A DNA stretch of 64,000 nt. Origin: Oscillospiraceae bacterium (GTDB taxonomy: Bacteria > Bacillota > Clostridia > Oscillospirales > Ruminococcaceae). The stretch lies in assembly GCA_017887325.1 (NCBI GenBank), contig JAGHIE010000012.1, positions 1 through 64,000 of the forward strand. Direction: 5' to 3'. Numbering within the stretch: the stretch's first letter is position 1; the number at the start of each line of letters is the position of its first letter. The position numbers and the translations under genes were made by a program. Below, in pieces: positions 1-64,000 of the stretch. A model generated the notes under the pieces. The model saw only the letters and a list, made by a program, of their open reading frames with translations, did no database searches and was not told where the DNA came from.

Positions 1-36
1 CGATATTTTACTTAAGCTTAACTTGTAAGCCTCTGT

Positions 37-65
37 ATTATATCATACTTTCAAAAGCTTGTCAA
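37..65 (-). promoter_or_regulatory. Consensus sigma-A promoter firing leftward out of the window
   Basis: Reverse strand TTGACA (60-65), 17-nt spacer, TATAAT (37-42). Both hexamers are perfect. Confidence 0.75.
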
Positions 66-192
66 CTACTTTTTTCATTCAGTAATCTCTTTCAGCTCTC
101 TCGCTTCCTTCTCTCGAAGACAGCTTATATATATTACCACACCTTTTACCCTTTGTCAATACCTTTTTTCGACTTTTTTTATTCTTTTTTTA

Positions 193-221
193 TTGACTAT
201 ATATTACTTTTGTTATACAAT
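193..221 (+). promoter_or_regulatory. Putative sigma-A promoter of the GH125 gene
   Basis: TTGACT (193-198), 17-nt spacer, TACAAT (216-221). Confidence 0.6.
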
Positions 222-297
222 TACCTTGATATTATTAAAAGTATTTTTTTATAATATTTATTAATAATGTAACATATAAAGAAAGGATGATTATCTA

Positions 298-1584
298 ATG
301 AAACAATTACCAAAATCAATGGAAGTTTTAATCCAAGATATTGAAAACAAATTAAAAGATGATCCTAAATTAGTAGAAATGTTTAAAAATTGTTATACAA
401 ACACTTTAGACACTACTGTAAAAAAATTAGAAGATGGTTCTACATATGTAATAACAGGTGATATTCCTGCTATGTGGTTGAGAGACTCTGTATGTCAATT
501 AAGACCTTACTTAGTATTAGCTAAAGAAGATAAAGAAATCGAAGATTTACTAGTTGGATTAGTTAAACGACAAATGATTTGTGTTAACATTGATCCATAT
601 GCTAATGCTTTTAATGAAACAGATAACGGAAACTGTTGGGAAAAAGATGAAACAGATATGGGACCATATATCTGGGAAAGAAAATATGAAATCGACTCTT
701 TATGCTATCCTATTCAATTAGCTTACTTAATTTGGAAAAATACAGGAGCTACAAAACAATTTGACGAAGAATTTTTAGAAGGATGTAAAAAAATCGTTCA
801 TGTTTTCAAAACAGAACAAAACCATGAAGAAAACTCTCCATATAAATTCATTCGTAGAAATTCATTTTTTACAGATACTTTATCAAGAGATGGTAAAGGT
901 TCATTAGTTAAATCAAACATTGGACTAACATGGTCAGGTTTTAGACCTAGTGATGATGCTTGTACATATGGATATTTAATTCCATCAAACATGTTTGCAG
1001 TAGTTGTTTTAGGTTATTTAGATGAAATTTTATCAAAATTCTATAACAATGAAGATTTCAGAAAAACAGTATGTGAATTAAAAGAAGAAATCTATAATGG
1101 TATCGAAGAACATGGTATAACAAGAACAGAAGCTTTCGGAAACGTATATGCATACGAAGTAGATGGATTTGGACAATTCAATTTAATGGACGATGCAAAT
1201 GTTCCTAGCCTTTTAGCTATGAGTTATTTAGGATATAAAGGAAAAGATGCAGAAGTTGAAGCTAACACAAGAAAATTAATATTAAGTGAAGCTAACCCAT
1301 ATTTCTATTCAGGTACTAAAGCTGAAGGTATTGGTAGTCCACATACACCAACTCGCTATATTTGGCACATTTCATTAGCTATGCAAGGATTAACATCTGA
1401 TAGCAAAGAAGAAAAACTAAGAATTCTAAATGTATTAAAAAATACAGATGGTGGCAAAAACTTAATGCATGAAGGTTTCCATGTAGATGATGATACTAAA
1501 TACACTAGAGAATGGTTCTCTTGGGCAAACGCAATGTTTAGCGAATTAGTATTAGATTACTGTGGATATAAAATCGAAAGATAA
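298..1584 (+). CDS. Glycoside hydrolase family 125 protein (exo-alpha-1,6-mannosidase; DUF1237)
   Basis: Family-like sequence (TGDIPAMWLRDSVCQLRPY, MDDANVPSLL, GIGSPHTP, WHISLAMQ); RBS aaagga upstream. Confidence 0.9.
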   Translation: MKQLPKSMEVLIQDIENKLKDDPKLVEMFKNCYTNTLDTTVKKLEDGSTYVITGDIPAMWLRDSVCQLRPYLVLAKEDKEIEDLLVGLVKRQMICVNIDPYANAFNETDNGNCWEKDETDMGPYIWERKYEIDSLCYPIQLAYLIWKNTGATKQFDEEFLEGCKKIVHVFKTEQNHEENSPYKFIRRNSFFTDTLSRDGKGSLVKSNIGLTWSGFRPSDDACTYGYLIPSNMFAVVVLGYLDEILSKFYNNEDFRKTVCELKEEIYNGIEEHGITRTEAFGNVYAYEVDGFGQFNLMDDANVPSLLAMSYLGYKGKDAEVEANTRKLILSEANPYFYSGTKAEGIGSPHTPTRYIWHISLAMQGLTSDSKEEKLRILNVLKNTDGGKNLMHEGFHVDDDTKYTREWFSWANAMFSELVLDYCGYKIER

Positions 1585-1601
1585 AATTAAATAATTAAAA
1601 T

Positions 1602-1634
1602 AAAAAAGCTATGCTAAATTGCATAGCTTTTTTA
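1602..1634 (+). terminator. Rho-independent terminator
   Basis: aaaaaagctatgc-taaatt-gcatagctttttt. Confidence 0.8.
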
Positions 1635-1676
1635 TTTTAGGTAAAAATTAATATATAAACTTAAAGGAGTGATAAT

Positions 1677-1817
1677 ATGAAAGATAATAAAAAGAAAAAT
1701 AAGTTTTCTGACTTAAGAAACAAATCACAAAAAATCAAATCTGATGTTGAAGGAAGTTATACAGGTGTTCCTGAGGATAAAAATGAACGCCCAATACAAG
1801 ACGCTGATGATTTATAA
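1677..1817 (+). CDS. Small acidic-tailed protein of unknown function, 46 aa (not in the ORF track)
   Basis: RBS aaaggagtgata; MKDNKKKNKFSDLRNKSQKIKSDVEGSYTGVPEDKNERPIQDADDL*; terminator follows directly. Confidence 0.65.
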   Translation: MKDNKKKNKFSDLRNKSQKIKSDVEGSYTGVPEDKNERPIQDADDL

Positions 1818-1818
1818 A

Positions 1819-1850
1819 AAAAGAGTAACATAAATGTTACTCTTTTTTTA
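1819..1850. terminator. Bidirectional terminator between convergent genes
   Basis: aaaaaagagtaacataaatgttactctttttt. Confidence 0.8.
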
Positions 1851-2532
1851 CTACACAGCATGTTGCAACAAAAACTTTCTTTGCCCCGTTTTCCAACAAT
1901 ACTTTACTACATTCATTAACTGTACTACCAGTAGTAAAAACATCATCTACTAACAAAACCGTCTTACCTTTTATTTTAGAATTATCAAATATCTTATAAC
2001 AATCTCTTAAATTATTAAGTCTTAAATTATAACTTAATTTATTTTGTTCTTTTGTATTTCTTATCTTGGTGATAATTCTTTTATAATAATCTAATCCCAT
2101 TTCATATGACAAATATTTTGCAATTAATTCTGATTGATTATACCCTCTATACCATCTTTTCTTATAATACATTGGAACTTCAACCACCAAATCAATTTCT
2201 CTCTTATACTTAAATTCATTTAACTTTTTAAATATAATTTTTGAAAATGCTTTGGCGTTATATCCAAATCCATTAAACTTCATATCTAATATCGCATCTT
2301 TCACCTTATCTTCATATACAAAAGGTGATATAAGATAACTGAAATAATATTTACCAAAACAAATACAATCTTTTTCTAAACAAGAACGACATCTATCTTG
2401 TGGTAATTGAACAATCTCATTAATACACTTATCACAAACAAACTCATTGTAATGTAATAATTCATCACAAAATAAACACTTAGATGTAAATATCATATGT
2501 CGTAATCTATCTATAAATACAGTAATCCACAT
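1837..2532 (-). CDS. comF: ComF family protein / phosphoribosyltransferase
   Basis: N-terminal CLFC..C..C zinc cluster; PRPP motif VLLVDDVFTTGSTV. Confidence 0.9.
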   Translation of the reverse strand: MWITVFIDRLRHMIFTSKCLFCDELLHYNEFVCDKCINEIVQLPQDRCRSCLEKDCICFGKYYFSYLISPFVYEDKVKDAILDMKFNGFGYNAKAFSKIIFKKLNEFKYKREIDLVVEVPMYYKKRWYRGYNQSELIAKYLSYEMGLDYYKRIITKIRNTKEQNKLSYNLRLNNLRDCYKIFDNSKIKGKTVLLVDDVFTTGSTVNECSKVLLENGAKKVFVATCCVVKKE

Positions 2533-3545
2533 TAATAAAAAACTTCTCCATCAAAAAAATTAACAATTGTATTTATTTTATCATATAAAACTAATCCAGC
2601 ATAATCATTTGCACTCAATTGATTAGAGTAATATTTAATAAATATATTTTTACAATCATCTTGAACGCTTTTTTGAGATTGTATATTCAAAAAATATCCA
2701 CTATTCACCAACTCATTATTTAAAGTACCATATACAAAACCTGCGGGATTGAATCTATTAATTTGATAGTATAGTACATTCATTTTATTTTTCCCTATAA
2801 TTTCAGAATTTATATCATAAGCATTATTTAAAAAGTTACTAACTGATAAATTGTAATTGTTTTTTATTTTGTATATGATACTATTTCCTTGCATATAATA
2901 ATCAATAGAATTTCCACTACTATCATCTATTAAAATAAATTTTGTTGTATATCCTAAATTTTGCAAATTAAAGAAATAGTTACTTGGAATAGAATATACC
3001 ATATTCTCCAAAAAACCAACCATTTCTTCTGCCACAGATATATCACTTATATATCCATAATTACTATCGACTATATTTTCACACCAATTAAAAGAAACTG
3101 ATATACCATAATTTTCTAAAGACTGTATTCTATTCATCAAATCTTGATAAGAAATATTCGTTTCATCATTTGAGTTATCAGTATCAGATGATGTCTGATT
3201 ATTATCTTCACTACTATCTTTAGATGACTCTGTAGATTCATTATTTTCACTTTCAAACATATCTTCTTCAAAAGATATTGTTGTAGAACTATTCTTATCA
3301 TCTTTATCGTTTTTATCATTTTTATTATTTTGAGTTTTACTTGAAGATGAGTTACTATTTTTCTTTTTACTAGAAGAACTACTACCCTTATTTTTTGATG
3401 AATTACCCTCTATGTCATTCAAAGAACTTTCTTTGGTATTATATATTATCTTGGTTTCATTACTATTTTTGAAAAATCCCAAAAATATAAAAATCGATAC
3501 TATTAAAAATATCACTAAACAAGTCAAAAAATTTTCCTTTTTCAT
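2532..3545 (-). CDS. Membrane-anchored protein with Ser/Asn/Lys low-complexity linker and C-terminal globular domain, unknown function
   Basis: N-terminal TM (FLTCLVIFLIVSIFIFLGFF); about 100 aa SSSKKKNSNSSSSKTQNNKND... linker; abuts comF. Confidence 0.75.
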   Translation of the reverse strand: MKKENFLTCLVIFLIVSIFIFLGFFKNSNETKIIYNTKESSLNDIEGNSSKNKGSSSSSKKKNSNSSSSKTQNNKNDKNDKDDKNSSTTISFEEDMFESENNESTESSKDSSEDNNQTSSDTDNSNDETNISYQDLMNRIQSLENYGISVSFNWCENIVDSNYGYISDISVAEEMVGFLENMVYSIPSNYFFNLQNLGYTTKFILIDDSSGNSIDYYMQGNSIIYKIKNNYNLSVSNFLNNAYDINSEIIGKNKMNVLYYQINRFNPAGFVYGTLNNELVNSGYFLNIQSQKSVQDDCKNIFIKYYSNQLSANDYAGLVLYDKINTIVNFFDGEVFY

Positions 3546-3581
3546 ATATCCATTTTTCCCTAATAAATATTTTTATAAAAC

Positions 3582-3616
3582 AAAAAATCATAAACTCCTA
3601 AGAGTTTATGATTTTC
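3582..3616 (-). terminator. Terminator of the tRNA cluster
   Basis: Reverse strand aatcataaactc-ttag-gagtttatgattttttg. Confidence 0.75.
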
Positions 3617-3620
3617 AAAT

Positions 3621-3696
3621 TGGTTGGGCTAGATGGATTCGAACCATCGGAATGCTGGAGTCAAAGTCCAGTGCCTTACCGCTTGGCTATAGCCCA
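3621..3696 (-). tRNA. tRNA-Gln (TTG)
   Basis: Cloverleaf with anticodon arm CTGGA-CTTTGAC-TCCAG, GGTTCGAATCC T-arm, encoded CCA. Confidence 0.95.
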
Positions 3697-3705
3697 TCAT
3701 TTAAA

Positions 3706-3783
3706 TGGGGTGGATAGTGAGATTCGAACTCACGGCCTCCAGAGCCACAATCTGGCGCGCTAACCAACTGCGCTATACCCACC
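3706..3783 (-). tRNA. tRNA-His (GTG)
   Basis: Cloverleaf with CCAGA-TTGTGGC-TCTGG anticodon arm; G-1 paired with C73; encoded CCA. Confidence 0.95.
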
Positions 3784-3792
3784 ATATCTAAA

Positions 3793-3869
<77 letters not shown>

Positions 3870-3890
3870 ATATACAACCTTTAAGGTTTA

Positions 3891-3964
3891 TGGAGCGGGT
3901 GATGGGAATCGAACCCACGCGACCAGCTTGGAAGGCTGGGATTCTACCATTGAACTACACCCGC
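3891..3964 (-). tRNA. tRNA-Gly (TCC)
   Basis: Cloverleaf with CCAGC-CTTCCAA-GCTGG anticodon arm; encoded CCA. Confidence 0.95.
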
Positions 3965-4048
3965 ATATTCAATTGTGACTTCATAAAAACCTTTTTTATC
4001 CTTCGCTTTAGGCTTTCGTTTTTTTCGTACCCCTCAGCGACGAATATT

Positions 4049-4077
4049 ATTTTATCATGCAAAGTAATAAAAGTCAA
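4049..4077 (-). promoter_or_regulatory. Promoter of the tRNA cluster
   Basis: TTGACT (4072-4077), 17-nt spacer, TAAAAT (4049-4054) on the reverse strand. Confidence 0.6.
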
Positions 4078-4246
4078 CACTTTTTTTAAAAAAAATTTAG
4101 TTTTATTCTTTTTACTATATTTATTTTAATAAAATATGTTTTTTTATTTAAATTTTACAACAAGTTGACATAAATCAAATATAAATATACAAGTATTGTA
4201 TTATAATAGATATAATGGTATAATCTAGTAAAGTATTTTTAAGGAT

Positions 4247-5128
4247 TTGATAATTATGAAAATAAGAAAAGCAATAATACCAGCAGCAGGATTAGGAACT
4301 AGGGTTCTTCCCGCCACTAAATCTATGCCAAAAGAGATGTTACCAATAGTTGATAAACCTGCTATACAATATATAGTAGAAGAAGCGGTAGCAAGTGGAA
4401 TTGAAGAAATATGTATTATCCTCAGCAGAGGTAAAGAAGTAGTAGTAGACCACTTTGATAAATCACCTGAATTAGAAAACAAATTAAAAGAAAGCGGAAA
4501 AGATGATTTATACAATGAAGTTGTTAATATATCAAAATTAGCAAATATAACATATGTAAGACAAGCAGAACCAAAAGGTTTAGGACATGCTGTGTTGTGT
4601 GCTAAAAGTTTTATAGGAAATGAACCTTTTGCTGTATTATATGGAGATGATGTTATATTAGGCGATTATCCATGTTGTAAGCAATTAACAGAACAATATG
4701 AAAAACATGGTTTAGGCTGTGTTTGTATGAAAGAAGTACCTTTTGAACAAGTTACTAGATATTCATCATTAAAAGTTGATAATATAGAAAATAATATATA
4801 TAAAGTTACAGATATGGTAGAAAAACCTGCAACAAAAGAACAAGCTTTTTCAAATTTCTCAATATTAGGTAGATGTGTACTTCCTCCTGAAATATTTGAT
4901 ATATTAGAAAACTTACCAACTGGAGCTGGTGGAGAATATCAACTTACAGATGCTATGAAAATTTTAGCACGAGAAAAAGGAATGATAGGTGTAGATTTTA
5001 TAGGAACACGCTATGATATGGGCAATAAACTTGGAATACTACAAGCAAGTATAGAAACAGCGCTAAAACATAAAGAAATAGCAGATGACTTTAGAAAATA
5101 TTTAAAAGAGTTATGTAAAACATTATAA
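4247..5128 (+). CDS. galU: UTP-glucose-1-phosphate uridylyltransferase (start may be 4256)
   Basis: KAIIPAAGLGTRVLPATKSMPKEMLPIVDKPAIQYIVEEA. Confidence 0.95.
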   Translation: MIIMKIRKAIIPAAGLGTRVLPATKSMPKEMLPIVDKPAIQYIVEEAVASGIEEICIILSRGKEVVVDHFDKSPELENKLKESGKDDLYNEVVNISKLANITYVRQAEPKGLGHAVLCAKSFIGNEPFAVLYGDDVILGDYPCCKQLTEQYEKHGLGCVCMKEVPFEQVTRYSSLKVDNIENNIYKVTDMVEKPATKEQAFSNFSILGRCVLPPEIFDILENLPTGAGGEYQLTDAMKILAREKGMIGVDFIGTRYDMGNKLGILQASIETALKHKEIADDFRKYLKELCKTL

Positions 5129-5160
5129 AAAAAGAGCAGTTTTAAAACTGCTCTTTTTAT
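5127..5160. terminator. Bidirectional terminator
   Basis: aaaaaaagagcagttttaaaactgctctttttatttt. Confidence 0.75.
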
Positions 5161-6683
5161 TTTACTTTAGGAAACTTAATTATAACTTCAAACAAATCGG
5201 CTTTTATGTTTATATCGAATTGATAATCCATATTAACTGCTAAATTTTTAGCAATATAAAGACCTAATCCACTTCCTTCAGTATTTCTTGAACTATCCCC
5301 TCTAATAAACTGATCTGTAACTTGTTCTTTAGATATATTTAATCTATTCTTAGATATGTTTTTTAAAGATAAGACATAATACTCTTCATCAATGAATAAA
5401 TCCAAATATACTCTACTATTTTTTAGTGAGTATTTTAAAACATTTGAAAAAAGATTTTCTAATATTCTCCACAAATATCTTCCATCGGCTTTAATAATTA
5501 AATTTTCTCTGGGAATATTCTCAACTAATTCTAATTTATTTTTTTTAAGTTGTTCATCATATTCGCCACAAATTTGTCCGACAATTTCATTTAAATCAAT
5601 ATCTTCAAAATTCATTGAAATATTATTTGTACCAACCTTACTAGCCTCTATCAAATCTTCTATCAACACTTTTAATCTCTTAGATTTATTATGAATAATT
5701 CTTGTATATTCACTAATTTGTTCATTTGAAGGATTATTATATGTTATTAAGTCTGAGTAATTGATTATAGAAGTCAAAGGTGTTTTTATATCATGGGATA
5801 CATTTGTAATTAATTCTGTTCTAAATCTTTCTGATTTCAACTTATCTTCCAATGAATTTTGATAAACCATATTCTCATAATTTTTTCTTTTATCGAAAGA
5901 AAACCTAGTAGAAATCTTCATTGTAAAGAAAACTAACACCGCAACTACTATACAATAAAACAATGAAACCTTATTAAAGTAATCGAACTTATTTATATAT
6001 TCTCCCAAAGAAACTTCATAATAATAATCAATTTCCATATTCATCAAATATAGTAAATAAATAAATATAAGTATAGTAATTATTTGTAAAGTAGATAAAA
6101 TTATAAATATAGGACTCTTAACTCCAAATTCTTTATAAAATCTATAAAAAGTCAACTTTTTATATCTATCATCTTTTATTAGTAATACAAAAATTGCAAA
6201 TATAGTAATAACTTCTGTTAAAAACAATATAGTTGGTAATAAAATGATATTTAAAAAATCTCTATTAATATAAGATTCTTGAACAACTAATCTAAAAAAT
6301 AAGATTACATTTATTAAAATAGCAACATAAAACCAAATTTTTAAATTTTTAATTTCTATTTTATCTAATCTTGATTTATTTTTTAACAATATCAATACCA
6401 TATTTACTATCAATAATATTATAAAAATCGGAGTTAAAAATCTAAAAGGTGCTATTGAATCCATGTATGTTATATTACCAGAAGTAAAATGATAAAGAGC
6501 AAATTTATCAATATAATAAAATCTAAAACTATTTACGCTATAACACAAATTATTATAAACACCTAAATATGATAATATTAAAAGTATTCCAAAACTAAAA
6601 TATAAAATTTTTTTACTATTTAAAATTTTATCTCTTACAATACCCTTAAATTTTGTTACATCAATATTTTTTAAATCAATCAT
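5157..6683 (-). CDS. Membrane sensor histidine kinase
   Basis: Multiple TMs; HisKA NVSHDIKTPLTSIINY; HATPase GSGLGLYIAKN. Confidence 0.9.
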   Translation of the reverse strand: MIDLKNIDVTKFKGIVRDKILNSKKILYFSFGILLILSYLGVYNNLCYSVNSFRFYYIDKFALYHFTSGNITYMDSIAPFRFLTPIFIILLIVNMVLILLKNKSRLDKIEIKNLKIWFYVAILINVILFFRLVVQESYINRDFLNIILLPTILFLTEVITIFAIFVLLIKDDRYKKLTFYRFYKEFGVKSPIFIILSTLQIITILIFIYLLYLMNMEIDYYYEVSLGEYINKFDYFNKVSLFYCIVVAVLVFFTMKISTRFSFDKRKNYENMVYQNSLEDKLKSERFRTELITNVSHDIKTPLTSIINYSDLITYNNPSNEQISEYTRIIHNKSKRLKVLIEDLIEASKVGTNNISMNFEDIDLNEIVGQICGEYDEQLKKNKLELVENIPRENLIIKADGRYLWRILENLFSNVLKYSLKNSRVYLDLFIDEEYYVLSLKNISKNRLNISKEQVTDQFIRGDSSRNTEGSGLGLYIAKNLAVNMDYQFDINIKADLFEVIIKFPKVK

Positions 6684-7387
6684 TTTAAATCCACCACCTT
6701 ATACCCTAGTCCATAAACTATTTTCAAATATCTTGGTTCTTTTGGATTTATTTCAATTTTTTCTCTTATATGTCTTATATGTACAGAAATAGTTTTCCCA
6801 ACATCAAAAGCTGGTTCTTTCCAAACTTTCTCATAAATTTGCTTTGCACTTAAAACAATATCTTTATTTTGAACTAATAGTTTTAAAATTTTATATTCTG
6901 TTGCAGTTAAAACGACTTCTTCTCCATCTACTAAAACTTTCTTTTTATCATCATCAATATACAATCCACCTGCTATATAAGTATTATCACTCTGTTTAGT
7001 TGTTTCTTTTATACCTCCTAAACTTGAATATCTTCTAATGTTAGCCCTCACTCTAGCAATCAATTCAGTATGATTAAAAGGCTTTGTAATATAATCATCA
7101 GCTCCAATATTTAAACCTAATATTCTATCTGTATCTTCACTCTTAGCGCTTAAAAAAATTATAGGAATATTACTAAACTCCCTTATCTTAATAGCGGTAG
7201 TAAATCCGTCCATATTAGGCATCATAATATCAAGTAATATTAAATGAATTTCATTTGACTTTACTATATCGATAGCCTTTAACCCATCTGAAGCTTTAAA
7301 AACTTCAAAATCCTCATTTTTTAAATAAATTTGTAAAGCATCTCTTATTTCTTTTTCATCGTCGCATACTAATATTTTGTATTTCAT
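6680..7387 (-). CDS. OmpR/PhoB-family response regulator
   Basis: ILVCDDEKEIRDAL, LILLDIMMPNMDG; winged-helix C-terminus VRHIREKIE...YGLGYK; overlaps the kinase gene. Confidence 0.95.
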   Translation of the reverse strand: MKYKILVCDDEKEIRDALQIYLKNEDFEVFKASDGLKAIDIVKSNEIHLILLDIMMPNMDGFTTAIKIREFSNIPIIFLSAKSEDTDRILGLNIGADDYITKPFNHTELIARVRANIRRYSSLGGIKETTKQSDNTYIAGGLYIDDDKKKVLVDGEEVVLTATEYKILKLLVQNKDIVLSAKQIYEKVWKEPAFDVGKTISVHIRHIREKIEINPKEPRYLKIVYGLGYKVVDLK

Positions 7388-7510
7388 ATTAAAACTTCCT
7401 TCCTTGTTTAATTTCTACATCTAATATATCATACATTATCAAAAATAGAGATTATAAATTACTAAGATTTTACTAATTTATTATACATTAAAAAAATAAT
7501 TATTAAAATA

Positions 7511-7544
7511 AAAAACATCACTATAAAAGTGATGTTTTTATTTT
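7511..7544 (-). terminator. Terminator downstream of the dlt-like operon
   Basis: aaaaacatcactataaaagtgatgttttta. Confidence 0.75.
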
Positions 7545-8505
7545 AAACCTTATTTAAAAGCCCATTATAATGTTTTACACTATTATGCCAATCTGAATAT
7601 TCTTTATCATTTCTTTTATCTTTTAATAAATTAGGATATTTTTCTAAAATATATTTTCCAATATATTCAGTAGCTTTTGAAGCACCATTAATATTCATAT
7701 GGTTTCCATTATCTCTAAAGTCAGTTTTTAAATTCAATTCATAACCATCTAAAGGAGTATTCATATCAATAAACTCTACACCATGCTTTTCTGCCAAAGC
7801 TTTAACATAATTATGTTTTGAATAATTCCAAGAACTAGCACTAGGTAATTCTAGGAAAAAAACTTCAATATTATTCTTTTTACATGTATTTACAAATTGT
7901 TCAACATATTTTAAATTTTCTTTAGGCATTGGTTTAGGTTTAGCATCTTTACTACCCATATAATCAGTTGAATATTTAGTTTTAAAAACCTTATTAGATG
8001 GAACTAAGCCTTTGTTCATATCAACTTTATTTTTTCTACTTGGTATTTTGTAAAAATCTCTCGCTTTTAATTCTTTCCAACGAGAATGGAACATGAAAGG
8101 AGATAATAAAATATTAGATTCGTCAATTTGAAATTTACTTTCTTTATAAAAACAATCTGTTTCTAAAATAGCTATTTTAGGTTTTTGAGTTTTTAGTGTT
8201 TTATCTAATAATAAATTAATATTATTTAAAGTTTGTAGTGGCCTACCTGAAGCATATGAAGTATAACCATATTTATCAAATAGTACAGCAGGTGCAAAAC
8301 CAGAATATACATCAGAATTCCCATAAACTACAACATCTAAAGAATTAACTGGTTCTGCCATAAATCCCATACCTCTGTAATAATGAGTACCACCTGAATC
8401 ATTAATATCTTTAGGCGCTACTATCAAACATATATAAAAATATATCCCAAAACTAATAATAAAACATAAAAATATGGATATAATTTTTTTCATTTTAGTA
8501 GTCAT
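7543..8505 (-). CDS. DltD-like SGNH-fold protein (start revised from 8562 to 8505)
   Basis: N-terminal TM; VYGNSDVYSGFAP and DNGNHMNINGA blocks; GGAGG RBS in front of ATG at 8505. Confidence 0.8.
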   Translation of the reverse strand: MTTKMKKIISIFLCFIISFGIYFYICLIVAPKDINDSGGTHYYRGMGFMAEPVNSLDVVVYGNSDVYSGFAPAVLFDKYGYTSYASGRPLQTLNNINLLLDKTLKTQKPKIAILETDCFYKESKFQIDESNILLSPFMFHSRWKELKARDFYKIPSRKNKVDMNKGLVPSNKVFKTKYSTDYMGSKDAKPKPMPKENLKYVEQFVNTCKKNNIEVFFLELPSASSWNYSKHNYVKALAEKHGVEFIDMNTPLDGYELNLKTDFRDNGNHMNINGASKATEYIGKYILEKYPNLLKDKRNDKEYSDWHNSVKHYNGLLNKV

Positions 8506-8506
8506 A

Positions 8507-10060
8507 TTAAAAACCTCCATAAATAGGGTCTGGTGGTAAATAATCAAGACCATAAGCACCAAATACTACAATGACTGTAAATAATGCAAAGCAAACAAAG
8601 TATTTTTTAATAGAAGACAAATTATTAAACTTATCTTCAATATCTATACCTTTAATTTTAGCAACAGCACCTAATATTAAAATACCTATAGAAACTATCA
8701 AAGCTAAAATGTCTTGCATTTCCAATATTTTTAATAGATTAAAATATTCTCCATTTTTAAATATTGATAAAATCATATTACCAAATACAGACATATTTTC
8801 TGCTCTAAACATAATCATACCAATTAATACTAATAAAAATGTTTTTACAACTCTTATAGAAATAAGAATTTTATTGTCATTACTAATATTATTTTTTGCA
8901 AGTATTTTTTCTACATATGGAGAAATAATATTAAATAGAATCATTAAAATAAAATAATATAAACCATAACATACATATTTAATACTTGCACCATGCCACA
9001 ATCCTGTTAAAAACCAAACAACTAACAAAGATATTGTTATAGTAACAAAATTTGAAATATTAAAGCTTAATTTTTGAGTTGATTTTCTTAAAAATTTTGA
9101 TGTTGATACTGGATAGAAAACATAATCTCTAAACCAAGCACCCAATGATATATGCCATCTTCTCCAAAACTCACCAACATTTTTAGAAATAAAAGGTAAA
9201 TCAAAGTTCTTAGACAACTCTATATTGAATATCTTAGAAATACCTCTTGCTATATCAATATATCCAGAAAATTCTGCATATAATTGTACAGTAAATGCTA
9301 CACCACCTAATAATATAGTAACACCACCATATTTCCCGTTATCTTTAAATACTGCGTCTGAAATCATAGAAGCACGATTTGCAACCATAAATATTTTAAA
9401 TAAACCCCATAAAATTTTTGCGATACCATTATATAAATTATTAACGTTTATATTGTCACCTTTTTCCATTTGAGGCATTAACAAATCATATCTTCCAAAA
9501 GGACCTTCATGTAGTTGAGGCAAAAAGCAAATAAATAAACCAACTTTTAATATATTTTTTTCTGCTTTATATTTGCCCCTAAATACATCTATAACATATC
9601 CTAATGCTTGCAATGTATAGTAAGATAAACCTAAAGGTAAAGCTATTTTTAAAATAAAAGGCTCATAATTTCCACCGAATTTATTTAATATATTAGTGGT
9701 AGTTAAAGCAAAAAAGTTAAAATATTTTAATATCAATAAAATTCCAACATTTATAACTATATAGGATAAAACAACAATTTGTTTTTTCTGTTTAATTTTT
9801 GCTTTAACTTTTTTTCTCACTTCTTTGTCAAGTGCCTTAATATCAACACTTTGCGTAATTTTATCCATTATAATTCCTGATAAAAATGTAGTTAAAACTG
9901 TAGCTAAAATAAATACAACAGTAAATTTACTTATATAACATAAGAAAGCTAAACTAATAGCTAATAGAACAATATAACGCTGTCTGCGAGGGCAAACAGC
10001 GTAAATAGCTATAGTGACTGCTGTAAATATTAATAACATAGTCATCATAAAGTAAGGCAT
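8507..10060 (-). CDS. MBOAT family O-acyltransferase (DltB/AlgI-like)
   Basis: Multi-TM; EGPFGRYDLLMPQ, NVGEFWRRWHISLGAWFRDYVFYP, FLTGLWHGASIKYVCYGLY with the MBOAT His. Confidence 0.9.
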   Translation of the reverse strand: MPYFMMTMLLIFTAVTIAIYAVCPRRQRYIVLLAISLAFLCYISKFTVVFILATVLTTFLSGIIMDKITQSVDIKALDKEVRKKVKAKIKQKKQIVVLSYIVINVGILLILKYFNFFALTTTNILNKFGGNYEPFILKIALPLGLSYYTLQALGYVIDVFRGKYKAEKNILKVGLFICFLPQLHEGPFGRYDLLMPQMEKGDNINVNNLYNGIAKILWGLFKIFMVANRASMISDAVFKDNGKYGGVTILLGGVAFTVQLYAEFSGYIDIARGISKIFNIELSKNFDLPFISKNVGEFWRRWHISLGAWFRDYVFYPVSTSKFLRKSTQKLSFNISNFVTITISLLVVWFLTGLWHGASIKYVCYGLYYFILMILFNIISPYVEKILAKNNISNDNKILISIRVVKTFLLVLIGMIMFRAENMSVFGNMILSIFKNGEYFNLLKILEMQDILALIVSIGILILGAVAKIKGIDIEDKFNNLSSIKKYFVCFALFTVIVVFGAYGLDYLPPDPIYGGF

Positions 10061-10062
10061 AA

Positions 10063-10290
10063 TTACTCTCCGTCTAATTCAACAACTAAATTGTATATAC
10101 TTTCAACAGAATTAAAATTTTCAGGAATTAAATGAATAGGTGTTATCTCTATATCAAATTCCTCATTCAACATAGAAACAAGTCTTACAATATTAAGAGA
10201 TGTTAATATTTTAGCATCAACTAAGTTTGTTGCACCTTTAAAATCTGTATTTGGTATAATTTCTTCTAATATTTTATAAATTCTTTCCAT
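10063..10290 (-). CDS. Acyl/peptidyl carrier protein (DltC-like position)
   Basis: 75 aa helical carrier-like; ILTSLNIVRLV in place of the DSL motif; in operon with the adenylation enzyme. Confidence 0.75.
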   Translation of the reverse strand: MERIYKILEEIIPNTDFKGATNLVDAKILTSLNIVRLVSMLNEEFDIEITPIHLIPENFNSVESIYNLVVELDGE

Positions 10291-10292
10291 AA

Positions 10293-11819
10293 CTATTCTC
10301 CTTTATCTTCCAAAATAACTTTACTAATTTGTTTACGGTCTATTTTTCCATTAGCATTTTTAGGAAAAATATCAAATTTTATAAATTCTGATGGTTGCAT
10401 ATAGTGAGGTAAAAGTTTTTCACTAGCTTGTTTTAACTCTTTGTTAATATCATTTTTTGCTTCATAAGCTAAAATCAGCTTATCATTAACTTTATCATAA
10501 ATACATACTGACAAATCTACTTTATCAACAGTATTTAAAACAACTTCTATTTCACTAGGTTCTATTCTATAACCCAAGTGTTTTATTTGAAAATCTTTTC
10601 TACCTATATAATCAAACTCACCATATTTATTTTTCTTAACAAGGTCACCTGTTTTATAAACTATATCTATATAATTATCATGTAATGGATTTTGTACAAA
10701 AACTTCACTCGTTTTTTCTTTATTAGCATAGTAACCACTAGCAACAAAAGGTCCTTTTACAAGAAGTTCTCCTATTGAGTCATCTAAAACTTCTTTTCCA
10801 TTTTCATCTACAACAAGTAATTCACAGTTATCACAAGCAACTCCAATAGGAATATTTTGTGTTTCATCAAAATCTCTATTAACTATGTAATATGAACAAA
10901 TATCGGTTGTTTCTGTAGGTCCAAAAAGATTTGCATACAATATATTAGGTAAATATTTTTTCCAGTAATTTAAATATTTAACAGGCATTACCTCTCCTGC
11001 AAAAAATACTTTTTTCAAATATTCAGGCATACAATACTTTAGTAAATCAAATTTTGCAACAATTCCTAACGCTGAAGGAACCCAATAAATTGTATCAATT
11101 TTTTTATCGTTCATAAAAGAAATCAATTTAGCTGGGAATGCAAAATATTCTTTAGGTATCATATTATAAGAAGCACCAGTGAAGATACTTGCATAAAAGT
11201 CAGATACTGACATACTAAAATATAATGGTGTTTGTGAACCAAATGAAGTATTTTCATTTATATCAAAACATTTTATAAACCAATGTATATAGCTTATAAC
11301 ATTTAAATGAGTCAATATAGCTCCTTTAGGAACACCTGTAGAACCAGAAGTAAATATTGAATAAGCAGTATTACTAGAAGTCATTTTATTTCTAATGTTT
11401 TCTAAACTTTGCTCATCAATCACAATATTTCTAAATGCATCTTCAAAATCAAGTTTATGTATTTGTAAATTTAATTCACTTAATATACTTGCCAAATCAT
11501 TTTCATATATTATCATAGCCGGTGACAATGTTGTTATGATTTTGTCAATTCTTTGCAAAGGTGATTCGCAATCTAATACAACATAGAAATTACCACTATA
11601 TAAAACACTCATCATTGCAATTGGCAAATTTGTTGTTCGTTTCATAAGTAAAACAATTGGTTTATCACTAATATTATATTTTACTATCTCAGTAGCTAAA
11701 ATCTTTGACTTATTCATTAGTTCATTATAAGTAAGACTATTATTAATATCTGATACTGCAATATTATCAGGAAACTTATTTACAGTGCTTTCAAAATAAT
11801 CTAATATAGTTTTTTTCAC
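10293..11819 (-). CDS. DltA-like adenylation enzyme (GTG start at 11819 preferred)
   Basis: YSIFTSGSTGVPKGAILTH (A3), LFGPTETT (A5), YKTGDLV (A7), NGKIDRK (A10); ggggtgg RBS before GTG. Confidence 0.85.
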   Translation of the reverse strand: MKKTILDYFESTVNKFPDNIAVSDINNSLTYNELMNKSKILATEIVKYNISDKPIVLLMKRTTNLPIAMMSVLYSGNFYVVLDCESPLQRIDKIITTLSPAMIIYENDLASILSELNLQIHKLDFEDAFRNIVIDEQSLENIRNKMTSSNTAYSIFTSGSTGVPKGAILTHLNVISYIHWFIKCFDINENTSFGSQTPLYFSMSVSDFYASIFTGASYNMIPKEYFAFPAKLISFMNDKKIDTIYWVPSALGIVAKFDLLKYCMPEYLKKVFFAGEVMPVKYLNYWKKYLPNILYANLFGPTETTDICSYYIVNRDFDETQNIPIGVACDNCELLVVDENGKEVLDDSIGELLVKGPFVASGYYANKEKTSEVFVQNPLHDNYIDIVYKTGDLVKKNKYGEFDYIGRKDFQIKHLGYRIEPSEIEVVLNTVDKVDLSVCIYDKVNDKLILAYEAKNDINKELKQASEKLLPHYMQPSEFIKFDIFPKNANGKIDRKQISKVILEDKGE

Positions 11820-11820
11820 A

Positions 11821-12480
11821 CTACCACCCCTTTTGGATAACGCTTGGAAATTTATCATCTATACTACTACAAACTGAAATTACAATATTATCAATAAAGT
11901 AACTATTTATATACATATCATTAATTTTTTGATTTTTTCTAAAAATAGTCTCATTATTTTTATTTAATTTCATGTCATATTTTGGTGTAGTATCTAATAA
12001 ATTAAAATTAAATTCTAAGCCCTTTCCTAAACATTTAATATAACTTTCTTTTCTAGTCCATATCAATGTAAATGCAAAATTTTTATCTTCTGACTTTTCA
12101 ACATACATTCTTTCGAAATCTGTAAAAAAGTACTTCATAAGATTATAATCAACATTTTTAATAAATTCGCAATCAACACCAATACATCCATTTAAATTTT
12201 CAATTCCTAAAAAAAGAAAATTATTATCATATGATCTACTAAAGCTAATATCATCATAATTATTTAAAAAAGGCTTTTCTCCAACCTTACCACAAATATC
12301 TATATCATTAATACCTGAAAAAGCTTTTATTTCATCAACAGTAATTTTTTCAGCCGATATAAATTTTTGTTTTTCATAATCACTAGTAAAAATATCTGCT
12401 CTAGTTTTTCTATCTGGAGATAAATCAAAATTGTTATCTAAAAAATTGATATAATCTTTTACTAATACTAACAATTTCAT
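11821..12480 (-). CDS. Sfp-type 4'-phosphopantetheinyl transferase
   Basis: GCIGVDCEFI, YFFTDFERMY, WTRKESYIKCLGKGL motifs. Confidence 0.9.
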   Translation of the reverse strand: MKLLVLVKDYINFLDNNFDLSPDRKTRADIFTSDYEKQKFISAEKITVDEIKAFSGINDIDICGKVGEKPFLNNYDDISFSRSYDNNFLFLGIENLNGCIGVDCEFIKNVDYNLMKYFFTDFERMYVEKSEDKNFAFTLIWTRKESYIKCLGKGLEFNFNLLDTTPKYDMKLNKNNETIFRKNQKINDMYINSYFIDNIVISVCSSIDDKFPSVIQKGW

Positions 12481-12587
12481 TATCTCACCTCTCTTTTACA
12501 ACTAAATTCTACAAAATTAAAGTTAATATTATTTTAATTTTAATATTAAAACTTTCTTAATTTATACAGATTAAATATACTTATTTA

Positions 12588-13247
12588 TTAATTTTTTAAT
12601 ATATATTTCGCAATTATTTCACTATCAACAATATAATCATAATGATTATGCCCCTTAAATATGTCTAATTGACATTTCTTTATGTTGTCATTAATCATTT
12701 GTATATGTCTTTTATATATAACATCATTACTCCCCATAGTTATATAGGTATCGACTTTTATTTTTTTTAAATCATTTAAAGTTATATTGGGTTCTTTTAA
12801 CATCATTATAGTTTTCTTTGATTTTGTAAGTATATAGCTAATCCACATTCCAAACCTAACAAATTTTTTTAATCCCTTAGGATTTATATTAACGCCACTA
12901 ACAATTAATTTTGACAATAAATTGGGATATTTATAAGCCAATATTAAACCAATAATACCACCATCACTAAATCCATAAAAAATTGGTTTGTCCAAATTTA
13001 ACTGATTTATAAAATTATATAAATCCATTACATGATTTTCATAATGTAAAGTTTCAACTTTGGAAGATTTTCCATGATCTCTCAAATCTAAAACATAAAC
13101 AGTAAAATAACTTTTTAAAATTTCAACACTTTTATTAAATATTGTTGAATCTTCCCCATTACCATGTATCATTATTAAATCTTTTCCATTTCCGTATTTT
13201 TCATAATACATATTTATATCATTTAATTTAATAAACATAATTATCAC
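12588..13247 (-). CDS. Alpha/beta hydrolase
   Basis: LIMIHGNGEDSTIF, LDLRDHGKSS, FYGFSDGG nucleophile elbow, GHNHYDYI. Confidence 0.9.
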   Translation of the reverse strand: MIIMFIKLNDINMYYEKYGNGKDLIMIHGNGEDSTIFNKSVEILKSYFTVYVLDLRDHGKSSKVETLHYENHVMDLYNFINQLNLDKPIFYGFSDGGIIGLILAYKYPNLLSKLIVSGVNINPKGLKKFVRFGMWISYILTKSKKTIMMLKEPNITLNDLKKIKVDTYITMGSNDVIYKRHIQMINDNIKKCQLDIFKGHNHYDYIVDSEIIAKYILKN

Positions 13248-13369
13248 CTTCTGTCTTCATTATAACATATTTATATATACTAATATTATTTTTATACTAC
13301 TATTTTTCTTCATACTTAAACTCTCTTGTTGTAAAATATAAAATAAAGATATAAAAAGGAGATTTATTT

Positions 13370-14008
13370 ATGATATTAGAAAATAATTCAAAATTAATAA
13401 TGATAGGTGATTCCGTAACAGACTGTGGTAGGGATTATAATTGGATAGCTTCTTACGGTGACGGCTATGTTAACTTAGTAAATGCATTTTTAACAGCGTT
13501 AAGTCCTGAGAGCAAAATTTCCGTTATTAATAAGGGAGTTAACGGAAACACTATATTAGATTTAGAAGAAAGATTTGAAGAAGATGTTATTTCATTAAAT
13601 CCAGACTATCTAACAATTATGATAGGTATAAATGATGTTTGGCGTCAATTCGATGCAGTATTACAACCAAACACACGATATGCTAGTGAAGAAAAATTTT
13701 ATGATACTTATACAAAACTTATAAAAAGTGTAAAAGATAAAGTAAAACAAATATTTATATTTAGTCCATTTATGATTATTGATACAAAAGATTATCCAAT
13801 GAGAAATATGACTGAAAGATATGCTCAAATATGTAAAAAAGTAGCAGAAGAAAATGGTTTAATATATATTGATGTTCAAAAAGAATTTGATAAGTTTACA
13901 AATCACTTATCATCATATATTTTGAGTGCTGACCATGTACACCCTAATGTACAAGGTCATACAATTATAGCAAAAGCATTTTTAGATAGCATAAATTTTA
14001 AATTTTAA
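13370..14008 (+). CDS. SGNH/GDSL hydrolase
   Basis: IMIGDSVTDCGR, GVNGNTILDL, IGINDVWRQF, DHVHPNVQGH. Confidence 0.9.
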   Translation: MILENNSKLIMIGDSVTDCGRDYNWIASYGDGYVNLVNAFLTALSPESKISVINKGVNGNTILDLEERFEEDVISLNPDYLTIMIGINDVWRQFDAVLQPNTRYASEEKFYDTYTKLIKSVKDKVKQIFIFSPFMIIDTKDYPMRNMTERYAQICKKVAEENGLIYIDVQKEFDKFTNHLSSYILSADHVHPNVQGHTIIAKAFLDSINFKF

Positions 14009-14009
14009 A

Positions 14010-14052
14010 ATAAAAAAAGAAGATAACTTTTTTAGTTATCTTCTTTTTATTT
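14010..14052. terminator. Bidirectional terminator
   Basis: aaaaaagaagataacttttttagttatcttcttttta. Confidence 0.75.
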
Positions 14053-14055
14053 TAT

Positions 14056-15126
14056 TTATAATTTTAAATCATTTTCCTTAATCCAACCTTTTTTCCTAAA
14101 TAACATTCCAAATAGTACTGTTAAAATAGCTGGAAGAATAAAGCTAATTAAAATTAAACCTGTCCAATCCATAAATGTAATACTTTGTTTTACTCCATCA
14201 GCAATATCACTAACCCAACCTGTATAAACACCTATTTGTCCAACCAATCCACAAGTTCCCATTCCAGATGATACAGCAGCTCCATTCATCTCGAGTTTAA
14301 AGATACAAGTAGCCAAAGGTCCTGTTATAGCAGAAGTTAAAATAGGAGGTATCCATATTTTAGGATTTTTTACTATATTCCCCATTTGCAACATAGATGT
14401 TCCAATTCCTTGAGATACTAGTCCACTAACGCCATTTTCTTTAAAGCTCATAACGGCAAAACCAACCATTTGTGCACAACACCCAGCTAATGCTGCGCCA
14501 CCTGCTAAACCAGTCAAACTTAAAGCAGCACAAATAGCAGCACTACTTATAGGCAAAGTCAAAGCTATTCCTACTAAAACTGAAACTAATATACCCATAA
14601 AGAATGGTTGTAAATTTGTAGCCCACATAATAATCTCACCAAATTTACTAGCAACATTTCCAATTGCAGGGGCTAACCAAATTGATAAAAAACTTCCTGA
14701 TAAAATTGTTACTAAAGGAGTAACTAAAATATCTATCTTAGTTTCTTTTGAAACAATTTTACCTAACTCTGAAGCAATAATTGTAATTATTAATACTGCT
14801 AAAGGTCCACCAGCACCACCAAGCGTATTTGCAGCTTGTCCAACAGCTACTAAAGAAAACAATACTAAAGTAGGAGCTTGTAATGCATAACCAATAGATA
14901 CCGCCATAGCAGAACCAGATGCAGCTTTAGCAAAATCACCTATTTGTGTAAAAATAGGAATATTAAACTGTGTTCCTATTGTAGAAATAATAGTTCCTAT
15001 CAAAAGAGAAGCAAATAAACCTTGAGCCATTGCACCCAACGCATCTATCCCATATCTCTTAGCAGAAAAAATCACATTTTTCTTTTTTAAAAATTCATTA
15101 ATTTTTTTCATTTTATAACACTCCAA
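14056..15126 (-). CDS. PTS sugar transporter subunit IIC, PfoR-like
   Basis: Multi-TM; AKRYGIDALGAMAQGLFASLLIGTII and NPKIWIPPILTSAITGPLATCIFKLEMNG, as in the PfoR family. Confidence 0.8.
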   Translation of the reverse strand: MECYKMKKINEFLKKKNVIFSAKRYGIDALGAMAQGLFASLLIGTIISTIGTQFNIPIFTQIGDFAKAASGSAMAVSIGYALQAPTLVLFSLVAVGQAANTLGGAGGPLAVLIITIIASELGKIVSKETKIDILVTPLVTILSGSFLSIWLAPAIGNVASKFGEIIMWATNLQPFFMGILVSVLVGIALTLPISSAAICAALSLTGLAGGAALAGCCAQMVGFAVMSFKENGVSGLVSQGIGTSMLQMGNIVKNPKIWIPPILTSAITGPLATCIFKLEMNGAAVSSGMGTCGLVGQIGVYTGWVSDIADGVKQSITFMDWTGLILISFILPAILTVLFGMLFRKKGWIKENDLKL

Positions 15127-15239
15127 ATAATTAATAAAACAATTTAAAATTTTCTTTATTAATTATATACTATTTATTAATATTTTAAAAGAAAAAAATA
15201 AAACTTCTTTATGTTTCATAAAGAAGTTTTTATTTTGTA

Positions 15240-16226
15240 TTATAATAAACCTTTTCTCAATTCATCTGGAGTTTTTGTGCTTAAATATGCAGGAGCAATA
15301 TCAAATGCTGTTTTACAACCTGTTTGTCCTTCTTTGTTTAATCTGTAAGCAGCTCTTGCATAAGCAACAAGAACAGATGCAGTAAATTCTGGGTTAGAAT
15401 CTAATTTTAAGCTATATTCAACAATATGTGTGTTTTCATTGTTCCACCCTGTTTTACCACTTCTAATAACAAAACCACCATGTGGAATACCACTATGATC
15501 TCTTTTTAATTCTTCTTCTGTGATAAAATGTACAATTGTATCATATTCATCAAAGTAGTTTGGCATAGCTTTAATAGTAGCTTCTATTTTAGCTTTATCA
15601 GCACCTTCTTCAGCAACAACAAAACATTCTCTTAAATGTTTTTCTCTTGTTGTAAGTTGTGGATTTTCTCCATCACGAACAGCTTTTAAAGCTTCTTCTT
15701 TAGGAATAGTATATTGTTTACCGTCTTTAACACCTTCAACTCTACGAATAGCATCTGAGTGACCTTGGCTTACACCTTTACCCCAAAATGTATAAGTAGC
15801 ACCATCTTCTAAAACAGATTCAGCGTATAAACGATTTAAAGAAAACATACCTGGATCCCAACCGATAGAAATAATGCCAACTTTTTTACCTTCTTTTGAA
15901 GCTTTATCTACATTTTCAAAATGTTCTTGGATTTTAGCATGTGTATCAAAACTATCAACAACATTAAAATATTTAGCAAACTCAGGTGTTTGTACTGGTA
16001 AATCTGTAGCACTACCACCACATAAAATCATAACATCAATATCATCTTTCATATTAACAGCTTCGTCAACAGAATAAACTGGAACATTTTCTGTTAATAA
16101 AGAAACAGTTTTAGGATCTCTTCTTGTAAATACAGCTTTTAATTCCATATCAGCTCTTTGCTTTATAGCACATTCTACCCCTCTGCCAAGATTTCCGTAT
16201 CCTAAAATACCAATTCTAATACTCAT
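15240..16226 (-). CDS. ddh: Meso-diaminopimelate D-dehydrogenase
   Basis: IRIGILGYGNLGRGVECAIKQ; GWDPGMFSLNRLYAESVLEDGATYTFWGKGVSQGHSDAIRRVEGV. Confidence 0.93.
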   Translation of the reverse strand: MSIRIGILGYGNLGRGVECAIKQRADMELKAVFTRRDPKTVSLLTENVPVYSVDEAVNMKDDIDVMILCGGSATDLPVQTPEFAKYFNVVDSFDTHAKIQEHFENVDKASKEGKKVGIISIGWDPGMFSLNRLYAESVLEDGATYTFWGKGVSQGHSDAIRRVEGVKDGKQYTIPKEEALKAVRDGENPQLTTREKHLRECFVVAEEGADKAKIEATIKAMPNYFDEYDTIVHFITEEELKRDHSGIPHGGFVIRSGKTGWNNENTHIVEYSLKLDSNPEFTASVLVAYARAAYRLNKEGQTGCKTAFDIAPAYLSTKTPDELRKGLL

Positions 16227-16517
16227 TTTCAGTCCCCCTTTTAAATTCTTACTTTGTAATTTTATACCTTATATAATATTATTGTCAAGAAATTTATTTT
16301 ATATAATTTAATAATAATTTATTAAGAAAGTTAATGTTTAAAGTTTTTATTTTGCAAATAAAAATTTCATTCTTTTTTTAATTGTTATTTGTTTAATATT
16401 AACAAATTTGATATTGAAATAAAACAAAATTAACAAAAAATAAATTATTTTTGTCACATTTGTTGACTTTTTTGTATTTTTTTGTTATATTTTGTGTATA
16501 AAGTTTAATCCTATTGG

Positions 16518-16597
16518 GTTGTTACTGTTAGGCAGGCAAAACCAGTTTTTACGGATATCAAGAAACGATTTTGTTTTCCGTAGAATCTGGTTTTTTT
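16518..16597 (+). promoter_or_regulatory. Ribonucleic antiterminator (RAT) site overlapping an intrinsic terminator
   Basis: GGTTGTTACTGTTAGGCAGGCAAAACC is RAT-like; then ACCAG...TACGGA/TCCGTA...CTGGTTTTTTT, located before a BglG-type gene. Confidence 0.85.
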
Positions 16598-16652
16598 GTT
16601 TTTTTACATAAAATGTTTTATCTGTCATTATAGGAAAAGGATTTGCATAAAA

Positions 16653-17489
16653 ATGCTAATAGAAAAAGTAATAAACAACAATATAATATCTGCAACAGAT
16701 GATGAAGGAAGAGAAACCGTTGTTATGGGAAAAGGTCTTGGCTTCGGTGCTAAACCTGGTCAACCTGTTTCAGCTGATAAAATCGAAAAAGTTTTTAGAA
16801 TTAGTAGTCAAAGTTTGTCTGATCAGTTCAAAGAACTTTTAACGCATATGCCATTAGAGCATGTACAGATATCGAGCGATATTATTTCATATGCAAAAAA
16901 AAATCTAAAGTTAAAATTAAATCAAAGTATTTATGTAACTCTTACAGATCATATAAATTTTGCAATTACAAGATTTAAACAAGGGATAAAACTTCAAAAT
17001 GCACTTTTATGGGAAATTAAAAGATTTTATACTCAAGAATATGAACTTGGTTTATATGCTATAAAACTTATAAAAGAGCGTTTAAATGTAGATTTCCCAG
17101 AAGATGAAGCTGGTTTTATGGCTATTCACTTTGTAAATGCAGAATATGGTACAAATATTTCAGATGCATTAAAATTTCCAAACATTGTAAAAGAAATAAT
17201 AGAAATTACAAAAAAAGAATTAAATATTGAACTTGATGAATCATCTTTGCACTATGAAAGATTTATTACTCATATAAAATTTTTATTACAAAGAGTTTAT
17301 CGCAATGAGTTATTACCTGATGAAGAATCTGAATTAGCTCAACTTATGGAAAAGAAATATCAAAAGGAATATTCTTGTAGCAAAGTTGTGGCAAAATATA
17401 TTGAACAAGAAACTAACAGCCGTATTTCTGGCGAAGAAGTTATGTATCTTGCAATTCATATTCGTAGAGTAACTCAAAAAGATAATTAG
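16653..17489 (+). CDS. BglG/LicT-family transcription antiterminator (start revised from 16596)
   Basis: CAT-RBD MLIEKVINNNIISATDDEGRETVVMGKGLGFGAKPGQ plus two PRD domains. Confidence 0.93.
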   Translation: MLIEKVINNNIISATDDEGRETVVMGKGLGFGAKPGQPVSADKIEKVFRISSQSLSDQFKELLTHMPLEHVQISSDIISYAKKNLKLKLNQSIYVTLTDHINFAITRFKQGIKLQNALLWEIKRFYTQEYELGLYAIKLIKERLNVDFPEDEAGFMAIHFVNAEYGTNISDALKFPNIVKEIIEITKKELNIELDESSLHYERFITHIKFLLQRVYRNELLPDEESELAQLMEKKYQKEYSCSKVVAKYIEQETNSRISGEEVMYLAIHIRRVTQKDN

Positions 17490-17503
17490 AGGAGGAAAAA
17501 ATA

Positions 17504-17998
17504 ATGTTTAATTTTTTTAAAAAGAAAAAAAATAACTCAACACATGTTTTAACATCACCAGCAAAAGGTAAAGCTGTTTCACTAAAAGAAGTGAACGACC
17601 CTACTTTTAGCGAAAATATATTAGGAGAAGGTGTTGCAGTAATTCCAGAAGAAGGTAAAATCTATGCACCATGTGATGGTAAAATAGAAATGGTGTTTGA
17701 TACATTACATGCAGTAAATATGGTATCAAACTTTGGTGCAGAAATTTTAATTCATGTTGGTTTAGATACTGTTAAACTTAAAGGTGAAGGCTATGAAAGC
17801 CATGTTACACAAGGTCAAGAAGTTAAACAAGGTGATTTACTTTTAACTGTAGATTTAGAAAAATTAAAATCTGCTGGATACGACACAATCACACCTATGA
17901 TCATCTGTAATACAGATGACTATGCATCTGTTACACCAACAATTAACTCAAATGTTAATATTTCTGATACAGTTCTTTCCATTGAAGAAAAGAAATAA
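17504..17998 (+). CDS. PTS glucose-type EIIA component
   Basis: LTSPAKGKAVSLKEVNDPTFSENILGEGVAVIPEEGKIYAPCDG; AEILIHVGLDTVKLKGEG. Confidence 0.95.
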   Translation: MFNFFKKKKNNSTHVLTSPAKGKAVSLKEVNDPTFSENILGEGVAVIPEEGKIYAPCDGKIEMVFDTLHAVNMVSNFGAEILIHVGLDTVKLKGEGYESHVTQGQEVKQGDLLLTVDLEKLKSAGYDTITPMIICNTDDYASVTPTINSNVNISDTVLSIEEKK

Positions 17999-18094
17999 TT
18001 AATTTAGTGTTTTAAACTAGCAAGTTTAGCTAGATTAAAATAAATAAAGGGATTAACCTAAAATGAAAAAGATTTTTATAAGGAGGAAAATTTT

Positions 18095-19552
18095 ATGCGT
18101 TTCTTGCAAAAATTAGGAAAATCTTTAATGCTTCCTGTTGCATGTTTACCTATTTGTGGTATTCTAATGGGTATCGGATATTTATTATGTCCTGAAGCTA
18201 TGCAAGGTGGAGAAATTACAACTATCGTTCAACAAATCGGTTATTACTTAATTAAAGCTGGCGGTGCTTTAATTGATAACATGGCAATTTTATTTGCTAT
18301 TGGTATCGGTGTAGGTATGTCAGAAGACAATGATGGTACTGGTGGTCTTGCAGCATTAGCATCATGGTTAATGATTACAAACTTATTATCTACAGCAAAT
18401 GTATCTGTTATAATGAAACTTTCTGAAAAAGCTACAATTGCTTTTGATAAAATTCAAAACCCATTCATTGGTATTATTGCTGGTATAATCGGTTCTATGT
18501 GCTACAACAAATTTAAAAACACAAAATTACCAGATTGGTTATCATTCTTTAGTGGTAAACGCTGTGTTGCAATTGTAGCTGGTGTAGTTTCTATCATCGT
18601 ATCTGCAGTATTATTATTTGCTTGGCCAGTTATATTCGGCGTACTTATCTCTTTAGGTCAAGCAATCGTTGGATTAGACGCTGTTGGCGCTGGTATCTAC
18701 GCATTCTTCAACAGATTATTAATTCCATTTGGTTTACACCATGCTTTAAACAATGTATTCTGGTTCGATACAATTGGTCTTGGTGACTTATCACACTTCT
18801 GGGCTGGTGAAACATCTGCTGATGTTACTTGGAGCTTAGGTATGTATATGTCAGGTTTCTTCCCATGTATGATGTTTGGTATTCCAGGTGCTGCTTTAGC
18901 TATGATTCATACAGCTAAAAGCAACAAGAAAAAAGTTGCTATAGGTCTTGTTACTTCTGCTGCAATCGCTGCATTTGTATGTGGTGTTACAGAACCATTC
19001 GAATTTGCATTCATGTTCTTAGCTCCTGCATTATATGTAGTATATGCTTTATTATATGGTATATTTACAACAATTACTGTTTTATTAGGTTTCCGTGCAG
19101 GATTTAGCTTCTCAGCTGGTGCTACTGACTTATTATTCTCAGCTTCTTTACCAGCAGCTCAAAAAACATGGTTAATTATTCCTCTAGGTATTGCAGCATT
19201 TGTTGTATTCTATGTGGTATTCCGTTTTGCAATCACAAAATTCAACCTAAAAACACCTGGTCGTGAAGATGATGAAGAAGATGAACAAAAAGTTCAACTT
19301 TCAAATGATGACTTCACAGAAGTTGCTAGAATAGTTCTAGAAGGTGTTGGCGGAAAAGAAAATGTTGCATCTATCGACAACTGTATTACAAGACTTCGTC
19401 TAGAAGTTAAAGACTATACATTAGTTGACGAAAAGAAAATTAAATCTGCAGGTGTAGCTGGTGTTATCCGTCCAGGTAAAACATCTGTTCAAGTAATTAT
19501 CGGTACAAAAGTTCAATTCGTTGCTGATGAATTTAAAAAACTATGTAAATAA
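18095..19552 (+). CDS. PTS EIICB transporter, N-acetylglucosamine-type (NagE-like)
   Basis: GKSLMLPVACLPICGILMGIG, RLLIPFGLHHALNNVFWFD, MSGFFPCMMFGIPGAALAM, FNLKTPGRED linker, EIIB CITRLRLEV. Confidence 0.85.
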   Translation: MRFLQKLGKSLMLPVACLPICGILMGIGYLLCPEAMQGGEITTIVQQIGYYLIKAGGALIDNMAILFAIGIGVGMSEDNDGTGGLAALASWLMITNLLSTANVSVIMKLSEKATIAFDKIQNPFIGIIAGIIGSMCYNKFKNTKLPDWLSFFSGKRCVAIVAGVVSIIVSAVLLFAWPVIFGVLISLGQAIVGLDAVGAGIYAFFNRLLIPFGLHHALNNVFWFDTIGLGDLSHFWAGETSADVTWSLGMYMSGFFPCMMFGIPGAALAMIHTAKSNKKKVAIGLVTSAAIAAFVCGVTEPFEFAFMFLAPALYVVYALLYGIFTTITVLLGFRAGFSFSAGATDLLFSASLPAAQKTWLIIPLGIAAFVVFYVVFRFAITKFNLKTPGREDDEEDEQKVQLSNDDFTEVARIVLEGVGGKENVASIDNCITRLRLEVKDYTLVDEKKIKSAGVAGVIRPGKTSVQVIIGTKVQFVADEFKKLCK

Positions 19553-19581
19553 CATTCAATTTTAATATAATCCCTTTACTT

Positions 19582-19612
19582 AAAAAAGACCGCTTTAAAA
19601 GCGGTCTTTTTT
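19582..19612 (+). terminator. Terminator of the PTS operon
   Basis: aaaaaagaccgctttaaaagcggtctttttt. Confidence 0.85.
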
Positions 19613-19622
19613 AGTTCATAAA

Positions 19623-20777
19623 TTATTTTTGAAGCATCACGATGTTTTCTACGTGATTTGTGTGAGGGAACATATCTACTGGCTGAATTTTTTTAACTTT
19701 ATATCCTTTATCTATTAGATATTTTAAATCTCTTTCTTGGGTTTCAACATTACATGAAATATAAACTATTTTTTTAGGTGATAAAGTTACAGCAGAAGAT
19801 AAAAATTTTTCATCACTCCCTGCTCTAGGAGGGTCCATAAATAAAACATCTATCTTTTCTCCTTGCATAGCCATATCTTCCATAAAATCACTAGCATCAG
19901 CATTAAAAAATCTAACATTTGTTATTTTATTTCTCTTAGCATTAAATATAGCGTCTTTTATTGCATCTTTATTAACTTCCACACCAATAACTTTTTTAGC
20001 CTTTTTAGAAGCAATTAATCCAATTGTACCTATACCACAATAAGTATCAATTACAACTTCTTTTCCTGTAAGCTCAGCCATATTAATAGCTTTGCTATAT
20101 AAAACTTCTGTTTGAGTTGGATTAATTTGATAAAAAGATTTTGCTGAAATTCTAAATCTGCAACCACACAAAACATCTTCTATGTATCCATTTCCATAAA
20201 GAACAGTTTCTCTTTCGCCTAAAACTAAACTTGTTTCATATGGATTTATATTCATAACAATAGTTGTAATTTCAGGATGTTTTTTTAATAGAGCATTTAT
20301 AAAGTTTTTTCTTGCTGGAAATATAGGAGAAGAAATTACTAATACAACCATAATTTCATTTGTTGAAAAACCTCTTTTAACTAAAACATGTCTTAAAAAA
20401 CCTTTTCCTGTGTGTTCATCATATGCTTGTAATTTAAAACTTTTTAAAAGTTCTCTAATAGAAACAATAATTTCATCAGCTTTTTTATCTTCTATCATGC
20501 AACTATCTACAGGCACTATCTTGTGCGAACTTGATTGATAAACTCCTGATATAATTTGTTTATTTCTTGTCATTCCAAAAGCAGCTTGAACTTTATTTCT
20601 ATAATGATAAGGAAAATACATTCCTTTTATAGTTTCAACTTTACCAAATTTTTTTAATAATCGTTCAACCTTTACTTGTTTCCACTTTAATTGTTCTTCA
20701 TATGTCATATTTTGTAACTGACATCCTCCACATTTTTTATATAGAGGACAAGGTTTTGTATAATCTAACTTTGGCAT
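19623..20777 (-). CDS. 23S rRNA (uracil-5-)-methyltransferase, RlmD/RumA family
   Basis: CPLYKKCGGCQLQ Fe-S cysteines; VIDTYCGIGTIGL; FMDPPRAGSDE; VYISCNVETQERDL. Confidence 0.92.
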   Translation of the reverse strand: MPKLDYTKPCPLYKKCGGCQLQNMTYEEQLKWKQVKVERLLKKFGKVETIKGMYFPYHYRNKVQAAFGMTRNKQIISGVYQSSSHKIVPVDSCMIEDKKADEIIVSIRELLKSFKLQAYDEHTGKGFLRHVLVKRGFSTNEIMVVLVISSPIFPARKNFINALLKKHPEITTIVMNINPYETSLVLGERETVLYGNGYIEDVLCGCRFRISAKSFYQINPTQTEVLYSKAINMAELTGKEVVIDTYCGIGTIGLIASKKAKKVIGVEVNKDAIKDAIFNAKRNKITNVRFFNADASDFMEDMAMQGEKIDVLFMDPPRAGSDEKFLSSAVTLSPKKIVYISCNVETQERDLKYLIDKGYKVKKIQPVDMFPHTNHVENIVMLQK

Positions 20778-20787
20778 AAATACTCCT

Positions 20788-21477
20788 TTACATTAATCCT
20801 AATTGTTTCATTGATGAAAATTTTCTTCCTGATACAATAATATGATCCATTAATTTAACATCTACAGCTTCTAAAAAACTTTTTAAATCTGTTGTTGTAG
20901 CAAAATCTGTAGGAGAAGGGTTAGTATCAGAAAAAGGGTGATTATGAGAAATAATTACATTTGTGGCATTATATTTTATAACTTTGGAAACTAACTCTCT
21001 TTTATTTATATTTACACTGTTAATTTGTCCTTGTGATAATCTTTCGCAATCAATTAGTCTTAAATTATCATCTAAATACATTATAAAAGCTTGTTCTTTA
21101 TCAAATCCTATATATTTATTTATCAAAAATCCTGCTATTTTACCTACACTATCAAAAGTAGAATTCATTTGAACATTTTCTTGTTCACTCCAATATCTTT
21201 TAGTTAATTCTGAAATCAACTTTATTAATAATGCAGTATTATCCTTAATACCTACAACACTACAAAGCTGATCATGTGTTGCATTCAAAACACCTGAGAT
21301 AGAGCCAAAATGCTTTAATAATTCATGAGCAATATTATTGGTATCAACTTGAGGAATACTATAAAATAACAAAGCTTCTAATAAATTATGAGAAGCATAA
21401 GATGTTAAATCAGTATCCATCATCTGTTTTTTTAATCTTTGTCTATGCCCTTTATGATTGTGTTCTAATTTTGCCAT
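20788..21477 (-). CDS. radC: RadC-like JAB-domain protein
   Basis: HGHRQRLK, HELLKHFGSISGVL, VIISHNHPFSDTNPSPTDFATT. Confidence 0.9.
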   Translation of the reverse strand: MAKLEHNHKGHRQRLKKQMMDTDLTSYASHNLLEALLFYSIPQVDTNNIAHELLKHFGSISGVLNATHDQLCSVVGIKDNTALLIKLISELTKRYWSEQENVQMNSTFDSVGKIAGFLINKYIGFDKEQAFIMYLDDNLRLIDCERLSQGQINSVNINKRELVSKVIKYNATNVIISHNHPFSDTNPSPTDFATTTDLKSFLEAVDVKLMDHIIVSGRKFSSMKQLGLM

Positions 21478-21707
21478 ATTATCTCTCTTACCTTCTTATA
21501 AACTTCTTATTATTATAACAAATTAACACCATTCTTGCAATAAATTGTACTAATAGAAACTTTTTATTTGTCAATATAATAAGTTACAATAATAAATATT
21601 TATTATTGTATAAAAAAACAAATTTAGTTTATTTTATAATAATTTATTGTAAAAATATTATAAATATGGTAGTATATTCTTGTTTAAGACTTAATAGGGG
21701 GATTATT

Positions 21708-22163
21708 ATGAGTAGTTCATTAATCAATATGTTAATTGACAAATTAAATGATAATACCAAAGCTGGAAAGCTAACTTGGTATAAAGTAGATGACCAATAT
21801 TCTTTATATGTAGCAAAACAATTAAACAAATACAAAACACCTTTTAATATACCAAAACCTCCTAAAGCATTTTGTTGCGATTTATCTGCGTGCAAAGTAA
21901 TGTTATTACGCTATGTAAAAGCAACAAATAAAAGAAATAATATTATACATATAAGTTATGATTATAAATTATTTATACAATTAGATAAAAAAGAAAATTT
22001 TGTAGATATATATGACTTTGATGATAAGTTAGATACAATATTAGATAAATTTACAGAACTATCTTTCTCTGAACAAACAAAAGAATATCCTATGGGATTA
22101 CCACAACGAATTTCCAAATTTATATTTTCTATTTTATCAGAAAAATCCACAGCTACTGCATAA
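21708..22163 (+). CDS. Hypothetical protein (start revised from 21606)
   Basis: RBS aggggg followed by ATG at 21708; no recognised domain. Confidence 0.6.
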   Translation: MSSSLINMLIDKLNDNTKAGKLTWYKVDDQYSLYVAKQLNKYKTPFNIPKPPKAFCCDLSACKVMLLRYVKATNKRNNIIHISYDYKLFIQLDKKENFVDIYDFDDKLDTILDKFTELSFSEQTKEYPMGLPQRISKFIFSILSEKSTATA

Positions 22164-22187
22164 AACAAAAAACATAAGGAGAAATCC

Positions 22188-22757
22188 TTATGTTTTTATT
22201 ATTTTATGGCAATTTTCTTTTATATTATAAAAATCAAAATATTTATTTTCTAAAGGAATCCAAATATTTTTAAAATTTTCATACATTTTCTCGCCATTTC
22301 TTTTAACTATTCTATTTTTTTGCTCATTTTCATCAATGGACATAAATAACTTTAAGTCATAATTCATATTTAATTTAGGATGCATACTATACACTCCTTC
22401 AACGATAATGACTCCTTGGTTATATATTTTTTTAGTAGATACATAACTACAAGTTTTACAATCGAAAACTCTATATTCCAAATCTTCGTTTGAATTTATT
22501 TTTTCTGTTACTTCTGCAACAAATCTTTCATAATGAATATTTCCCCCTATTTCTTCATACCTTTCTTCTGTTCTCAATTCCAAAGGTAAAAAGAAATTAT
22601 CCATGTGTATTACTTGAGCTTTTAATAATTTTTCTAAATTATTAGCCAGTGTTGTTTTTCCTGCACCAGCATTTCCATCTATTGCAACTATAACTCTACC
22701 CTTTTCTTTCAACATTTGTTTTATATAATGTTGAATATCCTCTAAACTATAATTCAT
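22188..22757 (-). CDS. Uridine kinase-like P-loop kinase
   Basis: VIVAIDGNAGAGKTTLANNLE Walker A; VIHMDNFFLP; VIIVEGVYSMHP. Confidence 0.85.
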   Translation of the reverse strand: MNYSLEDIQHYIKQMLKEKGRVIVAIDGNAGAGKTTLANNLEKLLKAQVIHMDNFFLPLELRTEERYEEIGGNIHYERFVAEVTEKINSNEDLEYRVFDCKTCSYVSTKKIYNQGVIIVEGVYSMHPKLNMNYDLKLFMSIDENEQKNRIVKRNGEKMYENFKNIWIPLENKYFDFYNIKENCHKIIKT

Positions 22758-23277
22758 TTTTTGAAAATCCTGCTTTCTTTAACGCAAATACAATTGCTGG
22801 GATAAATACAAGTTGAATGATAATTCCTGGTATAGCTGTAACAAATAAAGATGTTACCCATATACTTAAAGAATATTTACCAACTGAGAAAATTAAAGCA
22901 TTTAAAACACCATAAACTACTCTACCTAATATCATAGCACTTATTAAAGAGATATAAATATTAGCAATTTCATATTTAGTTTTAACAAGTTTATATATAA
23001 CACCTGCTACCAAACCATATACTAACAATTCTGCCATCATGTTTGGTAAAAATGCTGGCATAGGCATTCCTGTGATAAAAGATGATAATAGTGGAGTAAA
23101 TAACCCACACACCATTCCCCAAATAGGTCCACATAATAAGCCACATAATAATACTGGTATATGCATAGGTAAAATCACTTGTCCTGCATTTGGTATAAAA
23201 TGAAACGCTTGAGGTAATACTACTCCTAATGTTATACACAAGGCAGTAACAATCAATTTCTTTGTTTTGTTATTCAT
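22747..23277 (-). CDS. ECF transporter S component
   Basis: About 6 TMs; QVILPMHIPVLLCGLLCGPIWGMVCGLFTPLLSS; overlaps the downstream kinase. Confidence 0.85.
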   Translation of the reverse strand: MNNKTKKLIVTALCITLGVVLPQAFHFIPNAGQVILPMHIPVLLCGLLCGPIWGMVCGLFTPLLSSFITGMPMPAFLPNMMAELLVYGLVAGVIYKLVKTKYEIANIYISLISAMILGRVVYGVLNALIFSVGKYSLSIWVTSLFVTAIPGIIIQLVFIPAIVFALKKAGFSKNEL

Positions 23278-23304
23278 TTTTTATTCTCCTCCTAAAAATA
23301 ATAA

Positions 23305-23346
23305 AGAGATATTCATCTCCTTCTGGAGATAAATACCTCTTGGTAT
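23305..23346 (-). promoter_or_regulatory. Leader hairpin/terminator with a mutually exclusive alternative hairpin before the ECF S-component gene
   Basis: Reverse strand AGAGGTATT-T-ATCTCC-AGAA-GGAGAT-G-AATATCTCT then TTTATTATTTTT; alternative ATACC-AAGA-GGTAT overlaps its 5' strand. Confidence 0.5.
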
Positions 23347-23539
23347 CTACATCAATAATTATAATATCAATATTAGTGCAACTATTTATAATATAGTCAA
23401 TATTAATCTTGAAAATAATATTTTATCTTCCAAAATATTTTTAGTTTAAATATACACTATGATAAATATCAAAACTAGACTCAACATGTATAATAAATTA
23501 ACTTCTGTTAATTCAGATTAATTCTTATCAATCCATTAT

Positions 23540-23569
23540 ATTATAAAAGTACACACATATTTATGTCAA
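23540..23569 (-). promoter_or_regulatory. Promoter of the ECF S-component/kinase operon
   Basis: TTGACA (23564-23569), 18-nt spacer, TATAAT (23540-23545) on the reverse strand. Confidence 0.6.
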
Positions 23570-23571
23570 GA

Positions 23572-24066
23572 TTATTTATGATATTTACCATTATTATTTA
23601 TTTGAAAAGCTCTATAAATTTGTTCTAATAGCATTACTCTTGCTAATTGATGAGGGAATGTCATTGGTGACATAGATAATTTAAAATCACTTTTTTTCTT
23701 TACATCTTCTGATAATCCAAAAGAACCACCTATAATCAAGTTTATTTCACTTTTTCCATTTAAAGAAATATCATTAAATTTTTCTGCTAACTTTTCGGAA
23801 CTTAGCATCTTACCTTCAATACACATAGCTATATTATATGATGATTGACTATTAATTTTACCTAATATCATTTCACCTTCACTAACTATACATTTATCTA
23901 TATGTGATTGACTTGGGTTTGATGGTACTTTATATTCATTTAATTCTAAAACTTTTATCTTACAAAAAGCTCCTAATCTTTTTATATACTCATCACAAGC
24001 CATTTGTAAGTACTTTTCTTTTAACTTACCAACACAAATTATATTAACACTAAGCATATATTTCAC
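23572..24066 (-). CDS. rlmH: 23S rRNA (pseudouridine1915-N3)-methyltransferase
   Basis: IICVGKLKEKYLQMACDEYIKRL; NLIIGGSFGLSEDV; SMSPMTFPHQLARVMLLEQIYRAFQI.NN..YHK. Confidence 0.95.
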   Translation of the reverse strand: MKYMLSVNIICVGKLKEKYLQMACDEYIKRLGAFCKIKVLELNEYKVPSNPSQSHIDKCIVSEGEMILGKINSQSSYNIAMCIEGKMLSSEKLAEKFNDISLNGKSEINLIIGGSFGLSEDVKKKSDFKLSMSPMTFPHQLARVMLLEQIYRAFQINNNGKYHK

Positions 24067-24067
24067 C

Positions 24068-24883
24068 TTATATCATTTCTATTATTGACCCATCATTTAC
24101 CACTGGAGCGACTTTTAAAGTATAATCTTTATTTACACTCATATCATTTTTCAATAAATATTCCACAACATTAGAATAAGCAATATCTGGCATATTGTTT
24201 TCTTGGCTAAGATGTCCTAATATAAATTTCTCTACTCCTAAATTTACAAGCTTACAAACCTCATCAGCACAATTATCGTTAGACAAGTGCCCATATTTTC
24301 CTAAAATTCTTTCTTTTAAAAATAAAGGATAACTCCCCATTTCTAATAAAGATTGTTCGTAATTACTTTCCAATAATATTGCATTACAATCTTTTAAATA
24401 ATTATGCACACTTTCTGTAACATAACCCAAATCTGTACAAACAGAAATTTTCTTATTATCTGAAGTAGTAATTTTATAAGCAAAACTTTCAGCACTATCA
24501 TGTGGTGTATTAAATCCAAACACACCCATGTCAGCTACTAATACTTCTTGCCCTGCATTCAATTTATATATTGTCTTATTTATATCAATTAATTGTTTAT
24601 TATATAAAGCTTGTAGTGTTCCATTTGAAGCCAATACTGGTACATTCAATTCCTGTTGAATTCTTTTTAATCCTTTAGTATGGTCTGAATGTTCATGAGT
24701 AATAAATATTCCTCTAATAGCAGATAAATTAATTCCTGTTAATTTTAATTGAGAAATAAAACTTCTTATACCTATACCAGCATCTATAAGTATTCCTCTA
24801 TCTTTTGTTCCAACATATGTACAATTTCCTTTAGATGAGCTACATAACGGATAAATAAATGTCATATCTTCCACCTTTAACAA
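24068..24883 (-). CDS. MBL-fold metallohydrolase (YycJ/WalJ-like)
   Basis: PLCSSSKGNCTYVGT, GILIDAGIG, IFITHEHSDHTKGL, LGHLSQENN. Confidence 0.88.
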   Translation of the reverse strand: MLKVEDMTFIYPLCSSSKGNCTYVGTKDRGILIDAGIGIRSFISQLKLTGINLSAIRGIFITHEHSDHTKGLKRIQQELNVPVLASNGTLQALYNKQLIDINKTIYKLNAGQEVLVADMGVFGFNTPHDSAESFAYKITTSDNKKISVCTDLGYVTESVHNYLKDCNAILLESNYEQSLLEMGSYPLFLKERILGKYGHLSNDNCADEVCKLVNLGVEKFILGHLSQENNMPDIAYSNVVEYLLKNDMSVNKDYTLKVAPVVNDGSIIEMI

Positions 24884-24928
24884 AAAAGTTGCCTAACTAT
24901 AAATTAGACAACCCTTTAATATTCTTAA

Positions 24929-26248
24929 TTATAAAACCTTACCAATAACATTATCAGGTATTGTTATTTTTTTTATATTAGCACCTAAACTTCTAAGTTT
25001 ATCTTCTATGTGTTCATATCCTCGTTCAACATGATAAATGTCTTCTATTTCTGTTGTCCCTTCAGCAGCTAATCCAGCGATAACCATCGCAGCTCCAGCT
25101 CTCAAGTCAACAGCCTTTACAGGTGCTCCTACAAACTTTTCTATTCCTTCTATAATAGCAACTCTGCCATCTACAGAAACATCTGCACCCATTCTTCTTA
25201 ATTCATCTATATACTTAAATCTATTTTCCCAAACACCTTCTGTAACTATGCTTGTTCCTTTTGCAAGACACAATAAAACAGCCATTTGAGGTTGCATATC
25301 AGTTGGGAAACCAGGATGAGGTCTTGTTTTAACATTTGTTCTAACTAATTCATCAACATATCTAACTCTAACACTATCATCATATTCTGTAACTTCTACA
25401 CCAATTTTTTGTAATTTAGAAGTAATAGACTCTAAATGTTTAGGTATAACATTTTTTATTAAAACATCACCTTTTGTAGCTGCCGCTGCAACCATATAAG
25501 TACCTGCTTCTATTTGGTCTGGTATTACAGAATACTCTGTACCATGTAAAATGTCAACGCCTCTAATTTTTATAACATCTGTTCCTGCACCCATGATATT
25601 TGCACCCATAGAGTTTAAGAAGTTTGCTAAATCAACAATATGAGGCTCTTTTGCAGCATTTTCTATAACTGTTAAGCCTTGTGCCTTTACAGCAGCTAGC
25701 ATTACATTTATAGTAGCTCCAACAGTAACCATTTCAAAACAAATATCTCCACCTACTAATTTTTCGGCATCAACAATAATCATACCTTGGTCTAATTTAC
25801 AATGAGCTCCTAATGCTTCAAAGCCTTTTAAATGTTGATCGATAGGTCTAACACCAAAATCACAACCTCCAGGCATAGCAACACTAGCACTATTAAATTT
25901 ACCTAATAGCGCTCCTAAGAAATAATAAGATGCTCTCATATGTTTTGCTAATTCATATGGAACTTCTGGAACTTTTATATTTCTTGTATCTATTCTTAAT
26001 GTACTTTTATTTATAACTTGGATATCAGCACCCATTTCTTTTAAAATCTTTGTAATGATATCCACATCACTAATATCAGGAATATTATCTATAACACAAG
26101 GGCCATTTGCCAAAATAGTAGCAGGAAGTATAGCAACAACAGCATTTTTAGCACCACTGATATTAACTTCCCCAGTTAACTTACAGCCACCTTGAATAAC
26201 ATATTTTTCCAACATACTCTCTCCTTTTGTGTTTGCTTTTAACCACAC
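24929..26248 (-). CDS. murA: UDP-N-acetylglucosamine 1-carboxyvinyltransferase
   Basis: GGCKLTGEVNISGAKNAVVAILPATILA; MPGGCDFGVRPIDQHLKGFEALGA; HPGFPTDMQPQM. Confidence 0.95.
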   Translation of the reverse strand: MWLKANTKGESMLEKYVIQGGCKLTGEVNISGAKNAVVAILPATILANGPCVIDNIPDISDVDIITKILKEMGADIQVINKSTLRIDTRNIKVPEVPYELAKHMRASYYFLGALLGKFNSASVAMPGGCDFGVRPIDQHLKGFEALGAHCKLDQGMIIVDAEKLVGGDICFEMVTVGATINVMLAAVKAQGLTVIENAAKEPHIVDLANFLNSMGANIMGAGTDVIKIRGVDILHGTEYSVIPDQIEAGTYMVAAAATKGDVLIKNVIPKHLESITSKLQKIGVEVTEYDDSVRVRYVDELVRTNVKTRPHPGFPTDMQPQMAVLLCLAKGTSIVTEGVWENRFKYIDELRRMGADVSVDGRVAIIEGIEKFVGAPVKAVDLRAGAAMVIAGLAAEGTTEIEDIYHVERGYEHIEDKLRSLGANIKKITIPDNVIGKVL

Positions 26249-26517
26249 AAACTATCCAAAATTAAAAGGTAGTTATTTTCAAAAAACTAATCTATAATTA
26301 CCAATAAAATCTATTTAGTCAAACACGAATTATCTATATAAAACTTCTATTATTATCTAAAATATGTAAAATCAGTCTACATAACTATTATATATTATAA
26401 CACAATTATCTATAATTATACAATAATTATTTACATTTTTTTCGATTTAATTATTAATTTATTGTATTTGTACAAAAAGAGAACATATGCATATTATATT
26501 TGTATAAAACAAATAAA

Positions 26518-26553
26518 AAAGAGGCAAATTTTAGTAAAATTTGCCTCTTTTTT
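26518..26553 (-). terminator. Terminator of the hrcA-grpE-dnaK-dnaJ operon
   Basis: aaaaagaggcaaattttagtaaaatttgcctcttttt. Confidence 0.8.
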
Positions 26554-26556
26554 TGC

Positions 26557-27732
26557 TTACTTTTCAAAGAAATCTTTTATTTTATCAAAAAATCCTTTTC
26601 TCTTTTGATAGTTTTTGTCAGACAAACTTTCTTCAAATTCTTTCAAAAGCTTTTGTTGGTGTTTATCTAAATTAGTAGGTACTTCAACAATCATAGTAAC
26701 ATATTGGTCACCTCTACCTCTACCATTTAGCATTTGTACACCTTTACCTCTTAATCTAACTTTGGTATTTGGTTGTGTTCCAGCAGCAACATTGTATTGA
26801 ACTTTTCCGTCTATAGTAGGAACAACAACTTCACAACCTAAAGTTGCTTGATAATATGTTATTGGAACTTCACAATATATGTTATATCCATCTCGTTTAA
26901 ATAAACTGTCAGGTCTTACTCTAATTTCTACATTAGCATCACCAGCAGGTCCACCATTAATACCACAGTTACCTTGTCCTCTAACTGATAATGTTTGACC
27001 ATTATCAATACCAGCTGGAATATTAATTTCTATTTCCTTAGTAACATTAACTCTACCACTAGAATTACATTTTTTACAAGGATTGTTAATAATTTTACCT
27101 TTACCACCACATTTTGAACATTGTCTTTGAGTTCTAATAGTGCCTAAAGGAGTTCTTTGATTTACTACAACTGTACCAGTTCCGTTACATTCTGGACAAG
27201 TTTGAGGGTTATGACCTTTTTCACAGCCAGAACCATGACATTCAGGACAAGTTTCTTGTCTATTAATTTTTATAGTTTTCTTAGTTCCTTTACAAGCTTC
27301 TAAGAAATCAATAGTTAATGATAAATGAACATCACTACCTTGTCTTGGTGCATTAGGATTACTTCTTCTTCCTCCTCCACCAAAACCGCCAAAGAAACTT
27401 TCAAATATATCTCCTAAATCAGAGCCGTCAAAACCTCCGCCGAAGCCACCAAAGCCTCCAAATCCGCCAGCGCCGCCAGCACCATAGTTAGGATCTACTC
27501 CTGCATGACCAAATTGGTCGTAACGAGCACGCTTTTGAGAATCTGATAAAACTTCATAAGCTTCACTAACTTCTTTGAAGTTTTTCTCAGCTTCTTTATC
27601 ACCTGGATTTAAGTCTGGGTGATATTTTTTAGCCATTTTACGATATGCTTTTTTTATTTCATCATCACTAGCACCTTTATTGATGCCTAGGACTTCATAA
27701 TAATCTCTTTTATCAGCCAAGCTAACAACCAC
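26557..27732 (-). CDS. dnaJ: Chaperone DnaJ
   Basis: [36 protein letters not shown]; Gly-rich region; four CxxCxGxG repeats. Confidence 0.97.
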
Positions 27733-27810
27733 CTTTTAAAATTGTCTTTATACTGGCAATTGCAGTTGAGAAAAATCCCAACTGCAAACCACCACTCACA
27801 TAATATTTAA

Positions 27811-29655
27811 TTATTTATTGTCATCATCTTTAACTTCTGTGAAGTCAGCATCAACAAAATCGTCTTTTGGTTGTTCTGTTTGAGCACCTTGCGCACCCAT
27901 ATCAGGATTTGCACCTGCAGCTTGAGCTGCTTGGTACATTTTTTCGCTGATAGCATAGAAAGCTTTTTGTAGTTCTTCTTGTTTTGCTTTGATAGCTTCT
28001 ATATCTGTCCCTTTTAAAGCTTCTTTTAATTCGTTGATTTTAGGTTCAACAGTAGCTTTATCTTCAGCAGAAATTTTATCTCCAGCTTCATTTAATGTTT
28101 TTTCACATTGGAAAATCATTTGGTCAGCATTGTTTCTAACATCAACTTCTTCTTTACGTTTTTTATCTTCAGCAGCAAATGCTTCAGCTTCTTTAACAGC
28201 TTTATCAATATCTTCTTTAGACATATTTGTAGAAGAAGTAATTGTAATTTGTTGTTCTTTACCTGTACCTAAATCTTTAGCAGATACATGAACGATACCG
28301 TTAGCGTCAATATCAAAAGTAACTTCGATTTGTGGAATACCACGAGGAGCAGCTGGAATACCATCTAATCTAAACATACCTAAAGATTTGTTATCTTTAG
28401 CAAATTCTCTTTCACCTTGTAGGATATGAATATCAACTGATGTTTGGTTATCAGCAGCTGTTGAGTAAACTTGAGATTTTTTAGTTGGTATAGTTGTATT
28501 TCTTTCGATCATTTTTGTGCAAACGCCACCTAATGTTTCGATACCTAAAGATAGAGGAGTAACGTCTAATAGTAATAGACCTTTAACTTCGCCACCTAAT
28601 ACACCACCTTGGATAGCAGCACCAATAGCAACACATTCGTCAGGGTTGATACCTTTGAATGGTTCTTTACCAATAATATTTTTAACAGCTTCTTGAACAG
28701 CTGGAATACGGCTAGAACCACCAACCATTAATACTTTATCTAAATCAGAAGTAGATAAACCTGAATCTGATAATGCTTGACGAACAGGACCCATTGTAGC
28801 TTCAACTAAATCAGATGTTAATTCATTAAATTTAGCTCTTGTTAAAGTTAAATCCATGTGTTTAGGACCTGTAGCATCAGCTGTAATGAATGGTAAGTTG
28901 ATTTGAGAAGAAGTTGTGTTTGATAATTCTATTTTAGCTTTTTCAGCGGCTTCTTTTAATCTTTGCATAGCCATATTGTCAGCGCTTAAATCAATACCAT
29001 TTTCTTTTTTGAATTCAGAAACTAAGAAATCAATAATTCTTTGGTCAAAGTCGTCACCGCCTAAGTGGTTGTTACCAGCAGTAGCTAAAACTTCTTGTAC
29101 ACCGTCACCCATTTCAATGATAGAAACGTCGAATGTACCACCACCTAAGTCGTATACCATGATTTTTTGTTCTTGTTCTTTATCAGCACCATAAGCTAAA
29201 GCAGCAGCTGTTGGTTCGTTGATAATACGTTTAACATCTAAACCAGCAATTTTACCAGCATCTTTAGTTGCTTGTCTTTGAGCGTCTGTGAAGTAAGCAG
29301 GAACTGTGATAACAGCTTCTGTAACTGGTTCACCTAAATAACTTTCAGCATCTGCTTTTAATTTTTGTAAAATCATAGCAGAAATTTCTTGTGGTGAGAA
29401 TTTTTTATCATCTATTGTAACTTTGTAATCACTACCCATATGTCTTTTTATAGAAGATATTGTTCTGTCATGGTTAGTAACTGCTTGTCTTTTAGCAACT
29501 TGACCTACTAATCTTTCACCTGTTTTTGCAAAAGCAACAACAGAAGGAGTAGTTCTAGCACCTTCAGAGTTAGCAATAACAACTGCTTCTCCACCTTCCA
29601 TAACTGATACGCAAGAGTTTGTTGTACCTAAGTCAATACCTATAATTTTTCCCAT
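27811..29655 (-). CDS. dnaK: Chaperone DnaK
   Basis: [38 protein letters not shown]. Confidence 0.98.
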
Positions 29656-29718
29656 AATAATTGCCTCCTAAAAATTTTCAAATTTATTAAAATATAAGAT
29701 AATTGTTTAAATTTATAT

Positions 29719-30264
29719 TTAAGGATTTGCCACAACAACCATTGAGTGACGAATAACCTTATCACCTATTTTATAACCTTTTTGGAATACTTGACAAACT
29801 GTATTTTCTCCAAAGTTTTCATCTACTACTTGATTAACTGCGTTGTGTAACTCTGGATTAAAAGGAGCATTCAATGCTTCAATTTCTTCAACACCTAATT
29901 TTGATAAAGTATCTTTAAATTGATTGAATATCATTTCAACACCTTTTTTAAATGTTTCATCTGAACATTCAGTATCTAAAGCTCTTTCAAAATTATCAAT
30001 AACTCCTAAAATTTGTTCTACACAATTTGTTTTCGCATAAGTATAAAGTTCATCTTTTTCTTTAGCAGTTCTCTTTTTAAAATTATCAAATTCTGCCATT
30101 TGACGAAGAACTTTATTTTTTAATTCTTCATTTTCTTCTTTTAATTTTTTCATCTCCTCATTTTCTTGAGGTTCTTCATTAACTTCTTGTGTTGTTTCTT
30201 CTGGATTAACAACTTCTTCCTCTTTTATGTTTTCTGTATCTATGTTTTTATTATCTTTAGGCAT
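29719..30264 (-). CDS. grpE: Nucleotide exchange factor GrpE
   Basis: RQMAEFDNFKKRTAKEKDELY; FNPELHNAVNQV; FQKGYKIGDKVIRHSMVVVANP. Confidence 0.95.
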   Translation of the reverse strand: MPKDNKNIDTENIKEEEVVNPEETTQEVNEEPQENEEMKKLKEENEELKNKVLRQMAEFDNFKKRTAKEKDELYTYAKTNCVEQILGVIDNFERALDTECSDETFKKGVEMIFNQFKDTLSKLGVEEIEALNAPFNPELHNAVNQVVDENFGENTVCQVFQKGYKIGDKVIRHSMVVVANP

Positions 30265-30276
30265 TTTTATAAATCC

Positions 30277-31314
30277 CTACCTTTCTTTCTCATCTGAATC
30301 TTCAATGACCTGTGACAACATTTTAGTTACACTTTCTGATAAATATTTCATATATGGTATAACTTTGGCATAATCCAATCTCAAAGGACCTATCACACCA
30401 AATGAGCCACCCAGTTCATCTCCTATTTGATAAGGAGCCATAATCATAGATGAATTAGTAACTGTAAAATTATCATTTTCTTTACCAAATACAACTTGAA
30501 GTCCACTAAAAGCACTTGCAAGTAAATGTGATAGTTCTTGTTTTTCATTAAAAAATCTAACTGCTTCAACACTATCTATATCACTTTGTTCTAATAGCTT
30601 TTGTTCTCCACTAACTTGAATATTGTCTTTTGAAAATTCTTCGCTCAATTCATAAACGGCATATAGCAAAGGAGAAAGTGAAATCATATAACTTCCTAAA
30701 GCAACAGCTAAATTTTGTAACATTGCAGGAGTTAAATTTTCAATATTTTTTCCTTTAAGATTTTCATTAATAAACTTAGTAAAGAACCCTAATTGTTCAT
30801 TTGATAAGTCAAATTCCAATCTACAAATTTTATTTTTTATATCACCAGTTGATGTTATCATTAACAAGGCATATAATTTTTTCCCAGCTGGTATAACTTC
30901 AACTCTAGTTATTACCGAAAACTGTAACATATTAGTTGAATTGACAACTGCCAAACCAGTTGCATCGGACAATACTTCAATAGCATTTTCTAATACTGTT
31001 TGAGCAGTGCCACCACCAGCTAATAGCTGACTATCTATTTTTTGTTTTTCTTCTTCTGAAAGAGTTTCGGGATTCATCAGCTTTTCTATATACATTCTAT
31101 AACCTAAGTAAGAAGGTATTCTACCTGCAGATGTATGAGGTTGTTGTAAAAATCCCATTTTTTCCAGAGCTGCCATATCATTTCTTATGGTAGCGGAAGA
31201 AACATTTAAATTAAAGTTTTCGATAATCGTTTTTGAGCCAACTGGTTCACCAGTTTTAATGTATTCATCAACAACTATTGATAACACATTCATTTTTCTT
31301 TGGTCAAGTTTCAC
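30277..31314 (-). CDS. hrcA: Heat-inducible transcription repressor HrcA
   Basis: R.M.VLSIVVDEYIKTGEPVGSKTI; SSATIRNDMAALEKMGFLQQPHTSAGRIPS. Confidence 0.97.
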   Translation of the reverse strand: MKLDQRKMNVLSIVVDEYIKTGEPVGSKTIIENFNLNVSSATIRNDMAALEKMGFLQQPHTSAGRIPSYLGYRMYIEKLMNPETLSEEEKQKIDSQLLAGGGTAQTVLENAIEVLSDATGLAVVNSTNMLQFSVITRVEVIPAGKKLYALLMITSTGDIKNKICRLEFDLSNEQLGFFTKFINENLKGKNIENLTPAMLQNLAVALGSYMISLSPLLYAVYELSEEFSKDNIQVSGEQKLLEQSDIDSVEAVRFFNEKQELSHLLASAFSGLQVVFGKENDNFTVTNSSMIMAPYQIGDELGGSFGVIGPLRLDYAKVIPYMKYLSESVTKMLSQVIEDSDEKER

Positions 31315-31381
31315 GATTAATCACTTCCTTAATTTGTTATGTAGCACTCCTTTATTAAATACTATATTGTTTTGCTATCAT

Positions 31382-31408
31382 TTAGCACTCTATATCCTTG
31401 AGTGCTAA
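31382..31408 (-). promoter_or_regulatory. CIRCE operator (HrcA binding site)
   Basis: Perfect TTAGCACTC-N9-GAGTGCTAA upstream of hrcA. Confidence 0.97.
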
Positions 31409-31576
31409 GTATAATTTACCACTATTAAAGATTATTGTCAAGTGCTATTTTATTTATTTTTGTAAATTAAATATAAACAAATTATTATCTTAATTAATTA
31501 TTATAAATTATTATTTTAATTAAATCTAATTTATGTTACAATAATTACTATAATATTAATAAAGGTGGATATATCA

Positions 31577-32083
31577 ATGGAAAAAGTTATACTCAAATCT
31601 GATTTTACAAAAGATGATTTTATAAAAATTTCTTTATTTAACATATATTTTAGAAAACCAATAATGTTTATCTTATCAATTGTGGTTTTTATTTTAGGAA
31701 TTGTAACATTATTTCCAATAATTCCTTTTTTATTTTCACCAATATTTGGTACAATATTCTTTATCTATCCATTAGTTGTATTTGCTATGGCACTATTTAA
31801 AATAAATAAAAGCATTAAACTAAATAATTTAACTGACCCAACATATCAAACTGTTACAATTGATGATGAAGGAATATACTGCAAAAAATATAGCAAAGAA
31901 AACAACTTTTCTTGGGCAGATATAAAAGAAGTTTATGAAACTAAAAACTATTTAATACTATATACAAGTAAAACAACTATTGTGGGATTACCAAAAAGAA
32001 ATATAAAAAATGATGAATTATACTATATTAGAAATATCGTAGTTAATAAGTTATCTTCCAAAAATTATAGAATAAAAAAATAG
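31577..32083 (+). CDS. YcxB-like membrane protein
   Basis: Two TMs; C-terminal block YQTVTIDDEGIYCKKYSKENNFSWADIKEVYETKNYLILYTSKTTIVGLPKR; start revised from 31565. Confidence 0.65.
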   Translation: MEKVILKSDFTKDDFIKISLFNIYFRKPIMFILSIVVFILGIVTLFPIIPFLFSPIFGTIFFIYPLVVFAMALFKINKSIKLNNLTDPTYQTVTIDDEGIYCKKYSKENNFSWADIKEVYETKNYLILYTSKTTIVGLPKRNIKNDELYYIRNIVVNKLSSKNYRIKK

Positions 32084-32097
32084 TATCCATAAGGATA

Positions 32098-32631
32098 CTA
32101 TTTTTTTCGTTTTATAACTTCTATATTCTTAATCTCTAACAAGTCTTGATTATCAATATATTGATTTCCTTCATCAAAAAAGAAAGTTTCAGGATATATT
32201 TCTCCTTTTTTCTGTCCTAATGTAAAATGTACTATTCCTTCATCACCAATATATCTAAATAATATATATCTAGTTTCTTTTAATCTTGTTTTATATAATA
32301 ATTTATAATTAAAATCCACTATTACCTTGCTCTCTTTTGACAGCATTATCGGTAAATAATGAAAATATTTAAATCTATTTTCTATTTTATCAAAATGAAC
32401 ACTCTTTATTATTTTTTTATGAGTAATTTTTCCATTACATATATTTTTAAAAACCATCGTAGGAGAATTTCTTAGTATAGTTATATCTGTAAGTTTATGT
32501 AAACCCAACAAGTGATAAAAGTTTTTCTTCTCAAAATAAACTTTGATTTTTACACCATTCTCCAAAGTAATGTAATAATCTTTTTTCATTAACTTTAAAT
32601 ATATACTCAAACAATCCTTTAGTGTGTTCAT
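32098..32631 (-). CDS. PBECR4-like (Barnase-EndoU-ColicinE5/D-RelE nuclease 4) domain protein
   Basis: NGVKIKVYFEKKNFYHLLGLHKLTDI...NGKITHKKIIKSVHFDKIENRFKYFHYLPIML...YPETFFFDEG pattern; AGGAG RBS. Confidence 0.6.
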   Translation of the reverse strand: MNTLKDCLSIYLKLMKKDYYITLENGVKIKVYFEKKNFYHLLGLHKLTDITILRNSPTMVFKNICNGKITHKKIIKSVHFDKIENRFKYFHYLPIMLSKESKVIVDFNYKLLYKTRLKETRYILFRYIGDEGIVHFTLGQKKGEIYPETFFFDEGNQYIDNQDLLEIKNIEVIKRKK

Positions 32632-32644
32632 TATTTATTCTCCT

Positions 32645-32674
32645 AAAAATAAAGACACTTCATTTTGAAGTGTC
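32645..32674 (-). terminator. Intrinsic terminator between the leader RNA and the PBECR4-like ORF
   Basis: Reverse strand GACACTTC-AAAAT-GAAGTGTC-TTTATTTTT. Confidence 0.85.
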
Positions 32675-32804
32675 TAAATTTCAAAGTTTGTTGTATATTT
32701 TTAAATAGTTGACACAGGCTCAATATACAAACCCTCCAGAACCTCAATACTCACTCGTCAACAAAGCGATATACATCACAGGCTACACAAGGAATACTCC
32801 TTGT
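32645..32804 (-). ncRNA. Structured leader RNA or small RNA of unknown class, about 160 nt
   Basis: Promoter-to-terminator unit; stems ACAAGGA/TCCTTGT, GTTGAC/GTCAAC, AGGTTC/GAGCCT; 9-nt loop-tail complementarity TTGTATATT/AATATACAA. Confidence 0.55.
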
Positions 32805-32810
32805 ATTTAT

Positions 32811-32839
32811 ATTATATACCAAAGTAGTAAAAAAATCAA
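32811..32839 (-). promoter_or_regulatory. Promoter of the leader RNA / PBECR4-like unit
   Basis: TTGATT (32834-32839), 17-nt spacer, TATAAT (32811-32816) on the reverse strand. Confidence 0.65.
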
Positions 32840-32846
32840 TACTTTT

Positions 32847-33581
32847 TTATTCTTCTTCAGGCATTTCCCAGTTATGGAAAACATTTTGAACATCATCGTT
32901 ATCTTCTAACATATCTAAAAGTAAATTCATTTTTTTGATATGTTCTTCATCTGTTAAAGTTGTATATGTACTTGGAACTTGTGCAACTTCAGAAGAAACT
33001 ACTTTATAACCTTTGTTTTCAAAATATTCTCTAACTTGACCACAATCATTTGGAGCTGTTTCCATTTCTACTGTTTCATCAGTAAATTCAAAATCATCAA
33101 CACCAGCTTCCATGCAATCTTCCATTACTTTTTCTTCATCTAATCCGTCATTTTCTAATATAATGATACCTTTTTTAGTGAACATATAAGATACACAACC
33201 AGTTGTACCTAAATTTCCACCAAATTTATCAAAGTAGTGTCTAACATCACCAGCTGTACGGTTTTTATTATCTGTTAAAGCTTCAACTATAACAGCAACA
33301 CCATTAGGACCATATCCTTCATAAACCATTGTTTCGTAATGATTTTTATCGCCTTCACCAGCAGCTTTTTTGATAACTCTATCTATATTATCATTTGGAA
33401 CATTGTTTTGTTTAGCTTTTGCGATTAAATCTCTTAATTTACTATTAGAAGCTGGGTCTGGACCACCTTCTTTAACACAAACCATAATTTCTCTACCGAT
33501 TTTTGTAAAAACTTTAGCTCTTTGAGCATCTGTTTTACCTTTTTTATGCATTATATTTTTCCATTTTGAATGTCCTGACAT
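32847..33581 (-). CDS. yebC: YebC/PmpR-family regulator (start revised from 33608)
   Basis: MSGHSKWKNIMHKKGKTDAQRAKVFTKIGREIMVCVKEGGPDP. Confidence 0.95.
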   Translation of the reverse strand: MSGHSKWKNIMHKKGKTDAQRAKVFTKIGREIMVCVKEGGPDPASNSKLRDLIAKAKQNNVPNDNIDRVIKKAAGEGDKNHYETMVYEGYGPNGVAVIVEALTDNKNRTAGDVRHYFDKFGGNLGTTGCVSYMFTKKGIIILENDGLDEEKVMEDCMEAGVDDFEFTDETVEMETAPNDCGQVREYFENKGYKVVSSEVAQVPSTYTTLTDEEHIKKMNLLLDMLEDNDDVQNVFHNWEMPEEE

Positions 33582-33781
33582 TAATATCAACCTTTCTAAT
33601 TCAAACATACTTATATTAAATTATACATTATAAATTTAATTTTTTCAAGTTTTAAAAATTCCAATATTTAGTAAGTATATGACAATAAAACTATCATATA
33701 ATACTATTGTCAGCAAAATTAAAACAATTTTTACTGACACATATTTTCCAAAAATATCTCACTATCAAGGAGTGTAATATT

Positions 33782-33931
33782 ATGCCAAAGAATAAAAAAT
33801 CCTCTAAATTAACATCTATGACTCAACCTATGGATTGTAGAGATGAATCTATGCAACCTAAAACTTCTAATTCTTTATCATCTAAAAAAAGCTCTAAGTC
33901 AAAACCAAATGGATATTCAAACTGTCGTTAA
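33782..33931 (+). CDS. Small basic Ser/Lys-rich protein, 49 aa, unknown function (start revised from 33707)
   Basis: RBS aaggagtg before ATG at 33782; strong terminator downstream. Confidence 0.6.
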   Translation: MPKNKKSSKLTSMTQPMDCRDESMQPKTSNSLSSKKSSKSKPNGYSNCR

Positions 33932-34001
33932 TATAAATTATTAACTCTTTCAATACCTCCATTCAAATAAAACTTATCTATAATATTAAAGAGTTTCAAA
34001 T

Positions 34002-34047
34002 AAAAATGTTCTAATACGAATTAAAATCGTATTAGAACATTTTTACT
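34002..34047. terminator. Bidirectional terminator
   Basis: aaaaatgttctaatacgaattaaaatcgtattagaacattttt. Confidence 0.85.
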
Positions 34048-34495
34048 TATATACTAATTCAAATTCTTCACAAACAACATCCATATCTTGTTTAAAATCA
34101 ATATCATATTCTAAAAGTTCTTTTGTGAAAAATTCTGTATGACCTTGTCTCCAATATTCTAAAGATTTGTCCCCTTCTCCTTCTTTAAAAGCAAATTCTG
34201 AAGAAACTTTATTAAAAGGAACAACTTCTACTTTTACTGTTTTTATGATACATACCGCATCACATTTTGAATTTAATATAACACTATGCTTTTCTACTTT
34301 GGGCAAAGGTTCATTTTCCATCTCATAAAATAAGTGCAAAGAAGATGTAGCAGTCTTATCTCCTTTTATAACCAACTCCACAAGCAAATCAGAATCAAAT
34401 CCAAACTCCCATACATCATAATCATTGTGATTAATATTTTCTTTTTGAGAATATTCTTTCCACAATTCTTTATCTGTCATATTATATAACTCCAA
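34043..34495 (-). CDS. ASCH domain protein
   Basis: VWEFGFDSDLLVELVIKGDKTATSSLH; KHSVILNSKCDAVCIIKTVKVEVVPF; EGDKSLEYWRQGHTEFF. Confidence 0.88.
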   Translation of the reverse strand: MELYNMTDKELWKEYSQKENINHNDYDVWEFGFDSDLLVELVIKGDKTATSSLHLFYEMENEPLPKVEKHSVILNSKCDAVCIIKTVKVEVVPFNKVSSEFAFKEGEGDKSLEYWRQGHTEFFTKELLEYDIDFKQDMDVVCEEFELVYK

Positions 34496-34497
34496 TA

Positions 34498-34908
34498 TTA
34501 ATTATTGTCCTTGTCCAAATTTTCCCAAATATATTCAAATAATTCTTTTAATCTATCAATCTTTCCACTTAGATATAAAAACCCAAAAAGTGTTTCAAAT
34601 CCTGTTGCCCTGCGATATTCAACTGCATTTGCATTTTTAGGAACATGATTACCATTTGCATTTCTGCCACGCTTAAACATCGCTATTTCTTCTTCGGTCA
34701 ACATATCCATTATAAGTTCTATAGCTTTTGATTGCGCACTTGCACAAACCCAGCTAACAGCAGTTTTATGCAGTCTATTTACTGGCATATTTGCACTTAA
34801 TACAATTTTCTCTCTTACCATCATTTCATAAACAACATCACCCATATAAGCTAATCCCAAAGGACTATAAAGCTTAGGGTTAATATCATTCTGTTTAGGA
34901 TCTAACAT
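34498..34908 (-). CDS. mrnC: Mini-ribonuclease III
   Basis: LYSPLGLAYMGDVVYEMMVREK; FKRGRNANGNHVPKNANAVEYRRATGFETLFGFLYL. Confidence 0.92.
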   Translation of the reverse strand: MLDPKQNDINPKLYSPLGLAYMGDVVYEMMVREKIVLSANMPVNRLHKTAVSWVCASAQSKAIELIMDMLTEEEIAMFKRGRNANGNHVPKNANAVEYRRATGFETLFGFLYLSGKIDRLKELFEYIWENLDKDNN

Positions 34909-34925
34909 AAAACTACACCTCTCTA

Positions 34926-36197
34926 TTAATGAACAAAGTCAAATTGGAAACCAGCAATATCAACTGTTTGACCTTCTTCAATTCCCATTTCTTCTAATTT
35001 ATCAATAATACCACTATGACGCAATACTCTTTGGAAATATTGTAAAGATTCATAGTCTTCCATATCAGCTGTTGCTAATATAGGTTCTAAGAAATGAGCA
35101 TCTACATAATAAATTCCGTCTTCAACAGTAATTTCAAATGAACGATTATCTTTTTCAACAACTCTATTAACTAACATTGGGTCTGCTTCGTACTCAATAA
35201 TTGGTGGTAATGTATTTAATTTAGCACCAATAGCTTGTACTAATTCTTTTGTACCCATAGTTGTTACAGCAGAAATTGTAAAGAACTCATATCCTTGTTC
35301 TTCTATAAAAGCCTTAAATTCATTTATTTGTTCTTCAGTAGCCATATCTGCTTTATTAGCAACTACTATTTGAGGTCTTTGAGCCAATTCTTCACTAAAT
35401 TTTTCTAATTCGTTATTAATAGCTTTAAAGTCATCTATAGGATTTCTACCTTCAACGCCAGAAACATCTACAACATGTACAATTAATCTACATCTGTCAA
35501 CATGTCTTAAAAAATCATGTCCTAGTCCTATACCGTCACTAGCACCTTCAATTAACCCTGGAATATCAGCCATAACAAAACTGCTACCTTCAGATAATTT
35601 TACAACACCTAAAACAGGAGTTAAAGTTGTAAAATGATAGTTAGCGATTTTAGGTTTAGCTGCACTAACAACGCTAATTAAAGTTGATTTACCAACATTT
35701 GGAAAACCTACTAATCCAACATCTGCAAGCAGTTTTAATTCTAAATCTAATTCAAAACTTTCTCCAGGAGTACCGGGTTTAGCAAATCTAGGGATTTGTC
35801 TTGTAGGAGTAGCAAAATGTTGGTTTCCTGCTCCACCTTTACCACCTTTTGCAACAACTACAGGTTCATTAGATGAAATATCCGCATAAATTCTTCCTGT
35901 TTCAGGGTCTTTTAACAAAGTACCTCTAGGAACTTTTATAACTAAATCCTCACCACTTTTACCTGAGCATCTTTTACCACTACCATTTTGGCCATTTTGA
36001 GCCACAAATTTTCTTTTATATCTAAAATCTACTAAAGTGGACATATTGTCATCAACAACAAAAACAATATCTCCACCTCTGCCACCGTCTCCACCGTCTG
36101 GACCACCAGCAGCTACATATTTTTCTCTATGGAAAGAAACAGCACCGTTTCCTCCATCACCAGCTTTAATAGTTATTCTAGCTTTATCTATAAACAT
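34926..36197 (-). CDS. obg: Obg family GTPase (start revised from 36221)
   Basis: MFIDKARITIKAGDGGNGAVSFHREKYV...GGPDGGDGGRGG; VGLVGFPNVGKSTL. Confidence 0.97.
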   Translation of the reverse strand: MFIDKARITIKAGDGGNGAVSFHREKYVAAGGPDGGDGGRGGDIVFVVDDNMSTLVDFRYKRKFVAQNGQNGSGKRCSGKSGEDLVIKVPRGTLLKDPETGRIYADISSNEPVVVAKGGKGGAGNQHFATPTRQIPRFAKPGTPGESFELDLELKLLADVGLVGFPNVGKSTLISVVSAAKPKIANYHFTTLTPVLGVVKLSEGSSFVMADIPGLIEGASDGIGLGHDFLRHVDRCRLIVHVVDVSGVEGRNPIDDFKAINNELEKFSEELAQRPQIVVANKADMATEEQINEFKAFIEEQGYEFFTISAVTTMGTKELVQAIGAKLNTLPPIIEYEADPMLVNRVVEKDNRSFEITVEDGIYYVDAHFLEPILATADMEDYESLQYFQRVLRHSGIIDKLEEMGIEEGQTVDIAGFQFDFVH

Positions 36198-36397
36198 ACT
36201 TTTACCACCATTTCTCCACATAATTTTATAAAATTAATATATATGTGGTTATATATTAATTATTTTTTGAAAAAACTTGATTAAAATTAATAGTAAAATT
36301 TGGTGCTTAGTAAAATACCCTTAAATTGATACTTTATTAAACATCAAATTAATAACAAAAAGCGTGCATAATAGCACGCTTTTTAGTTTGTTATCAA

Positions 36398-36679
36398 CTA
36401 TTGAGCAGCGTAAACGCTTACTTTTTTGCGGTCACGACCAACGCGTTCAAATCTTACAACACCGTCGATTTTAGCAAATAATGTATCGTCAGAACCACGA
36501 CCAACATTTTCGCCTGGGTGAATGTGAGTACCACGTTGTCTTACTAAGATGTTACCAGCTAAAACGAATTGACCGTCAGCACGTTTTGCACCTAATCTTT
36601 TAGATTCAGAGTCACGTCCGTTTTTAGTAGAACCAACACCTTTTTTATGAGCAAAAAATTGCATACTTAACTTTAACAT
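36398..36679 (-). CDS. rpmA: 50S ribosomal protein L27 with Prp-cleavable N-terminal extension
   Basis: [39 protein letters not shown]. Confidence 0.97.
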
Positions 36680-36681
36680 AC

Positions 36682-36999
36682 TTACACCTCCGAAATTGTG
36701 AGTTTAATTGTTCCATGATAATCTTCTGATAATAACTTCAAGTGCATATAAAACGCTTGTAAAAAGGCAACAGCACAGCTATTATCACCATCAGGTAATG
36801 AAAGTTTAATTTCATTATCTAAAACTACAACATCAGCATCAACTTTTAGAATTTCTGTAATTCCATTAGCTGTGCATTGCAAAGCTGATGTCACACTAGC
36901 ACATACAATGTCTTGTCCAAAATCGGCAAAACCTGCATGTCCTGAAACTGAGAATCCTTTATAAACACCATTTTGTTTATAAAACACTGCATTAATCAT
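36682..36999 (-). CDS. prp: Ribosomal-processing cysteine protease Prp
   Basis: [24 protein letters not shown] (His/Cys dyad); located between L21 and L27. Confidence 0.93.
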
Positions 37000-37004
37000 A
37001 TTAA

Positions 37005-37328
37005 TTAAGCGTTGATAGATTCAATTCTTACTTTAGTGTAAGCTTGTCTGTGACCCATTTTACGAGAAGAAGATTTTTTAGGTTTGTAAGTAAATACAGT
37101 GATTTTTTTACCTTTACCGTTTTTAACAACTGTAGCTTTTACTGTTGCATTTTCAACGTAAGGAGCACCAACAACCATACCATCTTCTTTAGCGATAGCA
37201 ACAACTTTATCAAAGTTTACTTCTGCATTTTCTTCAACATTTAATTTTTCGATGAAGATTTCATCGCCTTCGTTTACACGATATTGTTTTCCACCTGTTT
37301 CAATTACTGCGTACATTCTATAAGGCAC
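37005..37328 (-). CDS. rplU: 50S ribosomal protein L21
   Basis: [46 protein letters not shown]. Confidence 0.97.
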
Positions 37329-37440
37329 CTGCCTTTTCTATAATCTCGCTATGTTCTAAGGTGTTATACAATAAAAAATTGCATAACTTTAAAACCCGAC
37401 ATATGCGGCAAGATAATTTTATCATAAATGCAATTTTAAG
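37325..37440 (-). promoter_or_regulatory. Probable ribosomal protein L21 leader
   Basis: Structured region immediately before rplU: GCCGCATATGTCGGGTTTTAA and ACACCTTAGAACATAGCGAGA...AGGTGCC. Confidence 0.65.
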
Positions 37441-37486
37441 TCAACATTTTTATGATATCAAAATCGTATAATTTGTTTTAACTAAA

Positions 37487-38236
37487 TTACACCATTTTAG
37501 ACATATCGTACATACCAGGCATTTTATCTTTTAAAAAGATAGCAGCATTAATACTACCAACAGCAAAAATTTCTTTACTCATAGCTTGATGTTTTAAAGA
37601 AATGATTTCATCATGGCCTGCAAATATAACTTCGTGTTCACCAACAATAGTTCCACCTCTTACAGCATGAATACCTATTTCGTTCTTATCTCTTTTAACT
37701 CTCTTTGAATGTCTATCATAAGTATAATTTAAACTATTATCCATAGTTTCATTAATAGCATCTGCAATCATTAAAGCTGTTCCACTTGGTGCATCTATTT
37801 TTTGATTATGGTGTTTTTCAATAATTTCAATATCAAATTGACCACCTAATATTTCAGTAGCTTTTTTTGCTAAGTTTACTAATAAATTAACACCCAATGA
37901 CATATTAAAAGAGAAGAAAATAGGAATTTGTTTAGAACATTCATTTATATATTCTATTTGTTCTTTAGAAAATCCAGTAGTTGCCAAAACAACTGGTGTA
38001 TTTGTTTTTATTGCATAATCCATTAAATCGTTTAATAGATCAGGATTTGAAAAATCAATTATAACATCTGCTTTACCGTCAAATTCGCTTGGTTTTGCGT
38101 AAATTGGAAAATCACTATATGTTTGTGTATATTTATCAAATCCAGCAACAACTAAACAATCATCTCTCTCGTCAATACATCTGCTTATAACTTTACCCAT
38201 TTTACCATTTGCGCCACTTAATATAATCTTAGTCAT
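37487..38236 (-). CDS. dapB: 4-hydroxy-tetrahydrodipicolinate reductase
   Basis: KIILSGANGKMGKVI; EIIEKHHNQKIDAPSGTALMIAD; HAVRGGTIVGEHEVIFAGHDE. Confidence 0.96.
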   Translation of the reverse strand: MTKIILSGANGKMGKVISRCIDERDDCLVVAGFDKYTQTYSDFPIYAKPSEFDGKADVIIDFSNPDLLNDLMDYAIKTNTPVVLATTGFSKEQIEYINECSKQIPIFFSFNMSLGVNLLVNLAKKATEILGGQFDIEIIEKHHNQKIDAPSGTALMIADAINETMDNSLNYTYDRHSKRVKRDKNEIGIHAVRGGTIVGEHEVIFAGHDEIISLKHQAMSKEIFAVGSINAAIFLKDKMPGMYDMSKMV

Positions 38237-38306
38237 TTTCTTTCACTTCCTAAATCAAATAATTTAATAAAAAGGGCAGAAAAATCTGCCCTTTAATACT
38301 TGTATA

Positions 38307-39200
38307 CTATTTTACTTCAATACCTGTATTAATTAATGTGTTTTTTAAAGTTTCAATATTAGCATCTGTCATTCTGTATAAAGGCATACGACATTCACCA
38401 ACATTCATACCCATCAAATTCATAGCTTCTTTAACAGGTATAGGATTTACATCAATAAATAAATCATTACATAAAGGTAATAAATCTAATTGTAACTTCA
38501 TACTTTCTTTAACTTTACCATCAAAATATAGTTGGCAAATATCATGAGTTTCTTTTGGTAAAACATTTGATAAAACAGAAATAACACCAATACAACCCAA
38601 AGATAACATAGGAACAATTTGATCATCGTTACCAGAATAAACATCTAAATTATCACCACATAAATGTCTAATCTTAGCAACTTGAGAAATATTACCACTA
38701 GCTTCCTTAACAGCTACTATATTAGGAACTTTTGACAATTCATAACAAGTTTCTGGTGTAATATTAACGCCTGTTCTACTAGCTACAGAATATACAATAA
38801 TAGGTAAATTTACACTTTCAGCTACCATTGTATAGTGTTTAATAAGACCTCTTTGAGAAGTTTTATTATAGTAAGGAGTAACTAATAATAAACCATCAGC
38901 ACCTAAAGCTTCTGCTTCTTTAGATAATTTGATACAGTAATTTGTATCATTACTACCAGTACCAGCAATTACAGGCACTCTTTTATTAGTATGCTCAACA
39001 GCAAACTTAATAACAGCACTGTGTTCATCATGGTCTAAAGTTGAAGATTCTCCAGTAGTACCACATATAATAATAGCATCTGTGTGATTTTCTATTTGAA
39101 AATCAATAAGTTCACCTAATTTTTCATAGTTAACAGACATATCCTCATTCATAGGAGTAACAATTGCCACGCCTGCACCAGTAAAAATTCTGTTTTTCAT
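38307..39200 (-). CDS. dapA: 4-hydroxy-tetrahydrodipicolinate synthase
   Basis: IICGTTGESSTLDHDEH; VTPYYNKTSQRGLIKHY; VAVKEASGNISQ. Confidence 0.97.
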   Translation of the reverse strand: MKNRIFTGAGVAIVTPMNEDMSVNYEKLGELIDFQIENHTDAIIICGTTGESSTLDHDEHSAVIKFAVEHTNKRVPVIAGTGSNDTNYCIKLSKEAEALGADGLLLVTPYYNKTSQRGLIKHYTMVAESVNLPIIVYSVASRTGVNITPETCYELSKVPNIVAVKEASGNISQVAKIRHLCGDNLDVYSGNDDQIVPMLSLGCIGVISVLSNVLPKETHDICQLYFDGKVKESMKLQLDLLPLCNDLFIDVNPIPVKEAMNLMGMNVGECRMPLYRMTDANIETLKNTLINTGIEVK

Positions 39201-39254
39201 TAAAAAATTCCTCCAATAATTAATTTAATAATGTATATTATTAAATTTTAATAA

Positions 39255-40334
39255 TTAGTCCATAAAGCCTTGTGCTGTAAGTAATTCTGCTAATAAAACA
39301 GCTCCACCAGCAGCACCTCTTAATGTGTTGTGTGACATACAAACAAATTTATAATCATATTGTGTATCTTCTCTTAATCTACCAATTGATACTGCCATAC
39401 CATTTTCAAGTTCTCTAGCAGTTTTGATTTGTGGTTGATTATCTTCTTCAAAATAATGTAGGAATTGTTTTGGTGCACTTGGTAAATTTAATCTTTGTGC
39501 TTCACCAGCAAAATTATTCCATTTTTCTTTTATTTCTTCTACGCTTGGTTTTTTATCAAAAGAAACGAAAACTGCAGCTGTATGACCATCACTTACTGGA
39601 ACTCTGAAACATTGAGTTGTAATAGCTGGAGTTGTTGCGTCTACAATTTCATCGCCTTCAACTTTACCCCATAATTTTAATGGTTCTTTTTCAGATTTTT
39701 CTTCTTCTCCACCAATGAATGGGATTAGATTATCAACCATTTCTGGCCATGTTTCAAAAGTTTTTCCAGCACCTGATATAGCTTGATATGTACATGCTAA
39801 AACTTTAGTAATACCATATTCCATTAAAGGATGTAAAGCAGGAACATAGCTTTGTAATGAACAGTTTGATTTTACAGCTACAAATCCTTTTTTTGTACCT
39901 AATCTTTTTCTTTGTGCATCAATAATAGCTGTATGATCAGCATTGATTTCAGGAACAATCATAGGAACATCTTTTGTATGTCTATGCGCAGAGTTGTTTG
40001 AAACAACTGGACATTCTGCTTTTGCATAATCTTCTTCTAATTTTTTAATTTCATCTTTTTTCATGTCAACAGCACAGAAAACAAAATCAACTAAACCAGC
40101 TATTTTTTCTATATCGCTAGTTGCATCAAAAACAACCATATTTTTCATATTTTCTGGCATAGGTGTTTTCATAGCCCATCTATTGCCAACAGCTTCTTCA
40201 TAAGTTTTTCCAGCACTTCTTGAAGATGCTGCTAAAGCTTTTACTTCAAACCAAGGATGATTTTCAAGTAAACTAGCAAATCTTTGACCTACCATGCCTG
40301 TTGCCCCAATTATACCTACATTATATTTTTTCAT
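39255..40334 (-). CDS. asd: Aspartate-semialdehyde dehydrogenase (start revised from 40364)
   Basis: YNVGIIGATGMVGQRFASLLENHPWFEVKALAAS; VKSNCSLQSYVPALHPL. Confidence 0.95.
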   Translation of the reverse strand: MKKYNVGIIGATGMVGQRFASLLENHPWFEVKALAASSRSAGKTYEEAVGNRWAMKTPMPENMKNMVVFDATSDIEKIAGLVDFVFCAVDMKKDEIKKLEEDYAKAECPVVSNNSAHRHTKDVPMIVPEINADHTAIIDAQRKRLGTKKGFVAVKSNCSLQSYVPALHPLMEYGITKVLACTYQAISGAGKTFETWPEMVDNLIPFIGGEEEKSEKEPLKLWGKVEGDEIVDATTPAITTQCFRVPVSDGHTAAVFVSFDKKPSVEEIKEKWNNFAGEAQRLNLPSAPKQFLHYFEEDNQPQIKTARELENGMAVSIGRLREDTQYDYKFVCMSHNTLRGAAGGAVLLAELLTAQGFMD

Positions 40335-40399
40335 ACTACTAAACCTCCCATTTTTACAAACCAACTTCTACACCTATAAAATAATATTTTTATAAAAAT

Positions 40400-40428
40400 G
40401 CAAAAAACCGGTTGAAAACCGGTTCATC
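40400..40428 (-). terminator. Riboswitch-controlled terminator
   Basis: Reverse strand AACCGG-TTTTC-AACCGG-TTTTTTGC. Confidence 0.85.
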
Positions 40429-40500
40429 TTATTATATAATAGAAAAGTTCACGACACATATATGCAAATAAAAGACTATTTTATACATTTAATGCAAATA

Positions 40501-40705
40501 GGCCGGTAGCTCTCCATCTCTACAAAAAGATGACAATTTCATGCTTATTAAACATGAAATCAGGATAATATTCTCGCTAAAACTTCTTAAAAATAAGAAC
40601 AAATATTTCCTTCGGCAAATTTCCCTTTCTCATAAACATCAAACGGCTAGCGAAACCTATTTTATGACACTCTTTAAATTTGCGACCTCTATCCGATTAC
40701 TCATT
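40501..40705 (-). promoter_or_regulatory. Lysine riboswitch aptamer (L-box)
   Basis: Reverse strand GATAGAGGTCGC...AAGAGTG...AAAGGGAAATTTGCCGAAGG...CATGAAATTGTCATC...GGAGAGCTACCGG; upstream of asd-dapA-dapB. Confidence 0.92.
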
Positions 40706-40713
40706 ATGCACTT

Positions 40714-40742
40714 ATAATATCATCTTATAAAGAGTATGTCAA
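40714..40742 (-). promoter_or_regulatory. Promoter of the lysine-riboswitch operon
   Basis: TTGACA (40737-40742), 17-nt spacer, TATTAT (40714-40719) on the reverse strand. Confidence 0.7.
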
Positions 40743-40862
40743 CCATTTTAAACATTTATTTTTTATACTTTAAAACAGTTATAGAAATTTTTTCACAAAG
40801 CTGTTATAATCTATATTATGTGTCTTTTATTATAAATGTTACTTATAAAGGAGTATAAACTT

Positions 40863-41891
40863 ATGAAAACTCATGATTTTTTCTATGAACTTCCAGAAGA
40901 ACTTATAGCACAAACTCCAATTGAACCAAGAGATCATTCTAGATTACTATACTGTAATAAAGAAACAGGCGAAGTTTGTGATAAACATTTTTACGATATT
41001 ATAGATTATTTAAATGAAGGTGACTTATTAGTAGTAAACAATTCTAGAGTTTTACCTGCTAGATTATACGGAAAAAAACTAGAAACAGGTTCTAATATGG
41101 AACTATTATTACTAGAACAAAAAGGCACTTTATTATGGGAAACTCTAGTTAAACCTGGTAAAAAAGCAAAAGTTGGTGCAAAATTTTCTTTTGGTGACGG
41201 ACTTTTGATAGGTGAAATTGTTGAAGTTAAAGATGATGGTAACAGACTAATTAAATTTGAATGTGAAGATAATTTTTTCACAACACTAGATAAGATAGGA
41301 CAAATGCCTTTACCACCATATATAACAGAAAAATTAGAAGATAAAGAAAGATATCAAACAGTATATTCTAAAGAAATAGGGTCTTCTGCTGCACCTACAG
41401 CTGGTTTACATTTTACAGACGAACTTATGCAAAAAATTAAAGATAAAGGTGTAAATATAGCAGAAGTTACACTACATGTTGGTTTAGGTACATTTAGACC
41501 AGTAAAGGCTGATGAAATAACAGAACATAAAATGCATTCAGAACATTATTTTATGTCACAAGAGACAGCTGATATGATAAACGAAACAAAAAAAAGAGGT
41601 AATAAAGTTATTGCTGTAGGTACAACTTCTTGCAGAACTTTAGAAAGCGTTGCAACATTTAATGATGGTCAAATAGTTGCAGGAGAAGGTTATACTGATA
41701 TCTTTATTTATCCAGGGTATAAATTCAAAGTATTAGATGGTTTAATCACTAATTTCCATTTACCAGAAAGTACATTAATTATGTTAGTTAGTGCTTTTTA
41801 TGGTTATGAAAATACAATGAAAGCATATAAATATGCTGTAGAAAATAAATACCGATTTTTCAGTTTTGGAGATGCAATGATATTAATATAG
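40863..41891 (+). CDS. queA: S-adenosylmethionine:tRNA ribosyltransferase-isomerase (start revised from 40836)
   Basis: [51 protein letters not shown]. Confidence 0.97.
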
Positions 41892-41901
41892 GAGGTTTTT
41901 A

Positions 41902-43035
41902 ATGTATACTTTAATAAAAAAACAAGGAAAAGCAAGACGTGGTGAATTTAAAACAGTTCACGGTACTGTTCAATTACCAGCTTTTATGAATGTAGGTACA
42001 TCTGCTGCAATCAAAGGTGGTATATCTTCATATGACTTAAATGATGAATTAAAATGTCAAGTTGAATTGTGTAATACATATCACTTACATATAAGACCTG
42101 GTGATAAAGTTGTAAAAAAACTTGGTGGTTTACATAAATTTATGGGTTGGAATAAACCTATTTTAACAGATAGTGGAGGATTCCAAGTATTTTCATTAGC
42201 AAAACTTCGTACAATTAAAGAAGAAGGTGTGTATTTTAGTTCACATGTTGATGGTCGCAAAATTTTTATGGGACCTGAAGAAAGTATGCAAATCCAATCA
42301 AATTTAGGTTCAACAATTGCAATGGCTTTTGATGAATGTGTAGAAAACCCATCTACTTTGGAATATGCAACACAATCATGTGCTAGAACTGTTCGTTGGT
42401 TAAAAAGATGTAAAGAGGAAATGGATAGATTAAATAGCTTACCAGATACAATAAACCCACATCAAATGTTATTTGGTATAAATCAAGGTTGTACATTTGA
42501 TGATTTAAGAATTGCTCACATGAAAGAAATTGCAAAACTTGATTTAGATGGATACGCAATAGGCGGTTTAGCTGTTGGTGAACCAGCACACGAAATGTAT
42601 AGAATAATAGATTCAGTTGAACCATATATGCCAGCTGATAAACCTAGATACTTAATGGGTGTAGGTACTCCTTGTAACATAATAGAAGCTGTTAGTCGAG
42701 GAGTAGATTTATTTGACTGTGTAATGCCTAGCCGTAATGCAAGACATGGACATTTAAATACTTGGAGTGGTATTAGAAATATAATGAATGCAAAATACGA
42801 ATTAGATGATTCTCCTATTGACGAAGAATGTGATTGTCCTACTTGTAGAAAACATTCAAGAGCTTACTTACGCCACTTATTCAAATCACATGAATTGTTA
42901 GCTATGCGTTTAGCTGTTATGCATAACTTATATTTCTATAACACACTTATGGAAAAAATTAGAAAAGCTATTGAAGAAGATAAATTTGATGAGTTTAAAG
43001 AAAAATATGTACCTTTACTAGATAAAAGAATTTAA
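41902..43035 (+). CDS. tgt: tRNA-guanine transglycosylase
   Basis: NTYHLHIRPGD; ILTDSGGFQVFSL; YAIGGLAVGEP; CDCPTCRKHSRAYLRHL. Confidence 0.98.
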   Translation: MYTLIKKQGKARRGEFKTVHGTVQLPAFMNVGTSAAIKGGISSYDLNDELKCQVELCNTYHLHIRPGDKVVKKLGGLHKFMGWNKPILTDSGGFQVFSLAKLRTIKEEGVYFSSHVDGRKIFMGPEESMQIQSNLGSTIAMAFDECVENPSTLEYATQSCARTVRWLKRCKEEMDRLNSLPDTINPHQMLFGINQGCTFDDLRIAHMKEIAKLDLDGYAIGGLAVGEPAHEMYRIIDSVEPYMPADKPRYLMGVGTPCNIIEAVSRGVDLFDCVMPSRNARHGHLNTWSGIRNIMNAKYELDDSPIDEECDCPTCRKHSRAYLRHLFKSHELLAMRLAVMHNLYFYNTLMEKIRKAIEEDKFDEFKEKYVPLLDKRI

Positions 43036-43058
43036 TTTATGAAAAAGGATTTTTTACT

Positions 43059-43616
43059 ATGAGCTTTTTTGACATTATTTTAATAGGCATAAGTCTTGCT
43101 ATGGACGCTGTATGTGTTTCTGTTTCAAACGGAATTAGTATGAAAGGAAATAAAATAAAGTTAGCAACTATAACATCTATCACATTTGGTATTTTTCAAG
43201 GAATTATGCCACTAATTGGTTTTTTTGCAGGTAGTTTATTTATAGATGCTTTCTCTAAATATAGTGTATATATTGTAGCTATAATCTTTTTAATACTTGG
43301 AGTTAAAATGATTTATGATGGTTTTAATGAAAAAGATGAAGATGAAACAATTACCAAAATAAGCTTTGGTATATTGATGATACAAGGTATAGCAACAAGT
43401 ATAGATGCTTTGGCTGTTGGCGTAGGATTTTGTGCTATTAAAGTTAACATTGTTACCTGCAGTTTAATAATTTGTTTTACTACTATTGTAATGACATTTA
43501 TAGCATTCCTATTAGGAAAAAAAATAAGAAAAGTTTTAAATAATAATGCTGAAATTTTTGCAGGAATACTCTTATTACTTATAGCTTTAAAAACATTAAT
43601 ATTTAATTTTATATAA
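43059..43616 (+). CDS. mntP: Manganese efflux pump MntP family
   Basis: ILIGISLAMDAVCVSVSNGI; QGIATSIDALAVGVGF. Confidence 0.9.
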   Translation: MSFFDIILIGISLAMDAVCVSVSNGISMKGNKIKLATITSITFGIFQGIMPLIGFFAGSLFIDAFSKYSVYIVAIIFLILGVKMIYDGFNEKDEDETITKISFGILMIQGIATSIDALAVGVGFCAIKVNIVTCSLIICFTTIVMTFIAFLLGKKIRKVLNNNAEIFAGILLLLIALKTLIFNFI

Positions 43617-43652
43617 AAAAAAACAACGCAATTACTTGCGTTGTTTTTTTAT
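43615..43652. terminator. Bidirectional terminator
   Basis: aaaaaaaacaacgcaattacttgcgttgttttttt. Confidence 0.8.
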
Positions 43653-44425
43653 TTATCCTTTTAAAAAAGCATGTAAATCTGACATATTATTATAATACAT
43701 ATCGTTAACCATAGTATTGTTTTCAAACTTCACATTATTAGTGTCATAATTTTTACTTGTAGGAATTTTCAACACAACTTCTGTGCCTTGTTGAAAGTTA
43801 GACTCTATACAAATTTCACCATTTAAAGCCTTGACTATCTCATTAACAATATATAAACCTATACCTGCTGAAGACTTAGAATAAGATTCGTTTGTAACTT
43901 TTTCTAACATCTCTGCTGTCATTCCAGTTCCATTATCTTTGACTGATATAATACATTTATCATCTTCTTCATCAACTGTAATATATATATTTCCATCTTC
44001 TTTTATTGCTTTTAGAGAGTTATTTATTAAATTAAAAATAACTGCTGACAGCCATTGTAAATCAATATTTATAAAAACTAATTTATCAATTTTACTTTGA
44101 AAGAAAATAATTTTTTTATCTAAAATTTTATTAGATATATCAACAATTTGCCTTAATTCTTTTTGAACACAAATGATACTTTTTTTTGAATTGTTTATTT
44201 GATTATTTTTTATCTTTATATATAAATCCATATTACTGGTATTTTTTATCATATTGTAACAATTAGATGATAATGTTTGAAATATTTCATCTAGTTGCTC
44301 TTTTTCATTTTCACCTAAATATTCTCTAATATATTCTATTCCATTATACAGAGAAAAAACATTTTGATTGTATACTTTTAAAAATTCTAATAAAGTGTTA
44401 TTTTCACAAAGTTCTATTTTTTCAT
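43653..44425 (-). CDS. Histidine kinase-like ATPase with apparent frameshift at an A6 run after the start codon
   Basis: HATPase VIFNLINNSLKAIKEDGNIYITV...KDNGTG...AGIGLYIVNEIV; reading frame stays open to 44422; AAGGA-ATG at 44425 is out of frame by one A. Confidence 0.7.
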
Positions 44426-44688
44426 GTTAAAGTCCTTTTTTATAAAATTATTCTATAAATAACACTACTATTATATGTTTTTTAAGTTAAAAAGTAAATA
44501 GAAAAATAATTCCATTTTTTAAGTATTAAAATTATACAATTTATACAACATTAATTAAAACGCATATTGTTTACATTAATTTTATAATTATTTTCATAAA
44601 AATATAGTTAAATTTTTATCAAAGTCTTGTATTATTTTTAAAATTGGTATAAAATATAATAGTAAAAAAATATTGGAGGTTTTCAATT

Positions 44689-45708
44689 ATGGCAGTTAAA
44701 GTAGCTATTAACGGTTTTGGCCGTATTGGTCGTCTAGCTTTTAGACAAATGTTTGGCGCAGAAGGATATGAAGTTGTTGCAATCAACGACTTAACAGCTC
44801 CTAAAATGCTTGCACATTTATTAAAATACGATTCAGCACAAGGCAGATATGCTCTAGCTGATAAAGTAGAAGCTAAAGAATCTTCTATCGTAGTAGACGG
44901 CAAAGAAATCAAAATTTACTCAGAAGCTGATGCTTCTAAATTAACTTGGGGTGAAGTAGACGTAGAAGTTGTATTAGAATGTACAGGTTTCTACTGCTCT
45001 AAAGCTAAATCTCAAGCTCACATCGATGCAGGTGCTAAAAAAGTTGTTATTTCTGCTCCAGCAGGTAACGATCTAAAAACAATCGTTTACAGCGTAAACG
45101 AAGGTACATTAACAGCTGAAGATACAATCATTTCTGCTGCTTCTTGTACAACAAACTGCTTAGCTCCTATGGCTAACGCTTTAAACAAATATGCACCAAT
45201 CAAATCTGGTATCATGTCAACAATCCATGCTTACACAGGTGACCAAATGATCTTAGACGGTCCTCACAGAAAAGGTGACTTAAGAAGAGCTAGAGCTGGC
45301 GCTGTAAACATCGTTCCTAACTCAACAGGTGCTGCTAAAGCTATCGGTTTAGTTATTCCAGAATTAAACGGTAAATTAATCGGTTCTGCACAACGTGTTC
45401 CAGTTCCAACAGGTTCTACAACAATCTTAGTTGCAGTTGTTGAAGGTAAAGACGTAACAGTTGAAGGTATCAATGCTGCAATGAAAGCTGCTGCTTCTGA
45501 TTCTTTCGGTTACACAGAAGAAGAATTAGTATCTTCTGATATCGTTGGTATCACATATGGTTCATTATTTGATGCTACTCAAACAATGGTATCTAAAGTT
45601 GCTGATGATTTATACGAAGTACAAGTTGTTGCTTGGTATGACAATGAAAACTCTTACACAAGCCAAATGGTTCGTACAATCAAACACTTTGCTGAATTAT
45701 CAAAATAA
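44689..45708 (+). CDS. gap: Glyceraldehyde-3-phosphate dehydrogenase, type I
   Basis: [30 protein letters not shown]. Confidence 0.98.
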
Positions 45709-45729
45709 TTTAATTTAAAGTGAATATTT

Positions 45730-45762
45730 AAAGAGCACTCAATTAAGAGTGCTCTTTTTATT
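45730..45762. terminator. Bidirectional terminator
   Basis: aaagagcactcaattaagagtgctctttttatt. Confidence 0.75.
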
Positions 45763-45765
45763 TTA

Positions 45766-46527
45766 TTATTTATTATTTTGTTTCTTTTTACCATACCCTT
45801 TTGAACTACTTTGTTGGTTTTTATGTTCAGAATTATTTCCACCTTTATTATTTTGATTATTACTAATCACTTCTTCATTCGATGATAGCATATCAATTTT
45901 TTCATTAATTTCTTTCATTGAAAGATTTTTAATTTCATCAACTGTAATTTGTGGGTTTAATTCTAGCAATTGAAGATACGCCTTATACTTTCCATAAGAT
46001 AATCCCAATTCATTTGCTTTTTCTATTTCTTCAATGTTTCCATTTTCACAAGATATATTATTCCTATTTGGAATACATTCTTCTATATTACCCAATATCT
46101 CGCTATTTTTTTCCTGGTTTTCACCAACGATAGTAATTGATACATCTTCACTTTTAATACTATTTTCTGAAAAAATAATATTAATTGCATCACTGTAGTT
46201 CAGATTAACTATATCTAAAGATTTAGCCAATTGTTTATCATTATACTCATTTACTCCTACAACTTTATCAAATCTATTAATTAAAAGTTCTATAGAAGAC
46301 TCTGAATCAATACTTATTGCATAAACAGGAGTAAAGTAGAAGTAAGAACTACCTAATATAATAAAACATATCACTATAGCAAACGCTAACTGTCTATTTA
46401 TTTGGTAAAATATTTTCTTTGACTTATTTTTTTCTTTTAAAATATTATTATAAGTTTTATTTTTCAATTCTTCTGTAGCTTTTATTTCATTAAAAGCATT
46501 TTTTATTTTACCATTCATAGTCCTCAC
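45766..46527 (-). CDS. Putative anti-sigma factor (membrane protein co-encoded with ECF sigma factor)
   Basis: Short cytosolic N-terminus, one TM, extracellular domain PVYAISIDSESSIELLINRFDKVVGV; overlaps the sigma gene. Confidence 0.7.
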   Translation of the reverse strand: MRTMNGKIKNAFNEIKATEELKNKTYNNILKEKNKSKKIFYQINRQLAFAIVICFIILGSSYFYFTPVYAISIDSESSIELLINRFDKVVGVNEYNDKQLAKSLDIVNLNYSDAINIIFSENSIKSEDVSITIVGENQEKNSEILGNIEECIPNRNNISCENGNIEEIEKANELGLSYGKYKAYLQLLELNPQITVDEIKNLSMKEINEKIDMLSSNEEVISNNQNNKGGNNSEHKNQQSSSKGYGKKKQNNK

Positions 46528-46999
46528 CTCCTATTTTTTCTTTTAAAATCTTTTTAGCTCGTGTAAGTAGAGTATAAACTGTATTTACATTTTTATTTAA
46601 TATTTTACTTATTTCAGATGCTTGGTATCCTTCATAATAATATAAATATACAACATTTTTATATTTTTCAGGTAATGATAACACAGCTTCTAAAACAAAT
46701 TTATTATCTAATGACAAATCTTCTCCACTTTCTTTTTCTAAATAAGTTTCTATTGATATTGTTTTACTTCTAAAAAAACTTTTTAAATAATCTTTACAAG
46801 CATTTATTGTAACTCTAATTATCCAAGCTTTTTCATGATTTTTATTTTCGAATTTTATATCATTTTGCAGATATTTAATAAATACATTTTGAAAAATATC
46901 TTCTGTATCAGTTTCATTTTTTAAATGAACCATGCAAAGTCTTTTTACCATATCTGAATATAATTCTATAGCTTGGGCTAATTCTTTTTCACTTCGCAC
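46508..46999 (-). CDS. ECF-family RNA polymerase sigma factor
   Basis: Region 2 NETDTEDIFQNVFIKYL; region 4 LPEKYKNVVYLYYYEGYQASEISKILNKNVNTVYTLLTRAK. Confidence 0.93.
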   Translation of the reverse strand: MRSEKELAQAIELYSDMVKRLCMVHLKNETDTEDIFQNVFIKYLQNDIKFENKNHEKAWIIRVTINACKDYLKSFFRSKTISIETYLEKESGEDLSLDNKFVLEAVLSLPEKYKNVVYLYYYEGYQASEISKILNKNVNTVYTLLTRAKKILKEKIGGEDYEW

Positions 47000-47022
47000 A
47001 ATTCATCACCTCTAATCAATAA

Positions 47023-47550
47023 TTACCTATTCTTTCCTTTGCCTCTATTATCACATATTCCATCGCTATTGTCATCTACAAAATTAGTACCTTTGTTTTG
47101 TCCTTGTCCGTTTCGAAGTCCTGTGCCTTTGTTATCGCAAATTCCGTCGCCGTTTTCATCTACAAAATTTACTCCTTTATTTTGTCCTTGTCCGTTTCCA
47201 AGTCCTGTACCTTTGTTATCGCAAATTCCGTCGCCGTTTTCATCTACAAAATTTACTCCTTTATTTTGTCCTTGTCCATTTCCAAGTCCCGTACCTTTGT
47301 TATCGCAAACTCCGTCACCGTCTTCGTCTATAAAATTTGTTCCTTTGTTTTGTCCTTGTCCATTTCCAAGTCCTGTACCTTTGTTATCACAAATTCCGTC
47401 GTCATTGTCATCTACAAAATTAGTACCAATTGTTTGATTTTGCCCTCTAGAAGTTTTTCCTTTTGACATAGCATTAACTGACACTATTGCAGATGTAGCT
47501 AAAACTCCTATTAAAATAACTGTAAAAATTTTTTTCATATTAATTACCAC
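47023..47550 (-). CDS. Secreted repeat protein with five NFVDxNxDGxCDN units
   Basis: Signal peptide; 28-aa repeats GTNFVDENGDGICDNKGTGLGNGQGQNK. Confidence 0.8.
   Translation of the reverse strand: MVINMKKIFTVILIGVLATSAIVSVNAMSKGKTSRGQNQTIGTNFVDDNDDGICDNKGTGLGNGQGQNKGTNFIDEDGDGVCDNKGTGLGNGQGQNKGVNFVDENGDGICDNKGTGLGNGQGQNKGVNFVDENGDGICDNKGTGLRNGQGQNKGTNFVDDNSDGICDNRGKGKNR
47030..47437 (-). repeat. 84-bp coding tandem repeat, about 5 imperfect copies
   Basis: Recurring ccattt/cgttt-ccaagtcctgtacctttgttatcgcaaattccgtc... units in register with the 28-aa protein repeat. Confidence 0.9.
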
Positions 47551-47673
47551 CTTTCTTTAAGTCTTCTTATCGACTTCATATATAATACGATTGAAAAATA
47601 ACTTTTCATTCAAAAATAAAAAATATTTTAAAATAAAAATGCAAGTACAAAATTATTTGTACTTGCATTTTTA

Positions 47674-49566
47674 TTATGCACTAGTTTTTTCAAACTGGCT
47701 GTTATATAGATTATAATAAAATCCTTGTTGTTCCATTAATTCATTATGATTACCTTGCTCTATAATATTACCATCTTTCATAACTAAAATTAAATCAGCA
47801 TTTTTTATAGTAGATAATCTATGAGCAATAATAAAACTTGTTCTACCTTTCATTAAGTTATCCATTGCTTCTTGAATTTTAATTTCTGTTCTTGTGTCTA
47901 CTGAACTTGTAGCTTCATCTAAAATCAAAATTTTAGGATCTGCCAAAATTGCTCTAGCTATTGTTAATAATTGTTTTTGTCCTTGTGATATATTTGTAGC
48001 TTCTTCATTTAGTTCCATATTGTATCCATCTGGTAACGCTTTTACAAAGCTATGAACTTTGGCAGCTTTTGATGCTTGTATAATTTCTTCATCAGTTGCA
48101 TCTAGTTTTCCATACTTAATATTGTCTTTAATTGTTCCGTTAAACAACCAAGTGTCTTGTAAAACCATACCAAAAGCTTCCCTTAACTGACTTCTATCAA
48201 AGTCTTTTACATTATATCCGTCAACTAAAATTTCACCACTTGTTACATCATAAAAACGCATTAACAATTTTATCATAGTAGTTTTTCCAGCACCAGTTGG
48301 TCCAACAATAGCAATCTTTTGACCTTGTTTTACTTTAGCACTAAAATCTTTAATTATTATTTTATCATAATTATAACCAAATGAAACATTTTTAAATTCA
48401 ACATTACCTATAATATCATTTGAAGTTGCAGGAGAATAAGTTTCTTTTCCATTGATAATTTCTTTTTTAACTTTTGGATTTCTAGCTTTTTGTTCTTCTT
48501 CTTCCTCAGCTAAAAATTCAAATACTCTTTCAGCTGCTGCTGCAGTTGATTGTAACATATTAGCTACTTGTGCTACTTGAGCAATAGGTTGATTAAATTG
48601 TCTTACATATTGAATAAATGATTGGATATCCCCTACTTTTATAGTACCATTTATTGCTAAATAACCACCAACAATAGCAACCATAACATATCCTAAATTA
48701 CCTACAAAGTTCATAATAGGCATCATCATACCTGATAAAAATTGAGATTTCCAAGCACAACTATATAACTTTTCATTACATTCATTAAAATCATCGATAA
48801 CTTGATTTTCATTATTAAAAGCTTTAACAATATTGTGACCACTATAAACTTCTTCTACTTGACCATTAACTTCCCCTAAAAATTCTTGTTGTTGTTTAAA
48901 GAATTTTTGAGATTTTTTTACAGTTAAAGAAATTAAAATCATTGATAATGGTAAAATCAAAAGAGTAATTATAGCCATTATCCAGCTTATAGAAAACATC
49001 ATTATTAATACACCTATTACTGTAGTAATAGCAGTAATAACTTGTGTCATACTTTGGTTTAAACTTTGGCTTAAAGTATCAATATCATTTGTAACTCTTG
49101 ATAAAATTTCACCATAAGGTCTGCCATCAAAATATTTCATTGGCATTTTAGATATTTTTTCTGATATTTGTTTACGCATATTATATGCTACTTTTTGAGT
49201 TATATTTGTTGTTATTATACCTTGTATAAATGAGAAAACTGCACTTATAACATACAAAGTTAATAAAAACAATAATATACCTGCTATTTTATCAAAATCT
49301 ATACCACTACCTGCTCCAGTAACTTTCGACATAAGTCCTTCAAAAATTTCTGTTGTAGCATTACCTAATATTTTAGGTCCAACTATTGAAAAAGTGGCAC
49401 TGCCTATTGCAAAAACTACAACTATTAAGAAACCTATCCAATATTTGCTTAAATATTTTATAAGTTTACTCATAGTACCTTTAAAGTTTTTGGCTTTTTC
49501 ACCAACCATATTAGGTCCGTGACCCATAGGACCTCTTGGTCCTCCTTTAAATCCTTTTTTACTCAT
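47674..49566 (-). CDS. ABC transporter, fused permease/ATPase
   Basis: TMD plus NBD: VGPTGAGKTTMIKLL, ISQGQKQLLTIARAILADPKILILDEATSSVD. Confidence 0.95.
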   Translation of the reverse strand: MSKKGFKGGPRGPMGHGPNMVGEKAKNFKGTMSKLIKYLSKYWIGFLIVVVFAIGSATFSIVGPKILGNATTEIFEGLMSKVTGAGSGIDFDKIAGILLFLLTLYVISAVFSFIQGIITTNITQKVAYNMRKQISEKISKMPMKYFDGRPYGEILSRVTNDIDTLSQSLNQSMTQVITAITTVIGVLIMMFSISWIMAIITLLILPLSMILISLTVKKSQKFFKQQQEFLGEVNGQVEEVYSGHNIVKAFNNENQVIDDFNECNEKLYSCAWKSQFLSGMMMPIMNFVGNLGYVMVAIVGGYLAINGTIKVGDIQSFIQYVRQFNQPIAQVAQVANMLQSTAAAAERVFEFLAEEEEEQKARNPKVKKEIINGKETYSPATSNDIIGNVEFKNVSFGYNYDKIIIKDFSAKVKQGQKIAIVGPTGAGKTTMIKLLMRFYDVTSGEILVDGYNVKDFDRSQLREAFGMVLQDTWLFNGTIKDNIKYGKLDATDEEIIQASKAAKVHSFVKALPDGYNMELNEEATNISQGQKQLLTIARAILADPKILILDEATSSVDTRTEIKIQEAMDNLMKGRTSFIIAHRLSTIKNADLILVMKDGNIIEQGNHNELMEQQGFYYNLYNSQFEKTSA

Positions 49567-51820
49567 CGCCTAATTCCTCCTGTGATAATTGAGATAGTGC
49601 AATTTGTTTATATACTTCACAAGATTTTAGCAACTCACTATGTGTTCCTTTTCCTACAATTTTTCCTTCATCTAATACAATAATTTGTTCTGCATGTAAA
49701 ATTGTACTAATTCTTTGTGCAACAATAATAACTGTAGAATTTTCAGTATTTTCTTTCAATGCATTTCTTAAGGTTAAATCTGTTTTATAGTCTAATGCTG
49801 AAAAACTATCATCAAAGATATAAATGCTTGGTTTTTTAGCAATAGCTCTAGCTATTGACAATCTTTGTTTTTGACCACCTGAAACATTTTTACCACCTTG
49901 AGAAATTTCACTTTGTACGCCATATTCTTTTTGATCTATGAACTCTTTAGATTGTGATATTTCAATAGCTTTTTGCATATCTTCATCAGATATATTTGTA
50001 TCACCATATTTTAAATTACTTTCAATAGTACCTGAGAATAATATTCCTTTTTGTGGTACATAACCAATCTTTTCTCTTAAATCATGTTGTGATAAATCTC
50101 TAATATCAACATTATCTATTGTAATACTTCCTTCAGTAACATCATAAAATCTAGGAATTAAATTTACTAATGTTGATTTACCACAACCAGTTGCACCTAT
50201 AATAGCAGTTGTTTCACCACAATTTGCTTTAAATGATATATTACTTAAAACACTTTCCTCAGCATTTGGATAAGCAAAAGAAACATTATTAAATTCTACA
50301 ACACCTTTAGAGTTTTCTGGTAATGATTTAACATTTTCTTTATCTTTGATAGCAGTTTTTGATGTTAAAATTTCATCAATTCTTGTCATAGAAACAGCAG
50401 CACGAGGTAACATAACTGATATCATAGAAATCATTAAAAATGACATAATAATTTGCATTGTATATTGTATAAACGCCATTAAATCCCCAACTTGCATAGC
50501 ACCTGATTCAATACTATGTGAACCATTCCATACTATTAAAATTGTAATACCATTCATAACAAACATCATTAAAGGCATCATACAAGTCATAACTCTGTTT
50601 ACAAATAAAGTTGTTTTTGTCAAATCTTTATTTGCTTTATCAAATCTTTTTTCTTCATATTTATCTGTACCAAAAGCTCTTATTACTGGTACACCTATTA
50701 ATATTTCTCTTGTTACTAAATTAAGTTTATCTATTAATTTTTGAAGTATTTTGAACTTAGGCATAACAACAACAAATAAAAACATTACAATAAGCATAAT
50801 AATTCCTAATGCAACGCCTATAATCCATGCCATTTCATGGTTTGTTCCTAAAACTTTTATAACACCACCAATACCTAAAATTGGTGCGTAGAAAACTATT
50901 CTTATAACCATTACCATCAACATTTGAATTTGTTGAACATCGTTTGTACTTCTTGTTATCAAACTAGCAGTTGAAAAATGGTCAAACTCTGTATTTGAGA
51001 AAGAAACAACTTTTTTAAATACACCTTTTCTCAAATTTCTTCCCAAACCAGCAGCAATTCTTGATGCTAAAAATCCAACAATTATGCTTACTACCATACT
51101 TAACAATGCTAATAAAATCATTTTTGCACCTGTAGATAGCATATATCTATTTTGAATTTTATCTGTATCTACACCAACTTTTTCATATTCTGTTTTAGTG
51201 TATTGTATAGCACTTTGTTCTAAAATACTATCAGGCATTTTTTGAAGTTTTTCTTCAAATTTAGCAGCAAACTGATCTACATATTCTTTAGGTAAATATT
51301 TTAACATATCTAATGTATTTAGATTATCTGTATTAATATTTTGTGCAGAAAGTTGTGCTTTTAATTGTTCATTCATTTTATCTAACTCATCATTAGGCAT
51401 TTCTAATGATGTTACAATCATCATTGGCATTTTAAATATATCTGTCAATTTTTCTTGATTATCTAAATTTATTAATTCATAAAGATCACCAACAAAATTT
51501 TCATCATTTAGTATTTCATATTTTTCGCTATATTCTTTTAATTCATTTTTATTCAACTTATCTTTTTGAATAAGATTATAATTTGATAAAACCTCTTCTT
51601 TATCAGATTCATTCATAAACAATAATAAATTGTCCATATCATTTTTAGTTATTACACTAGGCACGCCTTCTTCAATACCACCATATTGAATACCAACGTT
51701 AACTATATTAGAGGTATATTGTGGCAATGAAAGTTCACACATTGCTTGAACAACTAATAATGCTATTGTTATTATTAATGGTATTATAAAAGGCTTCATA
51801 TGTTTACATATTTTAAACAT
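49559..51820 (-). CDS. ABC transporter, fused permease/ATPase with large loop after TM1
   Basis: IGATGCGKSTLVNLIPRFYDV; VSGGQKQRLSIARAIAKKPSIYIFDDSFSALD; overlaps the partner gene. Confidence 0.95.
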   Translation of the reverse strand: MFKICKHMKPFIIPLIITIALLVVQAMCELSLPQYTSNIVNVGIQYGGIEEGVPSVITKNDMDNLLLFMNESDKEEVLSNYNLIQKDKLNKNELKEYSEKYEILNDENFVGDLYELINLDNQEKLTDIFKMPMMIVTSLEMPNDELDKMNEQLKAQLSAQNINTDNLNTLDMLKYLPKEYVDQFAAKFEEKLQKMPDSILEQSAIQYTKTEYEKVGVDTDKIQNRYMLSTGAKMILLALLSMVVSIIVGFLASRIAAGLGRNLRKGVFKKVVSFSNTEFDHFSTASLITRSTNDVQQIQMLMVMVIRIVFYAPILGIGGVIKVLGTNHEMAWIIGVALGIIMLIVMFLFVVVMPKFKILQKLIDKLNLVTREILIGVPVIRAFGTDKYEEKRFDKANKDLTKTTLFVNRVMTCMMPLMMFVMNGITILIVWNGSHSIESGAMQVGDLMAFIQYTMQIIMSFLMISMISVMLPRAAVSMTRIDEILTSKTAIKDKENVKSLPENSKGVVEFNNVSFAYPNAEESVLSNISFKANCGETTAIIGATGCGKSTLVNLIPRFYDVTEGSITIDNVDIRDLSQHDLREKIGYVPQKGILFSGTIESNLKYGDTNISDEDMQKAIEISQSKEFIDQKEYGVQSEISQGGKNVSGGQKQRLSIARAIAKKPSIYIFDDSFSALDYKTDLTLRNALKENTENSTVIIVAQRISTILHAEQIIVLDEGKIVGKGTHSELLKSCEVYKQIALSQLSQEELGDE

Positions 51821-51822
51821 TA

Positions 51823-52275
51823 TTATTCATCTCCCTTCAAAAATTTATCATTATAACTTTTAGCGAAAGATATGTTTATTTTGTTTAATAATCTTTTTAA
51901 CACTATCTTTTCATCTTTTTCTAAAATAGAGTCTAAATGTTCTTCTAATTCTTCCTCTATTTTTTCAAATTTACACAAAACTTTTTGTCCTTCATCAGTT
52001 AATGTTATAACTGTTTTTCTTAAGTCATTTTTATCCTGTTCTTTCTTTATAAAACCTTGTTTTTCCATTCTTTGTATCATCACAGTCAAAGTTGAAGGTT
52101 TTATCATTAATATATCAGCCAACTCTTTTTGATTTGCTTTCCCATGCTTTTTTAAGGCCTTTAAAAGTTGTGGCTGTCCTGGATACAAACCTATTTTTTC
52201 AAACTTAGGATGTGTAAATTTAAAAACATACTTCATACACTTTGAAAATTCAACAATTATTTTTTCATCTTCCAA
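51823..52275 (-). CDS. MarR-family transcriptional regulator
   Basis: HGKANQKELADILMIKPSTLTVMIQRMEKQGFIKKEQDKNDLRKTVITLTDEG. Confidence 0.95.
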   Translation of the reverse strand: MEDEKIIVEFSKCMKYVFKFTHPKFEKIGLYPGQPQLLKALKKHGKANQKELADILMIKPSTLTVMIQRMEKQGFIKKEQDKNDLRKTVITLTDEGQKVLCKFEKIEEELEEHLDSILEKDEKIVLKRLLNKINISFAKSYNDKFLKGDE

Positions 52276-52431
52276 TTAATATTTTCCTTTCTAAGAATAT
52301 AATAGTTAGCTACCTAATTATTATATTCTTATTGTTTTAAATATCAATAGCATTCATAATTATTTTACATTCATTGTTATTTGTTATAATACATTAATAT
52401 TTTTAAATATTATTATGTTAATTGTTCACAT

Positions 52432-52475
52432 ATAAAAAGAGAGTATATAAAATACATTTTATATACTCTCTTTTT
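52432..52475. terminator. Terminator hairpin
   Basis: aaaagagagtatataaaatacattttatatactctcttttt. Confidence 0.8.
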
Positions 52476-52476
52476 A

Positions 52477-53043
52477 TTAATAATATTGCCCTAAAATATT
52501 TTCTGCAACTTCTTTTCTTGTTATTCTGTTATCCATAGCAGTTTTTTCTATGTATCTATGTGCTTGTGATTCTGTCATACCCTTTTGTTCTATCAGAAAA
52601 CATTTAGCTTTATCGATACATCTTATTTCTTCTATTTTATTCTGAAGTTTTACATTCTGTTGTTGCAATCCAACAATTCTTCTTCTAGAAGCAACAGCCA
52701 ACTTTACTGTTTGGTAAAACACTGCTCTATTTATAGGCTTACCCATAACAAGTACTCCAAAATTTTCAACTTTTGCAGATAAATCATCTACTATTTCATT
52801 TTTAGCTATTAATATAACACTAGCACAAGTAATCTCAGTTAAAGAAATACATAAATCTACACCGAACTCATCACTTAAAGGGCTATTTATAATAATTATA
52901 CTAAAATCTGATTGATTAGTTACTCTCCTAGCTTCAGTTCCGTTTGATACTGATTGAATATTTTGATAACCATTAGACTTTAACAGCATGGTTAACAAGT
53001 CAATTGATTTTTGTGTACTAGAAACAACTAAAACTTTATCCAT
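52477..53043 (-). CDS. ANTAR-domain response regulator
   Basis: Receiver-like N-terminus; C-terminal CIDKAKCFLIEQKGMTESQAHRYIEKTAMDNRITRKEVAENIL. Confidence 0.93.
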   Translation of the reverse strand: MDKVLVVSSTQKSIDLLTMLLKSNGYQNIQSVSNGTEARRVTNQSDFSIIIINSPLSDEFGVDLCISLTEITCASVILIAKNEIVDDLSAKVENFGVLVMGKPINRAVFYQTVKLAVASRRRIVGLQQQNVKLQNKIEEIRCIDKAKCFLIEQKGMTESQAHRYIEKTAMDNRITRKEVAENILGQYY

Positions 53044-53074
53044 ACTGCACCGTCCTTTCGTTAACTAAATAAAA

Positions 53075-54409
53075 TTAAATTTTAGTAAAATATTGATTTT
53101 CTTCAAAACTCCACTTATCAATTTGACTCTTATACAAATTATACTCATTACTTTTTTCATTTAAATATGCATTCAATAAATCTTCATGAATCACAGATTT
53201 TACAAAATCACTATTTTTAGCATATTGTATTGCTTGACCTAAATTTTCAGGTATTTTATCATATTCTTTTGATATTTCATCTTCAATATTTAATAAATTA
53301 ATATCTGTTGATTTTGGCAATTTTAGTCCTTTTTCTATACCTTCTAAACCTGCATAAATTAACAAAGCATATGCTAAATAAGGATTGCAAGAAGGGTCTG
53401 CTGAACGCAATTCCATTCTAGCATTTTCCTCTGTAGCCGAAGGAATTCTGATTAATGGACTACAATTTTTATGTGACCATGTTATATATTTTGGTGCTTC
53501 AAAAGCTCCAAATCTATTATATGAATTTGTAATTGGATTTAAAAACACAGTTATTTCTTTTATTCTATTTAAAATACCAGCTACAAAACTATCAGCTTCT
53601 TTAGAATGATTATCATCATTAGAAGTAAATATGTTACAACCATTTTTAATCAAAGAAATATTTATATGCAAACCACTTCCACTTTGATTATTATATGGTT
53701 TAGGCATAAAACTAGCAAATAAACCATTTGTAGATGCAATAGTTCTTGCCACAGTTTTAAAAGTTATCAAATCATCAGCAGCTGTCAAAGCATCATTATA
53801 GTTAAAATCTATTTCATTTTGTCCATCACCTGATTCATGGTGTGAACTTTGTACAATAGTTCCCATTTCCTCTAAGTTTAGGCAAATTTCTCTCCTTACA
53901 TTTTCCCCTTTATCCAATGGTGCTACATCTAAATAATCAGCATAATCATGTGGTATTTTAGTTGGTCTTCCCTTTTCATCTTGTTCAAATAAATAAAACT
54001 CACATTCTGCCCCTATTTTTGCACAATAACCCATTTCAAACGCTTTTTGAGTAGCTTTTTGTAACACTGTTCTTCCACAAGCTTCAAAAACTCTACCATC
54101 AGCATATTTTATATCACAGAAAAATCTAATAACCCTACCTTGTTGAGGTCTCCAAGGTAATATAGCTAATGTTGTTGGGTCTGGATGTAAAAATAATTCT
54201 GTTTCACTTATACCTTTATACCCTCTAATATTTGATACATCAAAAGAAACACCTTTTTCAAAAGCTTTAGGCAATTCTCTTGCCATAATAGCTAAATTTT
54301 TCATATTTCCAAATATATCACAAAATACTAGTCTTATGAATTTTACATCGTTTTCGTTTACAAATTGCAATACTTCATTAACAGTATTATTCATAATAAA
54401 TCCCTCCAA
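53075..54409 (-). CDS. glnA: Glutamine synthetase, type I
   Basis: VRFFCDIKYADG; GAECEFYLFE; QSSHHESGDGQNEIDF; FMPKPYNNQSGSGLHINIS; NSYNRFG. Confidence 0.95.
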   Translation of the reverse strand: MEGFIMNNTVNEVLQFVNENDVKFIRLVFCDIFGNMKNLAIMARELPKAFEKGVSFDVSNIRGYKGISETELFLHPDPTTLAILPWRPQQGRVIRFFCDIKYADGRVFEACGRTVLQKATQKAFEMGYCAKIGAECEFYLFEQDEKGRPTKIPHDYADYLDVAPLDKGENVRREICLNLEEMGTIVQSSHHESGDGQNEIDFNYNDALTAADDLITFKTVARTIASTNGLFASFMPKPYNNQSGSGLHINISLIKNGCNIFTSNDDNHSKEADSFVAGILNRIKEITVFLNPITNSYNRFGAFEAPKYITWSHKNCSPLIRIPSATEENARMELRSADPSCNPYLAYALLIYAGLEGIEKGLKLPKSTDINLLNIEDEISKEYDKIPENLGQAIQYAKNSDFVKSVIHEDLLNAYLNEKSNEYNLYKSQIDKWSFEENQYFTKI

Positions 54410-54479
54410 ACCATAAATTCTGGTTAACTAAAACAATTATACACTATTTTTACTGTTCTATAAAGTATTTTTAAAATTA

Positions 54480-54513
54480 AAAAACGACTTTTAAAATTAA
54501 AAGTCGTTTTTAC
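54480..54513 (-). terminator. Terminator of murT-gatD
   Basis: aaaaacgacttttaaaattaaaagtcgttttt. Confidence 0.75.
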
Positions 54514-54515
54514 TA

Positions 54516-55226
54516 TTAATCTATTTTTACTGCTGGATCTTTAAACTCTTTCAATCTTTGATTGTAAGCATCTACAACTGCTTCTTTAAAAGCAATTTGT
54601 GGATTTTCTACACCCATTTTTTTAAGTAGAAATTCTGTAAAATAAGGATTTAGAACAAGTATAGGACCTATTACATATGTACCATAGAAATTATTTTTAC
54701 AAACACCTTCTACTTTGTGCTCTTTATTCATACCCATACCTCTTTCAAGATTTAAGAATGGATATTTTTCTACATCACCATAAGTTTTTGTAAATTGAGT
54801 TTGAAATCCTACAATTTCAATATCTTGATATTTACCTAATACCAATCCATTATATCTATGCCACATATCTCTTTTTGCATATAAATCAAAAATACCTAAA
54901 CCTTCTATTTTAGATCCATCTTCATTTTCTATGTAATTATAAAGAACTTCAACAGCATTACCTGTAAATAAGAAAATTTGATTTTGTTCTATTTTTTCAA
55001 TGATTTGAGCTTTATGTTCTTTAAGTTTATTTATAACTTTTTCTTGTGCAGACTCACTCATAGGTCCCATATAAACTAAAGCAATATCATCATTTAAAAA
55101 TTTCAAATCATCATTTAAAGATGTCTTTATAAATTCTGCATCTGGTAGACATTTAGATAAATATTTTATATTACTACTATCTCCAAATAAATTACACAAC
55201 TCTGGGAATAAAACTTCTATTTTCAT
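54516..55226 (-). CDS. gatD: Type 1 glutamine amidotransferase (lipid II isoglutaminyl synthase glutaminase subunit)
   Basis: IEVLFPELCNLFGDSSNIKYLSKCLP; FLFTGNAVEVL; YGTYVIGPILVLNP; pairs with MurT. Confidence 0.9.
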   Translation of the reverse strand: MKIEVLFPELCNLFGDSSNIKYLSKCLPDAEFIKTSLNDDLKFLNDDIALVYMGPMSESAQEKVINKLKEHKAQIIEKIEQNQIFLFTGNAVEVLYNYIENEDGSKIEGLGIFDLYAKRDMWHRYNGLVLGKYQDIEIVGFQTQFTKTYGDVEKYPFLNLERGMGMNKEHKVEGVCKNNFYGTYVIGPILVLNPYFTEFLLKKMGVENPQIAFKEAVVDAYNQRLKEFKDPAVKID

Positions 55227-55237
55227 ATCAATACCTC

Positions 55238-56614
55238 TTATTTTGACAACATTTCCATTATTTTATTTTTTATTGTAACTGAATAATGATGTGTGTATAT
55301 ATCATGTAATACAAAAATAGTATCAACTTTGTCAATATCTAAAAATTGTGGTGTATCAACTTCTTTTTCACACACAAATATTTTTTCTTCTGGAATACCT
55401 GCTAGTAACATTCTAGTTTTCATATCTTTATGTCTTGGTCCACCAGTTATTACTTGTACTATATCATCAGAATTTAAAAATTCAAAGTCTGTATCAAAAA
55501 GCCAAGCAACATTCTCACTAGAGTGTTGTGCATCAAAATAGTCATCAAATTCTAAGATAACAGCTTTTTTACCTTCTTGTTGTCTAACAAAGTCCATAAC
55601 TCTTGAGCAAGCAATTGGATTTTGTCCTTTTGCTAAGTTTGAAATAATTTTTTTACCATTAACAACTACTTCATCAAATCTTGATTCTACAATTTTTATA
55701 TTTTGTAAAGATTTTTCTATTTGATCACTAGTTAAACCAAATTCTCTTAATAAAGTAATAGCAGTAGCTTCATTATAAATATCAGTTGCATTATTACCTA
55801 TTAAACGATATTTTTCTCTTTCACCTTTTGAATTAATGATAATGTATTTTTCTTCATAGTTTATTGTATCAACATCATAATCAAATTTTGGTGAACCATA
55901 ATCACAATTAGGACAATGAGCAACACCTATGTGATTATATCTAATATATTCAAAATCTAATTTTGAATTACATTTAGGGCAAGAAACGATATCTTTTATT
56001 ATGTTATTTGTAGGTGTAGTTTTTGTATCTTTGCTAGAAATCCCAAAATAAACTCTGTCATTATCTTCTGCTAAATGATTACTAATTAAATCTTCACCAT
56101 TTAATATTAACTTACTTGTTTTTGGAATTTGTTTATTTAAAATTGAAACAATAAAATCAGAATGAGCATTTCTTTTATATGAATCCCTAAATAAGTTTGT
56201 GCAAACTAAAAAATTAGGTTGTACATAAGGTAATATATAAGGAGTCATTCTTTCATCTATTTCTAAAACTTCTATATCTTTAGTAGCTTTACCGGATAGA
56301 GTTGATTGAGCCATTAAAGCGGCTGCAATACCAGCATCTATATTACCACCAAATTTATTACCACCAACATTATATCCATTGTCAGTTAATATATCGTTTA
56401 TTAAGTTTGATACAGTTGTTTTACCATTAGTACCTGTAACACCAATAATAGTTTTTGGTTTTTCTATTTGTGCTAGAAAGTCAGGACACATTTTTAATGC
56501 TATATTTCCTGGCAAATGAGTTGCATTTTTACCAATTAATTTTAATGATCTTGTCAAAAACTTCATTGACCATAATGTAAAATAAAATCTTAATGTTTTT
56601 TTATTTTCTTTCAT
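55238..56614 (-). CDS. murT: Lipid II isoglutaminyl synthase, Mur ligase subunit MurT
   Basis: VTGTNGKTTVSNLINDIL; C4 zinc ribbon SCPKCNSKLD...HCPNCDYG; DUF1727 C-terminus. Confidence 0.93.
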   Translation of the reverse strand: MKENKKTLRFYFTLWSMKFLTRSLKLIGKNATHLPGNIALKMCPDFLAQIEKPKTIIGVTGTNGKTTVSNLINDILTDNGYNVGGNKFGGNIDAGIAAALMAQSTLSGKATKDIEVLEIDERMTPYILPYVQPNFLVCTNLFRDSYKRNAHSDFIVSILNKQIPKTSKLILNGEDLISNHLAEDNDRVYFGISSKDTKTTPTNNIIKDIVSCPKCNSKLDFEYIRYNHIGVAHCPNCDYGSPKFDYDVDTINYEEKYIIINSKGEREKYRLIGNNATDIYNEATAITLLREFGLTSDQIEKSLQNIKIVESRFDEVVVNGKKIISNLAKGQNPIACSRVMDFVRQQEGKKAVILEFDDYFDAQHSSENVAWLFDTDFEFLNSDDIVQVITGGPRHKDMKTRMLLAGIPEEKIFVCEKEVDTPQFLDIDKVDTIFVLHDIYTHHYSVTIKNKIMEMLSK

Positions 56615-56697
56615 TTTTATATCCCTTTACTTTTTATAGAATTATCCTTTTAATTATATCATACTAAAACAAAAAAATCCATTTAAAGATGTAATAA

Positions 56698-58653
56698 TTA
56701 ACAATGTTTATATTTTTCTACATCATTCCATTTTACTGTAAACCCTGCTCCATGTGAGCAAAATACAGAATCTGGTGTATTTTCTAAATCTCTTTCTGGA
56801 TTGTAATCATATTGTTCTATAACTTTTTTCTGATTATGACAATCAAAATAACCTAGAAAATTCAAACTAATATTACCATTACCTTTGGTAAATGATATAA
56901 ATTCTTTATAATAATTCATAAATGTTGAAACAGGAGCTTTTCCCGAAATAATACATTTATCTTCATACATTTCTGGAGAATTAAATTCGCCATTATATTT
57001 TTGTATATCACTTATAACTCTACCTAGTAAATCTTGTGGTACATCTATTTCAAAAGAATAATATGGTTCTAATAATTTTGAGTTAACTCTCATTAATCCT
57101 TGTCGTATAGCTCTATAAGTAGCCTCTCTAAAATCTCCACCTTCTGTATGTTTCAAATGAGCTCTACCAGTAACCAAAGTATATTTTACATCATCTAATT
57201 CAGCACCTATCAAAACACCTTTATGTTTCTTTTCAAAAATATGTTTTTTTATTAAATTTTGATAATTGCTTGATAATTCATCTAATGAGCACTCACTGCT
57301 AAAAGTTATTCCCTCTGAATTTTTATTAGGAGAAATTTTTATATGCACTTCAGCATAATGTCTTAATGGTTCAAAATGCCCATAACCTACGACTTCATCA
57401 CAAACTGTTTCTTTATATAGTATCTTACATTCTCCAAAAGTTACATCAACATCAAATCTCTCTTTTATAATTTGTGTTAAAATCTCCAGTTGAATTTCTC
57501 CCATTATAGAAATATGTATTTCTGATAACTTTTCATTCCATATAATTTTAAGCATTGGGTCTTCTTCTTCTAGTTTTTTTAGATATTGCATCATAGTTTT
57601 AGAATGTATTTTTTCATCGTCCCAATTTAATTTTGTTATAAGCATTGGCACTAAATTATAACTTGATTTAGTTATTTCATCTCCTATTGAGTCCCCACAA
57701 CATACACAACTTAAACCAGTTACAGCACAGATTTCTCCTTTTTTTATTTCTGATACTGTAGTATACTTACCACCATTATATTTTCTTATTTCATTTATTT
57801 TTTGAAAACATATTTTATTGTTATCATAATCGAATACTCGTATTTCGTCTTTTATTTTTAAACTGCCATTTTCTACTTTCAAAAATACTTGTCTATTATT
57901 TTGACTATCATATTTTATCTTATAACATTTTGCGATAATATTATTGTTGTCATATTGCTTTTCTTTTAACTTTACTAGTATATTTAAAAGCTCATTAACA
58001 CCTATTCCATTTAAAGCACTACCACTAATACTTATAGATAATTTGTTGTGCAAAAATCCTTCGAATAGATTATTTTCCCAGTTATTAAAATCATAGTTCT
58101 CTGATAAAAAAAACTCTAACAAATCATCATCTGTTTCTGCTATTTGCTCTATTTCATCTTCATTAAAATCTTTTTTGTCTGCATAGTAATCAAGATTTAC
58201 TAATTTATTACTGATGTATTTTTCTATATCAGTAGATACTTTTTTTACATCAGAACCTTCTCTATCTGTTTTATTAATAAAAAATATTTTAGGAATATTA
58301 TGTTTATCTAAAAGTCTTAATATTGTTTTTGTATGTCCTTGAACTCCTTCAACAGCACTTACAACTACTATCGCATAATCAATGACTTGTAAAATTCTCT
58401 CCATCTCTGAACTAAAATCAATATGACCTGGTGAATCAAGTAGATAAAATGATTTATCTTTTATATTAAAATGAGCTTGGTCTGCAAATATTGTTATACC
58501 TCTTTGTTTTTCTATAGAGTGTGTATCTAAAAATGTGTTTTGATGATCAACTCTACCACAAGTTCTAATTTCATTTGTCTGATATAAAATTTGTTCTGCC
58601 AATGTTGTTTTTCCTGCATCGACATGTGCTAAAATTCCTAAAGTTAAACTCAT
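56698..58653 (-). CDS. TetM-like translational GTPase (ribosomal protection protein family)
   Basis: LGILAHVDAGKTTLAEQILY; DTHSIEKQRGITIFADQA; LLDSPGHIDFSSEMERIL; FINKTDREG. Confidence 0.9.
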   Translation of the reverse strand: MSLTLGILAHVDAGKTTLAEQILYQTNEIRTCGRVDHQNTFLDTHSIEKQRGITIFADQAHFNIKDKSFYLLDSPGHIDFSSEMERILQVIDYAIVVVSAVEGVQGHTKTILRLLDKHNIPKIFFINKTDREGSDVKKVSTDIEKYISNKLVNLDYYADKKDFNEDEIEQIAETDDDLLEFFLSENYDFNNWENNLFEGFLHNKLSISISGSALNGIGVNELLNILVKLKEKQYDNNNIIAKCYKIKYDSQNNRQVFLKVENGSLKIKDEIRVFDYDNNKICFQKINEIRKYNGGKYTTVSEIKKGEICAVTGLSCVCCGDSIGDEITKSSYNLVPMLITKLNWDDEKIHSKTMMQYLKKLEEEDPMLKIIWNEKLSEIHISIMGEIQLEILTQIIKERFDVDVTFGECKILYKETVCDEVVGYGHFEPLRHYAEVHIKISPNKNSEGITFSSECSLDELSSNYQNLIKKHIFEKKHKGVLIGAELDDVKYTLVTGRAHLKHTEGGDFREATYRAIRQGLMRVNSKLLEPYYSFEIDVPQDLLGRVISDIQKYNGEFNSPEMYEDKCIISGKAPVSTFMNYYKEFISFTKGNGNISLNFLGYFDCHNQKKVIEQYDYNPERDLENTPDSVFCSHGAGFTVKWNDVEKYKHC

Positions 58654-58664
58654 AACATCTCCTA

Positions 58665-58925
58665 TTATAATTTACAACTTGTTCCAAAATCCCCTATTGA
58701 AAAAGTTGTTTTTTCTTCATTGTAATTTATTTTTATAAAATGATTTCTAAAATATTTATTTATTATATCATATACTTCTTGTGGTATATCTAAACATTTT
58801 TGTTTGTCTAAAGTTCTAATTGATACTAATTGTCCTGAACACATATCTTTAAGTATTAATAAAAATCCATATGGCTTTAATTCTTGATTTAAAACCATGA
58901 TATCTTGATATGATACTATTTCCAT
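58665..58925 (-). CDS. Hypothetical protein, 86 aa
   Basis: ORF immediately upstream of the TetM-like GTPase on the same strand. Confidence 0.6.
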   Translation of the reverse strand: MEIVSYQDIMVLNQELKPYGFLLILKDMCSGQLVSIRTLDKQKCLDIPQEVYDIINKYFRNHFIKINYNEEKTTFSIGDFGTSCKL

Positions 58926-58999
58926 AAAATCACCCTTTTTATTATACCATATTTTAACTATAAAAAAACGATAATCAAAAGTGATTATCGTTTCTTATT

Positions 59000-59230
59000 T
59001 TATTCTTGAACTTTAAATTCTTCTAAAGCTTTTAATACTTCTTCACTATCATTGCTTATTTGTAAAGAAATAGGTTTTGATAGGTCTAAACTAAATATAC
59101 CCATAATTGATTTTGCATCTACGATATATCTATCTGATACTAAATCGAAATCTCCATCAAATCTTAATAAAGTATTTGCAAATCTTTTTACTCTGTCAAT
59201 AGAAGACAAATCAACTTTAATTACTGTCAT
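59000..59230 (-). CDS. HPr-like phosphocarrier family protein lacking the active-site His
   Basis: VDAKSIMGIFSLDLSKPISLQI matches the HPr Ser46 region; no LHARPA motif. Confidence 0.8.
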   Translation of the reverse strand: MTVIKVDLSSIDRVKRFANTLLRFDGDFDLVSDRYIVDAKSIMGIFSLDLSKPISLQISNDSEEVLKALEEFKVQE

Positions 59231-59274
59231 TTTAAATTACCCCTTTTATATAAAAATTATTTTTACCTATTTAA

Positions 59275-59748
59275 TTATAATGTTTGTGCTCTCTCTTTTA
59301 TGTTTAAAGAAAAGTTTAAAACTTTTCTTTCATACTCAGAATTCATATAAGGTGATGTTATTATGAAATCTGCAGTAGCTCTATTATTAGCGATTGGAAT
59401 ATCATATACTTGAGCTATTCTAAGTAAAGCTTTAACATCTGGATCATGTGGTTGTGCTGTTAATGGGTCTGAGAAAAATATTATTAGATTAACTTTTCCC
59501 TCAACAATTTTAGCACCAATTTGTTGGTCGCCTCCCAAAGGACCACTGTTGTATCCTCTTACTGGCAAATTTGTTCTATCTGTAATCATTCTAGCAGTTG
59601 TACCAGTACCACACAAGAAATGATTTTTTAATATATCTTTATGTTTATTACACCACTCTATTAATTCTTCTTTCTTTTTATCATGAGCTATAAGAGCAAT
59701 ATTTTTTTGTTTTTCTATTGTAAGCGTTACGAATTTATTTTCTTCCAT
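59275..59748 (-). CDS. mgsA: Methylglyoxal synthase
   Basis: IALIAHDKKKEELIEWC; LCGTGTTARMI; SGPLGGDQQIGAKI; FFSDPLTAQPHDPDVKALLR. Confidence 0.96.
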   Translation of the reverse strand: MEENKFVTLTIEKQKNIALIAHDKKKEELIEWCNKHKDILKNHFLCGTGTTARMITDRTNLPVRGYNSGPLGGDQQIGAKIVEGKVNLIIFFSDPLTAQPHDPDVKALLRIAQVYDIPIANNRATADFIITSPYMNSEYERKVLNFSLNIKERAQTL

Positions 59749-59919
59749 TTATTCCCCTCCTATAAATCTTCTCATAAATATTATATACCTTTTACGTAAT
59801 AAATCAATAAAATTTATTATGAAATAATCATGTCAAAGAACACATAATATGTACACTATAACAAAAACACCAGCAAATATTATTGTTGGTGTTTTCTTTA
59901 TAATATAAAGCTAATTATA

Positions 59920-60195
59920 TTAGTCTTGTTTCATATTCGCAAAGCATTCACTGCAGTATACAGGTCTGTCTTCTCTTGGTTTGAAAGGAACTTTTGCTTC
60001 TGCTCCACAAGAAGCACATGTTGCTGTGAACATTTCTTTTTGAACTCTTGTTGCATTTTTTCTTGCTTGACGACATTCTTTACATCTTTGTGGTTCGTTT
60101 TCAAAACCTCTTTCAGCATAAAATTCTTGTTCGCCAGCTGTAAATACGAATTCTTTTCCGCATTCTTTACATGTTAATGTTTTGTCTTGATACAT
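59920..60195 (-). CDS. Zinc-ribbon protein
   Basis: TCKECGKEFVFTAGEQEFYAERGFENEPQRCKECRQARK; second CASC...CSEC pair. Confidence 0.9.
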   Translation of the reverse strand: MYQDKTLTCKECGKEFVFTAGEQEFYAERGFENEPQRCKECRQARKNATRVQKEMFTATCASCGAEAKVPFKPREDRPVYCSECFANMKQD

Positions 60196-60226
60196 ATTTT
60201 TATAACCTCACTTGGAATATTATTTT

Positions 60227-60299
60227 GCCCATAAACGGATTTAAACCGTTACCTTTGTTATTTTTTGAAAACAACGCTCTGTTATTAAGCTACTAGGGC
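60227..60299 (-). other. Divergent 73-nt tRNA-like cloverleaf (apparent anticodon CAA)
   Basis: GCCC/GGGC acceptor; GCTT-AATAACA-GAGC D-arm; (G)TTGTT-TTCAAAA-AATAA(C) anticodon arm; AACGG-TTTAAAT-CCGTT T-arm; no GG in D-loop. Confidence 0.5.
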
Positions 60300-60325
60300 A
60301 TATTGTTAGCTATTATATTAGCTAA

Positions 60326-60898
60326 TTAATCGTTTAATACCGTTTTCAACTTTCGGCGCACACGTTGCAATGCATTGTCTACAGCCTTTTGAGTTGAGTT
60401 AACGAGTGTTGAAATCTCAAAATAACTTTTTCCATCAAGGTAATAAAACAGTACATTTTTTTCAAATTCAGACAATTCCAATTGTATTTTTTCTAAAAGC
60501 TCATTGTATAAAACTTTATCCTCATAAATGTTTTCAGGATTTTCCTTATTTGTAAGCAAATCTCCAACATCTATATCTTCATCTAATTTTAAAACACTTT
60601 TATCTACAATGGATTTTTTTGTAAAAATTTTATTCAAATAATTCTTAACAGAATTATCTAAACAACGATTAGCATAAGTTTTAAACTTTACATTCTTGGT
60701 TTTATCAAATGTATTAACAACATTCAAAAAGGATATCAATATCTCCTGCTGAGCATCTTCAAAATCACACTCTGATAATTTATAGCTTCTCAACTTTATA
60801 TTTATAACATCAATATATCTTACAATTAAAAGAGCTAATGCTTCATGATTTCCATTTCTATACATTTCCACCAATTTTTCATCAGAAAATCTTTGCAT
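60326..60898 (-). CDS. RNA polymerase sigma factor, SigH-like
   Basis: YRNGNHEALALLIVRYIDVI; ECDFEDAQQEILISFLNVVNTFDKTKNVKFKTYANRCLDNSV; region 4 FEISTLVNSTQKAVDNALQRVRRKLK. Confidence 0.88.
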   Translation of the reverse strand: MQRFSDEKLVEMYRNGNHEALALLIVRYIDVINIKLRSYKLSECDFEDAQQEILISFLNVVNTFDKTKNVKFKTYANRCLDNSVKNYLNKIFTKKSIVDKSVLKLDEDIDVGDLLTNKENPENIYEDKVLYNELLEKIQLELSEFEKNVLFYYLDGKSYFEISTLVNSTQKAVDNALQRVRRKLKTVLND

Positions 60899-61128
60899 TA
60901 AAAATTATATCCTCCAGATTTATTAATCTAGAATTCATAATACAGTTATTTAAACAAATTGTCAAGCTATTTTTTATTATTACACAACTTTTTATTAATT
61001 TTCTACAAATTTATACATAATTCGTTGTATCTTGCACTTAATACACAAATTTAGTTTATTTTATATTGTAGAATTTTTTTACTATTTATGATATTATTAT
61101 ATTGATTTTATTTTATGGAGAGTAACTT

Positions 61129-62862
61129 ATGAAAACATTATTAATCGGAATAAATGCAAAGTTTATTCACTCTAATTTGGCTATTCGTTCCATACAAAAA
61201 TATGCCAAAGAAATAAATAATTTAAATATAGAAATCGCAGAATATACTATAAATCAAAGATGTGAATTCATTTTACAAGAAATATATAAACAAAAACCTG
61301 ACTTTTTGGGATTTTCATGCTATATTTGGAATTTTGAATTAATTAAAAGATTATGTAATGAAATTAAAAAAATATTACCTAAAACAATTATTTGTTTAGG
61401 TGGTCCAGAAGTATCTTTTAATGCAAAGGAAGTTTTGGAAAATACATACGCAGATTTGGTTATTATGGGAGAAGGCGAAGAAGTATTTTCTAACTTAATT
61501 TTAAGTATGAATGATACACCAATATTAAAAGAAGAAATATTATCAAATATATTGGGAATTGCTTATAAAATAAATGACAAAATTGCAACAAATAATCAAG
61601 CTAACCCACCACAAATGGATGACTTACCATTTGTATATGAAGATATCGAAGATTTAGATCATAAAATCATTTACTACGAAAGCTCAAGAGGTTGTCCATT
61701 CCGTTGTCAATATTGTCTGTCAGGTGCTGGAAGCAGAGTAAGAACTTTATCTTTAGACAGAGTTTTCTCTGATTTAAAATTTTTCCTAAATAAAAAAGTT
61801 AGACAAGTTAAATTTGTAGACAGAACTTTTAACTTTGATAAAAAATATGCTCTTTCTATTTGGAAGTTTTTACATGAAAATGATAATGGATATACAAACT
61901 TTCATTTTGAAATAGCAGCAGAATTATTAGATGATGAAATAATGGATTTTCTAAAAAATGTTAGAAAAGGATTTTTCCAATTTGAAATAGGTGTTCAATC
62001 AACTAACCCTAAAACACTAGAACATATTAAACGAATTACAAAAATTGATAAACTAAGAATTATAATAAACAAACTACAACAAGCTAATAATATACACTTG
62101 CATTTAGATTTGATTATAGGTTTGCCTTATGAAGATTATAAAACATTTTCAAAATCTTTTGATGATGTATATTCTTTATCACCAGACCAATTACAAGTAG
62201 GATTTTTAAAACTTTTAAAAGGTTCTGGCTTATACAATAACAAAGATAAATATGGTATTGTTTGTAGTGAGTATGCACCATATGAGGTTTTATATACTAA
62301 TGATTTACCTTATAGCGATTTATTAAAATTAAAAGCTTTAGAGGAAATGGTTGAAATTTACTATAATTCTAATAGATTTATCTTACTTGTAAAATACTTG
62401 GTTTCTTTATTTGATTCACCATTTAAAATGTTTGAAAGTTTGGCAAATTTCTACACACAAGAAAAATACTATACAATGTCACATACCAATATTGCTTACT
62501 ATACAATATTATATAAATTTTTCAAATCACTAAATAAAGGTAATGAGTATTTATTTAAGTGGTATGCGAAATTTGATATTTATTCACACGAAAAAGCTAA
62601 AAAATTACCTGATTGGTTAGATAATGATTTATCAAAAGACTATAAAAATTTGTGTTATGAATTTTTGGACAATGAAGATAATATAACTAAATATCTACCA
62701 GAATATAAGGATTTTGACACAAAACAAATTTATAGACAAGCTCATATAGAAGTTTTTCCTTTTAATCCTATATCAAATGAAAATATAGTTACTCCTATAT
62801 TATTTAATTACAAAAATTGTGATTTACTTGGAAATGCAAAATACGAAATAATCAAATTATAG
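61129..62862 (+). CDS. B12-binding-domain radical SAM protein (DUF4080 type)
   Basis: ICLGGPEVSFNAKEVLE; YESSRGCPFRCQYCLSGAG CxxxCxxC motif. Confidence 0.92.
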   Translation: MKTLLIGINAKFIHSNLAIRSIQKYAKEINNLNIEIAEYTINQRCEFILQEIYKQKPDFLGFSCYIWNFELIKRLCNEIKKILPKTIICLGGPEVSFNAKEVLENTYADLVIMGEGEEVFSNLILSMNDTPILKEEILSNILGIAYKINDKIATNNQANPPQMDDLPFVYEDIEDLDHKIIYYESSRGCPFRCQYCLSGAGSRVRTLSLDRVFSDLKFFLNKKVRQVKFVDRTFNFDKKYALSIWKFLHENDNGYTNFHFEIAAELLDDEIMDFLKNVRKGFFQFEIGVQSTNPKTLEHIKRITKIDKLRIIINKLQQANNIHLHLDLIIGLPYEDYKTFSKSFDDVYSLSPDQLQVGFLKLLKGSGLYNNKDKYGIVCSEYAPYEVLYTNDLPYSDLLKLKALEEMVEIYYNSNRFILLVKYLVSLFDSPFKMFESLANFYTQEKYYTMSHTNIAYYTILYKFFKSLNKGNEYLFKWYAKFDIYSHEKAKKLPDWLDNDLSKDYKNLCYEFLDNEDNITKYLPEYKDFDTKQIYRQAHIEVFPFNPISNENIVTPILFNYKNCDLLGNAKYEIIKL

Positions 62863-62874
62863 AAAGGAGTTAAA

Positions 62875-64000
62875 ATGGATTTTCCTGTTAATCCTAAATT
62901 AGACGAACTCAGAGATAAAGCCAATTCACTTGTAGAAAAACCTGGCGTTTATCTTATGAAAGATTCTAACAATAAAATAATATATATTGGTAAAGCCAAA
63001 AGATTAAAACATAGAGTTGTAAGCTATTTTAGACATAATAAATCTCACAATGATAAAGTTAAAAAAATGGTTTCATTAGTTGATGATTTTGATTATATTA
63101 TTGCTAATAGTGAATATGAAGCACTTGTGTTAGAATGTAGCTTAATAAAACAATATTCTCCAAAGTATAATATATTATTAAAAGATGACAAAGGCTATAA
63201 TTATATTAAAGTAACAAATGAAGATTATCCTAGAATTAAACCAGTAAAGCAAAAATTAAATGATAATTCGACATATTTAGGTCCATATACTAGTTCTGTC
63301 AAACAACTAGTTGATGAAGTTAATAAAATTTTTACCTTACCTACATGTAACAAAAAATTTCCTCAAGAATTTAATAAATCAAGACCTTGCTTAAATTATC
63401 ATATAAAAAATTGCTCTGGTATTTGTTTAGGAAAAACTTCTAAACAAGATTATTCAAATACTATAAATGAGGCTATATCCTATTTAAAACATGGTAGTAT
63501 CAATTCTATAAAATCACTAGAAGAACAAATGTTAGAAGCTTCAGAAAATTTAGAATTTGAAAGAGCTGCAAAAATTCGTGATAGATTACTAGCTATAAAA
63601 AGGATAAATCAAACACAAATTGTGTTACTAGAAAATGATAAAAATCAAGATTTTATTGGTATAGCTCAAATTGATAATGAAGCATATATAGCTATTTTAA
63701 AATTTAGAAATGGAAAACTACATGATAAAGATGATTACTTCTTTAATGATTGTTATAGTAAAGAAGAATTAATGGTTGACTTTTTAACACAATATTATAA
63801 AAAAGATGGCAATATTCCTAAAAATATTTGTGTTGATACAGGATTTGAAGATATTGAACTTTATGAAAATTATCTTTCTTCTTTAGCTAGTCACAAAGTT
63901 ACTATTTCTGTTCCTCAAAAAGGTGAAAAGAAAAAAATAATAGAAATGGCACAAAATAATGCTCTTGAGTTGTTATCATTAAAAACTCAAAAAAAATCAA
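62875..64000 (+). CDS. uvrC: Excinuclease ABC subunit C, 5' part (runs off window; not in ORF track)
   Basis: aaaggag RBS; MDFPVNPKLDELRDKANSLVEKPGVYLMKDSNNKIIYIGKAKRLKHRVVSYF GIY-YIG domain; UVR motif region. Confidence 0.96.
   Translation, partial: MDFPVNPKLDELRDKANSLVEKPGVYLMKDSNNKIIYIGKAKRLKHRVVSYFRHNKSHNDKVKKMVSLVDDFDYIIANSEYEALVLECSLIKQYSPKYNILLKDDKGYNYIKVTNEDYPRIKPVKQKLNDNSTYLGPYTSSVKQLVDEVNKIFTLPTCNKKFPQEFNKSRPCLNYHIKNCSGICLGKTSKQDYSNTINEAISYLKHGSINSIKSLEEQMLEASENLEFERAAKIRDRLLAIKRINQTQIVLLENDKNQDFIGIAQIDNEAYIAILKFRNGKLHDKDDYFFNDCYSKEELMVDFLTQYYKKDGNIPKNICVDTGFEDIELYENYLSSLASHKVTISVPQKGEKKKIIEMAQNNALELLSLKTQKKS

Follow-up and report, generated by a model that had tools for sequence, protein, structure and literature searches.

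Many gut and anaerobic bacteria, among them the one whose genome provided the DNA studied here, probably use a relative of the D-alanine wall-decorating machinery to attach another small molecule to their surface, since the pocket of the substrate-selecting enzyme differs from that of DltA and is strictly conserved. This variant of the Dlt/MBOAT-SGNH type is widespread and is undescribed in the literature that we searched: queries on non-D-Ala Dlt systems and on fused-shuttle carrier systems returned no description, with the reserve that a 2023 acyl-shuttle paper may mention such systems. The first-pass annotation of this DNA had suggested an undescribed surface-polymer acylation system, and the suggestion now extends to a widespread family of Dlt-like surface acylation operons. 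The operon lies in a stretch of 64,000 nucleotides from an Oscillospiraceae bacterium (hereafter the window) as a compact minus-strand run of PPTase, adenylation enzyme, carrier, MBOAT and SGNH genes, followed directly by a terminator-like hairpin. Its parts and its neighbours are as follows:

12588..13247, minus strand: alpha/beta hydrolase, upstream, kept in the nearest relatives only
11821..12480, minus strand: Sfp-type 4'-phosphopantetheinyl transferase (PPTase; PF01648, AusB/HetI-like)
10293..11819, minus strand: stand-alone DltA-like adenylation enzyme, 508 aa, GTG start at 11819
10063..10290, minus strand: acyl carrier protein, 75 aa, phosphopantetheine Ser31 (PF00550; Ser31 kept in 76/77)
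8507..10060, minus strand: MBOAT acyltransferase, 517 aa, conserved His356 (PF03062; TIGR04091 149 bits, cut-off 375)
8510..8527, minus strand: PIYGGF, hexapeptide at the C terminus of the MBOAT, a fused acyl-shuttle motif with Tyr as in PMC12148441 (Tyr514 and Phe517 kept in 72/76)
7543..8514, minus strand: membrane-anchored SGNH acyltransferase, Ser67 and Asp268/Gly270/His272 (start GTG 8514 or ATG 8505; SGNH fold by AF2 and Foldseek)
7511..7539, minus strand: terminator-like hairpin ending the operon after the SGNH gene
5157..7387, minus strand: VanR/VanS-like two-component system downstream of the terminator, candidate regulator

The first-pass annotation gave no strand for the adenylation gene; stops are found throughout the plus strand of 10293-11819 and the gene is on the minus strand, where an alternative ATG start at 11858 would give 521 aa and overlap the PPTase gene. 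Every motif that had been quoted (TSGSTGVPKG, YFSMSVSDFY, FFAGEVMP, GPTET and NGKIDRK) is found in the enzyme, the catalytic ones intact in a full-length frame as had been claimed, and the AF2 model, made with 44 related sequences as input, reaches a mean pLDDT of 91.6; its best PDB folds by Foldseek are GrsA PheA (1e-47), then other A domains including DltA. With the AMP-binding fold, the core motifs and the catalytic Lys of the adenylate-forming A-domain superfamily, and with 193 bits for PF00501, the protein looks intact and functional, in agreement with the earlier view of it. It falls outside DltA by the equivalog profile TIGR01734 (279 bits, cut-off 560). This score and the low identity to DltA might be taken as the mark of a DltA that is relaxed or in decay and has no specific substrate, an idea that we judge extremely improbable in view of the full-length frame, the complete set of catalytic motifs and a pocket near-invariant across many genera.

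The residues of this pocket were placed by an alignment without gaps to the B. subtilis DltA sequence of PDB 3e7w and traced to their codons:

11208-11219, minus strand: codons of FSMS (codon check)
11214..11216, minus strand: Ser202, at the amino-anchoring A4 Asp (GrsA 235; B. subtilis DltA Asp196; B. cereus Asp197), invariant in 81/81
11082..11084, minus strand: Trp246 (GrsA 278), common to the whole sister assemblage
10998..11000, minus strand: Ala274, at B. subtilis DltA Cys268 / B. cereus DltA Cys269 (GrsA 301), invariant in 81/81
10902..10904, minus strand: Asp306, at B. subtilis DltA Val300 / B. cereus Val301 (GrsA 330), invariant in 81/81
10344-10346, minus strand: Lys492, the catalytic Lys (codon check)

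Two features of DltA are replaced, namely the A4 Asp by Ser202 and the D-Ala selectivity Cys by Ala274, and the first-pass annotation had read both correctly; Asp306 and Trp246 had escaped it. Ser, Met, Trp, Ala, Asp and Ile (GrsA 235, 236, 278, 301, 330 and 331) are invariant in all 81 sequences, and across 89 FSMS genes, a larger set, the code reads S-M-[STL]-W-[LMF]-A-L-D-I with seven of the nine positions invariant. The invariance of Ser, Met and Ala is partly built in, because the two peptide patterns used for retrieval contained QTP[FL]YFSM and [LF]FAGE[VT]MP; Trp, Asp and Ile are in neither. The same sites differ in sister genes, i.e., they are free to vary elsewhere, and, as judged from the alignments, the conservation of the pocket is more than chance.

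In DltA, the amino group of the substrate is in contact with the A4 Asp, a residue absent from the A domains of hydroxy- and keto-acids, which have a small or aliphatic residue at this site, Gly or Ala and not Ser in the described hydroxy-acid domains (PMC11253843). Loss of this Asp is by itself compatible with an amino acid substrate, since McyG, with Val at the site, activates L-Phe (PMC11253843), and the change of Cys to Ala, presented in the first-pass annotation as a sign of a shifted substrate, proves to be a weak one: the C269A variant of B. cereus DltA is relaxed in D/L selectivity and still prefers D-Ala (PMC4176424). Because of these two precedents, Ser202 and Ala274 point to a new substrate as likely without establishing it. 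Both precedents favor a second reading, possible if rather doubtful to us, according to which the pathway is the same and its substrate is D-Ala, L-Ala or Gly, with the amino group held by Asp306 and Ser202, the operon being functionally the dlt of these anaerobes. It is worth adding on this side that Asp306 stands at B. cereus DltA Val301, a residue to which coordination of the alpha-amino group is ascribed (PMC11253843), that D-Ala and Gly are present in all these cells, and that the nearby VanRS-like regulators would fit a role in peptide stress needing a cationic ester. An Asp elsewhere in the amino-binding site had indeed been named beforehand as the observation that would speak against a shifted substrate; the invariant Asp306 is there, but relatives that keep the canonical Asp235 also carry an Asp at 330 (codes D-N-F-W-L-A-M-D-I and D-N-L-W-L-C-L-D-V), which weakens the notion of a relocated anchor or of a simple compensating swap. 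Furthermore, the contact at position 330 of GrsA may be made via the backbone, so the side chain of Asp306 may point elsewhere. Asp306 could nevertheless bind an amine or a hydroxyl of the substrate, and to the extent that it suits such a donor it counts against a non-amino substrate. Our leading guess is a small non-amino acid; Ala or Gly, with Asp306 as the holding residue, comes next.

A scan of 84,980 species genomes yielded 80 relatives with 45-64% identity to the adenylation enzyme; the 380 candidates from the same scan are not to be equated with 380 FSMS genes. Always encoded on the same strand, the core genes recur in these 80 loci (adenylation enzyme 80, carrier 77, MBOAT 76, SGNH 67) and the other neighbours vary freely. 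The features of an MBOAT-SGNH system are present, i.e., His356 and a C-terminal xxYxxF in the MBOAT and an SGNH partner with Ser, Asp and His, and Ser67, Asp268 and His272 of the latter are conserved among the relatives. The assignment of carrier, MBOAT, SGNH and PPTase to the operon of the adenylation enzyme, made in the first-pass annotation, is borne out by the back-to-back minus-strand genes. The PPTase, which had been called dedicated, likely activates the carrier and does belong to the operon, but it adjoins only about 5/80 relatives (the closest ones included) and is therefore not a defining part of the system. Response regulators adjoin 14/80 relatives, and the VanR/VanS-like pair is a possible regulator of the operon. 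We also observed a terminator-like G+C-rich hairpin at 9977-10002 of the window, on the minus strand and within the start of the MBOAT gene, which is unusual in an operon of 25% GC. The link between the parts of the operon is one of co-occurrence alone. Stand-alone A and carrier pairs are found in many natural-product pathways, and one could imagine a cytoplasmic or secreted small molecule as acceptor of the carrier-bound acyl group in place of a surface polymer; conservation of the fused-shuttle MBOAT and of the SGNH in 76/80 and 67/80 loci, together with the absence of conserved tailoring enzymes, makes such an outcome quite unlikely.

The hosts of the relatives include Lachnospiraceae, Clostridiaceae, Oscillospiraceae, Erysipelotrichaceae, Coprobacillaceae and Acidaminococcaceae. 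Within the genus of the window, the operon has a patchy distribution, since no homologue of the adenylation enzyme was found at E 1e-60 in three further genomes of this genus. In a class-wide sample of 393 genomes, the FSMS code occurs, among the 30 best matches, only in the window and three others, the rest having sister codes. Phascolarctobacterium faecium, a Negativicute and hence a member of a diderm group, has an FSMS gene and a carrier, and no adjoining MBOAT or SGNH was detected at its locus. Our phylogenies place the FSMS genes in one clade (support 100/100 in one tree, 100/99 in another) inside a larger assemblage, which a long and fully supported branch separates from DltA; the enzyme of the window does not group with DltA.

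In the sister clades of this assemblage, enzymes with the code D-V-K-W-[LM]-S-L-C-N mostly adjoin a PLP decarboxylase; its best match in the PDB is BtrK, which decarboxylates the glutamyl-carrier in butirosin synthesis (PMC7857480). Enzymes with the code D-A-K-W-A-G-L-G-M often adjoin an aspartate-type racemase above the NCBIfam cut-off. From these neighbourhoods, the BtrK-like sister operons are predicted to decarboxylate a carrier-bound acidic amino acid before its transfer to the surface. At nine loci, the A enzyme (DVKW..CN, or IARW in one of them) was seen with a BtrK-like PLP decarboxylase, a carrier, an MBOAT and mostly an SGNH; at twelve others, the code DAKWAGLGM stands beside an aspartate-type racemase, TIGR00035 being above cut-off at one, and two DAKWAGLGM loci have an asparagine-synthase-like protein. 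Four loci carry two or three stand-alone A-domain genes in tandem, with codes such as DNFWVCLDV and DNFWLAMDI, and four more combine FDNS-type A enzymes and carriers, without a detected MBOAT, in clusters with radical-SAM-like and GAG-motif proteins. A second loss of the A4 Asp ([IV]-A-R-W) lies in a different part of the tree.

Since the codes of the sister clades come with matching accessory genes, the group as a whole seems to have branched out to different acyl groups. We incline, with the balance only slightly on its side, to the view that Bacillota hold a large group of Dlt-like operons, carrier-fed and with a fused shuttle, which has gone unrecognised until now and in which acyl groups have diversified, code and accessory genes changing together, and that the group attached by the FSMS clade is not D-Ala and possibly not an amino acid. 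That the sister systems read as one family with swapped acyl groups makes the idea of a non-D-Ala group in the window's clade more plausible; the same clades appear to use amino acids, as their racemase and decarboxylase suggest, and this counts against a non-amino substrate. The FSMS clade itself (S-M-x-W-x-A-L-D-I) has no accessory gene to match its code, and neighbourhood clustering of the 80 loci found no conserved accessory biosynthetic gene beside it, so a common metabolite is expected as its substrate. An omega-amino acid (beta-alanine, GABA or 5-aminovalerate) has been weighed here as well: Ser202 would reflect the missing alpha-amino group and Asp306 would bind the terminal amine, the pair S235 and D330 would suit such a substrate, and the BtrK-like decarboxylase of the sister clades would make an omega-amino acyl carrier. 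However, panD (PF02261) is present in only 9/34 operon-bearing genomes, PF00282 decarboxylases, the glutamate-decarboxylase type, give only 4 matches over the cut-off in 3/34 of them, and neither occurs in the genome of the window, which makes beta-alanine and GABA unlikely, with uptake or other routes as possible sources; VinN-type beta-amino acid domains, moreover, retain the A4 Asp (PMC11253843). We regard this option as improbable.

The genome of the window (97% complete, 2.3 Mb) holds no other AMP-binding enzyme, the adenylation enzyme of the operon being its sole PF00501 protein. No second canonical dltA, whose presence the first-pass annotation had advised checking, was thus found in it, and none of 33 operon-bearing genomes has a DltA that reaches the TIGR01734 cut-off. 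With the core operon kept and neither a canonical DltA nor another AMP-binding enzyme elsewhere in the genome, a carrier-fed, Dlt-like acylation of the envelope with a selectivity other than that of DltA is the most coherent reading. Two further MBOATs are encoded in the genome. Elsewhere in it are three large multi-TM proteins whose sulfatase domain is LtaS-like; they make a polyglycerol-phosphate acceptor possible. Six contigs of the genome together encode thirteen sulfatase-family proteins, these three included, most of them of about 450-550 aa.

It is tempting to assemble these elements into a pathway. The PPTase would convert the 75-aa carrier to its holo form, and the adenylation enzyme, to judge from its intact motifs and fold, would activate a small acid with ATP and load it on the carrier thiol. 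By analogy with the PatAB and Dlt mechanisms, the MBOAT would acylate, on the outer side of the membrane, the Tyr in the hexapeptide at its own C terminus; the SGNH, whose catalytic residues are conserved, would then take the group on its Ser and form an ester on a surface polymer, perhaps polyglycerol-phosphate lipoteichoic acid. The acyl group would come from a common small metabolite that has no alpha-amino group, e.g., lactate or glycolate. Taken as a whole, this Dlt-like envelope acylation pathway, with an acyl group most likely different from D-Ala held in the DltA manner (the pocket has neither the amino anchor nor the selectivity Cys) and with a lactate- or glycolate-like group as leading guess, is the reading to which we give most weight, at a little less than an even chance.

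In eight tested gut commensals, including Blautia, Coprococcus and Anaerostipes strains, dltABCD was scored as absent (PMC10877564). Should Dlt-like operons with different acyl groups take its place in many Clostridia, the surface charge of these bacteria, their resistance to peptides and their recognition by the immune system would have been misread. Pocket codes and matching accessory genes provide testable predictions of new surface modifications.

Like the Dlt system of teichoic acid D-alanylation (DltA-DltC-DltB-DltX-DltD), the operon brings together a stand-alone A enzyme, a separate carrier, an MBOAT and an SGNH, but its A enzyme is devoid of the A4 Asp and the selectivity Cys, its proteins stay under the equivalog cut-offs of DltA, DltB and DltC, and DltX is missing: the genes are back to back, the gap after the SGNH gene has no ORF of at least 25 aa, and the MBOAT itself carries the Tyr shuttle. 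Neither can the SGNH be taken for DltD, which we rejected since the protein has a generic SGNH fold and no NCBIfam match, DltD not being among its 50 best PDB matches. In PatA/PatB-type O-acetylation, too, the MBOAT has a C-terminal hexapeptide with a shuttle Tyr, which is acylated there and passes the group to a separate SGNH partner; PatA, however, uses acetyl-CoA and no carrier, whereas the MBOAT of the window is apparently fed by the A enzyme and its carrier (PMC12148441). The same study describes Dlt as having the shuttle motif on the separate microprotein DltX with the carrier as donor, and fused-motif MBOAT-SGNH systems as being without a carrier; we infer that the window joins a carrier-fed pathway to an MBOAT-fused shuttle, a combination absent outside Dlt according to that work (PMC12148441). 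The BtrI/BtrK pair of butirosin also handles a carrier-bound acid and has its counterpart in the BtrK-like decarboxylases of the sister operons (PMC7857480), but it serves antibiotic biosynthesis, not surface acylation, and is not found in the window. Finally, the Alm system, responsible for lipopolysaccharide glycylation in Vibrio cholerae, offers the precedent of a DltA-like enzyme and a carrier that bring to the envelope an acyl group different from D-Ala (PMC3783018, PMC11253843), although its glycine enzyme is described with a DltA-like active site and AlmG is another kind of acyltransferase, working without MBOAT or SGNH.
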